Positions 1-64,000 of a stretch of 64,000 nucleotides of DNA are shown piece by piece (positions within the stretch are counted from its first letter, which is position 1; the number at the start of each line of letters is the position of its first letter). Source of the stretch: Rhodovulum sp. P5 (lineage in GTDB: Bacteria; Pseudomonadota; Alphaproteobacteria; Rhodobacterales; Rhodobacteraceae); the NCBI RefSeq assembly GCF_002079305.1, contig NZ_CP015039.1, forward strand, positions 1,075,501 to 1,139,500. The letters are read 5' to 3'. Under the pieces are notes generated by a model that saw only the letters and a list, made by a program, of their open reading frames with translations, did not search any database and was not told the DNA's origin. The position numbers and the translations under genes are program-made.

Positions 1-1342
1 CGGCGAAATTGCCCGCCGGCCCGATCTGGTCGCCCAGCCCCGGCCCGATATTGGCCAGCGCAGCCGCCGCCCCGGAAAGCGAGGTCGTGGCGTCCAGCCC
101 CGTCGCGCCCAACAGCACCGTCACCGCCCCCAGCGTCACCACGAAATAGACGAAGAAGGACATGACCGAGGACAGCACCTCGTCATCCACCCGCCGGCCG
201 TTATAGCGCGGGGTGAACATGCCGTGGGGGGCATAAAGCGTCTTGATCTGCACCCGGATCGCCGAAAACAGCAACTGATAGCGGAACACCTTGATTGAAC
301 AGGCCGTGGACCCAGCGCAGCCACCGATCAACCCGATGAAGAAGAACAGGATCACCGGAAGATTGCCCCAAAGCTGGTAATCCACGCTGGCATAACCGGT
401 GCCCGATATGATCGAGGTCACGTTGAAGATGCCCTCGCGAAAGGCGTGTTCGTAGTGGTCACCGTTCACCAGAACCCGAAAGGCGGCGATCACCAGCACA
501 AAGGCCGCGATGATCGCCAGATAGGTCCAGATCTGGCTGTCGCGCAGGATCGGCTTGGCCTGCCCGGCCAGAAGCTGCACGTACCGGACAAAGGGCAGAC
601 TCGCCAGCATCATGTAGACCGAGGCCACGTATTCCGGAACGCCCTGATAGACGCCGAAGGATGCGTCATGGGTAGAGAACCCGCCCGTGGAGACCGTGGT
701 CAGCGCATGGTTCAGCGCATCGAAGAACGGCATGCCCACGGCGTTGTAGGACAGAACGCAAGCGAGCGTGAGAAAGACGTAGATGCCCGAGATGCGCGAG
801 GCGATCTCGACCGCGCGCGGAAGCACCTTGCCCGAGGTATCGAACGCCTCCGACCGGAAGATCTGCATGCCCCCGACCTTGAGCTCGGGCAGGAACACCA
901 TCGCCACGACGATGATCCCCACGCCACCGAACCATTGCAGCATGGACCGCCACAAGAGCGTGCCCGCCGGCATGTCGTCGAGCCCGGAAAAGACCGTGGC
1001 GCCGGTGGTGGTCAGCCCCGACATCGCCTCGAAAAACGCGTCGACCGCCCGGGCATCGGGCACGCCCAGCATGAAGGGAAGCGCGGCAAAGACCGGCAGG
1101 ACCAGCCAGACACCGGAGGTCAGGAAGAAGGTCTGCTGGATCGACAGACGTTCATCGGTACCGTTGGCACAGGCCAGCGCGATCAGCCCACCGGTCATGC
1201 CGGTCAACAGCGCCGATTCGAAGAAGGCCGGCCAATTGCCGTTGCCAAGGTAAAGGTCCAAACCCATCGGCAACAGCATGGTCGCGCCCAGAACGGCGAC
1301 CAGCAGGCCGATGACATATCCGACAGGGCGCAGATCAAACAT
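1..1342 (-). CDS. trkH: Trk-type K+ uptake protein TrkH, C-terminus cut by window
   Basis: Integral inner-membrane subunit of the Trk potassium uptake system, which works with the cytoplasmic regulator TrkA. Translation from the ATG at 1342 gives MFDLRPVGYVIG and then repeated hydrophobic segments. The first pore-loop signature reads SGLTTTGATVFSG, and near the window edge the fourth loop reads NIGPGLGDQIGPAGNF, typical of TrkH. About 447 residues are visible. The family is usually near 480, so only the last few dozen residues are missing. It lies 44 nt downstream of folE2 on the same strand and may be co-transcribed with it. No frame damage is seen in the parts I translated. Confidence 0.93.
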   Translation of the reverse strand, partial: MFDLRPVGYVIGLLVAVLGATMLLPMGLDLYLGNGNWPAFFESALLTGMTGGLIALACANGTDERLSIQQTFFLTSGVWLVLPVFAALPFMLGVPDARAVDAFFEAMSGLTTTGATVFSGLDDMPAGTLLWRSMLQWFGGVGIIVVAMVFLPELKVGGMQIFRSEAFDTSGKVLPRAVEIASRISGIYVFLTLACVLSYNAVGMPFFDALNHALTTVSTGGFSTHDASFGVYQGVPEYVASVYMMLASLPFVRYVQLLAGQAKPILRDSQIWTYLAIIAAFVLVIAAFRVLVNGDHYEHAFREGIFNVTSIISGTGYASVDYQLWGNLPVILFFFIGLIGGCAGSTACSIKVFRYQLLFSAIRVQIKTLYAPHGMFTPRYNGRRVDDEVLSSVMSFFVYFVVTLGAVTVLLGATGLDATTSLSGAAAALANIGPGLGDQIGPAGNFA

Positions 1343-1386
1343 GCGCGCAGTTTGTCGGTGGCGCCGCGGCTGTCAAGCGGCCCGCG

Positions 1387-2490
1387 TCACCGCGCGTGGA
1401 TCAGGGTCGTGAAGAGCTTCGGGTCGAGGCTTTCAGAGGCAAAGGTATCACCTTCCGTCAGCACGCTGACCGCATCGTGGCTGTGCAGGCTTTCCTGATG
1501 GCTGGCAATCACCCGGAAATCGCCGACACGGGGGTCACGCTCCAGCGCCTCGGCGAACAGCCGCGCAGCATCTTCCACGAAAATGGGGTTGGCCGCGTTC
1601 AGTTCGGCAAAGGCCTGCTCATCCTCCCGCTTGACCATCACCTGGGTCTCGGTCGGCACGGCGCTGCGGCACATCTCGATCAGGTCCTCGAACCACAGGC
1701 AGTCGCCCGCGGGGTCGAGTTCGACCGAAAGCCGTGCAACCGACCGCTGGGAATGCGGCGTGGCCAGTTGTCCGCGCTCCTGCCGCGCATGTTCGGACAG
1801 TTCCAGCGAACAGGGGCAGGTGGAGGAATAGACGTAGTCCAGATGCACGATCTTCTTCACCGCGCCGGCGGTTTCCACCAGTTCCAGCGCGAAGTCGTAA
1901 TACTGGTAACCGTCCAGGCCCGACCGCAGCGAACTCACCTTCATCGGGAAGGAAAACCGCATCATGATCCGGGCGTCGAGGCTTTCAAGATCGGCCTTGT
2001 AGCTTTCCAGCGCGGCCTCGATCACCTCGAAGCTGAAGGTCCGCTCCGCATGGGCATAGAAGCTGCGCATGATGCGCGACATGTTGATGCCCTTCTTCTC
2101 CGCCTCAAGGCTGACGGTCCCGGTGACCGACGTCTCTAGCGTCAGATCGCCGTTGTGGCGGGTGTGAAACCGGATCGGCAGGCGAAAGTTGGAGATCCCC
2201 ACATGCTGAATCGGACGCTTCGCACCACGGATCAGGCTGGCCGGGCCGTTCTGCAGATCGGGCATCGTGGCCTTGTAGGCCGCGTCGGCCTCGAACCGGT
2301 GGGGATAGGACCGGCTGAGATCGGGATAGGCATTCAGACCGCGCGTGCCCATCAGGGCCGAAATCGTGGGGTCGAGCGTGTCGCGTTCGACATCCGACGC
2401 ACTCTCCGCCCAGTTGCGCAGCGTTTCAAGCGCACGCTCGGCGTCGTCGCGGGTCGGGTGCCGGTCGATTTCACGGCTGTAGATGTTCAT
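1387..2490 (-). CDS. folE2: GTP cyclohydrolase FolE2 (type IB)
   Basis: Predicted to convert GTP to 7,8-dihydroneopterin triphosphate, the first step of folate and queuosine-type pterin synthesis. FolE2 is the metal-flexible alternative to FolE. The protein is 367 residues, the usual size for the family, with recognisable motifs such as VGISNFRLPIRF and SSTCPCSLELSEHARQ (cysteines near a metal site). An ATG 24 nt upstream is in frame, but the sequence GGGGGAGGG sits about 8 nt before ATGAACATC, so the later start is preferred. It is downstream of metZ (105 nt gap) and upstream of trkH on the same strand. Confidence 0.95.
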   Translation of the reverse strand: MNIYSREIDRHPTRDDAERALETLRNWAESASDVERDTLDPTISALMGTRGLNAYPDLSRSYPHRFEADAAYKATMPDLQNGPASLIRGAKRPIQHVGISNFRLPIRFHTRHNGDLTLETSVTGTVSLEAEKKGINMSRIMRSFYAHAERTFSFEVIEAALESYKADLESLDARIMMRFSFPMKVSSLRSGLDGYQYYDFALELVETAGAVKKIVHLDYVYSSTCPCSLELSEHARQERGQLATPHSQRSVARLSVELDPAGDCLWFEDLIEMCRSAVPTETQVMVKREDEQAFAELNAANPIFVEDAARLFAEALERDPRVGDFRVIASHQESLHSHDAVSVLTEGDTFASESLDPKLFTTLIHAR

Positions 2491-2595
2491 CGGGTGCCCT
2501 CCCCCAGTGGTCATGTCATGCGCTGGACGGCAGACAAATGGGGGCCTGCCTGCGGAAGTCCAGCTTTTTCCAGACTTTTTTCACACACGACCGCG

Positions 2596-3759
2596 TTACA
2601 TCCGACCCAGGGCGGCCGTCAGGTCGGCAATCAGATCGGCGGGATCTTCCAGCCCGACGCTCAACCGGACAAGCCCCGGCGTGATCCCCAACCGGGCCTT
2701 GGTCGCATCCGGAAGGCGTTGATGGGTCGTGGTGGCGGGATGGGTTGCGATGCTCTTGGCGTCGCCAAGGTTGTTCGAGATCTTCCAGATCTCAAGCGCA
2801 TCCAGCATCGCGAAGGTGGCATCCTTGCCGCCCGCCACGTCGATGGACAGCACCGTGCCCCCCTCCGGGAACAGGGCGTTCTGCGGGTGGCTGGCCAGCC
2901 CGGGATAGATCACGCGGGCCAGACGCGCGTCGCCCTCCAGCGCCTCGGCGATGGCGCGGGCAGAGGCCGCCTGCGCCCGCACGCGCAAATCCAGTGTCTC
3001 CAGCCCCTTCAGCATGACCCAGGCATTGAACGGGCTGATCGCGCCGCCGGTGTGTTTCATATAGGTCTCGACCGGGCCGCGAACCTCATCGCGCCGGCCA
3101 AGGATCGCACCGCCCAGACAGCGCCCCTGCCCGTCCACATGCTTGGTGGCCGAATAGACGACGATGTCCGCCCCCTGTTCGATGGCATCGGAAAAGACCG
3201 GCGTCGCGAACACGTTGTCAACGATCACCCGGGCGCCTGCCGCATGGGCGATCTCGGCCACGGCGGCGGTGTCGATCACCTCCAGCACCGGGTTCGACAC
3301 CGTTTCAAAGAAGACCGCGCGGGTCCCCGGCGTCACCGCGGCGCGCCACTGGTCCAGATCGGTGCCATCGACGAACACGACCTCCACCCCGAAACGGGGC
3401 AGGATGTCCTCAAGGATGAACAGGCACGACCCGAACAGCGCCCGCGCCGCGACAACCCGATCCCCCGCGGCAACGCCGGACATCAGCGCCCCGTTGACCG
3501 CAGCCATGCCGGAGGCCGTGGCAAAGCACGCCTCTGCCCCTTCGATGGCGGCAAGCCGGTCCTCGAACATCGCCACGGTGGGGTTGCCGTAACGGGCATA
3601 GATGAATTCGTCCTGACCCGCATCGACGAACCGGGCCTCTGCCGCTTCGGCGCTGGGATAGTCGAAGCCCTGCGTCAGGAACAGCGCCTCCGACATCTCG
3701 CCATACTGGCTGCGGCGCGTTCCGCCATGCACCGCTTGCGTTCGCTTCGACCATGTCAT
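2596..3759 (-). CDS. metZ: O-succinylhomoserine sulfhydrylase (PLP enzyme)
   Basis: Cys/Met-metabolism PLP enzyme expected to make homocysteine from O-succinylhomoserine and sulfide. The 387-residue protein has the family's glycine-rich ATASGMAAV segment, the PLP aspartate region VIVDNVFATPV and the Schiff-base lysine motif YSATKHVDGQGR. The frame extends upstream into a riboswitch, so the start is the ATG at 3759 (MTWSKRTQAVHGG), with GGGAGGGC about 7 nt before it. A SAM-II riboswitch and an intrinsic terminator occupy the leader, so expression should fall when S-adenosylmethionine is abundant. MetZ rather than MetB or MetC is inferred from overall similarity and the SAM-II context. Confidence 0.93.
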   Translation of the reverse strand: MTWSKRTQAVHGGTRRSQYGEMSEALFLTQGFDYPSAEAAEARFVDAGQDEFIYARYGNPTVAMFEDRLAAIEGAEACFATASGMAAVNGALMSGVAAGDRVVAARALFGSCLFILEDILPRFGVEVVFVDGTDLDQWRAAVTPGTRAVFFETVSNPVLEVIDTAAVAEIAHAAGARVIVDNVFATPVFSDAIEQGADIVVYSATKHVDGQGRCLGGAILGRRDEVRGPVETYMKHTGGAISPFNAWVMLKGLETLDLRVRAQAASARAIAEALEGDARLARVIYPGLASHPQNALFPEGGTVLSIDVAGGKDATFAMLDALEIWKISNNLGDAKSIATHPATTTHQRLPDATKARLGITPGLVRLSVGLEDPADLIADLTAALGRM

Positions 3760-3782
3760 CGCCTGCGCCCTCCCGAGCAAAT

Positions 3783-3813
3783 AAAAAACCCCCACCGTCA
3801 AAGACGCCGGGGG
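3783..3813 (-). terminator. Intrinsic terminator of the metZ leader
   Basis: On the minus strand CCCCCGGCGTC and GACGGTGGGGG form a hairpin with loop TTT, one G-T wobble and one G-G mismatch, followed directly by TTTTTT. It lies between the SAM-II aptamer and the metZ ribosome binding site. Control by transcription attenuation on SAM binding is therefore inferred. Confidence 0.85.
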
Positions 3814-3824
3814 CACAGCCCTGA

Positions 3825-3879
3825 CCTCTTTAGCGGCATGTTTAACGTGGCCCGCAATCCGGTGTACAAATCGCCACAC
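3825..3879 (-). promoter_or_regulatory. SAM-II riboswitch (metA motif) controlling metZ
   Basis: The minus strand reads GTGGCGATTTG, a short spacer, then GCGGGCCACGTTAAACATG and CCGCTAAAGAGG. GTGGC pairs with GCCAC to form P1. The blocks CACGTTAAA and GCTAAAGAGG match the conserved core of SAM-II RNAs, which bind S-adenosylmethionine and control methionine genes in alphaproteobacteria. The position upstream of metZ and before a terminator fits. Its 5' edge coincides with the transcription start expected from the predicted promoter. Confidence 0.93.
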
Positions 3880-3884
3880 CCGCC

Positions 3885-3913
3885 TCGGTAAGACCAAAGT
3901 CCGATAGCGTCAA
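3885..3913 (-). promoter_or_regulatory. Putative sigma-70 promoter of the metZ riboswitch transcript
   Basis: TTGACG (-35) is followed after 17 nt by TACCGA (weak -10) on the minus strand. Initiation about 7 nt downstream would fall at the first base of the riboswitch P1 stem. The match is by eye and the -10 is poor. Confidence 0.5.
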
Positions 3914-4039
3914 GGCAGGTTCGGCACCGAACGCCACGCTTTCGCACCGGTCACGGTGTCTTGTCCGGGGAAATGGCGCGGGCTCTTGCCCCTTGCCCGA
4001 CGCGCCCCACCCTCTAGGCCGCAAGCACGGAGACCGCAT

Positions 4040-4744
4040 ATGCCATCGCCCATCGAACTTCACTACTGGCCCACCCCCAACGGTTGGAAGATCGCCATCG
4101 CGCTGGAAGAGATGGGCCTGCCCTACACGGTGACGCTGGTGGATATCGGCGCGGGCGACCAGTTCGCCCCCGATTTCCTGAAGATCGCCCCGAACAACCG
4201 GATGCCCGCCATCGTCGATCCCGACGGGCCCGACGGTGCACCCGTGTCGGTCTTTGAATCGGGTGCGATCCTGCTCTACCTCGCGCGCAAGACCGGGCAG
4301 TTCCACGGCCGGACGGAGCGGGAGCGGATCGCCGTCGAGGAATGGCTGATGTGGCAGATGGGCGGCGTGGGGCCGATGGCGGGACAGGCGCATCACTTCC
4401 TGAAATATGCGCCGAAGATGACGCCGCCGCAGGACCTGCCCTATGCCAAGGACCGCTACCGGGCAGAGGTTGCGCGGCTTTACGGCGTGCTGGACCGGCG
4501 CTTGGCCGATCACGCTTATGTCGCGGGCGATTTCTATTCCATCGCGGATATGGCGGTCTGGCCGTGGGCCTGCCTGTGGGAGGGGCAGCAGCAGACGCTG
4601 GAGGACAAGCCGAACCTGGCCCGCTGGCTGGACGATATCGGCGCGCGCCCCGCGGTGCAGCGCGGCCGGGCGCTGGCATCCGACAAACGGCGCGATTTCT
4701 CGGGACAGAAGGACGCGCAGGACATGTTGTTCCGGCGGGCCTGA
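4040..4744 (+). CDS. Glutathione S-transferase family, YfcG/YghU (nu-class) type
   Basis: The 234-residue protein begins IELHYWPTPNGWKIAIALEE and continues INRMPAIVD-like and VFESGAILLYLARKTG, the pattern of nu-class GSTs. Those members (E. coli YfcG, YghU) have glutathione-dependent disulfide-bond reductase activity. An N-terminal thioredoxin-fold domain (about 1-85) precedes an all-helical C-terminal domain. It is transcribed divergently from the metZ riboswitch. The longer in-frame upstream start is arginine-rich non-homologous sequence, so the ATG at 4040 is chosen. The specific substrate cannot be assigned. Confidence 0.88.
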   Translation: MPSPIELHYWPTPNGWKIAIALEEMGLPYTVTLVDIGAGDQFAPDFLKIAPNNRMPAIVDPDGPDGAPVSVFESGAILLYLARKTGQFHGRTERERIAVEEWLMWQMGGVGPMAGQAHHFLKYAPKMTPPQDLPYAKDRYRAEVARLYGVLDRRLADHAYVAGDFYSIADMAVWPWACLWEGQQQTLEDKPNLARWLDDIGARPAVQRGRALASDKRRDFSGQKDAQDMLFRRA

Positions 4745-4751
4745 TCCGGCC

Positions 4752-5189
4752 TCAGGCCTCGATCCAGATCGTCACCGGCCCGTCATTGATCAGCGACACC
4801 TTCATATCCGCCCCGAAGCGGCCATTGGCGACCTCGACCCCCTGCCCGGCCAGCGCCTTCGAGAAATGTTCGTACAGCCGGTTGCCCTCGTCCGGCGGGG
4901 CGGCCGCGGAAAAGCCGGGGCGGTTGCCGCGCGAGGTATCGGCGGCCAGCGTGAACTGGCTGACCACCAGCGCCCCACCGCCGGTGTCGAGGAGCGAGCG
5001 GTTCATCTTGCCCGCCTCGTCCTGAAAGATGCGCATCTTCGCGATGCGGGCGGCCAGTTTCTCGGCCTGCGCCTCGGTATCGCCCGCCATGGCACATACG
5101 AGGATCATCAGCCCCGGCCCGATCTCGCCCACGACTGCACCGTCGATCCGGACGGCGGCCTCGCTCACCCGCTGGACCAGCGCCCTCAT
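4752..5189 (-). CDS. dtd: D-aminoacyl-tRNA deacylase
   Basis: Cytosolic proofreading enzyme that hydrolyses D-aminoacyl (and glycyl-Ala) tRNAs. The 145-residue product is the standard size and begins [17 protein letters not shown]. It contains [17 protein letters not shown] and ends with [11 protein letters not shown], the two family signature segments. Its ATG overlaps the stop of the upstream sugar kinase (ATGA), so the two are translationally coupled. It ends head-on 7 nt from the GST stop codon. Confidence 0.95.
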
Positions 5190-6109
5190 GCCAGATCCTC
5201 CGCCCAGGGCGGGTTGGCCCCGGAGCGCGAGACGGTGACCGCTGCCGCCCGGATCGCCAGCGTCAGGGCCGCGGTCATGTCCTCGGGCGACAGCGCCGCG
5301 ATGGCAGGTTTTCCAAGCAGCCCCTGCCGGTATAGCGCCGTCAGGATCCCGGCGTTGAACGTATCGCCCGCGCCGACCGTATCGACGACCTCGACCGCCT
5401 CTGCCGGCACATCGCCCCGCCCCTGCGGGCCGAACGCGCTGGCCCCCTGCGCGCCACGGGTCAGCAGCACCAGGTTCGGCCCCCGTTGCAGCAGGCCTTG
5501 GGCAAGTTCGGCGGGATCGCCCGGGCCATCCAGCCATGTCAGGTCTTCGTCGGAGATCTTGATGATGTCGGCCACCGCGATCATCCGCCCAAGCCGCGCG
5601 CGATAGGCGGCCTCGTCCGCGATGAACCCGGGCCGGATATTGGGGTCGAGCATCGTCACGCGCTGGCCGGCCTCGCGCAGCATCAACGCCTCATAGGCCG
5701 ACCCGCAGGGTTCGGCCATCAGCGAGATACCCCCGCAGAACAGCGCCTGAACCGTGTCGGGCAGGGCCGGCAGGTCGGCCGCGGTCAGCATGCGGCCCGC
5801 GGTGTTTTCATCATAGAAGGCATATTGCGCATGCCCATCCGTCAGCGTCACGAAGGCCAGCGTCGTCGGCCGGTCGGACCGGACGCAAAGCGCGGCATCC
5901 ACCCGCGACTCCGTCAGCGCCCGCGCCAGCATCTGCCCGAAGAGATCGGTCGACAGGCCAGAGAGGAACCCCGCAGGCGCCCCAAGCCGGCCCAGCGCGA
6001 TCCCGGTATTGAACACCGCACCACCGGCATGGGGGGCAAAGGCGGCCTCCCCCCCGGCCGTCGTTCGCGGCAGCATGTCGATCAGGGCCTCGCCCGCGCT
6101 CAGGATCAT
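5186..6109 (-). CDS. PfkB-family carbohydrate kinase, probable fructokinase
   Basis: A ribokinase-fold sugar kinase of 307 residues. The N-terminus [15 protein letters not shown], the glycine-rich [17 protein letters not shown] and the C-terminal anion-hole and catalytic motif [14 protein letters not shown] are typical of fructokinases that phosphorylate fructose with ATP. An in-frame extension upstream exists, but GGGAGGGCGAGGTC directly precedes the ATG at 6109. It overlaps dtd by four bases. Substrate specificity is inferred from general resemblance only. Confidence 0.88.
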
Positions 6110-6423
6110 GACCTCGCCCTCCCTTTCGGTTTCCCAAGCCTTAGCCGCGGCACGGGCCCTTCGCAAACCCCGCGCAGCATTTGACACCGCTCATGGACCG
6201 GCCCGCGGCCTTGCTGCGTGGCTTTTTAAAGAGAGCGGGCGTGGGGAAATTCCATGTTGCGGGCTTCCGACCGTCACGCTTGCACCCGCAATGCCACAAC
6301 CCCAACGATGAATAACACCAAACCGGACGCTCACCGCACAGGCGAAAGGCGATGACGGATAGCGCCCCTTCTCTCCCTCCGCCTGTCCCTGATCCCGGGG
6401 GCAGGGTTTCGCATGCGAAACTT
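6110..6423. other. Intergenic stretch, no gene seen
   Basis: Both flanking genes read leftward. Near 6408-6421 there is a small perfect palindrome TTTCGCATGCGAAA just past the yciB stop, without a T-run. No coding frame with family resemblance, tRNA or convincing promoter was recognised. Confidence 0.5.
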
Positions 6424-7029
6424 TCAGGCTTCGTCGCTGTCGGTCCCGTATTTCTTGAACAGGCCCCCTTGGGTCATGAAGAACGCGAAGATCGCGATGG
6501 TCAGCCCGAAGGTCTTGAAGTTCACCCACATGTCGGTGGACATGGTGCGCCAGATCACCTCGTTCGCGATGGCCAGCCCGGCAAAGAACAGGGCCAGACG
6601 GCGGGTCAGGATCATCCAGCCCTCGCGCATCATCGGCAGCGCCTCGTCCAGCACGTATTGCAGATAGGACTGCCCGCGCAAAAGCCCCACCCCGAGGATC
6701 CCCGCAAACAGCAGGTAGATCGCCGTCGGCTTCATCTTGAAGAAGCGTTCATCGTTCAGCCAGACCGTCAGCCCGCCGAAGACGACCACCAGCACCGCCG
6801 TCGCGATCTGCATCTTGGAGATATGGCGCGTCAGCACCCAGAGGATCCCCGTTGTCAGCAGAAGCAGCGGAATGAACCCCGCGGTCGCCAGGATGAACCC
6901 GTCATACTCGACGCCACCGATGGTGAACGTCTTCTCCCGCAGCCGGATATAGGCGATGAAGAAGGCCGCGATGGGGCCCAGTTCCAGCGCCGTTTTCAGG
7001 ATCGGGTTGATCTTGCGTTTCTCCGCCAT
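6424..7029 (-). CDS. yciB: Septation/inner-membrane protein YciB (IspZ family)
   Basis: The 201-residue polytopic membrane protein opens with KINPILKTALELGPIAAFF and ends WVNFKTFGLTIAIFAFFMTQGGLFKKY, characteristic of the YciB/intracellular septation protein A family. These proteins affect cell-envelope synthesis and division in enterobacteria. Five or so hydrophobic segments are visible. The start lies 4 nt from the stop of the upstream transporter, indicating an operon. Confidence 0.93.
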   Translation of the reverse strand: MAEKRKINPILKTALELGPIAAFFIAYIRLREKTFTIGGVEYDGFILATAGFIPLLLLTTGILWVLTRHISKMQIATAVLVVVFGGLTVWLNDERFFKMKPTAIYLLFAGILGVGLLRGQSYLQYVLDEALPMMREGWMILTRRLALFFAGLAIANEVIWRTMSTDMWVNFKTFGLTIAIFAFFMTQGGLFKKYGTDSDEA

Positions 7030-7033
7030 GGCC

Positions 7034-7939
7034 TCAGCCCCCCATTTCCACGATCACCGCGCCCGCCGCGATCAATGCCATCAGGGCCAGCCTGCGCGGG
7101 CCCACCAGCTCGCCCAGTGCCAGCCATCCGATCAGGGCGGCAAACACGGTCGAGGTCTCGCGTAAGACAGCCGCTTCGCCGACCTTGTCAAGACGCGTGG
7201 CCATCATGATCGCCCCGAAACTGAAGAACGCCACGAACCCGCCCGCAAGCCCGCGCAGCATCAGCGGCCCAAGGTCCGGCCGATCCCCCATCCGCAGCCA
7301 GCGCGTTGCCGCCAGCCACGGCATCACCGTCAACCCGTCGATCATGAAGAACCACGCAAGGAAGGTGAACGGGTCGGCGGAGGCGCGGATGCCATAGGCA
7401 TCATAGGTGGTGTAAAGCGCGACGAACGCCCCGGTCAGCACGGCGAGGGCCAGCGCCGGGCGCAGCGTGTCGCGGTCAAGCTGCCAATGGATCAGGTTGT
7501 AGACCGCCAGCCCGAAGATGCCGGCGAGAAGCACGCCAACGCCCAGCCATTGCGTGACGGTGAAGGTTTCACCGAACAGCAGATAGGCCCCGATCACGGC
7601 AAAGAACGGCCCCGTCCCCCGCACCACCGGGTAGACGACCGTATAGGCGCCCTTGGTGTAGGTATATCCCTGCGCCAGCTTGTAGCCGAGATGGATGAAG
7701 AACACGGTGACGAAGATCGGCCACATATGCGGCTCCGGCCACGGCACGACGAACAGGGCAACCGGCGCGGCCATCGCCCCGTAGGAGAAATCGATCGCCC
7801 CGCGCGACAGCCAAGGATCGTGCCGCCCCTTTTGCAGCGCGCCAAAGACGGCGTGCAGGAACGCCGCGGCCAGCGCCAGCAGAAGCGCCAGCCGATGCCC
7901 CGCCTCGGTCCCCTCGATCCCCGCGATCCACTCGGTCAT
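7034..7939 (-). CDS. EamA/DMT-superfamily transporter
   Basis: A 301-residue protein with about ten hydrophobic helices in two halves, as in 10-TM drug/metabolite transporters. The second half ends ETSTVFAALIGWLALGELVGPRRLALMALIAAGAVIVEMG, a typical EamA repeat C-terminus, and the first-half counterpart is GPFFAVIGAYLLFGETFTVTQWLGVGVLL. It is transcribed just ahead of yciB. Substrate unknown. Confidence 0.88.
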   Translation of the reverse strand: MTEWIAGIEGTEAGHRLALLLALAAAFLHAVFGALQKGRHDPWLSRGAIDFSYGAMAAPVALFVVPWPEPHMWPIFVTVFFIHLGYKLAQGYTYTKGAYTVVYPVVRGTGPFFAVIGAYLLFGETFTVTQWLGVGVLLAGIFGLAVYNLIHWQLDRDTLRPALALAVLTGAFVALYTTYDAYGIRASADPFTFLAWFFMIDGLTVMPWLAATRWLRMGDRPDLGPLMLRGLAGGFVAFFSFGAIMMATRLDKVGEAAVLRETSTVFAALIGWLALGELVGPRRLALMALIAAGAVIVEMGG

Positions 7940-8008
7940 CGCCCGGCCCTTTCTCGACAGGGCCGTCCGAAGACGCTAACCATGGCGGTATCGGGAGCGG
8001 AGCGCCCA

Positions 8009-8473
8009 ATGCTCGACAACATCCTGTCCGACCTAAGCGATCCTTTTGGCGGACTGCCCGCCGAGGTCGCCCTGCTGCGCCTTGTCTCGGCCACGGTTCT
8101 GGCGGGCCTGATCGGGCTTGAACGGCAGGTTCGGCACAAACCGGCGGGCCTTCGCACGCATATGCTGATCGCCATGGCCGCCTGTCTGGCAACGCTTGTC
8201 GCCCTGCAACTGATCGAGGCTGCGGATCCGGCCAATGCGACCCTGCGTTTCGACCCGCTGCGCCTTGTCGGCGCGATCACGTCGGGCGTGGCGTTCCTTG
8301 CCGCGGGCGCGATCCTGACCCATGGCGGCACGGTCGAGGGCCTGACCACCGGTGCGGGCATGTGGCTGGCCGGGGTCATCGGGCTTGCCTGCGGCGCGGG
8401 CAGCATCCCGCTGGCCGCCACGGCGGCGCTGATCGCGCTCATCGTGCTCGCCCTGCTCCGCCTCGTGGAATAG
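8009..8473 (+). CDS. MgtC/SapB-family membrane protein
   Basis: A 154-residue integral membrane protein with the MgtC N-terminal signature: RLVSATVLAGLIGLERQVRHKPAGLRTHMLIAM and later GVAFLAAGAILTHGGTVEGLTTGAGMWLAG. MgtC-type proteins modulate Mg2+ stress responses and F-ATPase, but this short form lacks the C-terminal ACT-like domain. GGGAGCGG about 8 nt upstream supports the ATG at 8009 over one 27 nt earlier. It converges on ftsY. Confidence 0.9.
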   Translation: MLDNILSDLSDPFGGLPAEVALLRLVSATVLAGLIGLERQVRHKPAGLRTHMLIAMAACLATLVALQLIEAADPANATLRFDPLRLVGAITSGVAFLAAGAILTHGGTVEGLTTGAGMWLAGVIGLACGAGSIPLAATAALIALIVLALLRLVE

Positions 8474-8491
8474 GCCCGGCCGGCACAGGCG

Positions 8492-10395
8492 TTACGCATC
8501 TATCCCCGCCAGCGCGTTGGCGAAGTCTTCGGGTTCGAACGGGGCAAGATCGTCGATCTGTTCCCCGACGCCGATGGCGTGGATCGGCAGGCCGAACTTG
8601 TCGGCCAGCGCCACCAGAACGCCCCCCTTGGCGGTTCCGTCGAGTTTGGTCATCACCAAGCCGGAGACATCGGCAAGCTTCTGGAAGATCTCCACCTGGC
8701 TCAGCGCGTTCTGCCCGGTCGTCGCGTCCAGCACCAGAAGCGTGTTGTGCGGCGCGGTTTCGTCCCGCTTGCGGATCACGCGGACGATCTTTTCAAGCTC
8801 TGCCATCAGGTCGGCCCGGTTCTGAAGCCGCCCGGCGGTGTCGATCATCAGAAGGTCATAGCCCTCTTCCTCAGCCCGGGCCATCGCGTCGAAGGCAAGG
8901 CTGGCGGGGTCCGATCCTTCGGGCGCCGTCATCACCGGCACCCCGGCCCGGTCGCCCCAGACCTGAAGCTGTTCGACGGCCGCAGCGCGGAAGGTGTCGC
9001 CCGCGGCGATGACCACCGACTTGCCCGCGGCGCGGAACTGGCTGGCCAGCTTGCCGATGGTGGTCGTCTTGCCCGACCCGTTCACCCCCACCACCAAAAC
9101 GACCTGAGGCTTTTTCGGATAAAGCGGCATCGGGCGGGCCACGGGTTCCATGATCTGCGCGATCTCGTGGGCCAGAAGATCCTTGATCTCGTCCACCGAG
9201 AGGCGTTTGCCGAACCGTCCCTCTGCCATGTTGGCGGTGACGCGCATCGCGGTGTCGACGCCCATGTCGGCCGTGATCAGCAGTTCCTCAAGGCTTTCCA
9301 GCATGTCGTCGTCAAGTTCACGCCGGATGACGACCTTCTTGCGCTCACCCCCGCCCAGCACCCGGCCAAGGAAGCCCTTGCGCGGGGCATCCTCCACCAC
9401 CTCCTCGGCCTCTCCGCCCTGTTCCAGTGCCTCCAGCGCCGAGATGGACTTTTCATAGGGCATCTCCACCGGGGCCGAGGGCGGCATTTCGATGGGCGGG
9501 GCAGCGGGCACTTCCGCCGGTGCCTGGGGAAGCTCCACGGGCGGCGAGGGCGGCACCTCGACTGGCGGGGGCGGGATGTCTGCCGGGGCGGGAGGCTGCT
9601 GAGGCTCGGGCGTCGGAACCGGTTCCGGTTCGGGCACGGGCTCTGGTTCGGGCAGGGGTTCGGGTTCGGGCGCCGGTTCAGGCTCCGGTGCGGGCACGGG
9701 GTTCGGCTCGGGCTCTGGCGACGGCCCAGGTTCGGGCGTGGGGTCCTCGGGCGGGGCGGCCGGTTCGTCCGGTGCCACGGGGGCGGGCTCTTGCGCAACG
9801 GGGGCTTCGCGTCTTCGTCCGCAGTGTCACGGGCCGTGGCGTCCGTCCCCTCCTCGGCAGGCTTCTCACCGCCCAGACGGCGCGCCCAGCCAAGCAGACC
9901 GGACCCTTTCCGATCCTTCGGGGTCTCGTCCTCCGGCGTCTCATCCGGTGTCACGGCCACCTCAGGCGACACGGGCTCCGGCAACACGGGCTCAGGCGTT
10001 TCGACGGCGGGCGCGGCCTCTTCGGCCGGTTCCTGCGGCGCCGGTTCGGGGGCGTCGGCCGGCGGCGCTTCGGCCGCCTCCTCCGGTGCTTCGTCCTTGC
10101 GCGACCGCCCGCCAAAGGGCCAGCCCGCGAACCCGCCGCGCGCCGTGCGATCCGATGCGCCTTCCGGGGCCGGGGCCGGGTCGGGCTGTGTCGCCACCCG
10201 GTCGGGGCTTTCGGTTTTCAGGGGCGCGGGCTCTGCCTCCGGCACCGGGGCCTCGACGGCCGTTTCCGCGGGCGCGTCATCGGGCACGGTGATCTCTTCG
10301 GCCTCACCGCCCTCCTGCACAATCGCTTCCAGCCCCTCCTCGATCTTCGAGGATGACTTCTTGAGCCTTTGCCTGAGTTTACTGAAGAACGCCAT
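8492..10395 (-). CDS. ftsY: Signal recognition particle receptor FtsY, with a frame break in the N-terminal domain
   Basis: SRP-receptor GTPase for co-translational membrane targeting. It starts [21 protein letters not shown] after AGGAGGCGAC. A long acidic Pro/Glu/Ala-rich A-domain follows, then the NG domain with G1 [39 protein letters not shown] and [10 protein letters not shown]. The frame entering from the start cannot reach the NG domain: near 9800-9810 (a run of five C on the minus strand beside GCGAAG) one base must be added, changing DEDAKPP to ...[15 protein letters not shown]. With that repair the protein is about 634 residues, long for FtsY because the acidic region is expanded with PEPEP repeats. 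FtsY is essential, so I list it as a gene. A sequencing or assembly slip in the C-run is likeliest. Confidence 0.92.
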
Positions 10396-10548
10396 GTCGC
10401 CTCCTGCCCGGTCGCGGCCTGCGGGCCTTGCCCTGACCTATGCGTAATCGGCAGGATTTGGAAGGGCGGACTGCGCGCCGTCCCGCGACCACTGGCCAAG
10501 CGGCGCCAGCTTTGACAAGATGGCAGGGGAACCAAACGGGATGCCCCG

Positions 10549-10950
10549 ATGCTGCGACTTCTTGCGCCCCTTTGCCTGATGGCTGCGCTTGCCCCCCACG
10601 CCCGCGCCGCCGAACCGATGAGCGCGGCGGAGTTCGAGACCTACTCGACCGGCAAGACGCTGTACTATGCCACCAACGGCTTTGCCTATGGCGCCGAACA
10701 GTATCTCAGCGGGCGCCGCGTGATCTGGACGTTTCTCGACGGCGAATGCACCGAGGGCGTCTGGTACGAGTCCGGCGGCCAGATCTGCTTTCAGTACCGG
10801 CACGATCCCGAACCCCAATGCTGGAGCTTTTTCCGCAGCGGCGGCGGGCTGACCGCCCGGTTCGAGAACGACCCCGATGAGACCGAACTGATCGAGGTCG
10901 ACAAGAGCGGCGAGCCGCTGATGTGCAGCGGCCCGCAGGTGGGTGTCTGA
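10549..10950 (+). CDS. Exported hypothetical protein
   Basis: The 133-residue protein starts with a clear Sec signal peptide (MLRLLAPLCLMAALAPHARA, cleavage after ARA). A small domain follows with four or five cysteines (GECTEG, GQICFQY, PQCWSFF, LMCSG) and many aromatics, suggesting a disulfide-stabilised periplasmic protein. I do not assign a function. It stands alone between divergent ftsY and convergent xseA. The weak GGGATG upstream is the only ribosome binding site candidate. Confidence 0.75.
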   Translation: MLRLLAPLCLMAALAPHARAAEPMSAAEFETYSTGKTLYYATNGFAYGAEQYLSGRRVIWTFLDGECTEGVWYESGGQICFQYRHDPEPQCWSFFRSGGGLTARFENDPDETELIEVDKSGEPLMCSGPQVGV

Positions 10951-10972
10951 CACAGCGCAGGGGACGCGGCCA

Positions 10973-12520
10973 TCAGAACAGGCTGCCCTGCCCCGGTTCG
11001 GGGTCGGACTTGCGGCTGCGCCTTGCGGGGCGTCCGCCCACGTCCAGCCGTCCGTCCTGAAACTCGATCTCCAGCCTTGGGGCGGCCTCGGCCGCAGACT
11101 TGGTCGTGATGACCGCGTCACCACTGCGGACCACGGCATAGCCCCGGCGCAGCGTTTCGGTGTAGCTGAGGCCCTGCCGCATGCGCTCCAGCGCATCCAG
11201 CCGCGTGCGACGGCGGTCGATGTCGGCCGCAAGGGCCGCGCCAAGGCGCCTCTCAAGCCGGGCCAGCTCGCGCCGGTCGGTCTCGACCCGGCGCTGCAGC
11301 GCGTCGGGCCTCAGGCGCCGCGCGGCGGCCTCCAGCGACAGACGCCGATCCCGCAGCAGACGGGCAAGCGCGGGCTCGACCCTGCCGGCCCGGTCGGCAA
11401 GCCGGCGCGCCTCTTCCGCGATCCGGCGGCGCAGGGCAGAGGGGCGCAGGGCCGCAGAGGCCTCTGACAGGCGCAGCCGTTCGCGCGCAATCCGGGCGCT
11501 GAGTGCCGCCGGCAAACGCTCCGACGCGCGGTCAAGCCGCTGGGCCGCCGCCTGCAGCAGCGTCTCGGGCCGGGGCAGCGCGCGGGACAAATCGGCCAGC
11601 CGCTGCCGGTGCTGCTGCAACAGGCGAAGCGTTGCACGCGACCGCCGCGCCTCCTGCCCGTCGACCCAGGCGCTTAGTTCCAGCCGCACGGGCACGGCCA
11701 TTTCCGCCGCCGCGGTGGGCGTGGGCGCGCGCCGGTCGGCGGCATGGTCGATCAGCGTGGTGTCGGTTTCATGCCCCACCGCCGAGATCAGCGGGATGTC
11801 GGACTCCGCCGCGGCGCGCACCACGATTTCCTCGTTGAAGCCCCACAGATCCTCAAGGCTGCCGCCGCCGCGCGCCACGATCAGCAGATCGGGCCGCGGG
11901 ACCGGGCCGCCCGGGGCCAGCGCGTTGAAGCCCCGGATTGCGCGGGCGACCTCTGGCGCGCAGGCCGCGCCCTGCACGGCGACGGGCCAGATCAGCACAT
12001 GGCGGGGAAACCGGTCGCGCAACCGGTGCAGGATATCGCGGATCACCGCGCCCGAGGGCGAGGTCACGACCCCGATCACCGCGGGCAGATAGGGCAGGTC
12101 CTTCTTGCGCTCGGCGGCGAACAGCCCCTCGGCGGCAAGGGCCGCCTTGCGCTTTTCCAGCATGACCATCAGCGCGCCCTGCCCCGCGGGTGCGAGATCC
12201 TCGATCACCATCTGATAGCGCGACTGGCCGCCGAAGGTCGTCAGGCGGCCGGTCGCGACAACCTCCATCCCCTCCTCGGGCTGGGTGGAGAGGCGACCGG
12301 CCGCCCCCTTCCAGATCACCGCGGCCAGCACGTTCCGTTCGTCCTTGAGGTCCAGATAGATGTGGCCGGAGCGGGGACGGCTGACGCGCCCGACCTCGCC
12401 GCGCACGCGGACATTGGAAAACGCCCCCTCGACCGTGCGTTTCACGGCACCGGAGATTTCCGAGACGGAGTATTCAGGGGCGTTCGGGCCGGGGCCCTCG
12501 TCATCGATCAGGTCGGACAT
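10973..12520 (-). CDS. xseA: Exodeoxyribonuclease VII large subunit
   Basis: Catalytic subunit of the single-strand exonuclease ExoVII, which works with XseB. The OB-fold N-terminus (YSVSEISGAVKRTVEGAFSNVRVRGEV) is followed by the nuclease core, with VVTSPSGAVIRDILHRLRDRFP and ARGGGSLEDLWGFNEE, then a long coiled-coil arginine-rich arm. About 515 residues from the ATG at 12520. An in-frame ATG at 12571 has GGGGAGGGGG very close by and is an alternative that would overlap the preceding gene by about 20 nt. xseB is not in the window. Confidence 0.92.
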   Translation of the reverse strand: MSDLIDDEGPGPNAPEYSVSEISGAVKRTVEGAFSNVRVRGEVGRVSRPRSGHIYLDLKDERNVLAAVIWKGAAGRLSTQPEEGMEVVATGRLTTFGGQSRYQMVIEDLAPAGQGALMVMLEKRKAALAAEGLFAAERKKDLPYLPAVIGVVTSPSGAVIRDILHRLRDRFPRHVLIWPVAVQGAACAPEVARAIRGFNALAPGGPVPRPDLLIVARGGGSLEDLWGFNEEIVVRAAAESDIPLISAVGHETDTTLIDHAADRRAPTPTAAAEMAVPVRLELSAWVDGQEARRSRATLRLLQQHRQRLADLSRALPRPETLLQAAAQRLDRASERLPAALSARIARERLRLSEASAALRPSALRRRIAEEARRLADRAGRVEPALARLLRDRRLSLEAAARRLRPDALQRRVETDRRELARLERRLGAALAADIDRRRTRLDALERMRQGLSYTETLRRGYAVVRSGDAVITTKSAAEAAPRLEIEFQDGRLDVGGRPARRSRKSDPEPGQGSLF

Positions 12521-12551
12521 GGGCCCTTGGTGCCCCGAAATGCGCGGCCGT

Positions 12552-12917
12552 TCAACAGCCGTCGCACTCATCCCCCTCCCCGTACAGGTACGGCGCCAGA
12601 TGGCCGCGGGCCAACGCGTTCAGATAGGTCGACACGCTGTCGGGATGGGTCAGGTCGATGCGCAAGGCGCCGCCCGAGTTTCGGGCCAGCAGCGCGGCCC
12701 CGTCGACCAGGGCGGCCTCTGTCCCCGGGCCATAACGGCCGTCGACGGACGCAGCATAGAGGTCTGCAATCCGCAATTCGTCCTGCATCTTGCGGCGGCG
12801 GGGTTTGTCGAAGGCGTTGAAGCCGATCCGCAGCCAGTCCGGCGCGACGAGAGGGGCGGCCAGCGCGGGCCCGGCAGCAAGGGCAAGCGGAAAGGCCAGA
12901 AAGGCGCGTCGTTGCAT
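12552..12917 (-). CDS. Exported peptidoglycan-binding-like small protein
   Basis: A 121-residue protein with a signal peptide (MQRRAFLAFPLALAAGPALA). The mature part contains DGRYGPGTEAALVDGAALLAR, which resembles the D-G-x2-G-x2-T-x2-A core of PG-binding domain 1, and it ends in a cysteine pair CDGC. Function unknown. It is directly upstream of xseA on the same strand (31 nt to the preferred xseA start). The peptidoglycan-binding call rests on one short motif. Confidence 0.65.
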   Translation of the reverse strand: MQRRAFLAFPLALAAGPALAAPLVAPDWLRIGFNAFDKPRRRKMQDELRIADLYAASVDGRYGPGTEAALVDGAALLARNSGGALRIDLTHPDSVSTYLNALARGHLAPYLYGEGDECDGC

Positions 12918-13100
12918 CGGAACTGTCCTGTTTTCAGATCGGGATCAGGCCAGCCTTGCGCCACAGATTGGCGCCCGGATGGAAACAGGATGGCAATTCG
13001 GGGCAGAACGCCGCGCATCTTATCAGATTGCGCCGCTGCCTTGCCCCCTCGCCCGGCCACGGCTAGAGAACCGGGCAAAGAGCGGCGAAAGGGGCGAAAG

Positions 13101-14363
13101 ATGAACATTCTCATCCTTGGCGGTGGCGGGCGGGAACATGCCCTGGCCTGGGCCATCCTGCAAAATCCGAAATGCGACCGCCTGATCGCCGCGCCCGGGA
13201 ATGCCGGGATCGCCGATATCGCCGAATGTGCCGCGCTGGATATCGAGGATGGCGGCGCCGTTGCCGCCTTTGCCGAGGAAAACGCCATCGACTTCGTCGT
13301 GATCGGCCCCGAGGCGCCGCTGGCCGCTGGCGTCGCGGACCGGTTGCGCGCCGCGGGCATCCTGTGTTTCGGCCCCTCACAGGCCGCCGCGGCGCTGGAA
13401 AGTTCCAAGTCCTTCACCAAGGCGATTTGCGATGCCTGCGGCGCACCCACCGCGGCCTATGCGCATTTCACCGATGCCGATGCGGCGAAAGACTACGTTC
13501 GCGCCCAGGGCGCCCCCATCGTCGTCAAGGCCGACGGGCTGGCCGCGGGCAAGGGGGTGATCGTCGCCGAAACCATGGATCAGGCGGTGGACGCCATCGA
13601 CGACATGTTTGGCGGCAGCTTCGGCGACGCGGGCGCAGAGGTGGTGATCGAGGAGTTCATGGAGGGCGAGGAAGCTTCCTTCTTCGTGCTGTGCGACGGA
13701 ACGGATGTCCTGCCCATCGGCACCGCGCAGGACCACAAGCGCGCGGGCGACGGCGACACCGGCCCCAATACCGGCGGCATGGGGGCCTATTCGCCCGCCC
13801 CGGCGATGACGCAGGCCGTGTGCGACAAGGCGTTGAACGAGATCGTCACGCCGACCATGGCCGAGATGGCCCGGCGCGGCACGCCCTATACCGGGGTCCT
13901 CTATGTCGGCCTGATGATCGCAGACGGGCAGCCGCGGCTGGTGGAATACAATGTCCGCTTCGGCGACCCGGAATGTCAGGTGCTGATGATGCGCCTTGGC
14001 GGTCAGGTGCTGGACCTGCTGCTGGCCTGTGCCGAGGGGCGCCTGGCCGAGGCCCGCGTGAACTGGGCCGACGACCACGCGATGACCGTGGTGATGGCGG
14101 CCAAGGGGTATCCCGGCGCCTATGAAAAGGGATCCGTCATCGCGGGGCTGGAGGCGCTGCCCGAGGACAGCATGAACATGGTGTTCCACGCAGGGACGAA
14201 ACGGATCGACGGCAAGGTCACCGCAGCGGGCGGCCGGGTGCTGAACGTCACCGCCCGCGGCGCGAGCCTGGCCGAGGCACGCGACCGGGCCTATGGCATG
14301 GTGGACCGGATCGACTGGCCCGAAGGCATGTTCCGCCGCGACATCGGCTGGCGGGCGCTTTGA
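13101..14363 (+). CDS. purD: Phosphoribosylamine-glycine ligase (GAR synthetase)
   Basis: ATP-grasp enzyme of de novo purine synthesis joining phosphoribosylamine and glycine. The 420-residue protein begins MNILILGGGGREHALAW and carries GPEAPLAAGVAD, the ATP-grasp loop VVKADGLAAGKGVIVAE, DHKRAGDGDTGPNTGGMGAYSPAP and VEYNVRFGDPECQ. Every expected motif is present and the length is standard. The longer upstream frame is non-homologous. GAAAGGGGCGAAAG precedes the chosen ATG. Confidence 0.97.
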   Translation: MNILILGGGGREHALAWAILQNPKCDRLIAAPGNAGIADIAECAALDIEDGGAVAAFAEENAIDFVVIGPEAPLAAGVADRLRAAGILCFGPSQAAAALESSKSFTKAICDACGAPTAAYAHFTDADAAKDYVRAQGAPIVVKADGLAAGKGVIVAETMDQAVDAIDDMFGGSFGDAGAEVVIEEFMEGEEASFFVLCDGTDVLPIGTAQDHKRAGDGDTGPNTGGMGAYSPAPAMTQAVCDKALNEIVTPTMAEMARRGTPYTGVLYVGLMIADGQPRLVEYNVRFGDPECQVLMMRLGGQVLDLLLACAEGRLAEARVNWADDHAMTVVMAAKGYPGAYEKGSVIAGLEALPEDSMNMVFHAGTKRIDGKVTAAGGRVLNVTARGASLAEARDRAYGMVDRIDWPEGMFRRDIGWRAL

Positions 14364-14405
14364 TCGGGCCATTGGCGCGGTTCGGTGTAACGCTGTCTGA
14401 CCGAC

Positions 14406-15097
14406 CTAGCGACAGGCCAGAACGGCCCTGAATTCGTCTCGTGTTGCGGGTCTGGCAAGGCTTCGGGCCTCGACCCGGCCAGCACGCAAACGGGCAATGA
14501 CGATTCGGGACCAGTCAGGATCGGCAAGCACCATCTCTGGCCCCGTGCCGCAGTCGCGCACCCCGCCCGAGATCACCTCGTCCCCGATCCGGTGATTGGT
14601 CACCCCGTCGGCTTGTGCAATCTCGGCAAACTGCCCGTCCTTGAACCGCCAGATGCGCAGCACGCGCGCCAGATGCGGCCGGTCGACATAGGCGATCTCG
14701 ACCCAACCGTCGCCATCCAGATCGGCCGCGCCGACAGGCGCCAGCCAGCGATAGGGCGTGCCGATGAAGGGCGTCGCGGCGATCAGCCCGTCGGGCCCGT
14801 AGATCGACAGCCGGGCACCTTGGGCAAGATCGCTTTCCACCGCGATGACCTCTGCCCTGCCGTCACCGTCGAGATCGGCCAGACGCGGTGCGGTATCCTC
14901 GAACACCCGCGTCTGGGGGAGCACGACCCGCCGCCGGGTGCCGTCGCCCATGTGCAGCACCAGCGCGCCGTATTCCACGTCATCGCCCAGCACGCCATGG
15001 GCGTAGCGGGTCGTCGGGTCACCGTAGCGGGCCGAAACGATTTCGGCCCCCGCCGGCGCGGCCAGAAGCGCGGCCAGAAAGACGGCCGCGCCCCGCA

Positions 15098-15098
<1 letters not shown>
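14406..15098 (-). CDS. Exported VCBS/FG-GAP-repeat-like protein
   Basis: A 230-residue protein with signal peptide MRGAAVFLAALLAAPAGA. The repeats LADLDGDGRAEVIAVESD and GAADLDGDGWVEIAYVDRP are calcium-binding-like DxDGDG motifs of VCBS/integrin-alpha beta-propeller blades. The last cysteines (RDCGTG, VLACR) may form a disulfide. The start codon overlaps the ferredoxin stop as TGATG, so the two are translationally coupled. Function unknown. Confidence 0.82.
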
Positions 15099-15533
<435 letters not shown>

Positions 15534-15534
15534 C

Positions 15535-15897
15535 ATGCAGCCCGATTGGCCCCGCCCCCCGTCCTGCCTGCCCCATGCGATGCTGGATCTGCCGCCCGCG
15601 GGCGCGCGGATCTGCGTGGCCGGTCTGGTTCTGGTGCGTCAGCGCCCCGGCACGGCCAAGGGCGTGGTTTTCGTCACGCTGGAGGATGAAACCGGCGTGG
15701 CGAATGTCGTGGTTTGGGCGAAGATGTTCCAGCGCCATCGCCGCGCGGTGATCGCGGCGCGGCTGATGCGGGTGACCGGCCGGCTTCAGCGAGAGGCCGG
15801 CGTGACCCATGTGGTGGCCGAGGACATCGAGGATATTTCCCACATGCTCGACGAATTGTTGCAGCACGAAATCTGCCGTGCCGCGGACCAGCCCTGA
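15535..15897 (+). pseudogene. dnaE2: C-terminal OB-fold remnant of error-prone DNA polymerase DnaE2 (ImuC)
   Basis: The 120-residue open frame from about residue 17 on ([20 protein letters not shown], then [19 protein letters not shown] and [21 protein letters not shown]) matches only the extreme C-terminal OB domain of DnaE2. DnaE2 is the SOS-induced translesion polymerase that works with ImuA and ImuB and is normally about 1,000 or more residues. The polymerase domains and imuA/imuB are absent here. A consensus LexA box lies immediately upstream of the first ATG, so the fragment may still be expressed under DNA damage. The true start may be 15535 or the ATG at 15580. Either this is a deletion scar or a surviving stand-alone OB protein. 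Confidence 0.8.
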
Positions 15898-16065
15898 GCC
15901 ATCGGACGCGCGACCTTCGATCAATGCGCCGGCTTCACCATATCGCGTGGCCGTGGGATCGGCCCATTGATGTCGCGGCGGCCATGCGGCCTTGTCCCGC
16001 GCCCGGGTCCCTCGCGCAAGGCTCCCACATCGGTGCGGAACCCGCAGGTGCGGGGCGTGCGGGGC

Positions 16066-16527
16066 CTACTCGGCCGCCGCGCCGTACCGGTCGAACTGCG
16101 ACCGTTCCCGCAGCAACTGCCCCAGCAGGGCCACCGTCTTTTCGCCGGCGGCGTCATGGGCTGCGACGGTCGCCTCGCCCTGCAGAACCTCGTGAATGGC
16201 CGCGATCAGCGTATCATCCTCGACCACACCGGCCGAGGCCATGCCCCAACCGCCGAAAGACCGCTGGGCAATCGGTTTGCTGAACAGCACCTGCACCTCG
16301 CTGTGGCGCGGGTCGCGGACGATGCGTTCGAACAGATCATCGAGCTTGTCGCTATCGCCCTCCAGCACCTGGGCGAAATAGCCTTGCGAACAGACCAGCG
16401 CCCCGGTGATCCCGCGCGCGGCGTTGCGCACATTGGCGGCCGAAACGATTTCGGCAACCACGGCGGGAAAATCACCGTTGATCATGTTCCTGCTGACATA
16501 GGCCATGGAGATCAGTGACTCCGTCAT
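16066..16527 (-). CDS. BLUF-domain blue-light photoreceptor
   Basis: A 153-residue protein that is essentially a lone BLUF (FAD-binding, blue-light) domain. The photocycle residues are all visible: Tyr10 in MAYVSRN, Asn35 in RNAARGITGALV, Gln53 in FAQVLEG, and Trp94/Met96 in FGGWGM. These correspond to Y8, N32, Q50, W91 and M93 of PixD-type proteins. AAGGAG lies upstream of the ATG at 16527. That ATG overlaps the stop of the GGDEF/EAL gene (ATGA), implying coupled synthesis and a light-regulated partnership. Confidence 0.93.
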   Translation of the reverse strand: MTESLISMAYVSRNMINGDFPAVVAEIVSAANVRNAARGITGALVCSQGYFAQVLEGDSDKLDDLFERIVRDPRHSEVQVLFSKPIAQRSFGGWGMASAGVVEDDTLIAAIHEVLQGEATVAAHDAAGEKTVALLGQLLRERSQFDRYGAAAE

Positions 16528-17852
16528 GCCCCTACACTCCTTTGTTGCGTTTCCAAGACGTCCTGCAGCGGGCCAAGTTCCATCGGCGCCGCGAAATGAT
16601 ACCCCTGACCGAAATCGACCCCCATCGACTCGATCCGTTCGGCCTGCCATGCCGCTTCGATGCCTTCGGCAACCGTTTCCAGCGACAGCGCGAAGGCAAT
16701 CGCCTCGATTGCACCGATCAGCCGTTCGGCATCACCGGGCCGGTCGGGCTGCATCGTATCGACGATGGACTTGTCCAGCTTCACCCCCGTGAAAGGCAGC
16801 GTCACAAGCCGGGAGAGCGAGGCCTCCCCGGTTCCGAAATCGTCGACCCATATCTTCAGGCCGAGCTTTGACAGCGCCTTCACCCCGTCGTCGATGGGCG
16901 AGCCCAGCACATGTTCGGTGATTTCAAGTTCCAGGCGCTCGGGCGCGATGTTGCCGTCCCCCAGCAAATCCCTGATCTGCAGGGAAAGCCACTCATGTCG
17001 GCTCAACTGGCATGGGGGGATGTTGATGGCGGCCGAGACATCCTTGGGCAACTCCGCCAGCGTGCGGATCGTGACCCGCAGCAGCCACAGGGTCAGCGCA
17101 TCCATAAGCCCCGCCCGCTCCGCGATGGGCAGGAACAACGTCGGGCTGATGACGCCACCGGAATCCGCAAGCATCCGGCACAGCACCTCAACGCCCTTGA
17201 TCCTGCCGGTCGCCAGATCGACCTTGGGCTGGAACACCGGGAAAAGCCGCGCGGCACGCAAAGGGTCCGGCACGATGTTACCCTGTTCCAGCAGGGCATC
17301 GCGCAGATCGTTCTCGATGGTGAAGACGCTCGCCGCCGCCGTCTTCATCTCGGGCGCGTAGCAAAGATGGCCAGGGCCCGTGCGCTTGGCGGCGCTGAGG
17401 GCGATGCCCGCAAGATGCAACATGTCCAGACCGGTGGCGAGGTCGGACGTGCCTTGGACAGAGCCGACATGAATGCCCAGCCGCAACTCCCGACCGCACA
17501 GCATGAACGGGCTGGAAAACAGATCCTGCAATCGCTTGATCGTGCCGGTGAAACCGTCGTCCCGGTCCACGAGTATTGCGAACTCGTTCCCGCTGATCCG
17601 GCCGATGGCGTGGGCGTCGCGCGCGGCCCCCTCGATCCGGCGGGCGGCCTTTGTCAGCAACTCATCCGCCTTGAGCGGGCCGAAACTGTCGTTGACCTCA
17701 TCGAAGCGGGCGAGATTGAGCAGGATCAACCCGAACCCAACCGCCCCGCGACGCGCCACGCGGCGCTGCAGACAGGCGACGAAATCGCTCCGGGTCAGAA
17801 AGCCCGTGGTCGGATCCAACAAGGAGCCGACGTTGCACAGGGTACCGTCCAT
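16524..17852 (-). CDS. GGDEF/EAL protein, probable c-di-GMP phosphodiesterase with degenerate GGDEF
   Basis: A 442-residue cytosolic protein without membrane segments. The GGDEF domain (about 15-165) has SGNEF in place of GGDEF, so cyclase activity is unlikely. The EAL domain (about 185-430) keeps the catalytic set: VEVLCRM (E of EAL), AINIPPCQLS, LELEITE, WVDDFGTGEAS, KLDKSIV and ETVAEGIE, ending GQGYHFAAP. Hydrolysis of c-di-GMP is therefore plausible. It is the first gene of a two-gene unit with the BLUF protein, the two-polypeptide equivalent of BLUF-EAL fusions such as BlrP1. Confidence 0.9.
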   Translation of the reverse strand: MDGTLCNVGSLLDPTTGFLTRSDFVACLQRRVARRGAVGFGLILLNLARFDEVNDSFGPLKADELLTKAARRIEGAARDAHAIGRISGNEFAILVDRDDGFTGTIKRLQDLFSSPFMLCGRELRLGIHVGSVQGTSDLATGLDMLHLAGIALSAAKRTGPGHLCYAPEMKTAAASVFTIENDLRDALLEQGNIVPDPLRAARLFPVFQPKVDLATGRIKGVEVLCRMLADSGGVISPTLFLPIAERAGLMDALTLWLLRVTIRTLAELPKDVSAAINIPPCQLSRHEWLSLQIRDLLGDGNIAPERLELEITEHVLGSPIDDGVKALSKLGLKIWVDDFGTGEASLSRLVTLPFTGVKLDKSIVDTMQPDRPGDAERLIGAIEAIAFALSLETVAEGIEAAWQAERIESMGVDFGQGYHFAAPMELGPLQDVLETQQRSVGA

Positions 17853-17957
17853 TCACGCGCTCCGCTCAGCTTATCCGTCACCTTAGGATGCGGGGCGTAA
17901 ACAAGCGTTGAGGCGAAAAGATGAAAAACGCGCGATATGTGTAAGATGCAAACGACC

Positions 17958-19073
17958 TCAGGGCAGAGGTCCGGCGCGGAAAAGCTGCACCTTCAGACTG
18001 CCATGGGGCACTTTCGGCCCGTCGGGGGCAAAGGGCAGCCCGGTGGACCGCGCAAGACCGGCATCGCTTGTCACGATGCCGACCCGCCAGCCCCGGAACC
18101 GCTCGCGCAGAATCTCTCCCATACGGCCGTAGAGCGCGAACAGAAGCTTGCGATTGCCGATCCGCCCGCCATAGGGCGGGTTGACGATGACCAGACCGGG
18201 CGGGCCGTCGGGCGGGGTCAGATCGCTGACGGGTTGCTGGGCAAAGGCGATGACGTCGGCCACGCCAGCCCGTTCGGCGTTCTCGCGGCTGGCCTTGATG
18301 GCACCGGCATCGCGGTCGAACCCGAAGAACCGATGGGGGGGCGGCGCGACCGGTTGCGCGGCCCGCATGGCCTGCCACGCGCTTGCATCGAAGGTGGCCA
18401 GATCCTCAAAGGCGAAGCGGCGCGACCGGCCCGGGTGGAGACCGGCGGCGATCTCCGCCGCCTCGATCACGAAGGTGCCCGATCCGCACATCGGGTCGAC
18501 CACGGGTTCGTCCCCGCGATAGCCGCACTCCCGCAGGAACAGCGCGGCCAGATTTTCGCGCATCGGCGCCTTGCCGACCGCTTGCTTGTGGCCGCGACGG
18601 TGAAGCGGTTCGCCCGATGTATCCACGCTGAAGGTCACAAGGTTGTCGTCGATCCGCGCCAGCAGGCGCACCTCCGCCTCGGCCGAAATCGGCACGCCGG
18701 CAACATCGCTGATGGCCCGTTCGATCCGCTGCGCGGCTGCGCCCGCATGGTAGATCTTCGATTTCCGGCAGGTCACTTCGACATGAAGGGGCCTGTCGGG
18801 GCGCAGAACATCGCGCCAGGGGAACTTTCGGGCGCGCTTGTCGAGTTGCGCAAGGTGGAACGCCCGGAACCCACCAACCCGGACCAGAACGCGCGCCGCC
18901 CCCCGCAATTCGAGGTTGGCCCGCCAGACCTCGGGCCAATCCCCGCGCAAGGTGACGCCGCCCGGCCCGGGCGTCGGCTCGGCGAAGCCTTTTTCGATGG
19001 CCTCCGCGCAAAGTGTCGGCTCAAGCCCCGGCGGGGCGACGAGGAAGATCTCAAGATCGGATGTCGTATCCAT
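17958..19073 (-). CDS. THUMP-domain class I RNA methyltransferase (RlmL/TrmN-like)
   Basis: A 371-residue SAM-dependent methyltransferase. The N-terminal ferredoxin-like/THUMP part (about 1-155, SDLEIFLVAPPGLEPTLCAEA) is followed by a Rossmann domain with DPMCGSGTFVIEAAEIAAG (SAM-binding motif I) and VIVNPPYGGRIG (NPPY catalytic motif of N2-guanine methyltransferases). This matches the N-terminal half of RlmL, which modifies G2445 of 23S rRNA, but the exact target is not certain. A longer frame exists; GGGTGA before the ATG at 19073 is modest support for the start. Confidence 0.88.
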   Translation of the reverse strand: MDTTSDLEIFLVAPPGLEPTLCAEAIEKGFAEPTPGPGGVTLRGDWPEVWRANLELRGAARVLVRVGGFRAFHLAQLDKRARKFPWRDVLRPDRPLHVEVTCRKSKIYHAGAAAQRIERAISDVAGVPISAEAEVRLLARIDDNLVTFSVDTSGEPLHRRGHKQAVGKAPMRENLAALFLRECGYRGDEPVVDPMCGSGTFVIEAAEIAAGLHPGRSRRFAFEDLATFDASAWQAMRAAQPVAPPPHRFFGFDRDAGAIKASRENAERAGVADVIAFAQQPVSDLTPPDGPPGLVIVNPPYGGRIGNRKLLFALYGRMGEILRERFRGWRVGIVTSDAGLARSTGLPFAPDGPKVPHGSLKVQLFRAGPLP

Positions 19074-19150
19074 TTCACCCGAATATCCGGCGCAGGCAGC
19101 GCGGACGAGGGTAAACTTCTCCATCACCACGCCCAACCATGGCCGGAACG

Positions 19151-19175
19151 AAAAAAAGGGGCGCCAAAGCGCCCC
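19151..19175 (-). terminator. Intrinsic terminator after degP
   Basis: On the minus strand GGGGCGC-TTTG-GCGCCCC forms a GC-rich hairpin immediately followed by seven T, 24 nt beyond the degP stop. It should end the rpiA-to-degP transcript before the methyltransferase gene. Confidence 0.9.
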
Positions 19176-19198
19176 TTCCGCATTCGAGAGCTGTCAAC

Positions 19199-20671
19199 TC
19201 AGTCCGAAACCGACAGCGCGACAAAGCGCGGTTCACCCTGACGCCGCACCAAAAGCAGCAGCGACTTGCGCCCGGCGTCGCGTGCATCCTCGACCCGCTT
19301 TTCAAGATCGGCAACGGTGGTGACCTTCTGCTGCCCGGCCTCGGTGATCACGTCGCCCGCGCGCAGACCCTTTTCATAGGCCTCGCCGGTCTCATCGATG
19401 TCCTTGACCACCAGACCTTCCATCTTGGCGCCAAGATCCATCTGCTCGCGCAGCGCATCGGTCAGCGGCACAAGGGTCATGCCCAGCATCTCTGTCTGCT
19501 GCGGCGCCGCATTCGGCGTGGCGGCAGCCGGCACCGCCGCTTCGGCCGTTTCACGCCGGCCCAGCGTCACCTTCAACGTCTTGGTCGCGCCATCGCGGAA
19601 CACCTCTACCCGGACGGCCTTGCCGACGGCGGTGTTGCCGACCTGACGAACCAGACCGCGGGTGTCTTCCACCTGCGCCCCGTCGAAGGACAGGATGACA
19701 TCGCCGGATTCCATGCCCGCCGCAGAGGCCGGACCTTCCGGAACGTCGGTTACCAGCGCGCCGCGCGCCTCATTCAACCCCAGCGCCTCGGCCATGTCGG
19801 CGGTCACGTCCTGAATCCGCACACCCAGCCAGCCGCGGCGGGTTTCGCCGAACTGCTTCAACTGATCCACGACATTGGTCACCACGCCCGAGGACATCGC
19901 GAAACCGATCCCGATGGAGCCGCCATTGGGCGACAGGATCGCGGTGTTCACGCCGACGACCTCTCCGTCCATGTTGAAAAGGGGCCCGCCGGAATTGCCA
20001 CGGTTGATGGCCGCGTCGGTCTGGATGTAGTCGTCATAGGTGCCCGACAGCGCACGACCGCGGGCCGACACGATCCCGGCGGAAACCGAAAAGCCCTGCC
20101 CAAGCGGGTTGCCCATGGCCATGACCCAGTCACCCACGCGCATCAGGTCGGAATCGCCGAACGGGACATAGGGCAGCGGATCGTCACTGTTAACCTTCAA
20201 CAGCGCGATATCGGTGTTGGGGTCGGTACCGATGACCTTGGCCTCCAGTACCTCGCCCGAGAAGAACTCGATCTCGATCTCGTCGGCCTTCTCGATCACG
20301 TGGTTGTTGGTGACAATGAAACCATCCGGCGAGATCACGAAGCCAGAACCCAGCGCCTGGCTGCGCCGGGGCGGACGGTTGCCGTTATTGCCGTCGGGGT
20401 TCATGAAATCGCGGAAGAAATCCTCGAAGGGGGAGCCCTCGGGGACCATCGGATTTACGCCCTGATGGCCAGCAATCACCGTCGAAGTGGTGATGTTGAC
20501 CACCGCCGGGCTGACCTTTTCTGCAAGATCGGCAAAACTGTCCGGCGCCGATCGCGCCAGCGCAAGACTGGCCTGCGCCATCAGAAGCGCGACCGCCAGC
20601 ATCAGCCCCCAAACCGGACGCAGTCGCGCGGGGGCCTGCGCGACGGGGATGGAAATGGCCTGCGATGTCAC
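19199..20671 (-). CDS. degP: Periplasmic serine protease, DegP/DegQ (MucD) type
   Basis: Trypsin-fold HtrA protease and chaperone exported to the periplasm. The 490-residue product has a signal peptide (AVALLMAQASLALA) and the catalytic triad His in TNNHVIEKA, Asp in NTDIALLKV and Ser in RGNSGGPLFN. Two PDZ domains follow (about 260-370 and 385-490). The start is the GTG at 20671, because AGGAGG lies 8 nt upstream; an ATG 96 nt earlier has no such signal. It is the last gene of the hflK-hflC-DUF2065-degP run, consistent with envelope protein quality control. Confidence 0.95.
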   Translation of the reverse strand: MTSQAISIPVAQAPARLRPVWGLMLAVALLMAQASLALARSAPDSFADLAEKVSPAVVNITTSTVIAGHQGVNPMVPEGSPFEDFFRDFMNPDGNNGNRPPRRSQALGSGFVISPDGFIVTNNHVIEKADEIEIEFFSGEVLEAKVIGTDPNTDIALLKVNSDDPLPYVPFGDSDLMRVGDWVMAMGNPLGQGFSVSAGIVSARGRALSGTYDDYIQTDAAINRGNSGGPLFNMDGEVVGVNTAILSPNGGSIGIGFAMSSGVVTNVVDQLKQFGETRRGWLGVRIQDVTADMAEALGLNEARGALVTDVPEGPASAAGMESGDVILSFDGAQVEDTRGLVRQVGNTAVGKAVRVEVFRDGATKTLKVTLGRRETAEAAVPAAATPNAAPQQTEMLGMTLVPLTDALREQMDLGAKMEGLVVKDIDETGEAYEKGLRAGDVITEAGQQKVTTVADLEKRVEDARDAGRKSLLLLVRRQGEPRFVALSVSD

Positions 20672-20819
20672 GAAGATATCCTCCTGCAAGTGACGTTTCC
20701 GGCCCGCCGCATGTCTGCCCGGGCCATCTTGCCCCGACATATGGGCGCCGAAAATCCGGCGATGCAACCCGGGCGCCGTCGCATCCTGTCAACTGACCGT
20801 GATGCCCTGCGGCAGTGTT

Positions 20820-21014
20820 TCACCCCGCAAGCGTTCGGGCAAGCCAGACAAGCGCCGTGCCCGCCGCGACCGCACCCAGCCCGATCATGCGGCGTGTGTC
20901 GGGCGGAATCTGTCGGATCAGCTCCAGCGCCTCGTCCAGACGCGAAGGGGCCAGTGCGAACACCAGCCCCTCCACAACCAGAACCAGCCCGATGGCCAGA
21001 ACGATGAAACTCAC
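20820..21014 (-). CDS. DUF2065 small membrane protein
   Basis: A 64-residue protein with two hydrophobic helices, MSFIVLAIGLVLVVEGLVFALAPSRL and MIGLGAVAAGTALVWLARTLAG. This is the DUF2065 pattern, a family usually found next to hflC. Its start overlaps the hflC stop by four bases. Function unknown. Confidence 0.9.
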   Translation of the reverse strand: MSFIVLAIGLVLVVEGLVFALAPSRLDEALELIRQIPPDTRRMIGLGAVAAGTALVWLARTLAG

Positions 21015-21880
21015 GGCCGGTCGGCCTGCTTGAGATACTCGAAGAATTCGCTGTCGGGCGACAGCACCATCGACGAGTTTTCACCCCGCAAGGCTTTGCG
21101 ATAGGCATTCAGCGAGCGATAGAATTCGAAGAACTCCTCGTCTGCACCGAAAGCCTCGGCAAAGATACGGTTGCGTTCGGCATCGGCCTGACCGCGGACG
21201 ATCTCGGCCTCCCGGCGGGCGTCGGAGACAAGCTCCACCACCGTCCGGTCTGCCTGTGCACGGACGCGCTGTGCCGCTTCTTCACCGCGCGCGATCTCGT
21301 CGGCGGCTTCCCGTTCCCGCTCGGCCCGCATCCGGGCGAAAGTCGCCTCAAGGTTCTGTTCCGGCAGATCGGTGCGTTTCAGACGGACGTCGATGATCTC
21401 AAGCCCCAGGTTCTGAGCCTCACCCGCGGCCGCGTTACGAATGCGCAGCATCAGCGCCGCCCGGTCCGAACTGAGGATGTCGTTGGACGACACCGAACCC
21501 AGGATTTCTCGGGTCGCGGCACGCAGCAAGCTGTCGAGGCGGGTTTCGGCGGCACCGATGCCCCCAACGCCAACGGCCTGACGGAACCGTACCACATCGG
21601 CGATGCGGTAGCGGGCGAACGCATCCACCACAAGGCGGCGGTCGTCCAGCGGCGTGACCTCAAGCGGGTCGATATCGCGGCTGAGGATCCGGTCGTCGTA
21701 GCGCACGACTTCCTGGATGAACGGGATCTTGAGGGCGAGGCCCGGCTCTTCCTTCACGGCCTTGACCTGGCCGAACTGGAGAACCAGCACCTTTTGCCGT
21801 TCGTCCACGATGAACACCGCGGAGAGCACGACCAGAAGGGCCACGACGACGACGGGGATCAGAAATGCAGTCTTCTTCAT
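21011..21880 (-). CDS. hflC: FtsH modulator HflC (SPFH/prohibitin family)
   Basis: A 289-residue protein with an N-terminal membrane anchor (FLIPVVVVALLVVLSAVFIV) and a periplasmic SPFH domain. With HflK it forms the large cage around the AAA protease FtsH and regulates membrane-protein turnover. Motifs include DERQKVLVLQFGQVKAV and RMRAEREREAADEIARGEEAAQ (coiled coil). It starts 3 nt after the hflK stop. Length is normal. Confidence 0.95.
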   Translation of the reverse strand: MKKTAFLIPVVVVALLVVLSAVFIVDERQKVLVLQFGQVKAVKEEPGLALKIPFIQEVVRYDDRILSRDIDPLEVTPLDDRRLVVDAFARYRIADVVRFRQAVGVGGIGAAETRLDSLLRAATREILGSVSSNDILSSDRAALMLRIRNAAAGEAQNLGLEIIDVRLKRTDLPEQNLEATFARMRAEREREAADEIARGEEAAQRVRAQADRTVVELVSDARREAEIVRGQADAERNRIFAEAFGADEEFFEFYRSLNAYRKALRGENSSMVLSPDSEFFEYLKQADRP

Positions 21881-21883
21881 CGA

Positions 21884-22999
21884 TCAGTTCCCCCCGCTGC
21901 GGCGCAATTCGTTCAACGGAAGATAGGGAACGACCCCGCTGGAGCCCTGTGCCCCCTCGTCGAGGATGATCTTGTCGATCCCGCCAAGGACCTCTTCCAT
22001 CGTTTCAAGATAGAGACGCTTGCGCGTGACCTCGGGCGCCTTCTGATACTCCTGCAGAACGGCAGAGAACCGGCTGGCCTCACCCTCGGCCTCGTTCACG
22101 ACCTGCGCGCGATAGCCCTCGGCCTCTTCCAGCAGCTGGGCGGCCTCACCCCGTGCGCCGGCGACCACGCGGTTGGCATAGGCGTCGGCCTGCTTCTCAA
22201 GCCGGTCACGTTCCTGTTCTGCGGCCTGAACCTCGCGGAAGCTGTCGATCACCTCCTGCGGCGGGTCGGCCTTGTCGAAGTTCACGCGAACGACATTCAT
22301 GCCGGAGTCGTAGCTGTCGAGCGTCGACTGGATCAGATCCTTCAGCTGCGAGGCAATGGCCCCACGGTCGCGGTTCAGGATCGGCGCCAGTTCGGACTGG
22401 GCGATGATCTCGCGCATGGCCGATTCCGACACGGCACGGATCGTCGTTCTGGGGTCGCGCAGGTTGAACAGGAACTTGGCCGGATCGTTGATGTTCCAGA
22501 CCACCTGGAAATCGATGTCGACGATGTTTTCGTCACCGGTCAGCATCAGACCGGCATCGCCGCCAATGCGGCCCACGCCGATGTCTTCGGTGTTTTCACG
22601 GGTGACCGGGATCACCTCGTAGCTGACGACCGGCCAAGGCGCGAAGTTCAGACCGGGCTGACCGGTTTCAAGATAACGCCCAAGGAACAGCTCGACCGAC
22701 TGCTCTTCCGGCTTGACGGTGTAGAAGGAAGAGAACAGCCAGATACCGATGGCTGCAAGCAGGCCCAGAACGATACCACCCTTGGTCAGCTTCGGGGCAC
22801 CGCCACCGCCGCCACCATTGCCGCGGCCGCCCATCAGAACGCGCAATTGTTCCTGCCCCTTGCGCATCAGTTCGTCGATTTCGGGAATCTGGGGCGGTTC
22901 GTCTCCGGGTCCGCGGCCACCGCCGCCTCCGCCCCTGTTGCCGCCGCCGCCCTGGTTGGAGCCTCCGCCCCCCCAAGGCCCGCCACTGTGTCCAGCCAT
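21884..22999 (-). CDS. hflK: FtsH modulator HflK
   Basis: A 371-residue partner of HflC. A glycine-rich, Asn/Arg-containing N-terminus (about 1-75, HSGGPWGGGGSNQGG and GGGGGGRG) precedes a membrane helix (IVLGLLAAIGIWLFSSFYTV) and the SPFH domain (EEQSVELFLGRYLETGQPGLN), ending in a coiled coil. The glycine-rich leader is typical of HflK. AGAGGTAAC lies about 8 nt upstream of the ATG. The gene follows gor with an 80 nt gap. Confidence 0.95.
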   Translation of the reverse strand: MAGHSGGPWGGGGSNQGGGGNRGGGGGGRGPGDEPPQIPEIDELMRKGQEQLRVLMGGRGNGGGGGGAPKLTKGGIVLGLLAAIGIWLFSSFYTVKPEEQSVELFLGRYLETGQPGLNFAPWPVVSYEVIPVTRENTEDIGVGRIGGDAGLMLTGDENIVDIDFQVVWNINDPAKFLFNLRDPRTTIRAVSESAMREIIAQSELAPILNRDRGAIASQLKDLIQSTLDSYDSGMNVVRVNFDKADPPQEVIDSFREVQAAEQERDRLEKQADAYANRVVAGARGEAAQLLEEAEGYRAQVVNEAEGEASRFSAVLQEYQKAPEVTRKRLYLETMEEVLGGIDKIILDEGAQGSSGVVPYLPLNELRRSGGN

Positions 23000-23082
23000 C
23001 TAGGGTGTTACCTCTTTTCTTGGTCTGTCTCGGTCGGGTGTTCTTTTGCGTCGTGCCTTAACTGGTTGTCAAAGGCTCGAAT

Positions 23083-24441
23083 TCAAGCCGTCCTGACCGG
23101 CGCTTTCATGGTCACGAGTTCTTCGGCCATCGTGGGATGAACCGCAACGGTCCGGGCGAAGGCCTCTTTCGTCGCGCCCATCTTGATCGCGATGCCCGCA
23201 AGCTGGATCATTTCACCGGCATGATCGGCCACGATATGGCAGCCCAGAACCTTGCGCGTGTCGGCACAGACGATCAGTTTCATCAGCACGCGGTCCTCGC
23301 GCCCGGCAAAGCTCGTCTGCATGGGGCGGAAGGCTGTGGCATAAACCTCGATCGGGCCAAGGGCGCGGGCCTCTTCTTCGGTCAGGCCGACCGTCCCGAA
23401 TTCGGGCTGGGTGAACACCGCGCCGGGCACCAGCGTGTGATCGGGGCGGGTCGGGTTGCCCTTGAACACCGTCTCGACGAAGGCCGCACCTTCCCGGATC
23501 GCCACCGGGGTCAGGTTGATGCGGTCGGTGACGTCGCCCACCGCAAAGATCGAAGGTACGGAGGTTTGGGAATACGCGTCGACCTCGACCGCGCCATTGT
23601 CCTTCAGCCGAACGCCTGCCTCGGCCAGACCCAGCCCATCGCTGTTGGGCGTGCGCCCCGTGGCATACAACACCTGATCATAGACCGCATCATGCCCGTC
23701 GGTGGACTTGACCCACAGCCTGTCCTCGACCTTTTCGATCCGCTGCACGATGGTGCCCAGCCGCAGGTCGATACCGGAATCACGCATCGCGCCCGCGATA
23801 TGGCCCCGGGCTTCTTCGTCAAAACCACGCAGGATTTGCGCGCCGCGATAGTATTGCGTGACCTCGACCCCAAGTCCGTTCAGGATGCAGGCAAATTCGC
23901 AGGCGATATAGCCGCCACCCACGATCAGAATTCGTTTCGGCAATGCCTCGAACTGGAACACCTCGTTCGAGGTGATGGTGTGTTCACAACCGGGGAAGTC
24001 TGGCACATAGGGCCGCCCGCCGGTGGCGATCAGGATATGGCGGGCCGTCTTGGTCGTCCCATCGGCCAACCGCACCGTATGCGCATCGGCCAGTGTCGCG
24101 CGGGTATCGAAGATCTCTACCCCGGCCTTTTGCAGGTTGGTTCGATAGATATTCTCCAGCCGGTCCAGTTCGGCATCCAGCTTGGCGCGAAACGCCGGCC
24201 AGTCGAACGTGCCGGTGGTGACCTCCCAGCCATAGGCACGGGCATCCTGCATCGCGCTGCGGAATTCCGAGGCGAAGACCATCAGCTTTTTCGGCACGCA
24301 ACCGCGGATCACGCAGGTTCCGCCCATGCGGTATTCCTCGGCAAGGCCCACGCTGGCACCGGCTTCGGACGCCGCAAGGCGCGCGGCCCGGACCCCGCCC
24401 GAGCCGCCACCGATGACAAAGAGATCGTAGTCGAAGGACAT
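23083..24441 (-). CDS. gor: Glutathione-disulfide reductase
   Basis: FAD-dependent NADPH:GSSG oxidoreductase of 452 residues. It has the FAD site FVIGGGSGGVRAARLA, the redox-active Cys43/Cys48 pair in GGTCVIRGCVPKK, the NAD(P) site ILIVGGGYIACEFA and the C-terminal catalytic AVHPTMAEELV. The CVIRGC spacing distinguishes it from lipoamide dehydrogenase (CLNVGC), supporting Gor. GGGGAGGGGC precedes the ATG. It lies 10 nt after rpiA. Confidence 0.95.
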   Translation of the reverse strand: MSFDYDLFVIGGGSGGVRAARLAASEAGASVGLAEEYRMGGTCVIRGCVPKKLMVFASEFRSAMQDARAYGWEVTTGTFDWPAFRAKLDAELDRLENIYRTNLQKAGVEIFDTRATLADAHTVRLADGTTKTARHILIATGGRPYVPDFPGCEHTITSNEVFQFEALPKRILIVGGGYIACEFACILNGLGVEVTQYYRGAQILRGFDEEARGHIAGAMRDSGIDLRLGTIVQRIEKVEDRLWVKSTDGHDAVYDQVLYATGRTPNSDGLGLAEAGVRLKDNGAVEVDAYSQTSVPSIFAVGDVTDRINLTPVAIREGAAFVETVFKGNPTRPDHTLVPGAVFTQPEFGTVGLTEEEARALGPIEVYATAFRPMQTSFAGREDRVLMKLIVCADTRKVLGCHIVADHAGEMIQLAGIAIKMGATKEAFARTVAVHPTMAEELVTMKAPVRTA

Positions 24442-24451
24442 GCCCCTCCCC

Positions 24452-25234
24452 TTACAGATCGGCGAAGATGTTTTCGTTCACGGCGAAATCGACGACGTCG
24501 GTCTCGGTCGTGCCGGCACCCATGTCGCGAATTTCGACCTCACCTTCGACATTGCCGATCAGGACGATGTCGCAGATGTCGATGAACAGGCCATTTTCCA
24601 CCACGCCCGCGATCTGGTTCAGCATCATGGCCAGCTTGCGCGGATTGGCGATGCTTTTCAGGTGCAGGTCGAGAATCCGGTTGCCCTCATCGGTCACGAA
24701 GGGCGTGTCGCCGTCCATGCGCAGGGTCACATCGCGGCCCAGAACGTCCTGACCCTCCAATGCCTCTTCGATCAGGGCCATGGTGGTCTGCCAGCCAAAG
24801 GGGATCACCTCGACCGGCAGCGGGAAGGCCCCCAGTTTCGCGACCTCTTTCGAGGGGTCGGTGATCACGATCATCTGGTCCGACGCGGTGGCCACGATCT
24901 TTTCCTGCAAGAGCGCACCGCCGCCGCCCTTGATCAGGTTGAACTCGGCATCGAATTCGTCCGCGCCGTCGATGGTCAGATCAAGGCGCCGGGCCTGATC
25001 GAGAGTGATCAACTCGATCCCGACCTCGCGCGCCAGATCGGCGGTGCGCGTCGATGTCGGCACGCCCTTGATCTTCAGCCCCTCCTCGCGCACCCGCTCA
25101 CCCAGGCACCGCACCATCCAGGCCGCTGTCGAGCCGGTTCCAAGCCCGACCTGCATGCCGTTGTCGACGAAGTCCACGGCCCGCCGGGCAGCGGCGAACT
25201 TGGCCTTGTCACTCGGGGAAAGTGCTCCGCTCAT
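24452..25234 (-). CDS. rpiA: Ribose-5-phosphate isomerase A
   Basis: Pentose-phosphate enzyme interconverting ribose 5-P and ribulose 5-P. The 260-residue protein has GLGTGSTAAWMVRCLGER, TIDGADEFDAEFNLIKGGGGALLQEKIVA and PVEVIPFGW, the standard RpiA motifs including the active-site Asp and Lys region. GAGGAG about 7 nt upstream favours the ATG at 25234 over one 24 nt earlier. It is first in the run rpiA-gor-hflK-hflC, which would link NADPH supply and glutathione recycling, though co-transcription is inferred. Confidence 0.96.
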   Translation of the reverse strand: MSGALSPSDKAKFAAARRAVDFVDNGMQVGLGTGSTAAWMVRCLGERVREEGLKIKGVPTSTRTADLAREVGIELITLDQARRLDLTIDGADEFDAEFNLIKGGGGALLQEKIVATASDQMIVITDPSKEVAKLGAFPLPVEVIPFGWQTTMALIEEALEGQDVLGRDVTLRMDGDTPFVTDEGNRILDLHLKSIANPRKLAMMLNQIAGVVENGLFIDICDIVLIGNVEGEVEIRDMGAGTTETDVVDFAVNENIFADL

Positions 25235-25327
25235 ATATGTCCACTCCTCGCTGGTCATCGCCCTTATAGGAGAGTCGGCCCAGTGCTGCGAGTGGCAATT
25301 CGCTTTCGGTCCGGGTCCGGTGCGGCC

Positions 25328-25783
25328 TTATCCTGTGCGCTTCATCCGGTCGATCACCCGCGTCATCAAGGCCATGAGCGCCGCCTGCTCATTCGGGGAC
25401 AGCGCGGCCATGGCCTCGGCATTCTGGGCCGCGGCGGCCGCGGTCGCGGGCGCTTCCATGGCGCGGGCGGTATCGGTGAGAAAGACGCGCCTGATCCGCC
25501 GGTCCTTTTCATCCCCGGTCCGCGTGATCAGGCCGTCACGCTCCATCCGTGCCAGAGTGTTCGCCATCGTCGCCTGCTCCACGTCCAGCCGGCTTACCAG
25601 ATCGCGCTGCGTCAACCCCTCCTCGCGCCAGAGTTCCAGAAGAACCATGAACTGCGCCGGGGCTAGGCCCAGCGGCGCGATGCGCCGGGCAAGGCCCTTT
25701 TCGAACAGCCGCGCCATGTGGTTGGCCAGAAACCCGGCCGATGCGTCCTTGCAGAAGGTCATGTGCAGAACTGAACATTGCAT
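25328..25783 (-). CDS. MarR-family transcriptional regulator
   Basis: A 151-residue winged-helix regulator with the MarR core LAPAQFMVLLELWREEGLTQRDLVSRLDVEQATMANTLARMERDGLITRTGDEKDRR split over recognition helix and wing (wing motif D-x-K-DRR). The first ATG lies inside a perfect palindrome, and an ATG at 25762 is also possible; neither has a clear ribosome binding site. It faces a small membrane-protein gene across two related palindromes, so autorepression and control of that gene are likely. Ligand unknown. Confidence 0.9.
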   Translation of the reverse strand: MQCSVLHMTFCKDASAGFLANHMARLFEKGLARRIAPLGLAPAQFMVLLELWREEGLTQRDLVSRLDVEQATMANTLARMERDGLITRTGDEKDRRIRRVFLTDTARAMEAPATAAAAAQNAEAMAALSPNEQAALMALMTRVIDRMKRTG

Positions 25784-25799
25784 AGCACGCTATGCAATG
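25776..25799. promoter_or_regulatory. Palindromic operator A of the MarR regulator
   Basis: Perfect inverted repeat with 11-nt arms CATTGCATAGC and GCTATGCAATG around AC, overlapping the first marR start codon. It shares the ATAGC/GCTAT core with operator B. Confidence 0.75.
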
Positions 25800-25808
25800 A
25801 CATTCTAA

Positions 25809-25820
25809 ATAGCATGCTAT
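25809..25820. promoter_or_regulatory. Palindromic operator B of the MarR regulator
   Basis: Perfect 12-bp palindrome ATAGCATGCTAT, centred 27 bp from operator A and just upstream of the TTGGAG ribosome binding site of the rightward gene. Binding here would block that gene. Confidence 0.7.
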
Positions 25821-25837
25821 CTTATTGGAGATGACCC

Positions 25838-26281
25838 ATGTCCCCCAAACTGCACGCCGCCGCAGGCGCACTCGGCCTCACCCTCATCGCCACGTTCTGG
25901 ACGTCGACCGTGCTGGTCGAAACGCTGGGCACCCCCACACAGGTCGCCGCGGTCAAACAGGCCATCCTCTACGCACTGGCCCTGCTCATCCCCAGTCTCG
26001 CCCTCGCCGGGGCGGGGGGCGCGCGACTGGCACGCAGCCATCGCGGACCCGTGGTCGCCACGAAAACGCGGCGCATGCGGCTGGCGGCGCTGAACGGGGT
26101 CCTGATCCTCGTGCCGTCCGCGGTCTTCCTTGCATCGAAAGCGGGCGCCGGCGCGCTCGATACGGGCTTTTACGCGGTGCAGGCGCTCGAACTCATGGCC
26201 GGGGCTGCAAATTTCGCGCTGCTCTCAGCCAATATGCGGGACGGGATGGCGCTTGTCCGGCGGCGGCAACCCGTTCGGTAA
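25838..26281 (+). CDS. Small four-helix membrane protein under MarR control
   Basis: A 147-residue protein with about four hydrophobic helices (GALGLTLIATFWTSTVLVE, ILYALALLIPSLALAGAGGA, LNGVLILVPSAVFLASKAG, FYAVQALELMAGAANFALL). I do not recognise a characterised family; it resembles other short conserved membrane proteins of proteobacteria. GGAG lies 8 nt before the ATG. Divergent placement from marR with shared operators suggests it is the regulator's target, perhaps a stress or solvent response protein, but that is inference. Confidence 0.8.
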   Translation: MSPKLHAAAGALGLTLIATFWTSTVLVETLGTPTQVAAVKQAILYALALLIPSLALAGAGGARLARSHRGPVVATKTRRMRLAALNGVLILVPSAVFLASKAGAGALDTGFYAVQALELMAGAANFALLSANMRDGMALVRRRQPVR

Positions 26282-26344
26282 TGTCGCTTTCGGATCGGCA
26301 AAGCAGCGCGAACGCCCCTGCCTTGGGACGGGGAGGCCCCGCGG

Positions 26345-26600
26345 ATGTCTCTGTCCGTCTTCAAAGTCTTCACAATCGGCATCGGCCCGTCATCGTCGCG
26401 CATGATCGGGCCGATGGTGGCGGCGGAGCGGTTTCTCGACCCGCTCAGCGCCTACCCCTTCCACGCGCATGGTCTGCGCGCATGGCTTCATGGCTCGCTT
26501 GCCTTCAGCGGGGTCGGTCATGTCCGATTGCATCGCGCGCGGGCTGACCACCGATGGCACCCTGCCGGGCGGCTTGGCCGTCAACGTGCCGAATTTCTGA
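26345..26600 (+). pseudogene. sdaA: Broken L-serine dehydratase (sdaA) fragment
   Basis: Begins MSLSVFKVFTIGIGPSSSRM and HGLRAWLHGSLAFSGVGH, clearly the N-terminus of the Fe-S L-serine ammonia-lyase (normally about 460 residues). The GIGPSSSH histidine has become Arg. Directly after GVGH the frame must shift to read CIARGLTTDGTLPGGLAV, a motif from the middle of SdaA. A long internal piece is therefore deleted, and the gene then stops at VPNF. The cluster-binding cysteines are missing. A MITE-like element begins about a dozen bases downstream. Confidence 0.88.
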
Positions 26601-26612
26601 AGCCGCATACGA

Positions 26613-26816
26613 AGGCTGCTGAGAAAGCACACGACATGCGTCTACGGTCGAAAGCTTTCGGAACATCGTCCCGAAGCTGGTCCGGGCGACCAGCCCGGGC
26701 CGCGCCCGACCCTCCCCCGGGAGGGCGCGGCCCTGCTTGCCTTGATCCATCGTTGCTTTCAAGGAACGGTTTTCTCTTGCGACCGCGGGGTTTTCTTGGT
26801 TTTTCAGTAGCCTGCT
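26613..26816 (+). mobile_element. MITE-like element, copy 1 (about 204 bp)
   Basis: Terminal inverted repeats AGGCTGCTGAGAAAGC (left) and, read from the other end, AGCAGGCTACTGAAAAACC. The first ~115 bp and the last ~75 bp match the two halves of the element at 58030-58328 almost base for base, in opposite orientation. The centre is a GC-rich inverted repeat (GGGCCGCGCCCGACCCTC against GAGGGCGCGGCCC). No transposase is encoded, so it is probably non-autonomous. The TIR resembles IS ends, but I cannot name the parent family. Confidence 0.8.
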
Positions 26817-26954
26817 AAGGCTTCCCCCAAAACCCGACTCAAAACGTGCGGATTGGTGATGAAGTCACCGACAGGCCGATCTAGACGTGATGTATCGGGG
26901 TGTCATTTCATCGGACCTGCCTGAACCGAATCGCCAAAACCCAAGGACCACCCC

Positions 26955-27302
26955 ATGCGCATCGCCGTCGCCAGTCAGAATTTCCGCACCGTTACCCCAC
27001 ATGTCGGCAAGACCCGCCGGTTCCTGGTTTTCGAGGCCGAGGCAGGCGCGCCCATCCGGGAGGTCGACCGCCTTGACCTGCCCATGGGCATGGCGTTGCA
27101 CGATTTCAACGGCGAAGGGCATCACCCGCTTTACGACATGTCCGCAATCATCGCGGCCAGCGCCGGGGCGCGGTTCATCGACCGCATGGCGCGCCGCGGG
27201 ATCACGGCCGCCGCGACCTCCGAAACCGATCCGGCTGCGGCGGTCGAAGCGTTTCTCAAAGGAACACTGCCCGACGCGCCCCCGCACGACCATAACCACT
27301 AA
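26955..27302 (+). CDS. NifX/NafY-like (dinitrogenase iron-molybdenum cofactor) domain protein
   Basis: A 115-residue stand-alone domain: MRIAVASQNFRTVTPHVGKTRRFLVFE, then DMSAIIAASAGARFIDRMARRGI, matching the NifB/NifX cofactor-carrier fold. Such lone domains occur widely outside nitrogen fixers and the role is unknown. The C-terminus is histidine-rich (PPHDHNH), suggesting metal binding. It is followed 72 nt later by a transporter on the same strand. No other nif gene is present. Confidence 0.85.
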   Translation: MRIAVASQNFRTVTPHVGKTRRFLVFEAEAGAPIREVDRLDLPMGMALHDFNGEGHHPLYDMSAIIAASAGARFIDRMARRGITAAATSETDPAAAVEAFLKGTLPDAPPHDHNH

Positions 27303-27374
27303 CCCCCGCCCCGCGCGCGACCCAGGATACGACTCCCGCTGGACACGGACGGGCCGGCAAGGCACATCGCGGGC

Positions 27375-28289
27375 ATGACACAGGGTTCCGACCGCCCGGT
27401 GATGGGCGTCCTTCTGATGATCGGCTTTGCCGTCACCGCCCCGGTGATGGACAGTTTCGCCAAGTTCGCCGCAGACGAAATCCCCGTGGGGCAGATCGTG
27501 GCAGCGCGGTTTTCCCTGCAGGTGCTTATCCTGTTCCCGGTGGCCGGACTCATCGGCAAACTCGGGCGCCCCAACGCGGCAGAGGCCGGTCTGCACCTGA
27601 TCCGCGCAGCGCTGATCCTGATGGCGACCAGCGCCTTCTTCACGGCCCTTGGCAGCATGCCGCTGGCCGACGCCATCGCGATCTTCTTTGTGGAACCGTT
27701 CATCCTGACGGTTCTGGGCGCGCTCTTTCTTGGTGAAACGGTTGGCTGGCGCCGGATACTGGCCTGCCTTGTCGGCTTTGCCGGGGCGCTCCTGATCATC
27801 CGGCCGAGTTTTTCCGCGTTCGGGCCGGTCGCCCTTTTGCCGTTGTTCACGGCCTTCTGCTTTGCCAATTACGTCGTTCTGACGCGCCGCGTCGCCCGGC
27901 AGAGCCATCCCGTCGCCCTGCAGGCGTGGACCGCGCTCGCTGCCGTGCTGATCGTGGTGCCCGTGCTGGCGGTGTTTTCGGGGTCGGGCGCAGGTCCGCT
28001 CGACATCGTGATGCCGACTGGGCTGTTCTGGCTCTGGCTTGCCGGTGTCGGGCTTGCTGCCACGGTCTCGCATCTTTTCATCAGCGCCGCGGTCAGCCTT
28101 GCCCCCGCCGCGACCATCGCGCCGCTGCAATACCTTGAAATCGTAGCGGCGACGGCGTTGGGCTATGTTATCTTCAATGATCTGCCCGATACGCAGTCGG
28201 TCGTCGGCATCGCAATCATCATCGGTGCCGGGCTTTATGTGTTCCTGCGCGAACGGCACCTCAACCGCCCGCCACCTCCACCGCCATAA
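27375..28289 (+). CDS. EamA/DMT-superfamily transporter
   Basis: A 304-residue protein with about ten hydrophobic helices and the duplicated EamA layout, for example IFFVEPFILTVLGALFLGETVGWRRILACLVGFAGALL in the first half and PLQYLEIVAATALGYVIFNDLPD in the second. It resembles the RhaT/SAM-type DMT exporters common in Rhodobacterales. It ends in a proline tract (NRPPPPPP). Its 3' end overlaps the convergent thiamine pyrophosphokinase gene by 29 bp. Substrate unknown. Confidence 0.88.
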   Translation: MTQGSDRPVMGVLLMIGFAVTAPVMDSFAKFAADEIPVGQIVAARFSLQVLILFPVAGLIGKLGRPNAAEAGLHLIRAALILMATSAFFTALGSMPLADAIAIFFVEPFILTVLGALFLGETVGWRRILACLVGFAGALLIIRPSFSAFGPVALLPLFTAFCFANYVVLTRRVARQSHPVALQAWTALAAVLIVVPVLAVFSGSGAGPLDIVMPTGLFWLWLAGVGLAATVSHLFISAAVSLAPAATIAPLQYLEIVAATALGYVIFNDLPDTQSVVGIAIIIGAGLYVFLRERHLNRPPPPPP

Positions 28290-28938
28290 GCGCCTCGGCA
28301 ACCGGTGTCAGGAATTCAACCGGTAGCAGGACCGCCATGCCCGGCCCATCCATCGTCAGCCGCACCGGCCCCGTGACCTCGTTCGATGTCCCGATCCGCC
28401 CCCCCGGCGCGAAGGCGATCCCGTCAATGGGCCAACGCAGCCCACCGCTTTGCCCCGCAACGTGCGCCATGGGGAACAGCGAAAACCGGGTGCCGGCGGG
28501 CAGGTCGAGGTCCAGCTGCCGAGGACAAACAAAGCAGATATCGTCATCCCCGATCAGGATGGTGCGTTTGTGGGGATATCGCACCAGCGTGTTGAGCGCG
28601 GCCAGCGCGTGATCGAAACGGTCCCCCAGAAACCCGACGCCAAGGATCAGCCGCGCCTCGACCGATCGCAGGCACTTCTCGAAATCGGTGCTGTCCTGCT
28701 CCGCCACCGGAAACTGGCGGTCCTTGGGGATCGCAGCGCGCGCAGCGGCGGAGATGGAATCGAAATCCCCGATCACCGCATCCGGCATGTGGCCGGCCGC
28801 AAGCGCGATATCGGCGCCGCCATCCGCCGCGACCAGTGACGGGGCCAGATCGAGGGCGCGCGCGAGGTCGGAGTGATTCACCGCGCCCCCGCCCAGAATG
28901 GTGATCTTGTCCGAAACGAGGATCAATTGTGGCGACAT
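28261..28938 (-). CDS. thiN: Thiamine pyrophosphokinase
   Basis: A 225-residue enzyme transferring pyrophosphate from ATP to thiamine. The substrate-binding motifs are visible: VAADGGADIALAAG, DAVIGDFDSIS and EQDSTDFEKCLR, in the order and spacing of the TPK catalytic domain, followed by the beta-sandwich thiamine-binding half. A 29 bp tail overlap with the neighbouring transporter is unusual but both frames are intact. Confidence 0.92.
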   Translation of the reverse strand: MSPQLILVSDKITILGGGAVNHSDLARALDLAPSLVAADGGADIALAAGHMPDAVIGDFDSISAAARAAIPKDRQFPVAEQDSTDFEKCLRSVEARLILGVGFLGDRFDHALAALNTLVRYPHKRTILIGDDDICFVCPRQLDLDLPAGTRFSLFPMAHVAGQSGGLRWPIDGIAFAPGGRIGTSNEVTGPVRLTMDGPGMAVLLPVEFLTPVAEALMAVEVAGG

Positions 28939-29076
28939 GGTGGCATGAATGCGTCAGGAAAGCGTCCAACTCAACGGAAATACAGAAAAATCCTCGAAAA
29001 TTCCCCTTTCCGTTCACTCTTTGGAATGTGCATATGGTAAATTCGGAAGGTGGTGTGAGGAGAAAGCGAGCAATAG

Positions 29077-30939
29077 ATGGTTGGATCGAGCAAGATCCTG
29101 ACGGTCTCCTATGGCACGTTCTCATGCACGCTGGAGGGGTTCGAGGACTCCTTCGGAACGATGAAGGCCATTGCCGAGTATTTCCGCGATCTTGCCGCTG
29201 ACGACCGCTATTTCGGGGCAGAACCGCCCACGCCGGACACTGAAACGCTGCAACGCATCGCCGAACGGGAAATCAGCCGCCGGGTTGAAGCCTATGACGC
29301 AGCCGATGGGGTTCATCTGCGGCCCGGTCCGGCCGAACCTGAAAAGGCCCCTGCGCCACCGGCGCTTCCGGCCGTTGAGACGTCTCCTCCCGGCGAAGAC
29401 GACGTGGACATGCCGCCCCCCGAAACCGTGGCGGCCAAGCTTGCCCGGATACGTGCGGTTGTCGAAAAGGCCCGCGCTGGCGCAGACCCTACGGCGCCTG
29501 ACGCCGTGGCACCCGAAAGCCTGCCTGTGTCGTCGGAGCGTGTTCCGCCAGAGGTGCATCGCGGCCAACCGGGCGTCCCCCCCTCGGCAAAGCGTGAGCC
29601 GCCCGTTCAAACGATGCAACCGGTTTCGAAATCCCCTGACCGCCCCGAAATCGAGGGTGGAGAAAGTGTCAGCGGCCCACGAATTTTCACACTTGGGCCT
29701 CAAATCCGCACCGGATTCGCGGATACGGCCTTAGTTGAGGATTCAAAGGTCACGACAGGCGGTGGTCAGCAGGTCACCGCGAGATACCCAGAAGGGGAAC
29801 ACTCAGATGCAGCCGGGACAGACCCGCGCGCCGTTGCAAGGATTGGCGACGACAGGTCGGACGAGCGAACGAACGGACTTGAGCGCCCGCAGGCGCCCGC
29901 ATCTGCGACGGGCACCTCCAGGCCCCGCCCGAGGGCCCGGGTGTTGAGGCTCCGCCGGGCGGATCTGGTCGAAGGGTGGCGCCCTGCAGATCCGGCAGAC
30001 CCTGTGGCGCCAGCAGGACGGGACCGGCAGCCGCCGTACCATGACATCCACACCATGGCATCGGCGAGGGAGAGAGAGGCGGTCGCAACCGACGCAAACG
30101 GATCGGATGCGCCCGAAATGCACTTTGGTTCAGGTAGTGATCTTTCCATGTCCGTCGTCGATCCCGAACCCACACCGTCGGCCGCTTTCGACCCGTCCTG
30201 GATGCGGGGCGAGGACAGGAACGGCAAGGATGTTGCGCTGCAGCGACTTCTTGAAGAGACCAACAACAAGCTCGAAGGGCTTGAAAACCGGCGCCGACGG
30301 GCCTCGATCGCGCATCTGAAGGCCGCGGTTGCCGCAACCGTTGCCGAACGCAAACAGAACCCCGAGGCGATCCGGGCCGCTGAGGAAGAGCGGGAAAAAC
30401 ACCTGTACCGCCAGGCCTTGGACAAGATCGTTCGGGGCGACCGGACCACGGCAGAGGCCAAGTCCACGCCCGGCCGGCGTCTCGCCCCGCTGATCCTGGC
30501 ATCGGAACTGCGCGTCGATGGGCCCAGACCGGACCCCAAGACAAGCCCCGACACGGTACGCCCTGCCCCGCTTCAGATCGAGCCGATCCCGTTTCTGACG
30601 GGGGAAGGTCAGGCCGATACCGGAACCGACACGGTCTTCGGATCATCCGGCCAGAGCTTTGAGGCCTTCGCAACGGAACGGGGGGCCTCCGGCCTCCATG
30701 ACACGCTGGAAACGGCGGCGGCCTATCTGCATGACGTCAAGGGGCAGGACAGGTTCCGCCGGCCACAGACCGTGCGCCTGGCCATCGGGTGGCTTGGCGG
30801 CAAGGCCACGCGCGAGGATCTCTTGCACGCTTTCGGCGAACTGCTGAGACGCGGAATATTCCGCAAGGTCCGACGTGGCGAATTTGAAATGACCGACGCC
30901 TGTCAGCACGAAGCACCGTCTGCCCGTCGCAAGGCCTGA
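29077..30939 (+). CDS. Large conserved protein of unknown function
   Basis: A 620-residue protein with three parts. A compact N-terminus (ILTVSYGTFSCTLEGFEDSFGTMKAIAEYF, about 1-70) is followed by a long low-complexity, Pro/Ala/Glu-rich linker, presumably disordered (about 75-410). A helical segment then occurs around 395-470, before a final small domain (about 540-610, TVRLAIGWLGGKATREDLLHAFGELLRRGIFRKV) that looks like a winged helix. I recognise the two ends as conserved in Rhodobacterales but know no function. No signal peptide or membrane segment. It is monocistronic, with a 138 nt AT-richer upstream gap. Third-position G/C use looks like its neighbours. Confidence 0.8.
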   Translation: MVGSSKILTVSYGTFSCTLEGFEDSFGTMKAIAEYFRDLAADDRYFGAEPPTPDTETLQRIAEREISRRVEAYDAADGVHLRPGPAEPEKAPAPPALPAVETSPPGEDDVDMPPPETVAAKLARIRAVVEKARAGADPTAPDAVAPESLPVSSERVPPEVHRGQPGVPPSAKREPPVQTMQPVSKSPDRPEIEGGESVSGPRIFTLGPQIRTGFADTALVEDSKVTTGGGQQVTARYPEGEHSDAAGTDPRAVARIGDDRSDERTNGLERPQAPASATGTSRPRPRARVLRLRRADLVEGWRPADPADPVAPAGRDRQPPYHDIHTMASAREREAVATDANGSDAPEMHFGSGSDLSMSVVDPEPTPSAAFDPSWMRGEDRNGKDVALQRLLEETNNKLEGLENRRRRASIAHLKAAVAATVAERKQNPEAIRAAEEEREKHLYRQALDKIVRGDRTTAEAKSTPGRRLAPLILASELRVDGPRPDPKTSPDTVRPAPLQIEPIPFLTGEGQADTGTDTVFGSSGQSFEAFATERGASGLHDTLETAAAYLHDVKGQDRFRRPQTVRLAIGWLGGKATREDLLHAFGELLRRGIFRKVRRGEFEMTDACQHEAPSARRKA

Positions 30940-30976
30940 TCCGGGCGGGCCAAGGGCACAATCGCCCCGGCCCGCA

Positions 30977-31231
30977 TCACTCGCCCTTCTTGTTCCCTTG
31001 AGACCCGCCTTTCGGTGCGGCATCGGGGTCGGGCTGTCCGATGCCCTGAAACACGAACTTGAACGGCAGGGCCCAGACGATCCCAAGCACCATGTAGATC
31101 AGAAGCTCCACCAGGAATGGCGGGCGCGGGAACAGGTTCACGACCGTGATCGCGACCACGATATAGAGTGGCAGTCCGATCAGAAGGATGACCAGAGACC
31201 AGCGGCGGCGGGCTTTGTAGGAAAGTGCCAT
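30977..31231 (-). CDS. DUF2842 membrane protein
   Basis: An 84-residue protein with two hydrophobic helices (WSLVILLIGLPLYIVVAITVVNLF and VELLIYMVLGIVWALPFKFVF) and a charged C-terminus, the DUF2842 pattern of alphaproteobacteria. Its ATG overlaps the purA stop as TGATG. Function unknown. Confidence 0.9.
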   Translation of the reverse strand: MALSYKARRRWSLVILLIGLPLYIVVAITVVNLFPRPPFLVELLIYMVLGIVWALPFKFVFQGIGQPDPDAAPKGGSQGNKKGE

Positions 31232-32523
31232 CAGTCAGAGAAGGGATCGGTTACAAGGATCGTGTCGTCGCGTTCGGGTGAGGTCGAGAGTAGCGCGACA
31301 GGACAGTCGATCAACTCCTCCACCCGGCGGACATATTTGATCGCGTTGGCCGGCAGATCGGCCCAGCTGCGCGCACCTTCCGTCGATTCAGACCAGCCGG
31401 GCATATCCTCGTAGATCGGCACGCAGCGCGCCTGCTGATCAGCCGCGGTCGGCAGGTAGTCGAGCCGCTGGCCGTCAAGGTCATAGCCCACGCACACCCG
31501 AAGTGTCTCGAACCCGTCCAGAACGTCCAGCTTGGTCAGGGCAATCCCCTTTACGCCGCTGGTCGCGCAGGTCTGGCGCACCAGTACCGCATCGAACCAG
31601 CCACACCGCCGCTTGCGTCCCGTCGTGGTGCCAAACTCGTGGCCCCGTTCGCCAAGGCGCTGACCGTCGTCGTCGTGCAGTTCGGTCGGAAACGGCCCTT
31701 CGCCCACGCGGGTGGTGTAGGCCTTGACGATGCCCAGCACGAAGTCGATTGAATCCGGCCCGATACCGGTTCCCGTCGCCGCCTGCCCCGAAATCGTGTT
31801 CGACGACGTTACGTAAGGATAGGTCCCGAAGTCGATATCCAGAAGCGCGCCTTGCGCCCCTTCGAAGAGGATACGTTTGCCGGCCTTGCGCTTTTCGTTC
31901 AGCACCTTCCAGACCGGCGCGGCATATTCGAGGATCGCAGGTGCAATGGCGCGCAGTTTGGCCAGCAACGCCTCCCGGTCGATTTCCTCCAGCCCAAGCC
32001 CGGCACGCAGGGCGTTGTGATGCACAAGCGCACGGTCGACCCGCAATTCCAGCGTCGCATCGTCGGCCAGATCGGCAACGCGAATGACCCGCCGGCCCAC
32101 CTTGTCTTCATAGCAGGGGCCGATACCCCGGCCGGTGGTGCCGATCTTGGCAACGGCATTCTGGTTTTCGCGGGCGCGATCCAGTTCGCCGTGGAAGGGC
32201 AGGATCAGCGGCGTGTTCTCGGCGATCATCAGCGTCTCGGGCGTGATTTCCACCCCCTGCCCGCGCAGCGTCCCGATTTCCTCCACAAGGTGCCACGGGT
32301 CCAGCACCACGCCATTGCCGATCACAGAGAGCTTGCCGCCGCGCACGACGCCCGAGGGCAGGGCGTGCAGCTTGTAGACGGTTCCGTCGATCACCAGCGT
32401 ATGCCCGGCATTGTGCCCGCCCTGGAACCGGGCGACAACATCGGCCCGTTCCGACAGCCAGTCGACGATCTTGCCCTTTCCTTCGTCGCCCCACTGGGCA
32501 CCCACGACGACGACATTGGCCAT
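31231..32523 (-). CDS. purA: Adenylosuccinate synthetase
   Basis: GTP-dependent enzyme converting IMP and aspartate to adenylosuccinate on the way to AMP. The 430-residue protein starts [25 protein letters not shown] (P-loop with catalytic Asp). It contains [53 protein letters not shown] and [12 protein letters not shown]. All family signatures are intact. AGGAGG sits 6 nt upstream of the ATG. It is coupled to DUF2842 downstream. Confidence 0.98.
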
Positions 32524-32676
32524 GGCCTAACCTCCTGCACGAAACCAGTCGTGGGTATACACAAGCCGAACGGGGGCCAAAACCCGAAAACCGACCGACG
32601 CGTTGTTTCTTTACTTGCAACAGGATGTCGGGCACTTTGACGCAGGGAAAGCGATTTTCCCACAGGGAGATACAAG

Positions 32677-33738
32677 ATGAAGTCGTCTTTTTTCGCCGCC
32701 ACGTTGGCGGCCTCTATAGTTGTGCCCAGCCTGTCGTACGCAGCGACCGTAAGCTCCGTCCTGAACTATTCCCGCGACAACGTCGGGCTGGACGGCGGCA
32801 ACTCTCTCAGTTTCAACAAGTTCACATCGGTCGATCTGGGCATTGCGACCCTGCGTTTCGGTGCCGCAGCCTCTGGCGGCGACGTCGACGCGGCGGCCAA
32901 TATCGGGTTTTCCACCAGCTTCAGCGATAGCGTCGATCTTGCCGATGCGGATCAGGTTGCGCTGTCGATGAGCCTCAACAACCTCAACTTCGATTATAGC
33001 ACCTATATGGGCGCCGAGGCTGGTGCCTTCGTCAATTTCAAGTCCTTCCTCGGGATCAACCTGCCCGAATTCACGGTGATCGGCGACGACTACTCGCTTT
33101 CCACCTCCGACAGCCGGAGCGGGTTCGGAAGCACCGGCACCGAACGCGCGACCCGGAAGATCACAGGGGTCGGCCCCGATGCATCGCTTGGCCTTGCGGT
33201 CCGCGCCGAAGTCACCCTCGACGCCTCGCAAGAGACGTCCTTTTCCGTCAGCGCCCTTCAGGGAACGATCGTCGCCACGCATGAAGGCGGCACGATCGTC
33301 ACGAACGCCTTTTCGATGGTCAACGGTGTGGACAGCCTGCTCGACCTGTCGCTTGAAGGGAACTGGACGCTTGAGTTGATCGACGTGGCGCTGCGCAATT
33401 CCTTCGACAGTGCAACAGGTCTCTCGGCCGGCTACGAACTGGGCCTTGCCCTTGAAGCGCCCTTTTTCGGTGGCTCCTGCGGTGATTTCTCTCGGGATGA
33501 CGACAACGAATTCGGATGTGGTGGCGATACCGGCGTCTCGGGCGACACCAGCCAGCTTAGCCTGATAAACCCGTCGCCCTTCGAAATCGCCTGGGGCACG
33601 AAGTCGGTCAGCCTGGGCACCATTTCCGTCGTCGCCCCGATTGCGCCGGTTCCGCTTCCCGCGGGGGCACCGCTGTTGTTGGGCGGCGTTCTTGTCATGG
33701 CCGGGTTCCGGGCTGCGCGGCCACGTCCCTTGACATAA
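32677..33738 (+). CDS. VPLPA-CTERM exported protein (1)
   Basis: A 353-residue secreted protein with an N-terminal signal peptide (FFAATLAASIVVPSLSYA). Its C-terminal sorting signal is VPLPAGAPLLLGGVLVMAG followed by RAARPR: motif, transmembrane stretch, basic tail. VPLPA-CTERM proteins are processed by an exosortase (XrtD type) in Rhodobacterales. The mature part is rich in Ser, Asp and beta-prone sequence with one cysteine cluster (GGSCGDF, DNEFGCGGD). A terminator follows. No exosortase gene is in the window, so the processing enzyme must be elsewhere. Confidence 0.88.
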   Translation: MKSSFFAATLAASIVVPSLSYAATVSSVLNYSRDNVGLDGGNSLSFNKFTSVDLGIATLRFGAAASGGDVDAAANIGFSTSFSDSVDLADADQVALSMSLNNLNFDYSTYMGAEAGAFVNFKSFLGINLPEFTVIGDDYSLSTSDSRSGFGSTGTERATRKITGVGPDASLGLAVRAEVTLDASQETSFSVSALQGTIVATHEGGTIVTNAFSMVNGVDSLLDLSLEGNWTLELIDVALRNSFDSATGLSAGYELGLALEAPFFGGSCGDFSRDDDNEFGCGGDTGVSGDTSQLSLINPSPFEIAWGTKSVSLGTISVVAPIAPVPLPAGAPLLLGGVLVMAGFRAARPRPLT

Positions 33739-33768
33739 GCCCTCGTCCCAAGCTTGCATCGGGTCGGC

Positions 33769-33804
33769 GCCCGGCTTCCCGAAAAGGGAGCCGGGCTTCT
33801 TGTT
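33769..33804 (+). terminator. Intrinsic terminator after the first VPLPA-CTERM gene
   Basis: GCCCGGCTTCCC and GGGAGCCGGGC pair around GAAAA with a single bulged T, followed by TTCTTGTTT. Confidence 0.85.
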
Positions 33805-33843
33805 TGCGACTGCAACCTGACACGACCCGAGGAAGGAACGCAT

Positions 33844-34242
33844 ATGCTTGGGCTTCTGCTGCGCTGTCTCATCGCCTTTGTGCTGTTGGCGGCAACCTAC
33901 AACCCCACAGAGTGGAACTATGCCCGAAAGGCCCCGGCCCTGTGGGGCGAACAGACCCCGCTGGTGGTACTGGCCGGGCTGGTGCTTCTGACCGGCTATA
34001 TCATTTACCTGCGGGCGACGCTGCGGTCGATCGGCGCCTTCGGCATGGCGCTGGTCACGGCATTGGTGGCAGCGCTGATCTGGGTTCTGGTCGACTACGA
34101 CATCATCCAGTTGAACGACCCCGGCCGGAACACCTGGCTCGCTCTCGTCGCGCTGTCCTTCGTCCTTGGTATCGGCTTGTCGTGGAGTATCGTGCGCCGC
34201 CGTCTGACGGGTCAGGCCGACATCGACGATGTGGATGATTGA
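33844..34242 (+). CDS. Three/four-helix membrane protein, tandem paralogue A (possibly DUF6524)
   Basis: A 132-residue protein beginning MLGLLLRCLIAFVLLAATYNPTEWNYARKA, with further helices and a charged tail. The next gene encodes a clear paralogue (LLRWLVAFAALAALYNPTDYNYYTWV), so this is a local duplication. GAGGAAGGA lies upstream of the ATG at 33844. The family resembles the short uncharacterised DUF6524 membrane proteins of Rhodobacterales; the number is from memory and should be checked. Function unknown. Confidence 0.82.
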   Translation: MLGLLLRCLIAFVLLAATYNPTEWNYARKAPALWGEQTPLVVLAGLVLLTGYIIYLRATLRSIGAFGMALVTALVAALIWVLVDYDIIQLNDPGRNTWLALVALSFVLGIGLSWSIVRRRLTGQADIDDVDD

Positions 34243-34400
34243 CGCGGCCGGAGGACATCATCTTGGGTGCGCCATGCTGACGCAAGCCGGTAGACATAGT
34301 GTCCTGCGACGATGCGACAAGGCAAAATTCGGCGCATTCGCGCCAAGCAGCGTTACACTCACTGACGAGTCGGCAACATTATAATCACGGAGGATCAAGA

Positions 34401-34793
34401 ATGTCCGGATTTCTGCTACGCTGGCTGGTCGCGTTCGCCGCACTGGCCGCTCTCTACAATCCGACTGACTACAACTACTACACATGGGTTCAGGCAAACT
34501 ACGAAGCCCAACAACCTCTGGCCATCGGCATCGGCGTGATGCTGGGGCTGATTTTCCTCATCTACCTGATCACCATGCTGCGTACGCTGCGCGTTATCGG
34601 CATCGTCCTGCTGGCGATCATCATCGGCCTTCTGGGCTACATCCTGCTTGAAAAGGGCATGATCACGCTCGATGCGACCGACACAAACGTCTGGGGTCTG
34701 CTGGTTCTGGCTTCGCTGCTTCTTGGTGGCGCGATGAGCTGGCGCGTCCCGTCCAAGAAGAAGTCGCGCAAGACCAAAACCGCCAAAGCCTGA
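34401..34793 (+). CDS. Three/four-helix membrane protein, tandem paralogue B
   Basis: A 130-residue paralogue of the preceding protein: the same L-L-R-x-L-(I/V)-A-F...Y-N-P-T-x-(W/Y)-N-Y N-terminal signature and helix layout, with a lysine-rich C-terminus (KKKSRKTKTAKA). GGAGGATCAAGA provides a ribosome binding site for the ATG at 34401. It has its own 158 nt upstream region, so it may have a separate promoter. Function unknown. Confidence 0.82.
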   Translation: MSGFLLRWLVAFAALAALYNPTDYNYYTWVQANYEAQQPLAIGIGVMLGLIFLIYLITMLRTLRVIGIVLLAIIIGLLGYILLEKGMITLDATDTNVWGLLVLASLLLGGAMSWRVPSKKKSRKTKTAKA

Positions 34794-34858
34794 CGGGGGT
34801 TGCGGGGGCGGCCCGATGGGCTTAGGTACACCGCCAAATTAAGCCGGGGCCGCTCCAT

Positions 34859-35239
34859 ATGCAGAACGTCATCCTCATCGTCCATCTCATCCTCGCTCTT
34901 TGCCTGATCGGCATCGTTTTGCTGCAGCGCAACGAAGGGGGCGGGCTCGGAATGGGCGGTGGCGGGACCGCAGCGGGCCGCGCGCCGGCGTCGCCGCTGG
35001 GCAAGCTGACATGGTTCTTCGCCATCTGCTTTATCTGCACATCCTTGGCCCTGACGATCCTTGCGGCACGCAACGCGGCGGGCACATCGGTCATCGACCG
35101 CATCGTCGATACGCCCACCCCGGCCCCGGTCGAAAGCATGGATGAGCCCGCAACCGGCCTGCCCGACTCCGATGGCCTGTTGCCGCCGCCGCCGGTGGCC
35201 CCGGGCGACGCGCCGTTGATGCCGCCGCGGGCCGACTGA
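34859..35239 (+). CDS. secG: Preprotein translocase subunit SecG
   Basis: A 126-residue auxiliary subunit of the SecYEG channel. It has two membrane helices (VILIVHLILALCLIGIVLLQ and WFFAICFICTSLALTILA) separated by the glycine-rich cytosolic loop EGGGLGMGGGGTAAGRA. A proline-rich extension follows (PPPPVAPGD), as is usual in alphaproteobacteria. It precedes pyrG, a common alphaproteobacterial arrangement. Confidence 0.93.
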   Translation: MQNVILIVHLILALCLIGIVLLQRNEGGGLGMGGGGTAAGRAPASPLGKLTWFFAICFICTSLALTILAARNAAGTSVIDRIVDTPTPAPVESMDEPATGLPDSDGLLPPPPVAPGDAPLMPPRAD

Positions 35240-35404
35240 GACCAACCAACAACATATTGATTTACCGGGGTTAACGTCCCGACTGATTGCGCCGCCTTGT
35301 TGCGGCCCCAGTGCGAATCCGTTATTCTGGAATCCCGTGATGTAGCGGCTTTTCAGGCCGGATCGAGCAGATAACAGGCAGGACACACGGGAGACGCCGG
35401 CCAG

Positions 35405-37048
35405 ATGGCACGTTTCATTTTCATTACAGGCGGCGTGGTTTCGTCGCTGGGCAAAGGACTTGCATCAGCCGCACTCGGGGCGCTGTTGCAGGCACGCGGC
35501 TTCACCGTCAGGCTGCGCAAGCTTGACCCTTACCTCAATGTCGACCCCGGCACGATGAGCCCGTTCGAACATGGCGAGGTGTTCGTCACCGATGACGGGG
35601 CGGAAACCGATCTCGACCTTGGGCACTACGAACGCTTCACGGGCGTGGCCGCCCGCCGGACCGACTCGGTCAGTTCGGGGCGCATCTATTCCAACGTGCT
35701 CGAGAAGGAACGCCGGGGCGACTATCTCGGCAAGACCATTCAGGTCATTCCCCACGTCACCGACGAGATCAAGGACTTCATCCGGATCGGCGAGGACGAG
35801 GTCGATTTCATGCTGTGCGAAATCGGCGGCACGGTCGGCGACATCGAGGGCTTGCCCTTCTTCGAAGCGATCCGCCAGTTCAGCCAGGACAAGCCGCGGG
35901 GCCAATGCATGTTCATGCATCTCACGCTGCTGCCCTATATCCAGGCGTCGGGCGAGTTGAAGACCAAGCCCACCCAGCACTCGGTCAAGGAACTCCGCTC
36001 CATCGGGATTGCGCCTGACGTTCTGGTCTGCCGTTCCGAAGGGCCGATCCCGCAAAAGGAACGGGACAAGCTGGCGCTGTTCTGCAACGTGCGTCCCGAT
36101 GCCGTGATTGCCGCGCAGGATCTGAAATCGATCTACGAGGCACCCTTGGCCTATCACCGCGAGGGGCTGGACCAGGCCGTGCTGGATGCGTTCCAGATCA
36201 GCCCCGCCCCGCGGCCCGACCTGTCGAAGTGGGAAGACGTCTCTGACCGGATCTTCAATGCCGAGGGCGAGGTCCGCGTGGCCATCGTCGGCAAGTACAC
36301 GCAACTTGAAGACGCGTACAAATCGATTGCCGAGGCGCTGACCCATGGCGGCATGGCCAACCGCGTCAAGGTCAAGGCGGAATGGATCGACGCCGAGATC
36401 TTCGAACGCGAGGACCCGTCCCCCTGGCTTGAGGGGTTCCACGCGATCCTCGTCCCCGGCGGGTTCGGAGAGCGTGGCACCGAGGGCAAGATCAAGGCCG
36501 CGCAATTCGCCCGCGAACGCGACATCCCCTATCTGGGCATCTGCCTTGGCATGCAGATGGCCGTGATCGAGGCGGCGCGCAATATCGCCCACCTGACCGA
36601 TGCGGGGTCGGAGGAATTCGACCACGAAGCAGGCCAAAAGCGCTTCACGCCGGTGGTCTATCATCTCAAGGAATGGGTGCAGGGGAATGCGAAGGTCCAG
36701 CGGAAGGCCGATGACGACAAGGGCGGCACGATGCGGCTGGGCAGCTACAACGCCCATCTGGCCGAAGGATCGAAGGTGGCCAAGATCTATGGCAAGACGC
36801 TGATCGAAGAACGCCACCGCCACCGCTATGAAGTGGACATCAAGTACCGCGAGAAGCTGGAGGAAAAGGGCCTGATCTTTTCCGGCATGTCGCCCGACGG
36901 CCGCCTGCCCGAGATCGTGGAATGGAAGGACCACCACTGGTTCATCGGCGTTCAGTTCCACCCCGAACTGAAGTCGAAACCCTTCGCCCCGCATCCGCTG
37001 TTCGCAGATTTTGTGCGCGCGGCGGTGGAAACCTCGCGGCTGGTGTAA
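35405..37048 (+). CDS. pyrG: CTP synthase
   Basis: Makes CTP from UTP with glutamine nitrogen. The 547-residue protein has the N-terminal synthetase domain ([50 protein letters not shown]) and a C-terminal class I glutamine amidotransferase domain with nucleophile Cys in YLGICLGMQ and the His/Glu of VQFHPELKS. Length and motifs are complete. A 165 nt AT-richer leader precedes it; I saw no known riboswitch there. Confidence 0.98.
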
Positions 37049-37067
37049 CACCGGCCGCGGCGCTCTG

Positions 37068-37850
37068 ATGCTGTCCTACCAGCATATCTATCACGCGGGG
37101 AACCTTGCCGATGTGCACAAGCATGCGCTTTTGTGCTGCATGCTTGCGCATCTCACCCGCAAGGACAAACCGCTCAGCTATATCGAAACCCATGCGGGCC
37201 GTGGCCTGTACGATCTGTCCGCGCCCGAGGCCATCAAGACCGGAGAGGCCGCGCAGGGCGTCGGCGCGATGGAGGCGCGGCTGCCCCCCGACCACCCGTA
37301 TCGCGGCAGGCTGGAGGACGTCCGGGCCCGGTTCGGGCCGTCGGCCTATCCGGGCTCGCCTCTGCTCGCGGCGCTGTCCCTGCGCCCCAAGGATGTCATG
37401 CATCTGGCAGAGTTGCATCCGCAGGAACACAAGGCCCTGGCCGAGGCCATGGCGTCCTTCGGCGTCCATCTGCGGCAGGAGGACGGCTTCCGGGCGGCCC
37501 GGGCGCTTGTGCCGCCGATGCCCCGGCGCGGGATGATGCTGATCGACCCGAGCTTCGAGGTGAAGGCGGATTACGATGCCATTCCCCGCCACATGGCTGA
37601 CATTCACCGCAAGTGGAACGTCGGTGTGCTGGCGCTCTGGTATCCGATCATGGCGGCGGGCCTGCACGCCCCGATGATTGCCGCGCTCAAAGACCGCTTC
37701 GCCGATGCCCTGTGTCACGAGGTCGGCTTTCCCCCGGCGCGACCGGGACACGGTCTGATCGGGTCGGGCATGTTCGTCGTGAACGCGCCCTGGGGGACGG
37801 CGGAGGAAGCCGCCCGCCTGTCTGCGCTATTCGAGGGGCTCACCGCGTAG
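37068..37850 (+). CDS. rlmJ: 23S rRNA (adenine-2030-N6)-methyltransferase RlmJ
   Basis: A 260-residue SAM-dependent methyltransferase: MLSYQHIYHAGNLADVHKHALL, SAM-binding YIETHAGRGLYDLSA, YPGSPLLA, and catalytic LIDPSFEVKADYD. E. coli RlmJ has DPPYE here; the DPSF(Y)E variant seems normal for alphaproteobacterial members but is worth noting. It starts 19 nt after pyrG and is probably co-transcribed with it. Confidence 0.92.
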   Translation: MLSYQHIYHAGNLADVHKHALLCCMLAHLTRKDKPLSYIETHAGRGLYDLSAPEAIKTGEAAQGVGAMEARLPPDHPYRGRLEDVRARFGPSAYPGSPLLAALSLRPKDVMHLAELHPQEHKALAEAMASFGVHLRQEDGFRAARALVPPMPRRGMMLIDPSFEVKADYDAIPRHMADIHRKWNVGVLALWYPIMAAGLHAPMIAALKDRFADALCHEVGFPPARPGHGLIGSGMFVVNAPWGTAEEAARLSALFEGLTA

Positions 37851-37919
37851 CATACGCCGCATTTCCCAACCGCCCCGGCGCCCCTTGGCCAGATCGCCCC
37901 CCACGGCTATATCCAGATC

Positions 37920-38366
37920 ATGTTTGCGGATTTCCTGACTCGGCTGATCCAGCCCGAACCCGACCAGCTTCCCGATCGTGACGCCCGGCTTGCCTTGGCA
38001 GCGCTTCTGGTGCGCATCGCCCGGTCCGACGGCGAATATGCCCATGAGGAGGCCGAGCGGATCGATCGCATTCTCGCATCCCGCTACGCTCTGGCGCCCG
38101 CGGAGGCCGAGACCCTGCGTCACGATGCCGAAAAGCTTGAGGCCGAGGCGCCCGATACCGTCCGGTTTACCCGCGCGATAAAGGACGCCGTCCCCTATGA
38201 AGAGCGCGAAGGCGTGGTGGAAGCGTTGTGGGACGTCGTGCTGGCCGATGGAATCCGGGACGAGGAAGAAGACGGCCTGCTGCGCCTTGTCGCAAACCTG
38301 CTGGGCGTGAACGACCGTGACAGCGCCCTTGCCCGACAAAGGGCGGAACGGCGTCAGGACGGTTGA
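37920..38366 (+). CDS. TerB-like (tellurite-resistance/DjlA N-terminal-like) protein
   Basis: A 148-residue all-helical acidic protein. The pattern ALAALLVRIARSDGEYAHEEAERIDRIL and its repeat VVEALWDVVLADGIRDEEEDGLLRLVANLLGV show the TerB-fold D-G-x-x-x-x-E-E signature twice, thought to bind metal. Many such lone TerB proteins exist with unknown roles; tellurite resistance itself is not implied. It follows rlmJ by 69 nt. Confidence 0.85.
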   Translation: MFADFLTRLIQPEPDQLPDRDARLALAALLVRIARSDGEYAHEEAERIDRILASRYALAPAEAETLRHDAEKLEAEAPDTVRFTRAIKDAVPYEEREGVVEALWDVVLADGIRDEEEDGLLRLVANLLGVNDRDSALARQRAERRQDG

Positions 38367-38545
38367 ACGCCGCGTAAGTGCCGACCCCGAGATACACATT
38401 CGCGCGTTGCGCGAGGCGACCTTCGCGACCTGCCAAAACTGCCTAAATCACGGGCATCTGCATCGATTGACGCCGGTTCCCCGTTGCAATTGCGGTGAAG
38501 TTGCGCCCTACTTCCGGCCAGTCATTAACGAATGCCGAAGGCCGC

Positions 38546-39322
38546 GTGACCCAGCAAGACCCGCCCGTGATCGAAATCCGCGACCTCCACAAGAGCTACG
38601 GCGCGCTGGAGGTTCTCAAGGGCGTCAGCATCGCCGCGCAAAAGGGCGATGTCGTGTCGCTGATCGGCTCGTCCGGTTCTGGCAAATCGACGCTTCTGCG
38701 CTGTGCAAACCTTCTGGAGGACAGCCAGCAGGGCGAGATCCTGTTCGAAGGCGATCCGGTCAAATGGCGCGGCAAGGGACCGGCGCGCAGCCCGGCCAAC
38801 CGCAAACAGGTCATCCGCATCCGCACGAACCTGTCGATGGTGTTCCAGCAGTTCAACCTGTGGACCCATATGACCATCCTCCAGAACGTGATGGAGGCCC
38901 CGGTGACCGTTCTGAAGGAAGACCGGGAGACGGTAGAGGCGCGCGCCCGCGACCTGCTGGCCAAGGTCGGCATCGGCGACAAGTGCGACGTCTTCCCGGC
39001 GCAGCTATCGGGTGGCCAGCAGCAGCGCGCCGCCATTGCGCGTGCCCTCGCGATGCAGCCGCGCGCGCTGTTGTTCGATGAACCGACCTCCGCGCTCGAC
39101 CCCGAATTGCAGCAGGAGGTCGTGCGCGTGATCAAGGTGCTGGCCGAGGAAGGCCGGACCATGCTTCTTGTCACCCACGACATGCGGCTGGCCGCCGACG
39201 TATCCGACCATGTGGTGTTCCTGCATCAGGGCCGGATCGAGGAGCAGGGCCCGCCCGACGCCGTGTTCGGTGCCCCGAAATCCGAACGACTGCAAAAGTT
39301 TCTAAGCGCAACCGCGGCCTGA
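38546..39322 (+). CDS. Polar amino-acid ABC transporter ATP-binding protein
   Basis: A 258-residue ATPase of the HisP/GlnQ family. It has Walker A GSSGSGKST, Q-loop FQQFNLWTHMTILQNV, signature LSGGQQQR, Walker B LLFDEPTSALDPE and H-loop VTHDM. The GTG at 38546 is preferred because a GTG 51 nt earlier lacks homology and would lengthen the family's usual N-terminus. It leads an operon with a binding protein, two permeases and a glutamine-synthetase homologue. Confidence 0.93.
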   Translation: MTQQDPPVIEIRDLHKSYGALEVLKGVSIAAQKGDVVSLIGSSGSGKSTLLRCANLLEDSQQGEILFEGDPVKWRGKGPARSPANRKQVIRIRTNLSMVFQQFNLWTHMTILQNVMEAPVTVLKEDRETVEARARDLLAKVGIGDKCDVFPAQLSGGQQQRAAIARALAMQPRALLFDEPTSALDPELQQEVVRVIKVLAEEGRTMLLVTHDMRLAADVSDHVVFLHQGRIEEQGPPDAVFGAPKSERLQKFLSATAA

Positions 39323-39354
39323 GACCGCGAACGACAATGACGGGAGTTTCCATC

Positions 39355-40080
39355 ATGAAAAAGCTGATCCTTGGCACCGCCGCCCTTGCCCTTTCGGCAG
39401 GCATGGCGCTGGCGCAGGATGTGGTCCGCATGGGGACCGAGGGCGCCTATCCTCCGTACAACTTCATCAATGACAACGGCGACGTGGACGGGTTCGAACG
39501 TGAACTCGGCGATGAACTCTGCGCCCGGGCCAAGCTGACCTGCGAATGGGTCACCAACGAATGGGACTCGATCATTCCCAACCTCGTGTCGGGCAACTAC
39601 GACACGATCATCGCCGGCATGAGCATCACCGACGAGCGGGACGAGGTGATCGACTTCACCCAGAACTATTTTCCGCCGGATCCGTCGGTCTATGTCGCCA
39701 TGTCCGACGACGTGGATGTGAATTCTGCCGTCGTCGCCGCACAGACCGGCACGATTCAGGCCAGCCACGTGGCGGAGACCGGCGCGATGCTGGTGGAATT
39801 CCCGACACCCGATGAAACCATTGCCGCCGTGCGGAATGGCGAGGCCGACGCGGTCCTGGCCGACAAGGGCTTCCTTGAGCCCATCGTGAACGAATCCGGC
39901 GGTGAACTGATGATCCTTGGCGACGACGTCATGCTGGGCGGCGGCATCGGGATGGGCATCCGCGAATCCGACGCCGAGTTGAAGGCGACCTTCGACGCCG
40001 CGATCCAGTCGATGAAGGATGACGGGTCGCTGAACGAGCTGATCGCCAAGTGGTTCGGCGGCATGAATGGCGGCTTCTGA
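39355..40080 (+). CDS. Periplasmic polar amino-acid-binding protein (ABC transporter)
   Basis: A 241-residue type II binding protein with signal peptide MKKLILGTAALALSAGMALA. The domain motifs are VRMGTEGAYPPYNFINDNGDVDGFERELGDELC and WDSIIPNLVSGNYDTIIAGMSITDERDEVIDFT, as in lysine/arginine/ornithine and histidine binding proteins. It likely captures a basic amino acid or related amine for the permeases that follow. The ATG at 39355 starts the signal peptide; an ATG 18 nt earlier is less likely. Confidence 0.93.
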   Translation: MKKLILGTAALALSAGMALAQDVVRMGTEGAYPPYNFINDNGDVDGFERELGDELCARAKLTCEWVTNEWDSIIPNLVSGNYDTIIAGMSITDERDEVIDFTQNYFPPDPSVYVAMSDDVDVNSAVVAAQTGTIQASHVAETGAMLVEFPTPDETIAAVRNGEADAVLADKGFLEPIVNESGGELMILGDDVMLGGGIGMGIRESDAELKATFDAAIQSMKDDGSLNELIAKWFGGMNGGF

Positions 40081-40124
40081 GCCAGAAGAATGGCGCGCGG
40101 CGGTGTCGCCGCGCGCGCACCTGA

Positions 40125-41006
40125 ATGTTTGCATCCTGCGCCGATCCCTCCTCGCTTGAAGGCCTGCACTGGCTGGCTTGCTACCTGACCAGCGGCAAGC
40201 ATATGGCGTTCTATGCCTCCTTCGGGACGGTGATGGTCCTGCTTGCGATCACCGCACCGGCGGCTCTCACCTTCGGATTCGCCGGGGCGGTCGCGGCGCG
40301 ATCGCGGATCTTCCCGCTGCGCTGGATCGGGCGGCTTTACACCGCGATGGTGCGCGGTGTGCCCGACATCATCTTCTTCCTCTTTGTGCCCATCGCGTTG
40401 GACCAGTTGTTCGAATGGCTGCGGCACAAGGCGAAATGCCCCGACTGGACCGAACCGGTTCGGCAGGGCAACGATTTCGTCGTCTGCGCGCAGGCCAAGC
40501 TGCCGATGTCGACCAGCCCGCAATGGGTGCACGAAACCTACGGCTTCTTTCTGGCGGTGCTGGCCTTTGCCATCGTCTTCGGGGCCTTTGCGGCGAATGT
40601 TCTGTACGGCGCGATGCGGGCGGTGCCGCGGGCGCAAATGGAAACGGCCGAAGCCTACGGGATGACCGAACGACAAAGCTTCTGGCGGGTTCTCGTGCCG
40701 CAGATGTGGGTCTATGCCCTGCCGGGGCTTTCAAATCTGTGGATGATCCTGATCAAGGCGACGCCGCTGCTGTTCCTGCTGGGGGTGGAGGATATCGTCT
40801 ATTGGGCGCGGGAACTGGGGGGATCAAAGACTTCGATCTACGCCTATCCGCATCCCGACTGGCGGCTTTACTACTTCCTTGGTCTTCTGGTCTTTTACCT
40901 GACCCTGACCCGTGTGTCCGAGGTCGTGCTGGGCCGGGTAACCACGCGTCTGTCCCACGGACAGGCCACCATGGGCGGTGAGGCCCAGCGAAAGGCCGCG
41001 GCATGA
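40125..41006 (+). CDS. Polar amino-acid ABC transporter permease (HisQ-like)
   Basis: A 293-residue inner-membrane permease. The cytoplasmic EAA loop reads AMRAVPRAQMETAEAYGMTERQSFWRVLVPQMW, which contacts the ATPase. Five or six hydrophobic helices are seen. It has an inserted periplasmic/loop region (KCPDWTEPVRQGNDFVVCAQ) not present in short HisQ proteins. It overlaps the next permease by four bases. Confidence 0.92.
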   Translation: MFASCADPSSLEGLHWLACYLTSGKHMAFYASFGTVMVLLAITAPAALTFGFAGAVAARSRIFPLRWIGRLYTAMVRGVPDIIFFLFVPIALDQLFEWLRHKAKCPDWTEPVRQGNDFVVCAQAKLPMSTSPQWVHETYGFFLAVLAFAIVFGAFAANVLYGAMRAVPRAQMETAEAYGMTERQSFWRVLVPQMWVYALPGLSNLWMILIKATPLLFLLGVEDIVYWARELGGSKTSIYAYPHPDWRLYYFLGLLVFYLTLTRVSEVVLGRVTTRLSHGQATMGGEAQRKAAA

Positions 41007-41842
41007 GTTGCGTGCAGACCATTCAGGATTACGCGCTGCGCTCTGTCGGGATTGGTGAGCGGCTGTTGCCCCGGTCCGATTTCACCCTGTGCGAGCAATT
41101 CACGCTGATCGGGTCCGGCCTGATCTGGAACATCTATTTCGGCGCCTTTGCGCTTCTCTTCGGTTTCTTCCTCGCCACCGGCATCGCGCTGGCCAAGAAC
41201 AGCGGCACATGGGTCATCCGCAAACCGGCGGAATGGTTCATTTTCGTCTTTCGCGGATCGCCGCTCTTCATCCAGTTCTTCCTGGCCTACGAGGCCTTCG
41301 TGATGCTGCCGAAGTCGGGGATCGAACTGAACCTGATCTTCACCGAGATCACGGCAGAGACCCGCTGGCTGACCCGGGCCTGGGCCGGGGCGCTGGTCGT
41401 GCTGTTCCTGAACACCGCCGCCTATTCGGCCGAGATCTTCTATGGCGCGCTGCGCAGCGTGCCGAAGGGCGATCTGGAGGCCGCCGATGCCTATGGCCTG
41501 TCGGGCTGGTCGAAATTCCGGCGCGTCGTCTGGCCCACCATGCTGCGCCTGGCCTGGCCCGCCTATACGAATGAGGCGATCTTCCTGTTTCACGCCACGA
41601 CGCTGGTCTACTTCTCGGGCTTCCCGGCATGGCAGCAAAAGGGCGATGCCCTCTATTACGCCAACTACTTCGCCGACAAGACCTTCAACCCGTTCATCCC
41701 CTATCCCATCGTGGCGGGGTATTTCATCGGGCTGACGCTGATCATCATCCTTGTCTTCGGCGCGCTGAATCGGCGACTGAACCGCCATCTGGCCCCCGAC
41801 GCCCGGCCACGGCTGCGAATCCGCCCGCAGGTGATCCGATGA
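41003..41842 (+). CDS. Polar amino-acid ABC transporter permease (HisM-like)
   Basis: A 279-residue second permease. Its EAA loop is ALRSVPKGDLEAADAYGLSGWSKFRRVVWPTMLR. The start overlaps the preceding permease (ATGA) and its stop overlaps the glutamine-synthetase-like gene (ATGA), so all are translationally coupled. Together with the ATPase and binding protein it completes an importer. An N-terminal stretch with SCVQTIQDYALRSVGIGERLLPRSDF precedes the first helix. Confidence 0.92.
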   Translation: MSCVQTIQDYALRSVGIGERLLPRSDFTLCEQFTLIGSGLIWNIYFGAFALLFGFFLATGIALAKNSGTWVIRKPAEWFIFVFRGSPLFIQFFLAYEAFVMLPKSGIELNLIFTEITAETRWLTRAWAGALVVLFLNTAAYSAEIFYGALRSVPKGDLEAADAYGLSGWSKFRRVVWPTMLRLAWPAYTNEAIFLFHATTLVYFSGFPAWQQKGDALYYANYFADKTFNPFIPYPIVAGYFIGLTLIIILVFGALNRRLNRHLAPDARPRLRIRPQVIR

Positions 41843-43170
41843 GCGAATGGCTGCGCGCGCACCCTCAGGTGCGGACGATCCGCGTGGCCGCCTGTGACCT
41901 GAACGGACAGGCCCGCGGCAAGCGGTTGCCGTCGCGCTTTTCCGACCGGGTGGAGGAGGAAGGCACACGCTTTCCGCTGTCGGTTCTGAACCTCGACATC
42001 TGGGGGGAGGATATCGAGGGCAGCCCGCTGGTCTTCGACTCCGGCGATGCCGACGGCGTGCTGCACCCCACGGGCCGCGGCTTCGTGCCGATGCCGTGGC
42101 TGGATGCGCCCACGGCGCTGTTGCCCCTCTGGATGTTCGACGAGGCGGGCCAACCCTTTGACGGCTGCCCGCGCCACGCGCTCAACCGCGTGCTGCAAGC
42201 CTATACTGCCCGCGGCTGGACCCCGCAGGTCGCGACGGAACTGGAATTCTACCTGATCGACGACAGCGAGGATGGCATTCATGCCCCCCGCTCCCCCCGG
42301 TCGGGCAAGCGGCGCGAGGCAGCCGAGATCCTCAGCCTCCGCACGCTTGATGCGTTCGACGCCTTCTTCACCGATCTCTATGACGCGTGCGAGGCGATGG
42401 ACCTGCCCGCCGACGCCGCGATTTCCGAAGGCGGCATGGGCCAGTTCGAGGTCAACCTGCTGCACGGCCCCGCGATGAAGGCCGCCGACGATACCTGGCT
42501 GTTCAAGATGCTGGTCAAGGGGCTGGCGCGCAAGCATGGGCTGGCGGGCAGTTTCATGGCCAAGCCCTATCCCGATCAGGCCGGCAACGGGCTGCACATG
42601 CATTTCTCGGTGCTCGATGCCAACGGCAACAACATCTTCGACGACGACAGCCCGGACGGGTCGGGTTTGTTGCGGCAGGCCGTGGCGGGTTGTCTTGCCG
42701 CGCTGCCCGACATGACGCTGATCCTCGCGCCGCATGCCAACAGCTATGACCGGCTGGTGCCGGGCGCCCATGCCCCCACGGGAATCTGCTGGGCCAAGGA
42801 AAACCGTACCTCGGCCATCCGCATTCCCGGCGGTTCCCCCCGCGCCCGCCGGATCGAACATCGCGTGGCCGGAGGCGACATCAACCCCTATCTGATGATC
42901 GCCGCGGTTCTGGGCGCGGCTCTTCAGGGGATCGAGGAACAGCTTGCCCCCCCGCCGCCGATCACCGGCAACGCCTATGATCAGGACCTGCCGCAGATCC
43001 CGACCTGTTGGCATGCGGCCATCGACGCGTTCGAGCAAAGCCCCAGAATCGCGCGCATCTTTCCTCGCGGTCTGATCCGCAACCTGACCATGACCAAGCG
43101 ACAAGAGGCCCGCCGCATCGCCGACCTGAACGACGAGGACAGGCTGGCACTGTATCTCGATACGGTGTGA
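41839..43170 (+). CDS. Glutamine-synthetase family protein (gamma-glutamyl-amine ligase type)
   Basis: A 443-residue member of the GS superfamily. It has ATELEFYLID (metal-binding Glu), SEGGMGQFEVNL, NGLHMHFSVLDANGNN (nucleotide-binding His), APTGICWAKENRTSAIRIPG and RRIEHRVAGGDINPYLMIAA. It resembles the PuuA/GlnA3-like ligases that glutamylate amines rather than ammonia-assimilating GlnA: it lacks the adenylylation-site tail and sits behind an uptake system. Inferred job: activating an imported amine or amino acid by glutamylation. The exact substrate is unknown. Confidence 0.85.
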   Translation: MSEWLRAHPQVRTIRVAACDLNGQARGKRLPSRFSDRVEEEGTRFPLSVLNLDIWGEDIEGSPLVFDSGDADGVLHPTGRGFVPMPWLDAPTALLPLWMFDEAGQPFDGCPRHALNRVLQAYTARGWTPQVATELEFYLIDDSEDGIHAPRSPRSGKRREAAEILSLRTLDAFDAFFTDLYDACEAMDLPADAAISEGGMGQFEVNLLHGPAMKAADDTWLFKMLVKGLARKHGLAGSFMAKPYPDQAGNGLHMHFSVLDANGNNIFDDDSPDGSGLLRQAVAGCLAALPDMTLILAPHANSYDRLVPGAHAPTGICWAKENRTSAIRIPGGSPRARRIEHRVAGGDINPYLMIAAVLGAALQGIEEQLAPPPPITGNAYDQDLPQIPTCWHAAIDAFEQSPRIARIFPRGLIRNLTMTKRQEARRIADLNDEDRLALYLDTV

Positions 43171-43344
43171 CCCGAAGTTCCCCGGCCCGATCATGGGCGG
43201 GGCATGTGCTTAACCCCTAAAATAACGACAAAAAACCGATGATTTTTCGACCCGGAATTGACCGGTGAAAAGTCATCTTTAAGCCCCTTTCCCGCGATAC
43301 TGCGCTCCAGACCACTACTCAAGGATGTGGGGAACGGAGTAACG

Positions 43345-45663
43345 ATGTTTCGAAAATTCACCCAGATGCCGATCAGCCGCCGCCTTCCGGTGATGCTGGT
43401 CCTGATCCTCGCCTTCACGACGACGGCGATGGGCGTGACGCTGTACCAACTGGCCCAAAGCATGCGGATCGAGGCCGCGCAGACGATGATCAAGGGCCTT
43501 GCCGAGGATCAGGCCGCCCGAGTCGAGGAATGGGTGCATTCCAAAGCGACCCATCTTGCCGGAAAGGCCGCAACGCCACTGGCATCCAAGGCCGTCACCA
43601 CCCTTGACGCGGCCATTGCCGTCGACGGCGGGGATCTGAAAGCGGTGCAAAAGGCCTATGTCACCGACAACCCCCACCCCCTTGGTCAGCGTCAGGCACT
43701 GGAAGACGCCGGCGACGGGTCGGCCTATTCCGCCGCGCATGCGCCGGTGCAGCGGCAGTTGCGCAGCATGCTGGACAACTTCGGCTACTACGACATCTTC
43801 CTGTTCAACCTGAAAGGCGACCTGATCTACACCGTCGTGAAAGAGGCCGATTTCGGCGAGAACTTCGCCACCGGCAAATACGCCGATACCGGTCTGGGTC
43901 AGGTCTACCGAGAGGCCGCGAAGGCCGCCAAGGGCAGCGTCGCGATTTCCGATTTCGCCCCCTACGCCCCCAGCGCCGACGCACCGGCAGGGTTCATGGC
44001 CAGCCCGATTTTCGATTCCAACGGCACCCGGGTTGGCGTCATGGCGTTCCAGCTTCCCATCGACATGCTGGCCGATCACATCAATGCCACCGCCGCGCTG
44101 GGCGAAAAGGGCGACATCTACATCGCCGCCGTGGACGGCACCGCGCGGACCGCATCGCATTTCCAGGGACGATTCAAGATTTTCGACGATCTGGGCTTTG
44201 TGCCGTATGTCGCGGCGCACGATGCGGGAAAGACCGGATTCTTCAGTGGTGATGTAGGGGCCAGCGGCGACAAGACGCTCGCCTATACGCGCGAGATCGA
44301 ATTCGACTGGGCCGACTGGATGATCGTCGTTGAACTCGATCAGGCAGAGACGCTGGCCGACCTCGCCGCCTTCCGCCACAGCGTAATCGGGTTGGTGGCC
44401 GGCAGTCTTGTTCTGGCACTCGTCATCAGCATCTTTGCGTCGCGCGGCATCACCCGCCCCCTGCAAAGCTTTCTGAACTCGATGCAGAAGGTCGCCTCGG
44501 GCGACTATCGTGCCGACATCTCCGTGGCCGAGCGTGGCGACGAGATCGGCAGCCTGGGGCGCATGCTTGTGGAATATCGCGACCGTCTGGCCGAGACCGA
44601 AGAGCTTCAGGCCAAGCGCACGCGCGACATGCAGGCCCAGGAATCGGTGACCGACAAGCTGGCCGCCGCAATGGCCGCACTGTCCGAGGGCGATCTAAGC
44701 CGCACGCTGGACGATCGCTTCCCCTACGGCTTCGAACCGATCCGGGAGAACTTCAACAAGTCGGTGCTGAACCTGCGTGAAATCCTGGCCTCCGTGGTGG
44801 ACAACGCCAACGAGATCCATGTGCGCGCCGAGGAAATCGCGGATTCCTCCGACGACCTTTCGCGGCGCACCGAAAATCAGGCGGCGACGCTGGAAGAAAC
44901 CGCCGCCGCCCTTGACGAACTCACCTCCAGCGTCCGGGCCAGTGCCGATGGCGCCTCACAGGTGGAAAGCGTGGCGCGCGAGGCCCGCCACAACGCCGAG
45001 AAGAGCGGCGAGGTCGTGGACAAGGCAGTCGAGGCGATGTCGGAAATCAAGCGTTCCTCTGACGGGATCGTGCAGATCATCGGCGTGATCGACGACATCG
45101 CCTTCCAGACCAACCTTCTGGCGCTGAACGCCGGCGTCGAGGCTGCCCGCGCGGGCGAGGCCGGCCGGGGTTTCGCGGTCGTGGCCTCGGAAGTGCGTGC
45201 ACTGGCCCAGCGTTCCTCCGAAGCGGCGCGGGAAATCAAGCAGCTGATCTCTGGCAGCACCGATCATGTCGAATCCGGCGTCGAACTGGTCAATCGCACC
45301 GGCGAGGCCCTGACCGACATCGTCAAGAGCGTCAGCAATATCTCGGATCTGATCAGCGGGATCACCTCTGGCGCGCAGGAACAGTCGATCGGCCTGGGCG
45401 AGATCAATGTGGGCGTCACCGAACTGGACAAGGTGACCCAGCAGAACGCCGCGATGGTCGAAGAGGCCACCGCCGCGGCCAACACGCTGAAACAGGAAGC
45501 GACCAACATGAAGGGCCTTGTGTCGCAGTTCCGCCTGGCAGGCGGCGCGGCCCGGGCCGGAACGATCGCCACCCACAGGGCGACCAGCGGCCCCGCGTCA
45601 CCCCGGGCCCTGCCCCAACCGCAGGCCCGTGCTGCAAACGGCGACGGCTGGCGTGACTTCTGA
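43345..45663 (+). CDS. Methyl-accepting chemotaxis protein
   Basis: A 772-residue transmembrane chemoreceptor with TM1 about 15-35, a large periplasmic dCache-like sensor (about 40-345), and TM2 (HSVIGLVAGSLVLALVISIFA). HAMP (ITRPLQSFLNSMQKVASGDY) is followed by a second HAMP-like segment (LAAAMAALSEGDLSRTL) and the signalling domain with hairpin IIGVIDDIAFQTNLLALNAGVEAARAGEAGRGFAVVASEVRALAQRSSEAAREIK. The C-terminus GWRDF fits the aromatic-x-x-aromatic pentapeptide that docks CheR/CheB. GGAG precedes the ATG at 43345. Ligand unknown. Confidence 0.94.
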   Translation: MFRKFTQMPISRRLPVMLVLILAFTTTAMGVTLYQLAQSMRIEAAQTMIKGLAEDQAARVEEWVHSKATHLAGKAATPLASKAVTTLDAAIAVDGGDLKAVQKAYVTDNPHPLGQRQALEDAGDGSAYSAAHAPVQRQLRSMLDNFGYYDIFLFNLKGDLIYTVVKEADFGENFATGKYADTGLGQVYREAAKAAKGSVAISDFAPYAPSADAPAGFMASPIFDSNGTRVGVMAFQLPIDMLADHINATAALGEKGDIYIAAVDGTARTASHFQGRFKIFDDLGFVPYVAAHDAGKTGFFSGDVGASGDKTLAYTREIEFDWADWMIVVELDQAETLADLAAFRHSVIGLVAGSLVLALVISIFASRGITRPLQSFLNSMQKVASGDYRADISVAERGDEIGSLGRMLVEYRDRLAETEELQAKRTRDMQAQESVTDKLAAAMAALSEGDLSRTLDDRFPYGFEPIRENFNKSVLNLREILASVVDNANEIHVRAEEIADSSDDLSRRTENQAATLEETAAALDELTSSVRASADGASQVESVAREARHNAEKSGEVVDKAVEAMSEIKRSSDGIVQIIGVIDDIAFQTNLLALNAGVEAARAGEAGRGFAVVASEVRALAQRSSEAAREIKQLISGSTDHVESGVELVNRTGEALTDIVKSVSNISDLISGITSGAQEQSIGLGEINVGVTELDKVTQQNAAMVEEATAAANTLKQEATNMKGLVSQFRLAGGAARAGTIATHRATSGPASPRALPQPQARAANGDGWRDF

Positions 45664-45711
45664 GGTCAACCCGGCCCCCGAAGGGTTGTGCAGGCGATAG
45701 CCGTTTCCCGG

Positions 45712-46182
45712 TCACCCGATCCCCGCCCGTTCCAGCGCCGCCTGCATCCTGGGGTCTGGAACGGTATTGGGAGGGGATGACAGACGACCGGCGCCCTTCC
45801 AGCCGGTCGTGACTGCGCGACAATGCCAAAAGCCCGCCTCTTGCGTCACGAAGACGCGGGACAAGGGCAAAGGGTCAAGCTTGTGCGCGCGCCATTGCAG
45901 CCGACCGAACGGGCCGCCGGGGACGAGGCACCATTTCGGCGGGCACGGCTCGCAAGCGGGGTCGCCGAAAACATGCGCCGCATGGCAGGCCCGCCCCTGA
46001 AAGCCCGGAGACGGGAAACGCCACACGCCGGCGAACCGGACAAAGCCAAACCGGGATCGCCGTGCGAGGTCGAACACCGTCCCGCCCTTGGAATGGACCA
46101 ATTCATCGACATCGCAGTTCAACACGCCCCTGGCCGAAGACAGATAGCGCAGCCGGGCAATGTTCAGCATGTGGAACGGCAT
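45712..46182 (-). pseudogene. Glycosyltransferase (DUF23/GT92-like) missing its N-terminus, cut by IS21
   Basis: About 155 C-terminal residues remain: MLNIARLRYLSSARGVLNCDVDELVHSKGG (a D-x-D metal site as in GT-A folds), CPPKWCLVPGGPFGRLQWRAHKL and EAGFWHCRAVTTGWKGAGR. This resembles the family-92/DUF23-type glycosyltransferases of Rhodobacterales. Upstream of MPFHMLNIA the frame runs into the left end of the IS21-type element. The missing N-terminal half was not found on the other side of the insertion complex, so sequence has been lost. Probably non-functional. Confidence 0.78.
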
Positions 46183-46297
46183 GCAAAATTGACCCCCATC
46201 TTGGGGTGATCGGCATCCAAAAGTGACCCCCCTGATAATTCTGATCAGAAGCTTCCTCAAAAGCATGAGGGAGCAGTCAGGTGATGTTGGTTGTGGA

Positions 46298-46344
46298 GAG
46301 CAAGCCGGTGGGCGCCACTGGTTCGAGCCCACCCGGCGCGCGCG
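46298..46344 (+). repeat. Palindromic insert copy a (core 46313-46338)
   Basis: Sits six codons into istA, between GTGGAG and GCGAAGATC. The core runs from CGCCACTGGTTCGAG to CCCACCCGGCG. It shifts the istA frame by +1 relative to the ATG. It is the most diverged copy. Confidence 0.75.
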
Positions 46345-46911
46345 AAGATCAGGCGGGCGCATTTCGTTGAAGGCAAGTCGATCAAGCAGATCTGCCGTGA
46401 GTTGCGGGTGTCTCGGAACACGGTGCGCAAAGTCATCAGATCGGGGGCAACCGGGTTTACCTATGATCGCACGACGCAGCCCCGACCGAAGATCGACCCC
46501 TGGCGATCGGATCTGGACGAACTTCTGGCCGAGAATGCGCGCCGACCGAAGCGCGAACGGCTGACGCTGATCCGGATCTACGAGGAACTGCGCAACCGAG
46601 GCTATGACGGCAGCTATGACGCCGTGCGCCGATATGCGTCCAGTTGGACGAAGGCGACACAGGAGGCGTCGGCAAGCGCTTATGTGCCGCTGAGCTTCGA
46701 TCCGGGCGAGGCCTACCAGTTCGACTGGAGCCATGAGATCGTGATCCTTGATGGCGTGACCGTAACGGTCAAGGTGGCCCATGTCCGCCTGTGTCACAGC
46801 CGGATGCCGTTCGTGCGGGCCTATCCCAGAGAGACCCAGGAGATGGTGTTCGACGCGCATGACAGCGCGTTCGCCTTCTTCGGCGGCGCCTGCGCGCGGG
46901 GCATCTACGAC

Positions 46912-46955
46912 AGCGAGACCTTGTTCGCCATTGGTTCAAGAACAATGGTCGAGCG
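46912..46955 (+). repeat. Palindromic insert copy b (core 46926-46951)
   Basis: 44 nt between the codons for GIYD and KTAVD of istA, where about 6 nt would be expected. The core begins CGCCATTGGTTC and ends GAACAATGGTCG. It puts the next ~30 codons out of frame; copy c restores the frame. Confidence 0.85.
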
Positions 46956-47046
46956 AAGACAGCCGTGGACACGATCTTTGTCGGCAAGGATCGGGCCTAT
47001 AATCGCCGTTTCCAGCAGATGTGCGGGCATTACCTCGTCGAGCCGC

Positions 47047-47084
47047 CGTCCACTGGGCTTGAACCAATGGCGCCTCAATGAACG
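47047..47084 (-). repeat. Palindromic insert copy c (core 47047-47072, inverted)
   Basis: Opposite orientation to copy b. The minus strand begins CGCCATTGGTTCAAG and ends CCCAGTGGACG. It is placed between the istA codons for VEPP and CTPASGW and restores the reading frame lost at copy b. Confidence 0.82.
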
Positions 47085-47361
47085 GCCCTGCACCCCGGCG
47101 TCGGGTTGGGAGAAGGGCCAGGTCGAGAACCAGGTGGGTGTGCTCCGGCGGCGGTTCTTCGTGCCGCGGCCGAAGTTCAAATCCTTTGCCGAGTTGAACG
47201 CCTGGCTTGAGAACCGATGCATCGCCTATGCCAAGGCGAACCGACACCCCGACAATCCGGACAAGACGATCTGGGAAGTGTTCGAAGAGGAACGGTCGAG
47301 CCTGGTGCCCTATGTCGGTGCGTTCGATGGATTCCACGCCGTCCCGGCCGCGGTATCCAAG

Positions 47362-47425
47362 TCCGGGGCTCCGCCCGTTCAGGGCTGAATTGGTCCACCG
47401 GACCAATTCCGAGACACCCTTCACC
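47362..47425. repeat. Second-type palindromic insert in istA
   Basis: About 64 nt between the codons for AVSK and CLVRFD, centred on the perfect inverted repeat AATTGGTCC-ACC-GGACCAATT. The sequence is unrelated to copies a-g. It introduces an in-frame stop (TGA at 47386). Confidence 0.75.
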
Positions 47426-47636
47426 CTGCCTCGTGCGGTTCGACAAGAACCGCTACTCGGTCGATGCCCGCGCGGTCGGGCGGCCCGTCGAGATCCGCGC
47501 CTATGCCGATCGCCTGGAATGCTGGCAGGACGGTCAGGTCGTGGGGCGGCATGAACGGACTTTCGGTCGCGGCAAGACGATCTACGATCCACTCCATTAC
47601 ATCCCGGTTCTGGCGCGCAAGCCAGGCGCCTTGCGC

Positions 47637-47679
47637 AGTGAGCCATTGTGTCGCCATGTGTTCGAGACCAATGGCGAAC
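47637..47679 (+). repeat. Palindromic insert copy d (core 47652-47676)
   Basis: Between the istA codons for PGALR and APFKDWD. The core begins CGCCATGTGTTC and ends GAGACCAATGGCG. The flank GTGAGCCATTGTGT matches the left flank of copy e and the inverted flank of copy f. Confidence 0.85.
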
Positions 47680-48167
47680 GCGCCCTTCAAGGACTGGGAC
47701 CTGCCGCCAGCCCTGCGCCGTGTGCAGCGCAAGCTCGAACGTCAGCCCGGCGGCGACCGGCAAATGGTCGATATCCTCGGTGCCGTGCTCACCGATGGGC
47801 TGGAAGCTGTCGAAGCCGCCTGCGCCGAGGCCCTGTCTCACAATGTCCACTCCGCAGGGGTGGTGCTGAACAGCCTGGCCCGTCACCGCGAACCGCCACC
47901 GCCGCTGACAATCACGACGCCGGATGCGCTGAAGCTGGCCTGCGAGCCTGCCGCCAATTGCGATCGCTATGACAGTCTCAGGAGAACAACGAATGGAACG
48001 ATCACAGGTGCTGGCCGCCATGGGCCAACTGAAGCTTTACGGCATGAGGACAGCCTACGACGAGATCATCGCCGTCGCGCCGGAGGCACGCTTCCAGCGT
48101 GACGGTCAAGCGACAGCACGAGCCGCATCAGATCATTGGCGACCTCCTGACCGCCGAGATCAGTGAG

Positions 48168-48209
48168 AGCGAGCCATTGAGCGCCATTGGTTCAAGAACA
48201 ATGGCGAGC
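48168..48209 (+). repeat. Palindromic insert copy e (core 48182-48206), best-conserved copy
   Basis: 42 nt replacing about 6 nt of istB between the codons for AEISE and ARSIKYQ, adding 12 codons in frame. The core arms are CGCCATTGGTTC and GAACAATGGCG around AA, preceded by GAGCCATTGAG and followed by AGCG. I use it as the reference copy. Confidence 0.88.
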
Positions 48210-48536
48210 GCGCGCTCGATCAAATACCAGATGACCATCGCCAAGCTGCCGCTGGCCAAGGAAATCGACGAGTTCGACTTCGAGACCGCCGAGGTCAACG
48301 AGACCCTGATCCGTGATCTCGCCGCCGGAGACTTCCTCGATCATCAACGCAACCTCGTGCTGATCGGCGGCACCGGCACAGGAAAGACCCATCTCGCGGT
48401 CGGCATTGCACGCGCCTGTATCCGACGCGGCCGCCGGGGCCGGTTCTTCAACGTCGTCGATCTGGTGAACAAGCTCGACGCCGAAGCCCGGGCCGAACGA
48501 CAGGGCCGGACAGCGGACCTGATCTCTCGTCTGGAC

Positions 48537-48579
48537 TTGTTCGCCATCGGTCTCGAACGCATGGCGACGCGATGGCTCA
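48537..48579 (-). repeat. Palindromic insert copy f (core 48542-48566, inverted)
   Basis: 43 nt within the istB Walker B region, between the codons for RLD and LDELGY. The minus strand reads GTGAGCCATCGCGT, then CGCCATGCGTTCGAG, then ACCGATGGCG, nearly identical to copy d read on the plus strand. It frameshifts istB. Confidence 0.85.
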
Positions 48580-48956
48580 CTCCTGGACGAACTCGGCTAT
48601 CTCCCCTTCGCCCAGACCGGCGGCCAGCTCCTGTTCCACCTGATCAGCAAGCTCTACGAGCGGACCTCGATCATCGTGACAACCAACCTCGCGTTCGGCG
48701 AATGGCCCACCGTCTTCGGCGACGCGAAGATGACCACCGCTCTGCTCGACCGCCTGACCCACCACTGCGAGATCGTCGAGACCGGAAACGAAAGCTGGCG
48801 CTTCAAGAACCGAGCATAGCGAAATGGCCCACCACGCTGGCCCGCCGCCGCTGCGTTACATGGGGACTACGCAGCGCCGGGCCAGCTCAGCTCCAAGGGG
48901 GTCAATTTTCGGCGCCGATAGGGGGTCACGATCCAATGCCGATTGACAAACTGGGC

Positions 48957-49274
48957 GCTGTCGGTCGTGCGCTTGTACTTCTTTGTTCTCACGGCGTGAA
49001 TCCCGTTGGCTCTCATAAGCCTGCCAACCCGGCGCTCGCCGACGGACAGCCCCAGCTCCTTCAGCTCGGCCGTCATGCGCGGGCGACCATAGCTGCCCAG
49101 GCTCAGCCGCCGCTGCTCGCAAATATGGGCGAGAAGCACCATGTCCTCGCGCTGCCGCCGGCTGGGCGGGCGCCGCCGCCAGGCGCGCAAGCCGCGATCG
49201 GAAACATCGAACAGGGCGCACAGGCGCGGCCGGGACAGCGGGCCGCGATAGGCATCGATGAATGCGAACCTCAT
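48957..49274 (-). pseudogene. IS3-family transposase orfB, 5' fragment
   Basis: About 105 N-terminal codons of an IS3-type OrfB: MRFAFIDAYRGPLSRPRLCALFDVSDRGLRAWRRRP and YGRPRMTAELKELGLSVGERRVGRLMRANGI, ending at KRTTDS where the right end of the IS21 element begins. The DDE catalytic domain (DxD...E) is absent. Its ATG overlaps the orfA stop, as usual in this family. Confidence 0.85.
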
Positions 49275-49297
49275 CGCTTTTGGCCCGCAAAGAAGGC

Positions 49298-49338
49298 GCT
49301 CGCCATTGTGCTTGTACCGATGGCGCACAAGGCTCGCC
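49298..49338 (-). repeat. Palindromic insert copy g (core 49301-49325, inverted)
   Basis: In the IS3-type orfA, directly after the A6G frameshift signal. The minus strand reads GCGAGCCTTGTG, then CGCCATCGGTACAAG, then CACAATGGCGAGC. It is the only copy outside the IS21 element and shows that the inserts are not specific to one IS family. Confidence 0.83.
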
Positions 49339-49529
49339 CTTTTTTAACGTTTCCCTCTCCTCCGTCACGAGACGCAGCTCGCGGCGTAGGCGTTCGATCT
49401 CCTTCACCAGTTCCGCTTCCTTCTGCGGCACCGTGCCCGCGTCCCCATGGGCCTTGATCCACTTGTTCAGCGTCGACAGCCCGACACCAAGATCCGCCGC
49501 CACCTGCCGACGCGGCAACCCGTCCTCGG

Positions 49530-49568
49530 GGATTTGATCCCCCAGATCAAATCCTGATCCTCGAACTC
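49530..49568. repeat. Third-type palindromic insert, in IS3 orfA
   Basis: About 40 nt between the codons for ALSS and LPRRQ, containing the perfect 9-bp inverted repeat GATTTGATC-TGGGG-GATCAAATC (minus strand). Different sequence from copies a-g but the same size and style. Confidence 0.75.
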
Positions 49569-49651
49569 AGCGCGATCCGCACCGCCTCACGCTTGAATTA
49601 TCCTGTCCGCTTCTCTGCCATCGTCCGTCTCCTCGATCACATGTCATGCTC

Positions 49652-50440
49652 TCAAGAACCCGGCACTTTTCCGATGCAAGTCCAGACCGCCTCGGCCACG
49701 GTTTCCTGCCCGTGGTCGGAGCCGAGCACGAACAGGATGTCGTCACCCTCCGCCCGAAGCTTCGCCACCGTCTCGGCCACACGCCCGACGCAGGCATCCG
49801 CCGCCGCGATCCCGGCAAGGTGAGTGTCAGAGCCCAGCATATCCGCATGCATCGACAGATCAGGCTCCGACAACCAGAGTACACCAAGGGCCGGGCGGTG
49901 CTCTGTCAGGATCTCGGTGCAGAAGCGTTCCGTCAGGGCCCGGTCCCCGGCAGCGTCATGGCTGACCGTGCGCATCGCGTCGTTGGGCAGATGTATGCCG
50001 CCCGGACCGAACGAGGCCTCACGGTGATAGACATGGCCGTGCCCGTCAGGGTCGTTGAAATAGGTCGCACCGGGGGAGACGTTCGCCATCACCACCACGC
50101 CGCCGTGATCCTTCAACCGCTCGGCGAGCGTCGGAACCTTCAGCGTGCGGCCGGTGGCGCGGCGCATATGGTCGCGAAACTCCGGCTTTCCGGCGTCATA
50201 TACAACAGGCCCCTCACCTTCGTCGAACGCCATCGCATTGCCGTGCAGACCATGGGTGGCCGGCCAGCATCCGGTGGCAATCGACGCCGCCGAGGCGCGC
50301 GTGGCCGAGGGGAAGATCGCCCGGTGATTGCGAAAGCGGCGCCCCTCGGCGACCACGTCACATATCCTGGGGCAATAGTCCCGAACGACGAAATCATCGC
50401 GATGCCCGTCGCAGATCATCAGAACGGCACGCTTGCCCAT
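49652..50440 (-). pseudogene. Alkaline-phosphatase-superfamily phosphodiesterase, C-terminus lost to the IS complex
   Basis: A type I phosphodiesterase/nucleotide pyrophosphatase-like protein: MGKRAVLMICDGHRDDF (metal Asp), nucleophile region FPSATRASAASIATGCWPATHGLHGN, EPDLSMHADMLGSD and VLGSDHGQETVAEA. Homology ends at about residue 255, where sequence of the IS3 remnant takes over and the frame stops 7-8 codons later. The usual C-terminal metal-ligand segment is missing, so it is probably inactive. Confidence 0.8.
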
Positions 50441-50571
50441 TTCACCCCCTCACTCCACCAAACCACAGCGCCATAGGGCTCAAAAGGATGTGACGCAGCC
50501 GTCGCGCCCAAGAGAAACTTTCAACAAGCTTTCACGATGGTTTGGTGACGGATCACATGCAGGACCGAAAG

Positions 50572-50587
50572 CGCGGACATGTCCGCG
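50572..50587. promoter_or_regulatory. 16-bp palindrome upstream of the exported-protein operon
   Basis: Perfect palindrome CGCGGACATGTCCGCG about 96 bp before the first gene of the four-gene operon. It may be an operator; no binding protein is known. Confidence 0.4.
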
Positions 50588-50682
50588 GCACCTGACGGCG
50601 GCTTGGCGGGCTATACGACTCAAGCGGTCGAGGCTAGCCTGTCCGTGGTTTTCCGAAACCCCTTGGGAAAGAGAGCACCGGG

Positions 50683-51669
50683 ATGAGAAACCGTGCACTT
50701 GCCGCCCTGCTTGTCGGCGCAATGACGGTTGGCGGTCTGATCCTGGCCGACCACGTCACCCGCCGCCTGGTCGATTTCAAGATCTCGGCGGAGACGGAGG
50801 TGTTTGCGGGCACACTCCAATCCTCGGACGCCACCGCGACCACGATATACCTGAACACGGTCTTGCTGTGCCATGGCCTGAACCTTTCGGGGCCGGACGG
50901 CCGGTCCGGCCCCTGCAGCAGCTATGCCCATGGCGGTGCCCCAATAACCGGGCGGATACAGATCTTCGACGGTGTCCGGCTGCGCCTTGTCCGGCGTGGG
51001 TCGGACGCAGCGGTATTGCAGCTGACATCCACGGAGGCGCGGCCAACCGAAGCCTGCCCGGGCGGGGAAATTGGCACCTTGGTCGAGGACGGCAGCACAA
51101 GTGGCCCCACTGGCCTGTGTGCGCCGGCGCGGGTGGTCTGGCCGCAGGACGCGGGCCAAGCGCCGCGGCTGGTTCTACGGGGGGTCAATCCCCGGATCGG
51201 GCAGAGCATCGGGACGACGTCTGGCGACGCGCGCCCCGTGTTATCCTCGGGCAAGCTGGAAATGCGCGCGCGCGGGCTGCTGAGCGAGACGGGGCAGCGG
51301 CTGCGCGGCCCCGATCTGGACCCGCTGGGCGACCCGGTATCGATGGGCAAGCATGATCTGAGCTTCGGCGACACGGTCACGGCCTGCTCATCCGACCCCG
51401 AGTGCGGCCAGTCCCCTGCCGACAAGGCACCCTTCGTCGCGCTTGTCAGCGCGACAGAGGCCCGCGGGCTGAAGGTGCAGGCCCATGTCCTGGCCCCCGC
51501 GCTGGTGGTCGAGGGGTTCGGCGCCCGGGCCGAGGTCGTCAAACCGACGCTCTTCGCCCGCATCCGAAAAGACCCGAACGTGGCCGTGCTCTACATGCTC
51601 TTCGGGATTCTGATGGGCTTCGTGCTAAAGGTCGACAAATGGATTTTCGGCAAGGAGAAGAAGGCGTGA
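50683..51669 (+). CDS. Exported operon protein 1, two membrane anchors, unknown function
   Basis: A 328-residue protein with an N-terminal hydrophobic anchor or signal (ALAALLVGAMTVGGLILA) and a C-terminal helix followed by a basic tail (VAVLYMLFGILMGFVLKVDKWIFGKEKKA). The ~270-residue periplasmic body has paired cysteines (LLCHGLN, GPCSSY, EACPGG, GLCAPA, TACSSDPECGQ), suggesting disulfides. I recognise no domain. It is the first gene of a coupled unit: GTG of gene 2 overlaps its stop. GGGAAAGAG lies upstream of the ATG. Confidence 0.78.
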   Translation: MRNRALAALLVGAMTVGGLILADHVTRRLVDFKISAETEVFAGTLQSSDATATTIYLNTVLLCHGLNLSGPDGRSGPCSSYAHGGAPITGRIQIFDGVRLRLVRRGSDAAVLQLTSTEARPTEACPGGEIGTLVEDGSTSGPTGLCAPARVVWPQDAGQAPRLVLRGVNPRIGQSIGTTSGDARPVLSSGKLEMRARGLLSETGQRLRGPDLDPLGDPVSMGKHDLSFGDTVTACSSDPECGQSPADKAPFVALVSATEARGLKVQAHVLAPALVVEGFGARAEVVKPTLFARIRKDPNVAVLYMLFGILMGFVLKVDKWIFGKEKKA

Positions 51670-52484
51670 CCCAAGGCAGCGTGGTCCGGGATAGACGCAG
51701 CGTCGGTACTACCCCGCGGAATGCCGGGGGCATGCGTCGGCCCGCCGGCGTGCTGTCACGGCTCGCCGGACCATGGGCGCGGCTGGGCATGGCGACCTTG
51801 GCGGTCGCCCTTTGGGGTGGAAGTCCGGCTTTGGCACAGACGGTCCGGGCGGTCACGGAACTGAACGAACGCCTTGATCCGCAGGCCTATGTTTCCGGCA
51901 GCTTCCGCATCCATGGCGTGGTGGAAACACGCGGCTTCGACACCGGCCTTGGCAGCCAAACCGGCGGGTTTGCCCTGCGCGCAGAGCCCGGCCAGATTTG
52001 CCTTCGATATCGCAGCCGGAATGGCCTTTACGCCGCGACACAGGTGTTCGAGACGGAGGTGAGCGGCTGGGTCACGGTCCCGTTCTCCACAGCCCATGCC
52101 GACCGTCTGGAAAGCCTCCCCGGTACAGGTTTCTCGGTGCAGGCGGAACTGGCCGAGGATTGCAGCGACGCGACGGCCGACAGACGTCTGGCCCCGGTCG
52201 CGCTCCCCGCATTTGTCCCGGCGGGCACCGAAGATCCGGCCGGTGAATACTATCTTGTCGTTCAGAGTGACCGGAACCCGGCCTGGATCGTAGTCGAAGA
52301 TGGGTCCGGCGCAGCACCGCAATCGGTGCAATGTCTGCCCATCGACGGGGCGGGGCTGATCGCCTTCGACACGAAATGCCCCTTGCCCGGCGCGGCCTTT
52401 TCCCCCGGCGCCAAGGTCACACTGATCCTGCTGACACCCGATGACAGACAGCTTCGCGAACCGATTGCCCTGTCGCCGCGCTGA
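51666..52484 (+). CDS. Exported operon protein 2, unknown function
   Basis: A 272-residue protein starting at a GTG that overlaps the previous stop (GTGA), with AGGAGAAGAAGGC as ribosome binding site. An N-terminal basic stretch leads to a signal sequence (LGMATLAVALWGGSPALA). The mature part has cysteines in GQICLRYRS, AEDCSD, VQCLP and TKCPLPGA and is predicted mainly beta. No family recognised. An internal ATG at 51732 is an alternative start. It overlaps gene 3 by 44 bp. Confidence 0.75.
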   Translation: MTQGSVVRDRRSVGTTPRNAGGMRRPAGVLSRLAGPWARLGMATLAVALWGGSPALAQTVRAVTELNERLDPQAYVSGSFRIHGVVETRGFDTGLGSQTGGFALRAEPGQICLRYRSRNGLYAATQVFETEVSGWVTVPFSTAHADRLESLPGTGFSVQAELAEDCSDATADRRLAPVALPAFVPAGTEDPAGEYYLVVQSDRNPAWIVVEDGSGAAPQSVQCLPIDGAGLIAFDTKCPLPGAAFSPGAKVTLILLTPDDRQLREPIALSPR

Positions 52485-53568
52485 GACATCCGGTGGGCCG
52501 GGACAGGCCATAGGCCTGCGGCGCGCCCTGATATCCGCGCTTGGGTTCGCGATGGGGCTGGCGGTCCACGCCGTCATGGCAGACACGACGCTAGCCGACG
52601 CGCCGATCACCGAGGTTCGGGTCTTCGCGGCGGGGGAGCCCGGAGGCCGGGGCTGGGCCCTGACCACACGGCTGGCCGACCATGAGATCTGCCATATCGT
52701 GACAGCCTTCCACGTGGTCGGCGACCGGGCAACGCGGCTGCAAAAGCCCGACATACGGGTTGCCGGTGCGGGTGTTGACACCCCCCTGCCGGCCGAGCTT
52801 CTCGAAAGCGAACGGGACCTTGCGCTGCTGCGACTGCGGGACCGGGGCCCCTGCCCCTTCCGGCCGGGGAAAAGCGCACGGCGGCACCTGCAGGGCCTCT
52901 GGCTCGTCCGCCTCAGCGACGGACATGTGATCGAGGAATTGCGCGCGGACCGCGCGGCACCGATCCAGCCCCTGGGCAGCGATGGCGACATCGCCCGCCT
53001 GCGCCTGACACGAGAAAGCCGCCAGACCGTGGCGGAGGGTTGGAGCGGTGCATCCGTGTTTCAGGACGGGCAGCGCATCGGGCTTGTCTCAAGCGTTTCG
53101 GACGACGGTGCGGCGGTTCGGTTCTACACGACGGGCGCGATCGCGAAAGCCTTTGGCCAACGGCTGAGGCGCGGCTGCGACCGATCTGATGAACCGTGCC
53201 TTTCAACCACCGACACCGCCCCACCGGTCTGCCCGCCCCTGTTCGGGGTCAGGGTGCGGCTGGTCCATGCCCGCGATAACGCAAGCGAAGCGGCGGCATT
53301 CGCGGCCGCCCTGCAAAAGGCTGGCGCGTTCGTGATGGAAGACCCCCGACTGCGCGCACAACTGCCGCCCGAAACGACCGCCGGACTCACCGACGACCTG
53401 TCGGACATTACCGGAGACATCCGGTTCTGCGTGGGCGGCTGGGTGACGATCTTGCCTCAAGATGTTATCGTTCAACCGATCAGCGATCCAATGCCCACCA
53501 GCGACAACTTCCGAAGCCTCGTCATATCGGTGGGCGCAGACGCAAGCATTCGGGGGGACCAACAATGA
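52441..53568 (+). CDS. Exported operon protein 3, trypsin-like serine protease domain
   Basis: A 375-residue protein with a signal-like segment (LISALGFAMGLAVHAVMA) and a trypsin-fold domain. The candidate triad is His in HIVTAFHVVGDR, Asp in ESERDLALLRL and Ser in AEGWSGASVFQDG, all in the right order and spacing (residues about 90, 125, 200). The C-terminal ~120 residues are unrecognised and contain CDRSDEPC and VCPPL cysteines. It is embedded in the overlapping operon (44 bp with gene 2, 4 bp with gene 4). Proteolysis of a periplasmic partner is an inference. Confidence 0.78.
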   Translation: MTDSFANRLPCRRAETSGGPGQAIGLRRALISALGFAMGLAVHAVMADTTLADAPITEVRVFAAGEPGGRGWALTTRLADHEICHIVTAFHVVGDRATRLQKPDIRVAGAGVDTPLPAELLESERDLALLRLRDRGPCPFRPGKSARRHLQGLWLVRLSDGHVIEELRADRAAPIQPLGSDGDIARLRLTRESRQTVAEGWSGASVFQDGQRIGLVSSVSDDGAAVRFYTTGAIAKAFGQRLRRGCDRSDEPCLSTTDTAPPVCPPLFGVRVRLVHARDNASEAAAFAAALQKAGAFVMEDPRLRAQLPPETTAGLTDDLSDITGDIRFCVGGWVTILPQDVIVQPISDPMPTSDNFRSLVISVGADASIRGDQQ

Positions 53569-54776
53569 AACGCCTTCTTGTTGTACTGGCCCTGTTGCCA
53601 CTGTTGGCAGCGGTCCTACCCACCCCCGCCCGGACCGAGCCGCAAATCCGTTTGCACGTTCCCAGCGACCAGATGGGCGAGCGTCGGGTCGGGGATGTCG
53701 TCACCCTGCCCGTGTCGATTGCATATCAGGACCTGCCGCGGAACAGCAGGATATATGCGCATCTGATCGCCGTCGCAGGCGACGCCTGGGTGACGGAGGG
53801 TGGGGGTACGATGCGGGCCGATGCACCGGCGGTGACCTTCGGCGGGAACCTCGCCAGCGGGACGCGCGGATTGTGGCAATTCCCCGATATCAACTTCCCG
53901 GCGTCTGTTCTGATCAAGCGCGAGACATTGGCCCAAGCATTTGCCAAGGCCCTCGGCTCGGCGGAGGCGGGCGACTCCTTTGCCGATACGCTCAGCAACG
54001 AGGAAGACGGGTTGAGACTGGTATTTGCCTATCTTGCCAACGGGTCTGTCCAGCCCGGCCAAAGCGATGCGCGGCTGGAATTCACCATTCCCGACTATCC
54101 GCATTACTTCGATGCCGTCGTGATCTCCCCCTTCCTGATGATCTTCAAGGAAGACGGCTCGCAAACCGTGTCGTTCAATGGCAAGACAATGACGTCGCTG
54201 CGCATCCCCGTCCGGCCTCACCGCCCTGCCCCGGCACAGAAACCGGATCAGGGGACCAGACATCCCGTCATTCCGGGCACGATTGCCATTCTGGACGATG
54301 CCTCGCTGAACACGCAAGTCCGGGTCGGCCAGTCGAAAACGCTGGAATTGAGCGTTCGCTACCGGGACGTGATGCCGGGAACGGCGATCTATGTGGTTCC
54401 CGTGGCGATGTCGGGCGGCAAGATGGTCGGGACCAAGGACGGCTGGACGACGAGCTTCGACGCCGGGGGGCTCAGCCTGACCTCAAAGGTCGCCTTTATC
54501 GAGGGCCCCTCGCCGATCTATGCCATTCCCGACGATGACAAACCGATTGCGCTGTCGGCGGTCGGCGGCGTTCAGATGGAAGGCGCCCTTGTCAGCGTGG
54601 TTCAGGACAGCACCGGCGTTGCCACCGGCGTGGTCAGCTTTCGCCCCCCACCGTTTCTGGTGGACTACGACTGGGTCCGCCTGATCCCCGTGCTTGTGGC
54701 ACCGACAGACAAGGGCACACGCGTCGCGCTCGACACCAAGCGGTTCACGGGCATCGATGTGGCGGTCTCACGCTGA
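53565..54776 (+). CDS. Exported operon protein 4, two repeated beta domains, unknown function
   Basis: A 403-residue secreted protein with signal peptide LLVVLALLPLLAAVLPTPARTE. Two homologous halves are visible. VGDVVTLPVSIAYQDLPRNSRIYAHLIAV with GDAWVTEGGG aligns with VGQSKTLELSVRYRDVMPGTAIYVVPVAM with GKMVGTKDGW, suggesting a duplicated beta-sandwich. There are almost no cysteines, unlike genes 1-3. It is the last gene of the unit (ATGA overlap). No family recognised. Confidence 0.78.
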   Translation: MKRLLVVLALLPLLAAVLPTPARTEPQIRLHVPSDQMGERRVGDVVTLPVSIAYQDLPRNSRIYAHLIAVAGDAWVTEGGGTMRADAPAVTFGGNLASGTRGLWQFPDINFPASVLIKRETLAQAFAKALGSAEAGDSFADTLSNEEDGLRLVFAYLANGSVQPGQSDARLEFTIPDYPHYFDAVVISPFLMIFKEDGSQTVSFNGKTMTSLRIPVRPHRPAPAQKPDQGTRHPVIPGTIAILDDASLNTQVRVGQSKTLELSVRYRDVMPGTAIYVVPVAMSGGKMVGTKDGWTTSFDAGGLSLTSKVAFIEGPSPIYAIPDDDKPIALSAVGGVQMEGALVSVVQDSTGVATGVVSFRPPPFLVDYDWVRLIPVLVAPTDKGTRVALDTKRFTGIDVAVSR

Positions 54777-54907
54777 CCTGCAGTTTCGCCATTGCACACC
54801 GTCCTGAAAAAGCCACGCCGGTGCGGCCCACGAAATTGCCGTCAACAAATTGGTCAGAATCGTGTACTCTGAAACCTCATTGGCATTCAAAATGGGGGAT
54901 ATGCAAA

Positions 54908-55543
54908 ATGACAGCCAAGACGAGTATTCTTGCAATCGCGATGGCATTTACGGCTGCGGGCGCGGGCGCAGCGACCCTTGTAAACGGGTCCCTGACCGGC
55001 CCGATCGCAAACAACGGCGTGCCGACCGGGTGGACCACTTTGCTCGGCTCGCCGGACACGATGGATGAGACTAACAACGTGGGGGCCAACACACCGTTTA
55101 CGGTGACGCCGATCGGCCCGTCGCCGGACGGGGGAACCTGGGTCGGTTTCGCTGGCGGCTTTGTGGAGTCGTTCGGCCAGACGATTTCCGATTTCACCGT
55201 GGGCACCACCTACGAACTGTCGTGGTATGCGGGCAACTTCGGTGCGGAAACCGGGCCGGGCTATAACGGTCCGAATGCAATCGAGGTGCTGCTGGATGGC
55301 GTCAGCATCGGCTCCGGATCGGTCTATTCCACCGGTCGGCTCTGGTTCGAGGAATCCATCGAATTCACCGCGACGGCGACCAGTTCTGAACTGGCCTTCC
55401 GCCTTCTGAACAGCATCGACTCCTACATGTCGATCGATGGCATCGAATTGACGGAGGTCGATGCGGACGTTCCGCTTCCGGCATCGGTCCTGCTCCTGCT
55501 AGGCGCGATGGGTGGACTTGGGATGGCCCGCCGCTTCGGCTGA
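54908..55543 (+). CDS. VPLPA-CTERM exported protein (2)
   Basis: A 211-residue protein with signal peptide (ILAIAMAFTAAGAGA) and C-terminal DVPLPASVLLLLGAMGGLGMARRFG, the VPLPA motif, hydrophobic stretch and Arg tail recognised by exosortase. The mature domain (NGSLTGPIANNGVPTGWTTL, then TWVGFAGGFVESFGQTISDF and YELSWYAGNFG) resembles DUF642/galactose-binding jelly-roll modules of PEP-CTERM proteins. It may be anchored at the surface or in matrix. Confidence 0.88.
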   Translation: MTAKTSILAIAMAFTAAGAGAATLVNGSLTGPIANNGVPTGWTTLLGSPDTMDETNNVGANTPFTVTPIGPSPDGGTWVGFAGGFVESFGQTISDFTVGTTYELSWYAGNFGAETGPGYNGPNAIEVLLDGVSIGSGSVYSTGRLWFEESIEFTATATSSELAFRLLNSIDSYMSIDGIELTEVDADVPLPASVLLLLGAMGGLGMARRFG

Positions 55544-55567
55544 CCCGTTCAAAAGACTGAACAAGAA

Positions 55568-55603
55568 GGGCCGCCTGAAATCCGGGCGGCCCTTTTCTTT
55601 TCC
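55568..55603 (+). terminator. Intrinsic terminator after the second VPLPA-CTERM gene
   Basis: GGGCCGCC and GGCGGCCC pair around a 9-nt loop and are followed by TTTTCTTTT. The reverse strand also ends in a T-rich run, so it may act for the convergent transglycosylase gene too. Confidence 0.88.
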
Positions 55604-55638
55604 GGTTCAGACAGACGCACATCGCCCCGGTCTGGCGG

Positions 55639-56817
55639 TCAAAGCGCCCCCAGCAACGTTTGCGTCGGCCAAGAATCCGCCGGCAGGCCCAGCCGTATCT
55701 GTTCTTTCTGCACCGCCGCCCGGGTCATCTGGCCCAGGATGCCGTCTATCCCGCCCACGTCATGCCCGCGCCGGACAAGCTTTTGTTGCAGCGCCTTCAT
55801 CTCCGCCCCCGAAAGACCGGGATCGGGCCTGCCCGGATCATAGGGCGGCGCCCCTTCCAGACGCGTGGCCAGATAGGCGGCGGTGGTGACGTAGACGAGG
55901 CTCTTGTTCCATTCGAAATAGACGCGGAAATTCGGGTAGACGAGGAAAGCCGGCCCCTTGCGCCCCATCGGCAACAGGACCGAGGCTTTCAGGTTGCCCG
56001 GCCCCAGCGCCCCGTTCCGCGCCCGCACGCCCAGCCGCGCCCAGTCCGACACGCGCTTGGTGTGGTCCAGCCCGGTATCGGCCCAGTCCAGCGTCTGGGG
56101 CACGACGATCTCTGTCATCCACGGCTCATTCGCGCGCCATCCAAGGCTGCGCAGCATCTTCGCCCCTGACATCAGCGCATCGGCCGACGAGGTCTTCAGC
56201 CGCACATGCCCGTCACCGTCGCCGTCTACCCCGTTTTCAAGGATGTCGTCGGGCAGCATCTGCACCTGCCCGATCTCGCCCGCCCAGGCGCCGGTGGTAC
56301 GGGCCGGGTCGAAATCGCCCTTCTCGTACAACTCCAGCGCGGCAAAGACCTGCGGGCGGAAAAGCCCCGGCCTGCGGCAATCATGGGACAGCGTCACCAA
56401 CGCGTTGAGCGTGTTGAAATCCCCCTGCACCGCGCCGTAGTCGGTTTCCAACGCCCAGAACGCCAGAAGCACCCCGCGCGACACCCCGAACGACCGCTCG
56501 ATCGACTTGAACACCGCGTCGTATTTCGCGGAATTGCGGCGACCATTATCCAGCCGGTTCTGACTGATCAGCCGCCGCGAAAAATCGATGAAATCGCGCT
56601 GGAACACCCCTTGCGCCCGGTCGGCCCGCAACACCGCCGGGTCCTGCCGGACAGTTCCGAAGAACCGGTCGACTGCCGCACGGTCATGCCCCCGGCGCTG
56701 CGCCTCCTGCTTCAGCCCGGCAACGAAGCCGGAGAATGTGCCGCCGCAGGGGGGCGCGGCGTAAACAGGCATGGCACAGCAGGCGAAGACTGCGACAAGG
56801 GCGGGCGTGACACGCAT
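55639..56817 (-). CDS. Lytic murein transglycosylase, MltB type
   Basis: Periplasmic peptidoglycan-cleaving enzyme of 392 residues. It has a signal peptide (TPALVAVFACCAMPVYA), the catalytic glutamate in LLAFWALETDYGAVQGDFNTLNAL, and GAWAGEIGQVQMLPDDILENGVDGDGDG. A C-terminal peptidoglycan-binding domain follows (LSGAEMKALQQKLVRRGHDVGGIDGILGQMTRAAVQKEQ). CGGAG about 9 nt upstream favours the ATG at 56817 over one 18 nt earlier. Confidence 0.94.
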   Translation of the reverse strand: MRVTPALVAVFACCAMPVYAAPPCGGTFSGFVAGLKQEAQRRGHDRAAVDRFFGTVRQDPAVLRADRAQGVFQRDFIDFSRRLISQNRLDNGRRNSAKYDAVFKSIERSFGVSRGVLLAFWALETDYGAVQGDFNTLNALVTLSHDCRRPGLFRPQVFAALELYEKGDFDPARTTGAWAGEIGQVQMLPDDILENGVDGDGDGHVRLKTSSADALMSGAKMLRSLGWRANEPWMTEIVVPQTLDWADTGLDHTKRVSDWARLGVRARNGALGPGNLKASVLLPMGRKGPAFLVYPNFRVYFEWNKSLVYVTTAAYLATRLEGAPPYDPGRPDPGLSGAEMKALQQKLVRRGHDVGGIDGILGQMTRAAVQKEQIRLGLPADSWPTQTLLGAL

Positions 56818-56880
56818 GAAGAGAACTCCGCGCAAGGGTTTCGCGAAAAACCTATCAGCCCGCCCGGTTCGCGCAAGTCT

Positions 56881-57870
56881 TCATGCAGCTTTCAGAGACC
56901 CGCGGCCATGTGGTTCGCCCCAGTCGGGACGGGGGTTCACCGGAATGATCCGGTTGGGATTGATGTGGTCGTGGCTGAAATGGTAGTGGCGCACGATATG
57001 GTCAAAGTTGACCGTCCCGGCCACGCCCGGCCATTGGTAAAGCTCCCGCGCATAGGCCCAAAGGTTGGGAAAATCGACCAGCCGGTTGCGGTTGCACTTG
57101 AAATGCAGGTGATAGACCGCGTCGAACCGCACAAGCGTGGTGAACAGGCGCCAGTCGGCCTCGGTGACCCGGTCGCCCATCAGGTAGCGGTTGCCGCCAA
57201 GCCGGTCTTCCAGCCAGTCGAGACTGTCGAACAACGCGCCGACCGCTTCGTCATAAGCCTGTTGCGAGGAGGCGAAACCGGCCCTGTAGCCCCCGTTGTT
57301 CACGGTATCATAGATGCGGGCGTTCACGATTTCGATCTGCTCTCGCAAGGCTTCGGGCCAATAGTCGTCGCGATTGCCCGTGATCCAATCGAAGGCCGAA
57401 TTGAACATGCGGATGATTTCGGCCGACTCGTTGGACACGATGGTGTTGCGGGTCTTGTCCCACAATACGGGCACGGTCACACGGCCCGACACATCCGGCT
57501 TTGCCTTGGTATAGACGTCCCGCAGATAGGGCAGCCCGAACAGGTCATCCCCCGTCGCGCCGTCGAAATCGGTACTGAAGGTCCAGCCATCCTCCAGCAT
57601 GTCGGGATGCACGACCGAGACGGAGATATGCGCCTCCAACCCCTTCAGCTTGCGGAAGATCAGGGTCCGATGCGCCCAAGGACAGGCCAGCGAAACATAA
57701 AGGTGATAACGCCCGGACTCCGCCGGAAAGCCCCCCTGCCCGCTTGGCCCCGCGGTGCCATCCGCGGTGATCCAGTTGCGAAAGCGGGAGGTGTCCCGCA
57801 CAAACCGCCCGCCGTGGTTCTCTGTGTCGTACCAGCCGGCATGCCAGACGCCGTCGATCAGTTGTCCCAT
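56881..57870 (-). CDS. Glutathionyl-hydroquinone reductase (Xi-class GST, YqjG/EcfG)
   Basis: A 329-residue Xi-class GST. The catalytic cysteine is in SLACPWAHRTLIFRKLKGLE, followed by VTVPVLWDKTRNTIVSNESAEIIRMFN and the C-terminal GDRVTEADWRLFTTLVRFDAVYHLHFKCN, all hallmarks of S-glutathionyl-hydroquinone reductases. It reduces glutathionylated quinones or hydroquinones with GSH. Together with gor and the YfcG homologue it is one of three glutathione enzymes in the window. Confidence 0.93.
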   Translation of the reverse strand: MGQLIDGVWHAGWYDTENHGGRFVRDTSRFRNWITADGTAGPSGQGGFPAESGRYHLYVSLACPWAHRTLIFRKLKGLEAHISVSVVHPDMLEDGWTFSTDFDGATGDDLFGLPYLRDVYTKAKPDVSGRVTVPVLWDKTRNTIVSNESAEIIRMFNSAFDWITGNRDDYWPEALREQIEIVNARIYDTVNNGGYRAGFASSQQAYDEAVGALFDSLDWLEDRLGGNRYLMGDRVTEADWRLFTTLVRFDAVYHLHFKCNRNRLVDFPNLWAYARELYQWPGVAGTVNFDHIVRHYHFSHDHINPNRIIPVNPRPDWGEPHGRGSLKAA

Positions 57871-58029
57871 GGTATCCTCCTTCTTGGCACAGGGAGGTAG
57901 GGCAAAGTCTGGAATGGTTCTACGGAGAGGGCGCGCAGCCCCCCTGCATCAGCGCACTATGGATGTGACGGGCGACCATGCGCTTCGCTGCCCGCAAAGC
58001 GCGGGACCATCGCCCAAACAGGGGCCTAA

Positions 58030-58328
58030 CAGGCTGCTGAAAAACCAGAAATACCGCCATCGCAAGAGAAAACCGTTCCTTGTAAGCAACGATGCAGCAA
58101 GGCGAGTAGGGCCGCGCCCGACCCTGGGTGGGCGCATTGAAGCGCTCGTACTGATCGGTTAATCTCAAAAGTCCGAACGACTTACGGGATCTGGAGGACA
58201 TCGCCAATGCGCCCTCCCGCGGGGAGGGTCGGGCGCGGCCCGGGCTGGTCGCCCGGACCAGCTTCGGGACGATGTTCCGAAAGCTCTCGACCGTAGACGC
58301 ATGTCGTTTGCTTTTTCAGTAGCCTGCG
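58030..58328 (-). mobile_element. MITE-like element, copy 2 (about 299 bp)
   Basis: Terminal repeats CAGGCTGCTGAAAAACC (left) and, from the right, CGCAGGCTACTGAAAAAGC. Both arms match the element at 26613-26816 in inverse orientation; this copy holds about 95 bp of extra central sequence. The centre is a long imperfect inverted repeat (GGGCCGCGCCCGACCCT against AGGGTCGGGCGCGGCCC, and GGGCGCATT against AATGCGCCC). No protein is encoded. The flanks 57871-58029 and 58329-58453 contain no recognisable gene. Confidence 0.8.
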
Positions 58329-58453
58329 AAGCCGACCAGCCGGGCCAGCACCCTTCCCACGTCGGCCATCCCCCGATCCGATACGCCGAGCGTGAAGGAT
58401 AAGGGGAACACCTGCCTTTCGATGATGTCCCCAAGGCACCGCCATCAGGCGCG

Positions 58454-59626
58454 TTATTGCAGGTCCGAAAATGCCCCCTGCAACCGCTCCACCGCCTCGG
58501 CCACCCGCGCTCGTGGCGTGGCGAAGTTGAACCGCAGCCAGCTTTCGCCCCCCTTGCCAAAGGTCGGCCCGTGATTGACCGCGATCTTCGCCACGCGCTC
58601 CACCCGGTGCAGGACTTCCTCCCGCTCCATCCCCGTACCGGAGACATCGACCCAGGCCAGATAGGTCGCCTCCAGCGGCATCGAGGACAGGCCCGGGATC
58701 GCGTTCACGCCTTCGTCGAACAGGCGCCGATTGCCGTCGAGATAGGTCACCAGCGCATCGATCCACTCGGCCCCTTCCTGCGAATAGGCGGCGGCGGACA
58801 TCTCCATCCCGAAGGAATTGGGCGACAGTCCCATTGCGCCCATCCGGGCCGCGAACCGCGCCCGCAACCCATCGTCGGGGATAATGACATTGCCCACATG
58901 GGCGCCCGCGATGTTGAAGCTTTTCGTGGTGGCGGTCATCATCACCAACCGGTCGCGGATGGTTTCATCCACCAGGTCCATCACGATGTGCTTCTGCCCC
59001 GGATAGACAAGGTCATGGTGAATCTCGTCCGACACCAGGACCAGGTCGTGGCGCTTGGCGAAATCGGCGACGCCCTGCAATTCCTCCCGCGTCCAGACCC
59101 GGCCACCGGGGTTATGGGGCGAGCACAGGATCACCATCTTCTCGGTTCCGGTCATCTGCGCGTCATAGGCGTCGAAATCCATCTCGTACCGGCCGTCCTT
59201 CTGGACCAGCGGGCATTCGATCACCTCCCGGTCGGCGGCGCGGATCACGCGGGCGAAGGCGTGATAGACGGGCGTGAACAGAACCACCCCGTCGCCCGGC
59301 CCGGTAAAGGCATCGACACAGACGGCGGTGCCGTTCACCAGACCATGGGTGGTGAAGATCCACTCCGGCGCGACATCCCAGTCATGGCGCGTCTGCATCC
59401 ACCACCCGATTGCGGCCTTGTTGTCGCGGTCGTCCCCGAAATAGCCGAAGACCCCCTGATCGACCATCCGCCGAAGCGTATCGGTCACCACCTGCGGCGG
59501 GCGGAAATCCATGTCGGCCACCCACATCGGGATTCCGTCATCGGCCGATACGCCATAGGCCTTTTCCATCATGTCCCATTTCAGCGAATGGGTGCCGCGC
59601 CGTTCAATGATCTCGTCGAAATTCAT
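58454..59626 (-). CDS. PLP-dependent C-S lyase/aminotransferase, PatB/MalY type
   Basis: A 390-residue fold-type I PLP enzyme starting MNFDEIIERRGTHSLKWDMME. It has IPMWVADMDFRPPQVV, CSPHNPGGRVWTREEL, VSDEIHHDLVYPGQKH, Schiff-base Lys in TATTKSFNIAGAHVGNVIIP, and SWLRFNFATPRARVAEAVERL. This is the MalY/PatB cystathionine beta-lyase signature (ADMDF). GCAGGAG precedes the ATG at 59626; an in-frame earlier start is unsupported. It probably cleaves cystathionine or cysteine S-conjugates, linking to metZ function, though the two are not neighbours. Confidence 0.92.
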   Translation of the reverse strand: MNFDEIIERRGTHSLKWDMMEKAYGVSADDGIPMWVADMDFRPPQVVTDTLRRMVDQGVFGYFGDDRDNKAAIGWWMQTRHDWDVAPEWIFTTHGLVNGTAVCVDAFTGPGDGVVLFTPVYHAFARVIRAADREVIECPLVQKDGRYEMDFDAYDAQMTGTEKMVILCSPHNPGGRVWTREELQGVADFAKRHDLVLVSDEIHHDLVYPGQKHIVMDLVDETIRDRLVMMTATTKSFNIAGAHVGNVIIPDDGLRARFAARMGAMGLSPNSFGMEMSAAAYSQEGAEWIDALVTYLDGNRRLFDEGVNAIPGLSSMPLEATYLAWVDVSGTGMEREEVLHRVERVAKIAVNHGPTFGKGGESWLRFNFATPRARVAEAVERLQGAFSDLQ

Positions 59627-59728
59627 CGGGGTCTCCTGCGTCATTCCGGCCAAGCTACCCTTTGGTACACCAAGTGCAAGAGAACGCCGCATTGCGCGCC
59701 ACGCAGGATTCGCCTAAATGCTCCGCCC

Positions 59729-60256
59729 ATGAGCATCAAACCGATCCTGATCCACCCCGATCCGCGCCTGAAAACGGCGGCCGACCCCGTCGCAGATATC
59801 TCTGACGAGTTGCAGAAACTTGCCGAGGATATGCTGGACACCATGTACCACGCGCCGGGCATCGGCCTTGCTGCGCCACAGATCGGTATATTGCAAAGGC
59901 TGATCGTACTGGATTGCGCCAAGGACGAGGGCACGCCGCCCAAACCATACGCGATGTTCAACCCCGAGGTCGTCTGGGAATCGGATGACAAGAACATCCA
60001 CGAGGAAGGGTGCCTGTCGATCCCCGAAACCTATGCCGAGGTGACCCGCCCGGCCGAGGTCGTGGTGCGCTGGACCGATCCGTCGGGGGAGCCGCAGGAG
60101 GACCGGTTCGCAGGCCTCTGGGCCACCTGCGTGCAGCATGAAATCGACCACCTGAACGGCAAGCTTTTCATCGACTATCTGTCGCCGCTGAAGCGTCAGC
60201 TCATCACCCGCAAGATGAAGAAGCTGAAGCGCGACCGGGCACGGGACAGCTGGTGA
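59729..60256 (+). CDS. def: Peptide deformylase
   Basis: Removes the formyl group from nascent N-terminal fMet. The 175-residue protein has all three PDF motifs: GIGLAAPQ (44-51), EGCLS (metal Cys) and QHEIDHL (HExxH metal site and catalytic Glu). It is the first of a three-gene coupled run def-def paralogue-fmt dedicated to formyl-Met metabolism. Confidence 0.97.
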   Translation: MSIKPILIHPDPRLKTAADPVADISDELQKLAEDMLDTMYHAPGIGLAAPQIGILQRLIVLDCAKDEGTPPKPYAMFNPEVVWESDDKNIHEEGCLSIPETYAEVTRPAEVVVRWTDPSGEPQEDRFAGLWATCVQHEIDHLNGKLFIDYLSPLKRQLITRKMKKLKRDRARDSW

Positions 60257-60759
60257 GCGAAAGACCGATCCTGCAATGGCCGGACCCACGGCTGCAGACG
60301 CCGGCAGAGCCGGTGGACGCCGTCACCGATGAGATCCGCGCGATCTGGGACGACATGATCGCCACGATGGAGGCGATGCCGGGCTATGGCGTGGGGCTGG
60401 CGGCCAACCAGATCGGCGTGCTGAAACGTCTGGCGGTGCTCGACTGCAACGACCGCCGGGGCAACGCGATCCGGCTTGCCAACCCCGAGATCATCGACGC
60501 CTCGCCCGAGATGAATGCCCATGACGAGGCCAGCCCCTGCCTGCCCGGCGTGGACGCCACAATCACCCGGCCCGCGCGTGTCACGGTGCGGTTTCTCAAC
60601 GCCGAGGGTGCCGTGGAGGAACGCGCCTTCGACGGGCTTTGGGCGACCTCGGTCCAGCACCAGATCGACCATCTGAACGGGCGGATGTATTTCGACAACC
60701 TCTCGAAACTGAAGCGCGGTTTCCTGCTGCGGAAGGCCGCGAAGAAACGGGGCCGCTGA
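60253..60759 (+). CDS. Peptide deformylase-like paralogue with altered active site
   Basis: A 168-residue paralogue of the preceding gene, starting at a GTG overlapping its stop (GTGA). Motif 1 is GVGLAANQ. Motif 2 is ASPCLPG instead of EGCLS, keeping the Cys. Motif 3 is QHQIDHL, so the catalytic Glu of HExxH is replaced by Gln while both His ligands remain. A metal could still bind, but deformylation by the usual general-base mechanism should be lost or changed. The open frame, length and operon position argue that it is maintained rather than decaying. Confidence 0.9.
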
Positions 60760-61658
60760 TGCGTATCGTCTTCATGGGAACGCCGGATTTCTCGGTTCCG
60801 GTTCTGGATGCGCTGGTCGCGGCGGGGCACGAGGTCGCCGCCGTCTATTGCCAGCCCCCGCGCCCCGCAGGCCGCGGCAAGAAAGACCGGCCAAGCCCCG
60901 TGCAGGCCCGGGCCGAGGCGCTGGGGTTGACCGTGCGCCATCCGAAATCGCTTAAAGGGGCCGAGGAACAGGCGGCGTTTGCCGATCTTGGGGCCGAGAT
61001 CGCGGTTGTGGTCGCCTACGGCCTGATCCTTCCGCAACCCGTGCTCGACGCGCCGGCGCATGGCTGCCTGAACATCCATGCCTCGCTGTTGCCGCGCTGG
61101 CGGGGGGCGGCGCCGATCCACCGGGCGATCATGGCGGGGGACGCGGAAACCGGCGTCTGCATCATGCAGATGGAGGCGGGACTGGACACCGGCCCGGTTC
61201 TCTTGCGCGAGGCCACCCCGATCGGCGCAGAAGAAACGACCGGCGAGTTGCACGACCGGCTGTCGGCAATGGGCGCGCGCCTGATCGTGGAGGCCTTGGC
61301 GCGCCTGTCCGATCTGACACCGAAGTCCCAACCCGAAGAGGGCGTTACCTATGCCGCCAAGATCGACAAGGCCGAGGCACGGGTCGACTGGACCCGTCCC
61401 GCAGTCGAGGTCGCCCACCATATCAATGGCCTGTCGCCCTTTCCCGGCGCATGGGCCGAGGCGAATGGGGAACGGGTAAAGCTCTTGCGCGCAGGGGTGG
61501 CGGAGGGCAGCGGTGCGCCCGGTACGGTTCTGGGCGGTCTGCGCATCGCTTGTGGCAGCGGCGCGGTTGAGGTGCTTCAGGCCCAGCGGCAGGGCAAACG
61601 CCCGATGGACGGCGACGAATTCCTGCGCGGGTTCGAGATGCCCGCGCAACTGGACTGA
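60759..61658 (+). CDS. fmt: Methionyl-tRNA formyltransferase
   Basis: Formylates initiator Met-tRNA using 10-formyl-THF. A 299-residue enzyme: [19 protein letters not shown], then [24 protein letters not shown] (catalytic Asn-His) and [11 protein letters not shown] (Asp). The C-terminal anticodon-type domain is [15 protein letters not shown]. It overlaps the PDF paralogue as TGATG. Confidence 0.97.
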
Positions 61659-61725
61659 CCCGCGCCGGAACACCGCTACACCCTGCCCCTAGGCGAATCC
61701 GCCGCCGCAAGGCATAGTCCGCGCT

Positions 61726-61965
61726 ATGTCGATCCTGACGCTTATCATCGTCGGTGCCGCTGCCGGTTTCCTTGCCACCCGCCTGATGAAGATCGAGGCG
61801 GATATCCCGACGACCATCGTGATCGGGATCGTAGGCGCCCTTGTCGGCGGCGTGGTCTTGCGCATCCTGACAGTGATCACCGGTTTCGCCGCAGGCTTCG
61901 TCGGCGCGGTCCTGGGCGCGATGGTCCTGATCTGGCTCTACCGGATGTACATCGCGCGGCGCTAG
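61726..61965 (+). CDS. GlsB/YeaQ/YmgE-family small membrane protein
   Basis: A 79-residue protein of two or three glycine-rich hydrophobic helices (LTLIIVGAAAGFLATRLMK and IVIGIVGALVGGVVLRIL), typical of the stress-associated GlsB/YeaQ family (transglycosylase-associated, wrongly named). Its TAG stop and that of the convergent oxidoreductase share the palindrome CTAG. Function unknown. Confidence 0.88.
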   Translation: MSILTLIIVGAAAGFLATRLMKIEADIPTTIVIGIVGALVGGVVLRILTVITGFAAGFVGAVLGAMVLIWLYRMYIARR

Positions 61966-63011
61966 AGGTTCGCCTCCACCCCGAACCCCTCCGGTATCCC
62001 GCGACCGTCGCGCTCCAGCACCAGATCGGCCATCACCTGCCCCACCTTCGGGGCCAGGCCGATGCCGATCTTGAAGCCGCCATTGGCGATGAAATGCCCC
62101 GGCTGGCCGGGCCACGGCCCCAGCATCGGCGCGATGGTCTTCGCCCGCGGCCGCACCCCGGCCCAGCGTTCGATCACAGGCGCATCCGCCAGCGCCGGGC
62201 AGGCGGCGCGGGCGCGGGCGATCACGTCGTCAAGCTGGGTGTCGGTCGACCACGGATTGTCGAACTCGCGTTCCGAGGTGGAGCCGACCGCGACCGTACC
62301 GTCATCATGGGGCACGATCAGGATGTTGCCTGCAAAGATCTGCGGTGCCCCGCCAGCGTCGTATTCCAGTATCGCCGCCTGTCCCTTGACCCCGCTGCCG
62401 ACCTGTCGGCCCAGATCGGCCGACAACGCCGCCAACCCCGGGTAGCCGGTGGCCCAGATGACCTGCCCCTCGATCGGCCCTTCGGCCTCACAGGCGACTT
62501 CGCCCCCCATTGCACGGGTCGCCGCGGCCAGTGCGGCGCAGGCCCGGCGCGGGGCGATGCGGGCGCTGAGCGTGTCGTGGATCAGAAAGCCCGTTTCGGA
62601 TCGCGGGGCAAAGCGGCCCGCCTGATCGACCCGGATCACCTGCCACACCGCCCGCCCCTGCCAGAGCGTCTGCGCCTCCTCCGCCCGTTCATGGGCACGC
62701 GCCAAAGCGGCGGCATCGGGGATCGGCTGATAGCGCCCCACGCGGGCATAGCCCGTCGACAGGTCAGAGACCTCCTCCACACCCCGCCAGAAGGCCTCCC
62801 CCATCACAAGGCTTTCGAACTGGAACGCCTTCTTGTCGTTCCAGCGTTCGGGCACATGCGGCGACAGCGCCCCCACCGGCGTGCCGCTGGCCCCGGCGCC
62901 CGGATGGGACCATTCGACCACGCGCACCCTTGCACCGCGACGGGCGCAGACATAGGCACAGGACAGCCCGAACACCCCCGCCCCCATCACCGTGACATCG
63001 ACCGTTGCCAT
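61962..63011 (-). CDS. FAD-dependent oxidoreductase of the DAO/MnmC-C type
   Basis: A 349-residue flavoprotein. The Rossmann FAD site is VTVMGAGVFGLSCAYVCARRGARVRVVE. A GAGASGTPVGALSPHVP segment and the C-terminal RWAGVRPRAKTIAPMLG and FIANGGFKIGIGLAPKVGQVMADL are as in glycine/sarcosine oxidases. The neighbour across a 58 nt divergent gap is mnmD, the methyltransferase half of MnmC, so this may be the other half (FAD demodifying cmnm5U). A glycine-oxidase role cannot be excluded from sequence alone. Confidence 0.85.
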   Translation of the reverse strand: MATVDVTVMGAGVFGLSCAYVCARRGARVRVVEWSHPGAGASGTPVGALSPHVPERWNDKKAFQFESLVMGEAFWRGVEEVSDLSTGYARVGRYQPIPDAAALARAHERAEEAQTLWQGRAVWQVIRVDQAGRFAPRSETGFLIHDTLSARIAPRRACAALAAATRAMGGEVACEAEGPIEGQVIWATGYPGLAALSADLGRQVGSGVKGQAAILEYDAGGAPQIFAGNILIVPHDDGTVAVGSTSEREFDNPWSTDTQLDDVIARARAACPALADAPVIERWAGVRPRAKTIAPMLGPWPGQPGHFIANGGFKIGIGLAPKVGQVMADLVLERDGRGIPEGFGVEANL

Positions 63012-63069
63012 TGCCGCCGCCCTCTCTCATCCTCGGGCGTCATCGCCCCAGCGCCGTCTAGGATACCCA

Positions 63070-63747
63070 ATGGAAAAGCACCAGCAGGCAGAGATCGTCT
63101 GGAAAGACGACCGCTTGCCCGTCTCCTCCCGGTTCGACGACCCGTATTTCTCGCTGGCCGACGGGTTGGCCGAGACGCGGCATGTGTTTCTGGCGGGCAA
63201 TGACCTGCCCGGGCGGTTCCGCCCCGGCTTTCACATCGCGGAACTGGGCTTCGGCACCGGGCTGAACATGCTGGCCGCGCTGATCGCATGGCGCAGCGCA
63301 GGGTGCGAAGGGCCGCTGCATTTCACCAGTTTCGAGGCCTTTCCGATGGCCCCAGGCGACATGGAACGGGCGCTCGCCGCCTTCCCCGAGGCCGGAGCCG
63401 TCGCCGCCCCCCTGCTGGCGGCCTGGCGTGCGGGCCAGCGCCGGATCGAGACCACCAATCTGTGCGCAGAGGTCATCACGGGCGATGCCCGCGCAACCCT
63501 GCCCGGCTGGACCGACCGGGCGGATGCATGGTTCCTTGACGGATTTTCCCCCGCCAAGAACCCCGAACTGTGGTCAGACACGCTGATGGCCGAGGTCGCG
63601 GCACATACCGCACCCGGCGGGACGGCGGCGACCTATACCGCCGCGGGGTTCGTGCGGCGGGGGCTTGCCGCGGCAGGCTTTGCCGTGGAACGTCGCGCGG
63701 GGTTTGGCCACAAGCGGCACATGACGGCAGCAAGGCTGCCGGGATGA
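63070..63747 (+). CDS. mnmD: tRNA 5-methylaminomethyl-2-thiouridine methyltransferase (MnmD)
   Basis: A 225-residue SAM-dependent enzyme equal to the N-terminal domain of MnmC. It has RFDDPYFSLADGLAETRHVFLAGNDLP, SAM site IAELGFGTGLNMLAAL and catalytic-region DAWFLDGFSPAKNPELWS, ending KRHMTAARLPG. It methylates nm5U34 to mnm5U34 in certain tRNAs. Its stop overlaps the next gene's ATG. Confidence 0.95.
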   Translation: MEKHQQAEIVWKDDRLPVSSRFDDPYFSLADGLAETRHVFLAGNDLPGRFRPGFHIAELGFGTGLNMLAALIAWRSAGCEGPLHFTSFEAFPMAPGDMERALAAFPEAGAVAAPLLAAWRAGQRRIETTNLCAEVITGDARATLPGWTDRADAWFLDGFSPAKNPELWSDTLMAEVAAHTAPGGTAATYTAAGFVRRGLAAAGFAVERRAGFGHKRHMTAARLPG

Positions 63748-64000
63748 GCGAGGGCGACACCCGGTTGGGCATCCTGCTGATGGTCGCCACGACCTTCGTC
63801 TTCGCGTTGCAGGACGGGTTGTCGCGCTATCTGGGCGGCGAATACAGCATCCTGATGGTGGTGATGATCCGCTACTGGTTCTTCGCCGCTTTCGTGATCG
63901 CCATCGCCGCCCGCAAGGCCGGCGGGCTCCGCGCCGCGGCCCGCACACGGATGCCCGTGATACAGGCCTTTCGGGGGCTTTTGCTGGCGGCCGAGATCTG
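63744..64000 (+). CDS. EamA/DMT transporter, start only (window edge)
   Basis: Only 85 codons are visible: RLGILLMVATTFVFALQDGLSRYL and ILMVVMIRYWFFAAFVIAIAARK, the first two helices of a drug/metabolite transporter. ATGA overlap with mnmD implies co-translation. Substrate unknown. Confidence 0.85.
   Translation, partial: MSEGDTRLGILLMVATTFVFALQDGLSRYLGGEYSILMVVMIRYWFFAAFVIAIAARKAGGLRAAARTRMPVIQAFRGLLLAAEI

What the first reader, a model, noticed from the sequence alone, without database searches (positions are those of the whole stretch)
46298..49338. Family of ~42-bp palindromic elements inserted seven times inside IS transposase genes
Seven copies (a 46298-46344, b 46912-46955, c 47047-47084, d 47637-47679, e 48168-48209, f 48537-48579, g 49298-49338) share a 25-26 nt core. 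In the reference copy e its arms are CGCCATTGGTTC and GAACAATGGCG around AA, with flank GAGCCATTGAG on one side and GAGCG on the other. Copies c, f and g are inverted. Each sits where conserved transposase protein sequence should be continuous, so these are insertions, not coding repeats. They occur in istA, istB and an IS3-type orfA, so they are not part of one element. I do not recognise the family. It behaves like a tiny palindromic parasite of mobile elements, comparable in style to Rickettsia palindromic elements but shorter.
Basis: partly seen in the sequence, partly recalled or inferred. Interest (0 to 1): 0.88.

Follow-up and report, generated by a model that had tools for sequence, protein, structure and literature searches.

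The report
Tiny hairpin elements breaking transposon genes
A DNA hairpin of about 40 letters has inserted itself many times into jumping-gene (transposase) genes in one group of bacteria, each time swapping out 4-5 letters of its target; it would be among the smallest mobile elements known, and what moves it is still unknown.

Summary
Seven related 40-42-nt hairpins interrupt an IS21 element (a-f) and an adjacent IS3 (g); uninterrupted relatives lack a-f. The family was found in 145 of 295 genomes sampled from the same bacterial family (own included), but in 5 of 385 sampled across the class.

Each copy is a stem-loop with a nearly constant 15-nt loop (CGCCAYTGGTTCRAG) and two arms that vary together, usually around a tandem G.A mismatch. 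Insertion replaces target bases instead of duplicating them: 76 of 87 scored cases lose 4 or 5 nt, between a purine and usually a G. Three empty sites at about 92-94% identity show this cleanly.

Most labelled copies lie in transposase genes of several IS families, often several per IS, at recurrent sites with fixed orientation. They are not exclusive to IS: some are intergenic, one interrupts a phage terminase gene. The broken IS21 has nevertheless multiplied (two full copies, identical over 2,779 bp), with no intact close relative found in the genome.

Best reading: a lineage-restricted, non-autonomous mobile hairpin, moved through a folded single strand by unknown machinery. It works somewhat like RUP, REP or SDR elements; it failed defining features of RUP, REP and RPE. 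Movement itself is inferred.

The parts
46170..48948 (+). Host IS21-family element (TG...CA ends) interrupted by a-f plus two other insertions
   Evidence: 100% identical over 2,779 bp to G000:C1:347441-350219 with exactly these ends; IstB_IS21 Pfam match 4.7e-27
46300..46341 (+). copy a, in istA near codon 5; arms GCCGGTGGG/CCCACCCGGC; replaces 5 nt by hand count
46913..46954 (+). copy b, in istA at the YDN motif; replaces 4 nt (ACAT)
47045..47086 (-). copy c, in istA just before CTPASGWEKG; replaces 5 nt; same site occupied in Paracoccus versutus pTAV4 (L161)
47362..47423 (+). different 62-nt insertion (x) in istA with palindrome AATTGGTCCACCGGACCAATT
47638..47679 (+). copy d, in istA; replaces 5 nt (ACGGG)
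48072..48096 (+). different 25-nt insertion (y) in istB
48169..48209 (+). copy e, reference copy, in istB; replaces 5 nt (AGCAG); the only in-frame one (+36)
48539..48580 (-). copy f, in istB just before the Walker-B-like LILDELG (motif name recalled); replaces 5 nt (TCAGG); identical unit at the same site in G007
49298..49337 (-). copy g, at the end of IS3 orfA just after AAAAAAGG
   Evidence: flanking frames match HTH_21 and, just below its curated cut-off, HTH_Tnp_1

Best explanation
A family of non-autonomous mobile hairpins of about 40-43 nt, restricted as far as tested to one family of alphaproteobacteria (Rhodobacterales, judging by the named plasmid records). SHOWN: each unit is a stem-loop with a constant 15-nt loop and covarying arms; it lies in either orientation to the host gene; it replaces 4-5 target nt between a purine and usually a G; the same positions are occupied again and again in one orientation; IS elements carrying it have multiplied. 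INFERRED: it moves as a folded single strand (ssDNA or RNA) recognised by its loop and stem shape; an unidentified enzyme makes two breaks 4-5 nt apart and discards the short piece. Transposase genes would be favoured because they are multicopy, dispensable and mobile, and because certain positions in them are hot targets; IS transposition then copies the hairpin further.
For: Insertions against uninterrupted relatives. Covariation in 35 copies: 9 of 10 stem pairs with double changes, 57 double-change cells against 17.4 in shuffles and 4-12 in slid controls. 123 distinct units: loop positions 2, 3, 4 and 9 identical in all, tandem GA/GA in 88, and 31 G.T against 6 A.C over eight paired outer positions (summed), so the GA strand is the one that folds. 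Predicted ssDNA folds are lower on that strand in 6 of 7 window copies, one tie. Replacement: 47 of 87 lose 5 nt and 29 lose 4 (corrected by one, see full report); clean empty sites L159/L240, L158/L243, L155/L242. Flank: base -1 a purine in 76 of 76, base +1 G in 71 of 76 (+1 is part of the search model, -1 is not). Same position: 28 of 62 comparable pairs from different loci, all 28 in the same orientation. Host orientation 37 sense, 37 antisense, 43 undetermined of 117. Range 145 of 295 in the family, 5 of 385 in the class. Multiplication of broken IS: window IS21, five IS3 copies in G015 each with two units.
Against: No enzyme, no autonomous parent and no movement was observed. The computed fold of e and b pairs the loop half with the right arm rather than the two covarying arms, and a and g fold no better than many shuffles (44 and 27 of 200). 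Same-position pairs have unusually similar units (16 of 28 differ by 4 edits or fewer, against 3.9% of random pairs), so part of them may be shared descent rather than repeated insertion. Many empty-site comparisons are at only 65-85% identity. The flank motif carries only a few bits and does not explain the hot spots. In G015 an uninterrupted IS3 relative (86% identity, L232) exists, so multiplication there may simply use a helper.
Confidence: 0.7

Rival explanations
1. Host anti-transposon device: the cell, or a resident element, inserts a folding cassette into conserved motifs of transposase genes to silence them.
For: Concentration in transposase genes; several hits at motifs I recognise as conserved (recalled, not tested): IstA YDN in b, GW-E in L150, L200 and L161, IS3 VTD-I in L151 and L179, IS3 TDNG in L069, the Walker-B-like motif in f; seven units, one of them weak, in 1.1 kb of L125.
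Against: Intergenic DNA and a phage terminase gene are also hit; the loop is constant and the arms are complementary to each other, so no obvious guide; broken IS elements still multiplied.
Confidence: 0.1
2. Removable intervening sequence: the hairpin is bypassed by the ribosome or spliced, so the interrupted IS stays functional.
For: Two full copies of the broken IS21 are identical with exact ends, and no intact close relative was found in a 99.99%-complete genome. The IstB region of window and G007 differs mainly at third codon positions (58 of 75 differences) although both carry an identical unit at the same site.
Against: Units lie antisense as often as sense (37 to 37, 43 undetermined), while the GA-mismatch stem exists on one strand only; 4-5 coding bases are lost at insertion; an identical f unit sits at an unrelated IS3 position in G014 (L067), so recent independent insertion can explain the f-site identity.
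Confidence: 0.08
3. Mutational footprint: polymerase template switching or end-joining capture of small DNA pieces, without a dedicated mobile unit.
For: Target bases are deleted and not duplicated; no transposase was identified.
Against: Unit length, loop and stem are conserved over 123 distinct units, and the loss is 4-5 nt in 76 of 87.
Confidence: 0.05
4. A REP-type repeat moved by a Y1 tyrosine transposase (RAYT).
For: Small hairpin repeat with signs of single-strand folding.
Against: Y1_Tnp (PF01797) was found in 30 of 295 genomes and not in the own genome; 16 of those 30 have units against 145 of 295 overall; no GTAG tag.
Confidence: 0.05

Closest known systems
RUP (repeat unit of pneumococcus, 107 bp)
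   Same: Non-autonomous small repeat described as targeting regions with IS elements and inactivating transposase genes of more than six IS families (passage of PMC2229807).
   Different: RUP is 107 bp, has inverted ends resembling IS630-Spn1 and inserts at TA with target duplication (same review); here about 42 nt, no duplication, 4-5 nt replaced.
REP repeats, GTAG and CGTC super-families (Di Nocera et al. 2013, PMC3733652)
   Same: 20-40-nt palindromes, mostly intergenic and sometimes intragenic; CGTC ones lack a known transposase and predominate in alphaproteobacteria.
   Different: CGTC stems are 8-9 bp with 4-5-nt loops, a CGTC tag and mostly a CCA tail (section 6); here a longer stem and a constant 15-nt loop, with no common tag or tail, and IS genes frequent. 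The paper reports only a few fortuitous associations of CGTC repeats with transposase genes (passage).
Rickettsia palindromic elements (RPE)
   Same: Palindromic repeats inside genes.
   Different: 105-146 bp, in frame in host proteins (passages of PMC2229807).
Small dispersed repeats (SDR) of Nostoc (recalled, Elhai et al. 2008; the paper itself was not returned)
   Same: Recalled: about 21-27 nt, shared hairpin with compensatory changes, suggested RNA intermediates.
   Different: Different sequence, host phylum and context; no 4-5-nt replacement recalled.

Membership tests
RUP | About 107 bp length | tested here: not met
   122 of 123 distinct units are 40-43 nt, one partial match is 35
RUP | TA target duplication | tested here: not met
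   4-5 nt lost in 76 of 87; three clean empty sites
GTAG REP | Unpaired GTAG tag at one end | tested here: not met
   outer dinucleotides pair: GT/AC 29, GC/GC 19, AT/AT 11 of 77 rows, others fewer
GTAG REP | RAYT (Y1) transposase in the genome | tested here: not met
   none in the own genome; 30 of 295 sampled
CGTC REP | 8-9-bp stem, 4-5-nt loop, CCA tail | tested here: not met
   15-nt loop with conserved sequence and longer stem; family description
RPE | In-frame coding insertion of 105-146 bp | tested here: not met
   window net lengths +36, +37, +38; only e in frame
Known Rfam RNA family | Covariance-model match | tested here: not met
   no match at E<=1 in 12 loci and in window 45000-50500
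SDR-like tiny mobile repeats | Hairpin with compensatory changes, dispersed in unrelated contexts | tested here: met
   the definition itself is recalled
SDR-like tiny mobile repeats | Recent mobility between close strains | not tested
   closest empty sites are about 92-94% identical

The most novel reading that the evidence does not exclude
A minimal mobile element class of its own: a roughly 42-nt folded single strand with a constant recognition loop that is written into DNA by replacing 4-5 nt at preferred positions, homing to conserved motifs of transposase genes in unrelated IS families and so acting as a natural brake on transposons, with a dedicated machinery still unknown.
Probability: 0.2. 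Interest if true: 0.9.

Novelty: new variant of a known kind. Interest (0 to 1): 0.7.

Why it matters
If it moves as inferred, it is near the lower size limit for a mobile element. It inserts by replacement rather than duplication, which does not match the usual transposase signature, and it preys on other mobile elements. The constant loop, tandem G.A stem and 4-5-nt loss give precise handles for finding the enzyme. A broken IS21 that still multiplied, in a genome where no intact close relative was found, is a direct test case for trans-mobilisation against hidden function.

Tried and rejected
Coding repeat or native IS segment: rejected by uninterrupted relatives. Y1/RAYT mobilisation: no association. 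Known RNA family: none. Phage carriage: no match at E<=0.01 in 50,697 phage records with one consensus query. Sense-strand function in host mRNA: no orientation bias (43 of 117 undetermined). Outer arm bases copied from the target: compared by eye with the lost bases, no call made, no relation seen. Exclusivity to IS: rejected. Per-locus Pfam labels: many short fragments matched nothing (searches give counts over 84 and 85 fragments), so most IS labels rest on my reading of translations. One search used stricter filters, so genomes counted as empty may hold weak copies; its match list was cut. One search fetched 50 kb to gather labelled transposases and gave few; dropped.
Full report
OBSERVATION. 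A weight-matrix scan gives 24-41 bits for the seven and 11.8 for the next distinct site; the core of e with up to 3 mismatches finds three of them, 0.00 expected by shuffling. The host of a-f is an IS21-family element at 46170-48948 with TG...CA ends; g lies in an adjacent IS3-type element (Pfam IstB_IS21, HTH_21 and, just below its cut-off, HTH_Tnp_1). Only e keeps the frame. The unit model finds nothing in those five loci. For g I have no close empty relative.

SAME GENOME. A model built from 35 copies (R1) finds 17 matches in the own genome. They are eight distinct sites: a-g, plus one between an orfA-like and an orfB-like frame at C1:2308337 (the orfA-like frame matches HTH_Tnp_1; the orfB-like call is by eye). 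The IS21 with all its insertions is repeated at C1:347441-350219, 100% identical over 2,779 bp with the same ends; a partial 1,685-bp copy and a 331-bp piece also exist. No intact close IstA relative was found; the other protein matches are one at 26% identity and a short fragment at 37%. By eye I saw no target duplication at the two full copies. So the IS21 moved after it had been broken, helped in trans by something not found or by hidden function.

ANATOMY. Over 35 copies the outer arms covary: 9 of 10 pairs change on both sides, 57 such cells against 17.4 in shuffles and 4-12 in slid controls (copies are related, so this is not a probability). Over 123 distinct units the loop has four positions (2, 3, 4, 9) identical in all 123, and stem pairs 3-4 are GA opposite GA in 88 (loops were located with a pattern allowing two mismatches). 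At eight paired outer positions I sum 31 G.T against 6 A.C, which points to folding of that strand; 11 of the 31 are at the outermost pair, where the end may be misplaced, and without it the count is 20 to 6. In one search six of seven window copies fold better on that strand and one ties. Against this, the computed fold of e and b pairs the loop half with the right arm, and a and g do not stand out from shuffles.

REPLACEMENT. Joined flanks were compared with uninterrupted relatives. In one search, 37 of 77 copies had a spanning relative; with the trailing base counted in the unit, 22 lost 6 nt, 13 lost 5, 1 lost 4 and 1 lost 7. In one search the trailing base was given to the flank and 87 of 133 rows were scored; 46 had no usable relative. 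The script's printed number is one too high because 21, not 20, flank columns were kept. Corrected, 47 lose 5 nt, 29 lose 4, 4 lose 3, 4 lose 6, and three rows give 1, 2 and 8; copy a is among those counted as 3 because the model ends it too early (5 by hand). Many relatives are distant. Three empty sites with mean flank identity 92.5-93.9% are clean: Paracoccus yeei IS3 (L159) against Sagittula (L240), 4 nt; Antarctobacter IS3 (L158) against P. sediminicola (L243), 5 nt; Leisingera IS5-like (L155) against Pseudosulfitobacter (L242), 4 nt. Over 76 distinct flank pairs of the first set the base before the unit is always a purine and the base after it is G in 71; the latter is part of the model and so partly selected for.

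WHERE IT SITS. Of 295 genomes drawn from the same family 145 (own included) have a match at E<=1e-3. Of 385 drawn from the class, 5 have one at E<=1e-4: the own genome, three others of the own family, and one assembly from another family with 10% contamination. Fourteen plasmid records match (all of Rhodobacterales genera, eight opened, one of them, L160, only weakly matched by the model); no phage record does. In 36 further genome loci (L172-L207) I read 26 as transposase genes, 9 as intergenic and 1 as unassigned, by eye from translations, and for L175 and L197 only through alignment with other IS loci. In the first, score-ranked set most loci read as transposase genes; exceptions are a phage terminase gene (L132, GpA_nuclease 2.7e-47) and two intergenic copies (L059, L066); L060, L084, L129, L136 and L144 I could not label. 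Six of these eleven intergenic copies (L183, L189, L193, L194, L204, L205) follow directly on a motif AAAATAYYCCGGGG; L182 and L066 look similar by eye; L059, L191 and L201 differ. I predicted the empty form AAAATAYYCCGGGGGTCCGGGGG and found it (up to 3 mismatches, control pattern 0) 18 times in G025, 44 in G033, 7 in G203, 2 in G121 and 0 in the own genome. In L189 a filled and an empty copy lie within 200 bp; the loss there is 5 or 6 nt depending on where a G run is cut.

HOT SPOTS. Among 131 distinct insertions 88 pairs share one alignment; 26 of these are neighbours in one locus. Of the 62 pairs from different loci, 28 have the junction at the same position (26 exactly, 2 off by one), all 28 in the same orientation; of the other 34, 21 share orientation. 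The 28 are not all independent: one is two IS copies of G015. Ten have clearly different units (8 or more edits). One IS3 orfA position after AARAAGG is occupied in seven loci (g, L125, L137, L138, L139, L178, L192); in a small unrooted tree the uninterrupted L090 groups with L138 (support 0.99) inside them, while the place of L150 depends on the root. On the other side, 16 of the 28 have units differing by 4 edits or fewer, against 3.9% of random pairs, so shared descent or unit-specific targets must explain part. The f unit is identical in window and G007 while flanks differ by 16%, 58 of 75 differences being at third codon positions (frames chosen by GC3). The same unit also sits at an unrelated IS3 position in G014 (L067). 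I read this as recent activity of one sub-type in this genus; functional persistence is not excluded.

MULTIPLICATION. Five IS3 copies in G015, 97-100% identical to the query over the part matched, each carry two units. An uninterrupted relative at 86% exists in that genome (L232), so a helper is available there, unlike in the own genome.

MECHANISM. Shown: insertion with 4-5-nt replacement, conserved fold on one strand, no host-strand bias (37 sense, 37 antisense, 43 undetermined of 117), recurrent positions, co-multiplication with IS. Inferred: single-strand intermediate, loop-binding enzyme, two-break replacement. Y1 transposases do not track the units: none in the own genome, 30 of 295 overall, 16 of those 30 with units.

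LITERATURE. Searches (open-licence papers only) listed nothing that describes this family by title or abstract start. I saw listings and abstract starts; passages of PMC3281130, PMC2229807 and PMC3733652; and the abstract, outline and section 6 of the last. The SDR work of Elhai and colleagues is recalled, not seen; RUP and RPE statements come from the review PMC2229807. IS-family names and motif names are partly recalled.

VERDICT. A real, lineage-restricted family of tiny hairpin insertions with strong structural and insertion signatures; known in style, new in form; the mover is unknown.

Noticed in passing
window 47362-47423: A 62-nt insertion in istA with the palindrome AATTGGTCCACCGGACCAATT; related stretches occur elsewhere in G001, G016, G017 and G050, so probably another small repeat family.
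   Followed up: partly
window 48072-48096: A 25-nt insertion in istB absent from five relatives.
   Followed up: no
window 49527-49563: Palindrome GGGGATTTGATCCCCCAGATCAAATCC inside the IS3 orfA region, possibly another small insertion.
   Followed up: no
L155 about 2601-2755 (Leisingera plasmid NZ_CP038235.1): Two roughly 40-nt insertions starting 110 bp apart share arms TGCCCGGCAGGCG...CTGCCGAGAGGGG around different self-complementary centres: a second tiny hairpin family in an IS gene.
   Followed up: partly
L241 about 890-930 (P. yeei TT13 plasmid): The unit is cut in its loop; an IS110-family gene lies upstream, as if an IS110 had inserted into the hairpin.
   Followed up: no
L125 500-1543 (G262:C13): Seven units of this family, one of them weak (28.8 bits), within 1.1 kb of one IS3-like element.
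   Followed up: partly
window 48949-48956 and L022: The broken IS21 and its partial copy share the next 8 bp (AACTGGGC) although the flanks then differ.
   Followed up: no
G025, G033: An intergenic repeat AAAATAYYCCGGGGGTCCGGGGG in up to 44 places per genome (up to 3 mismatches), absent from the own genome.
   Followed up: partly
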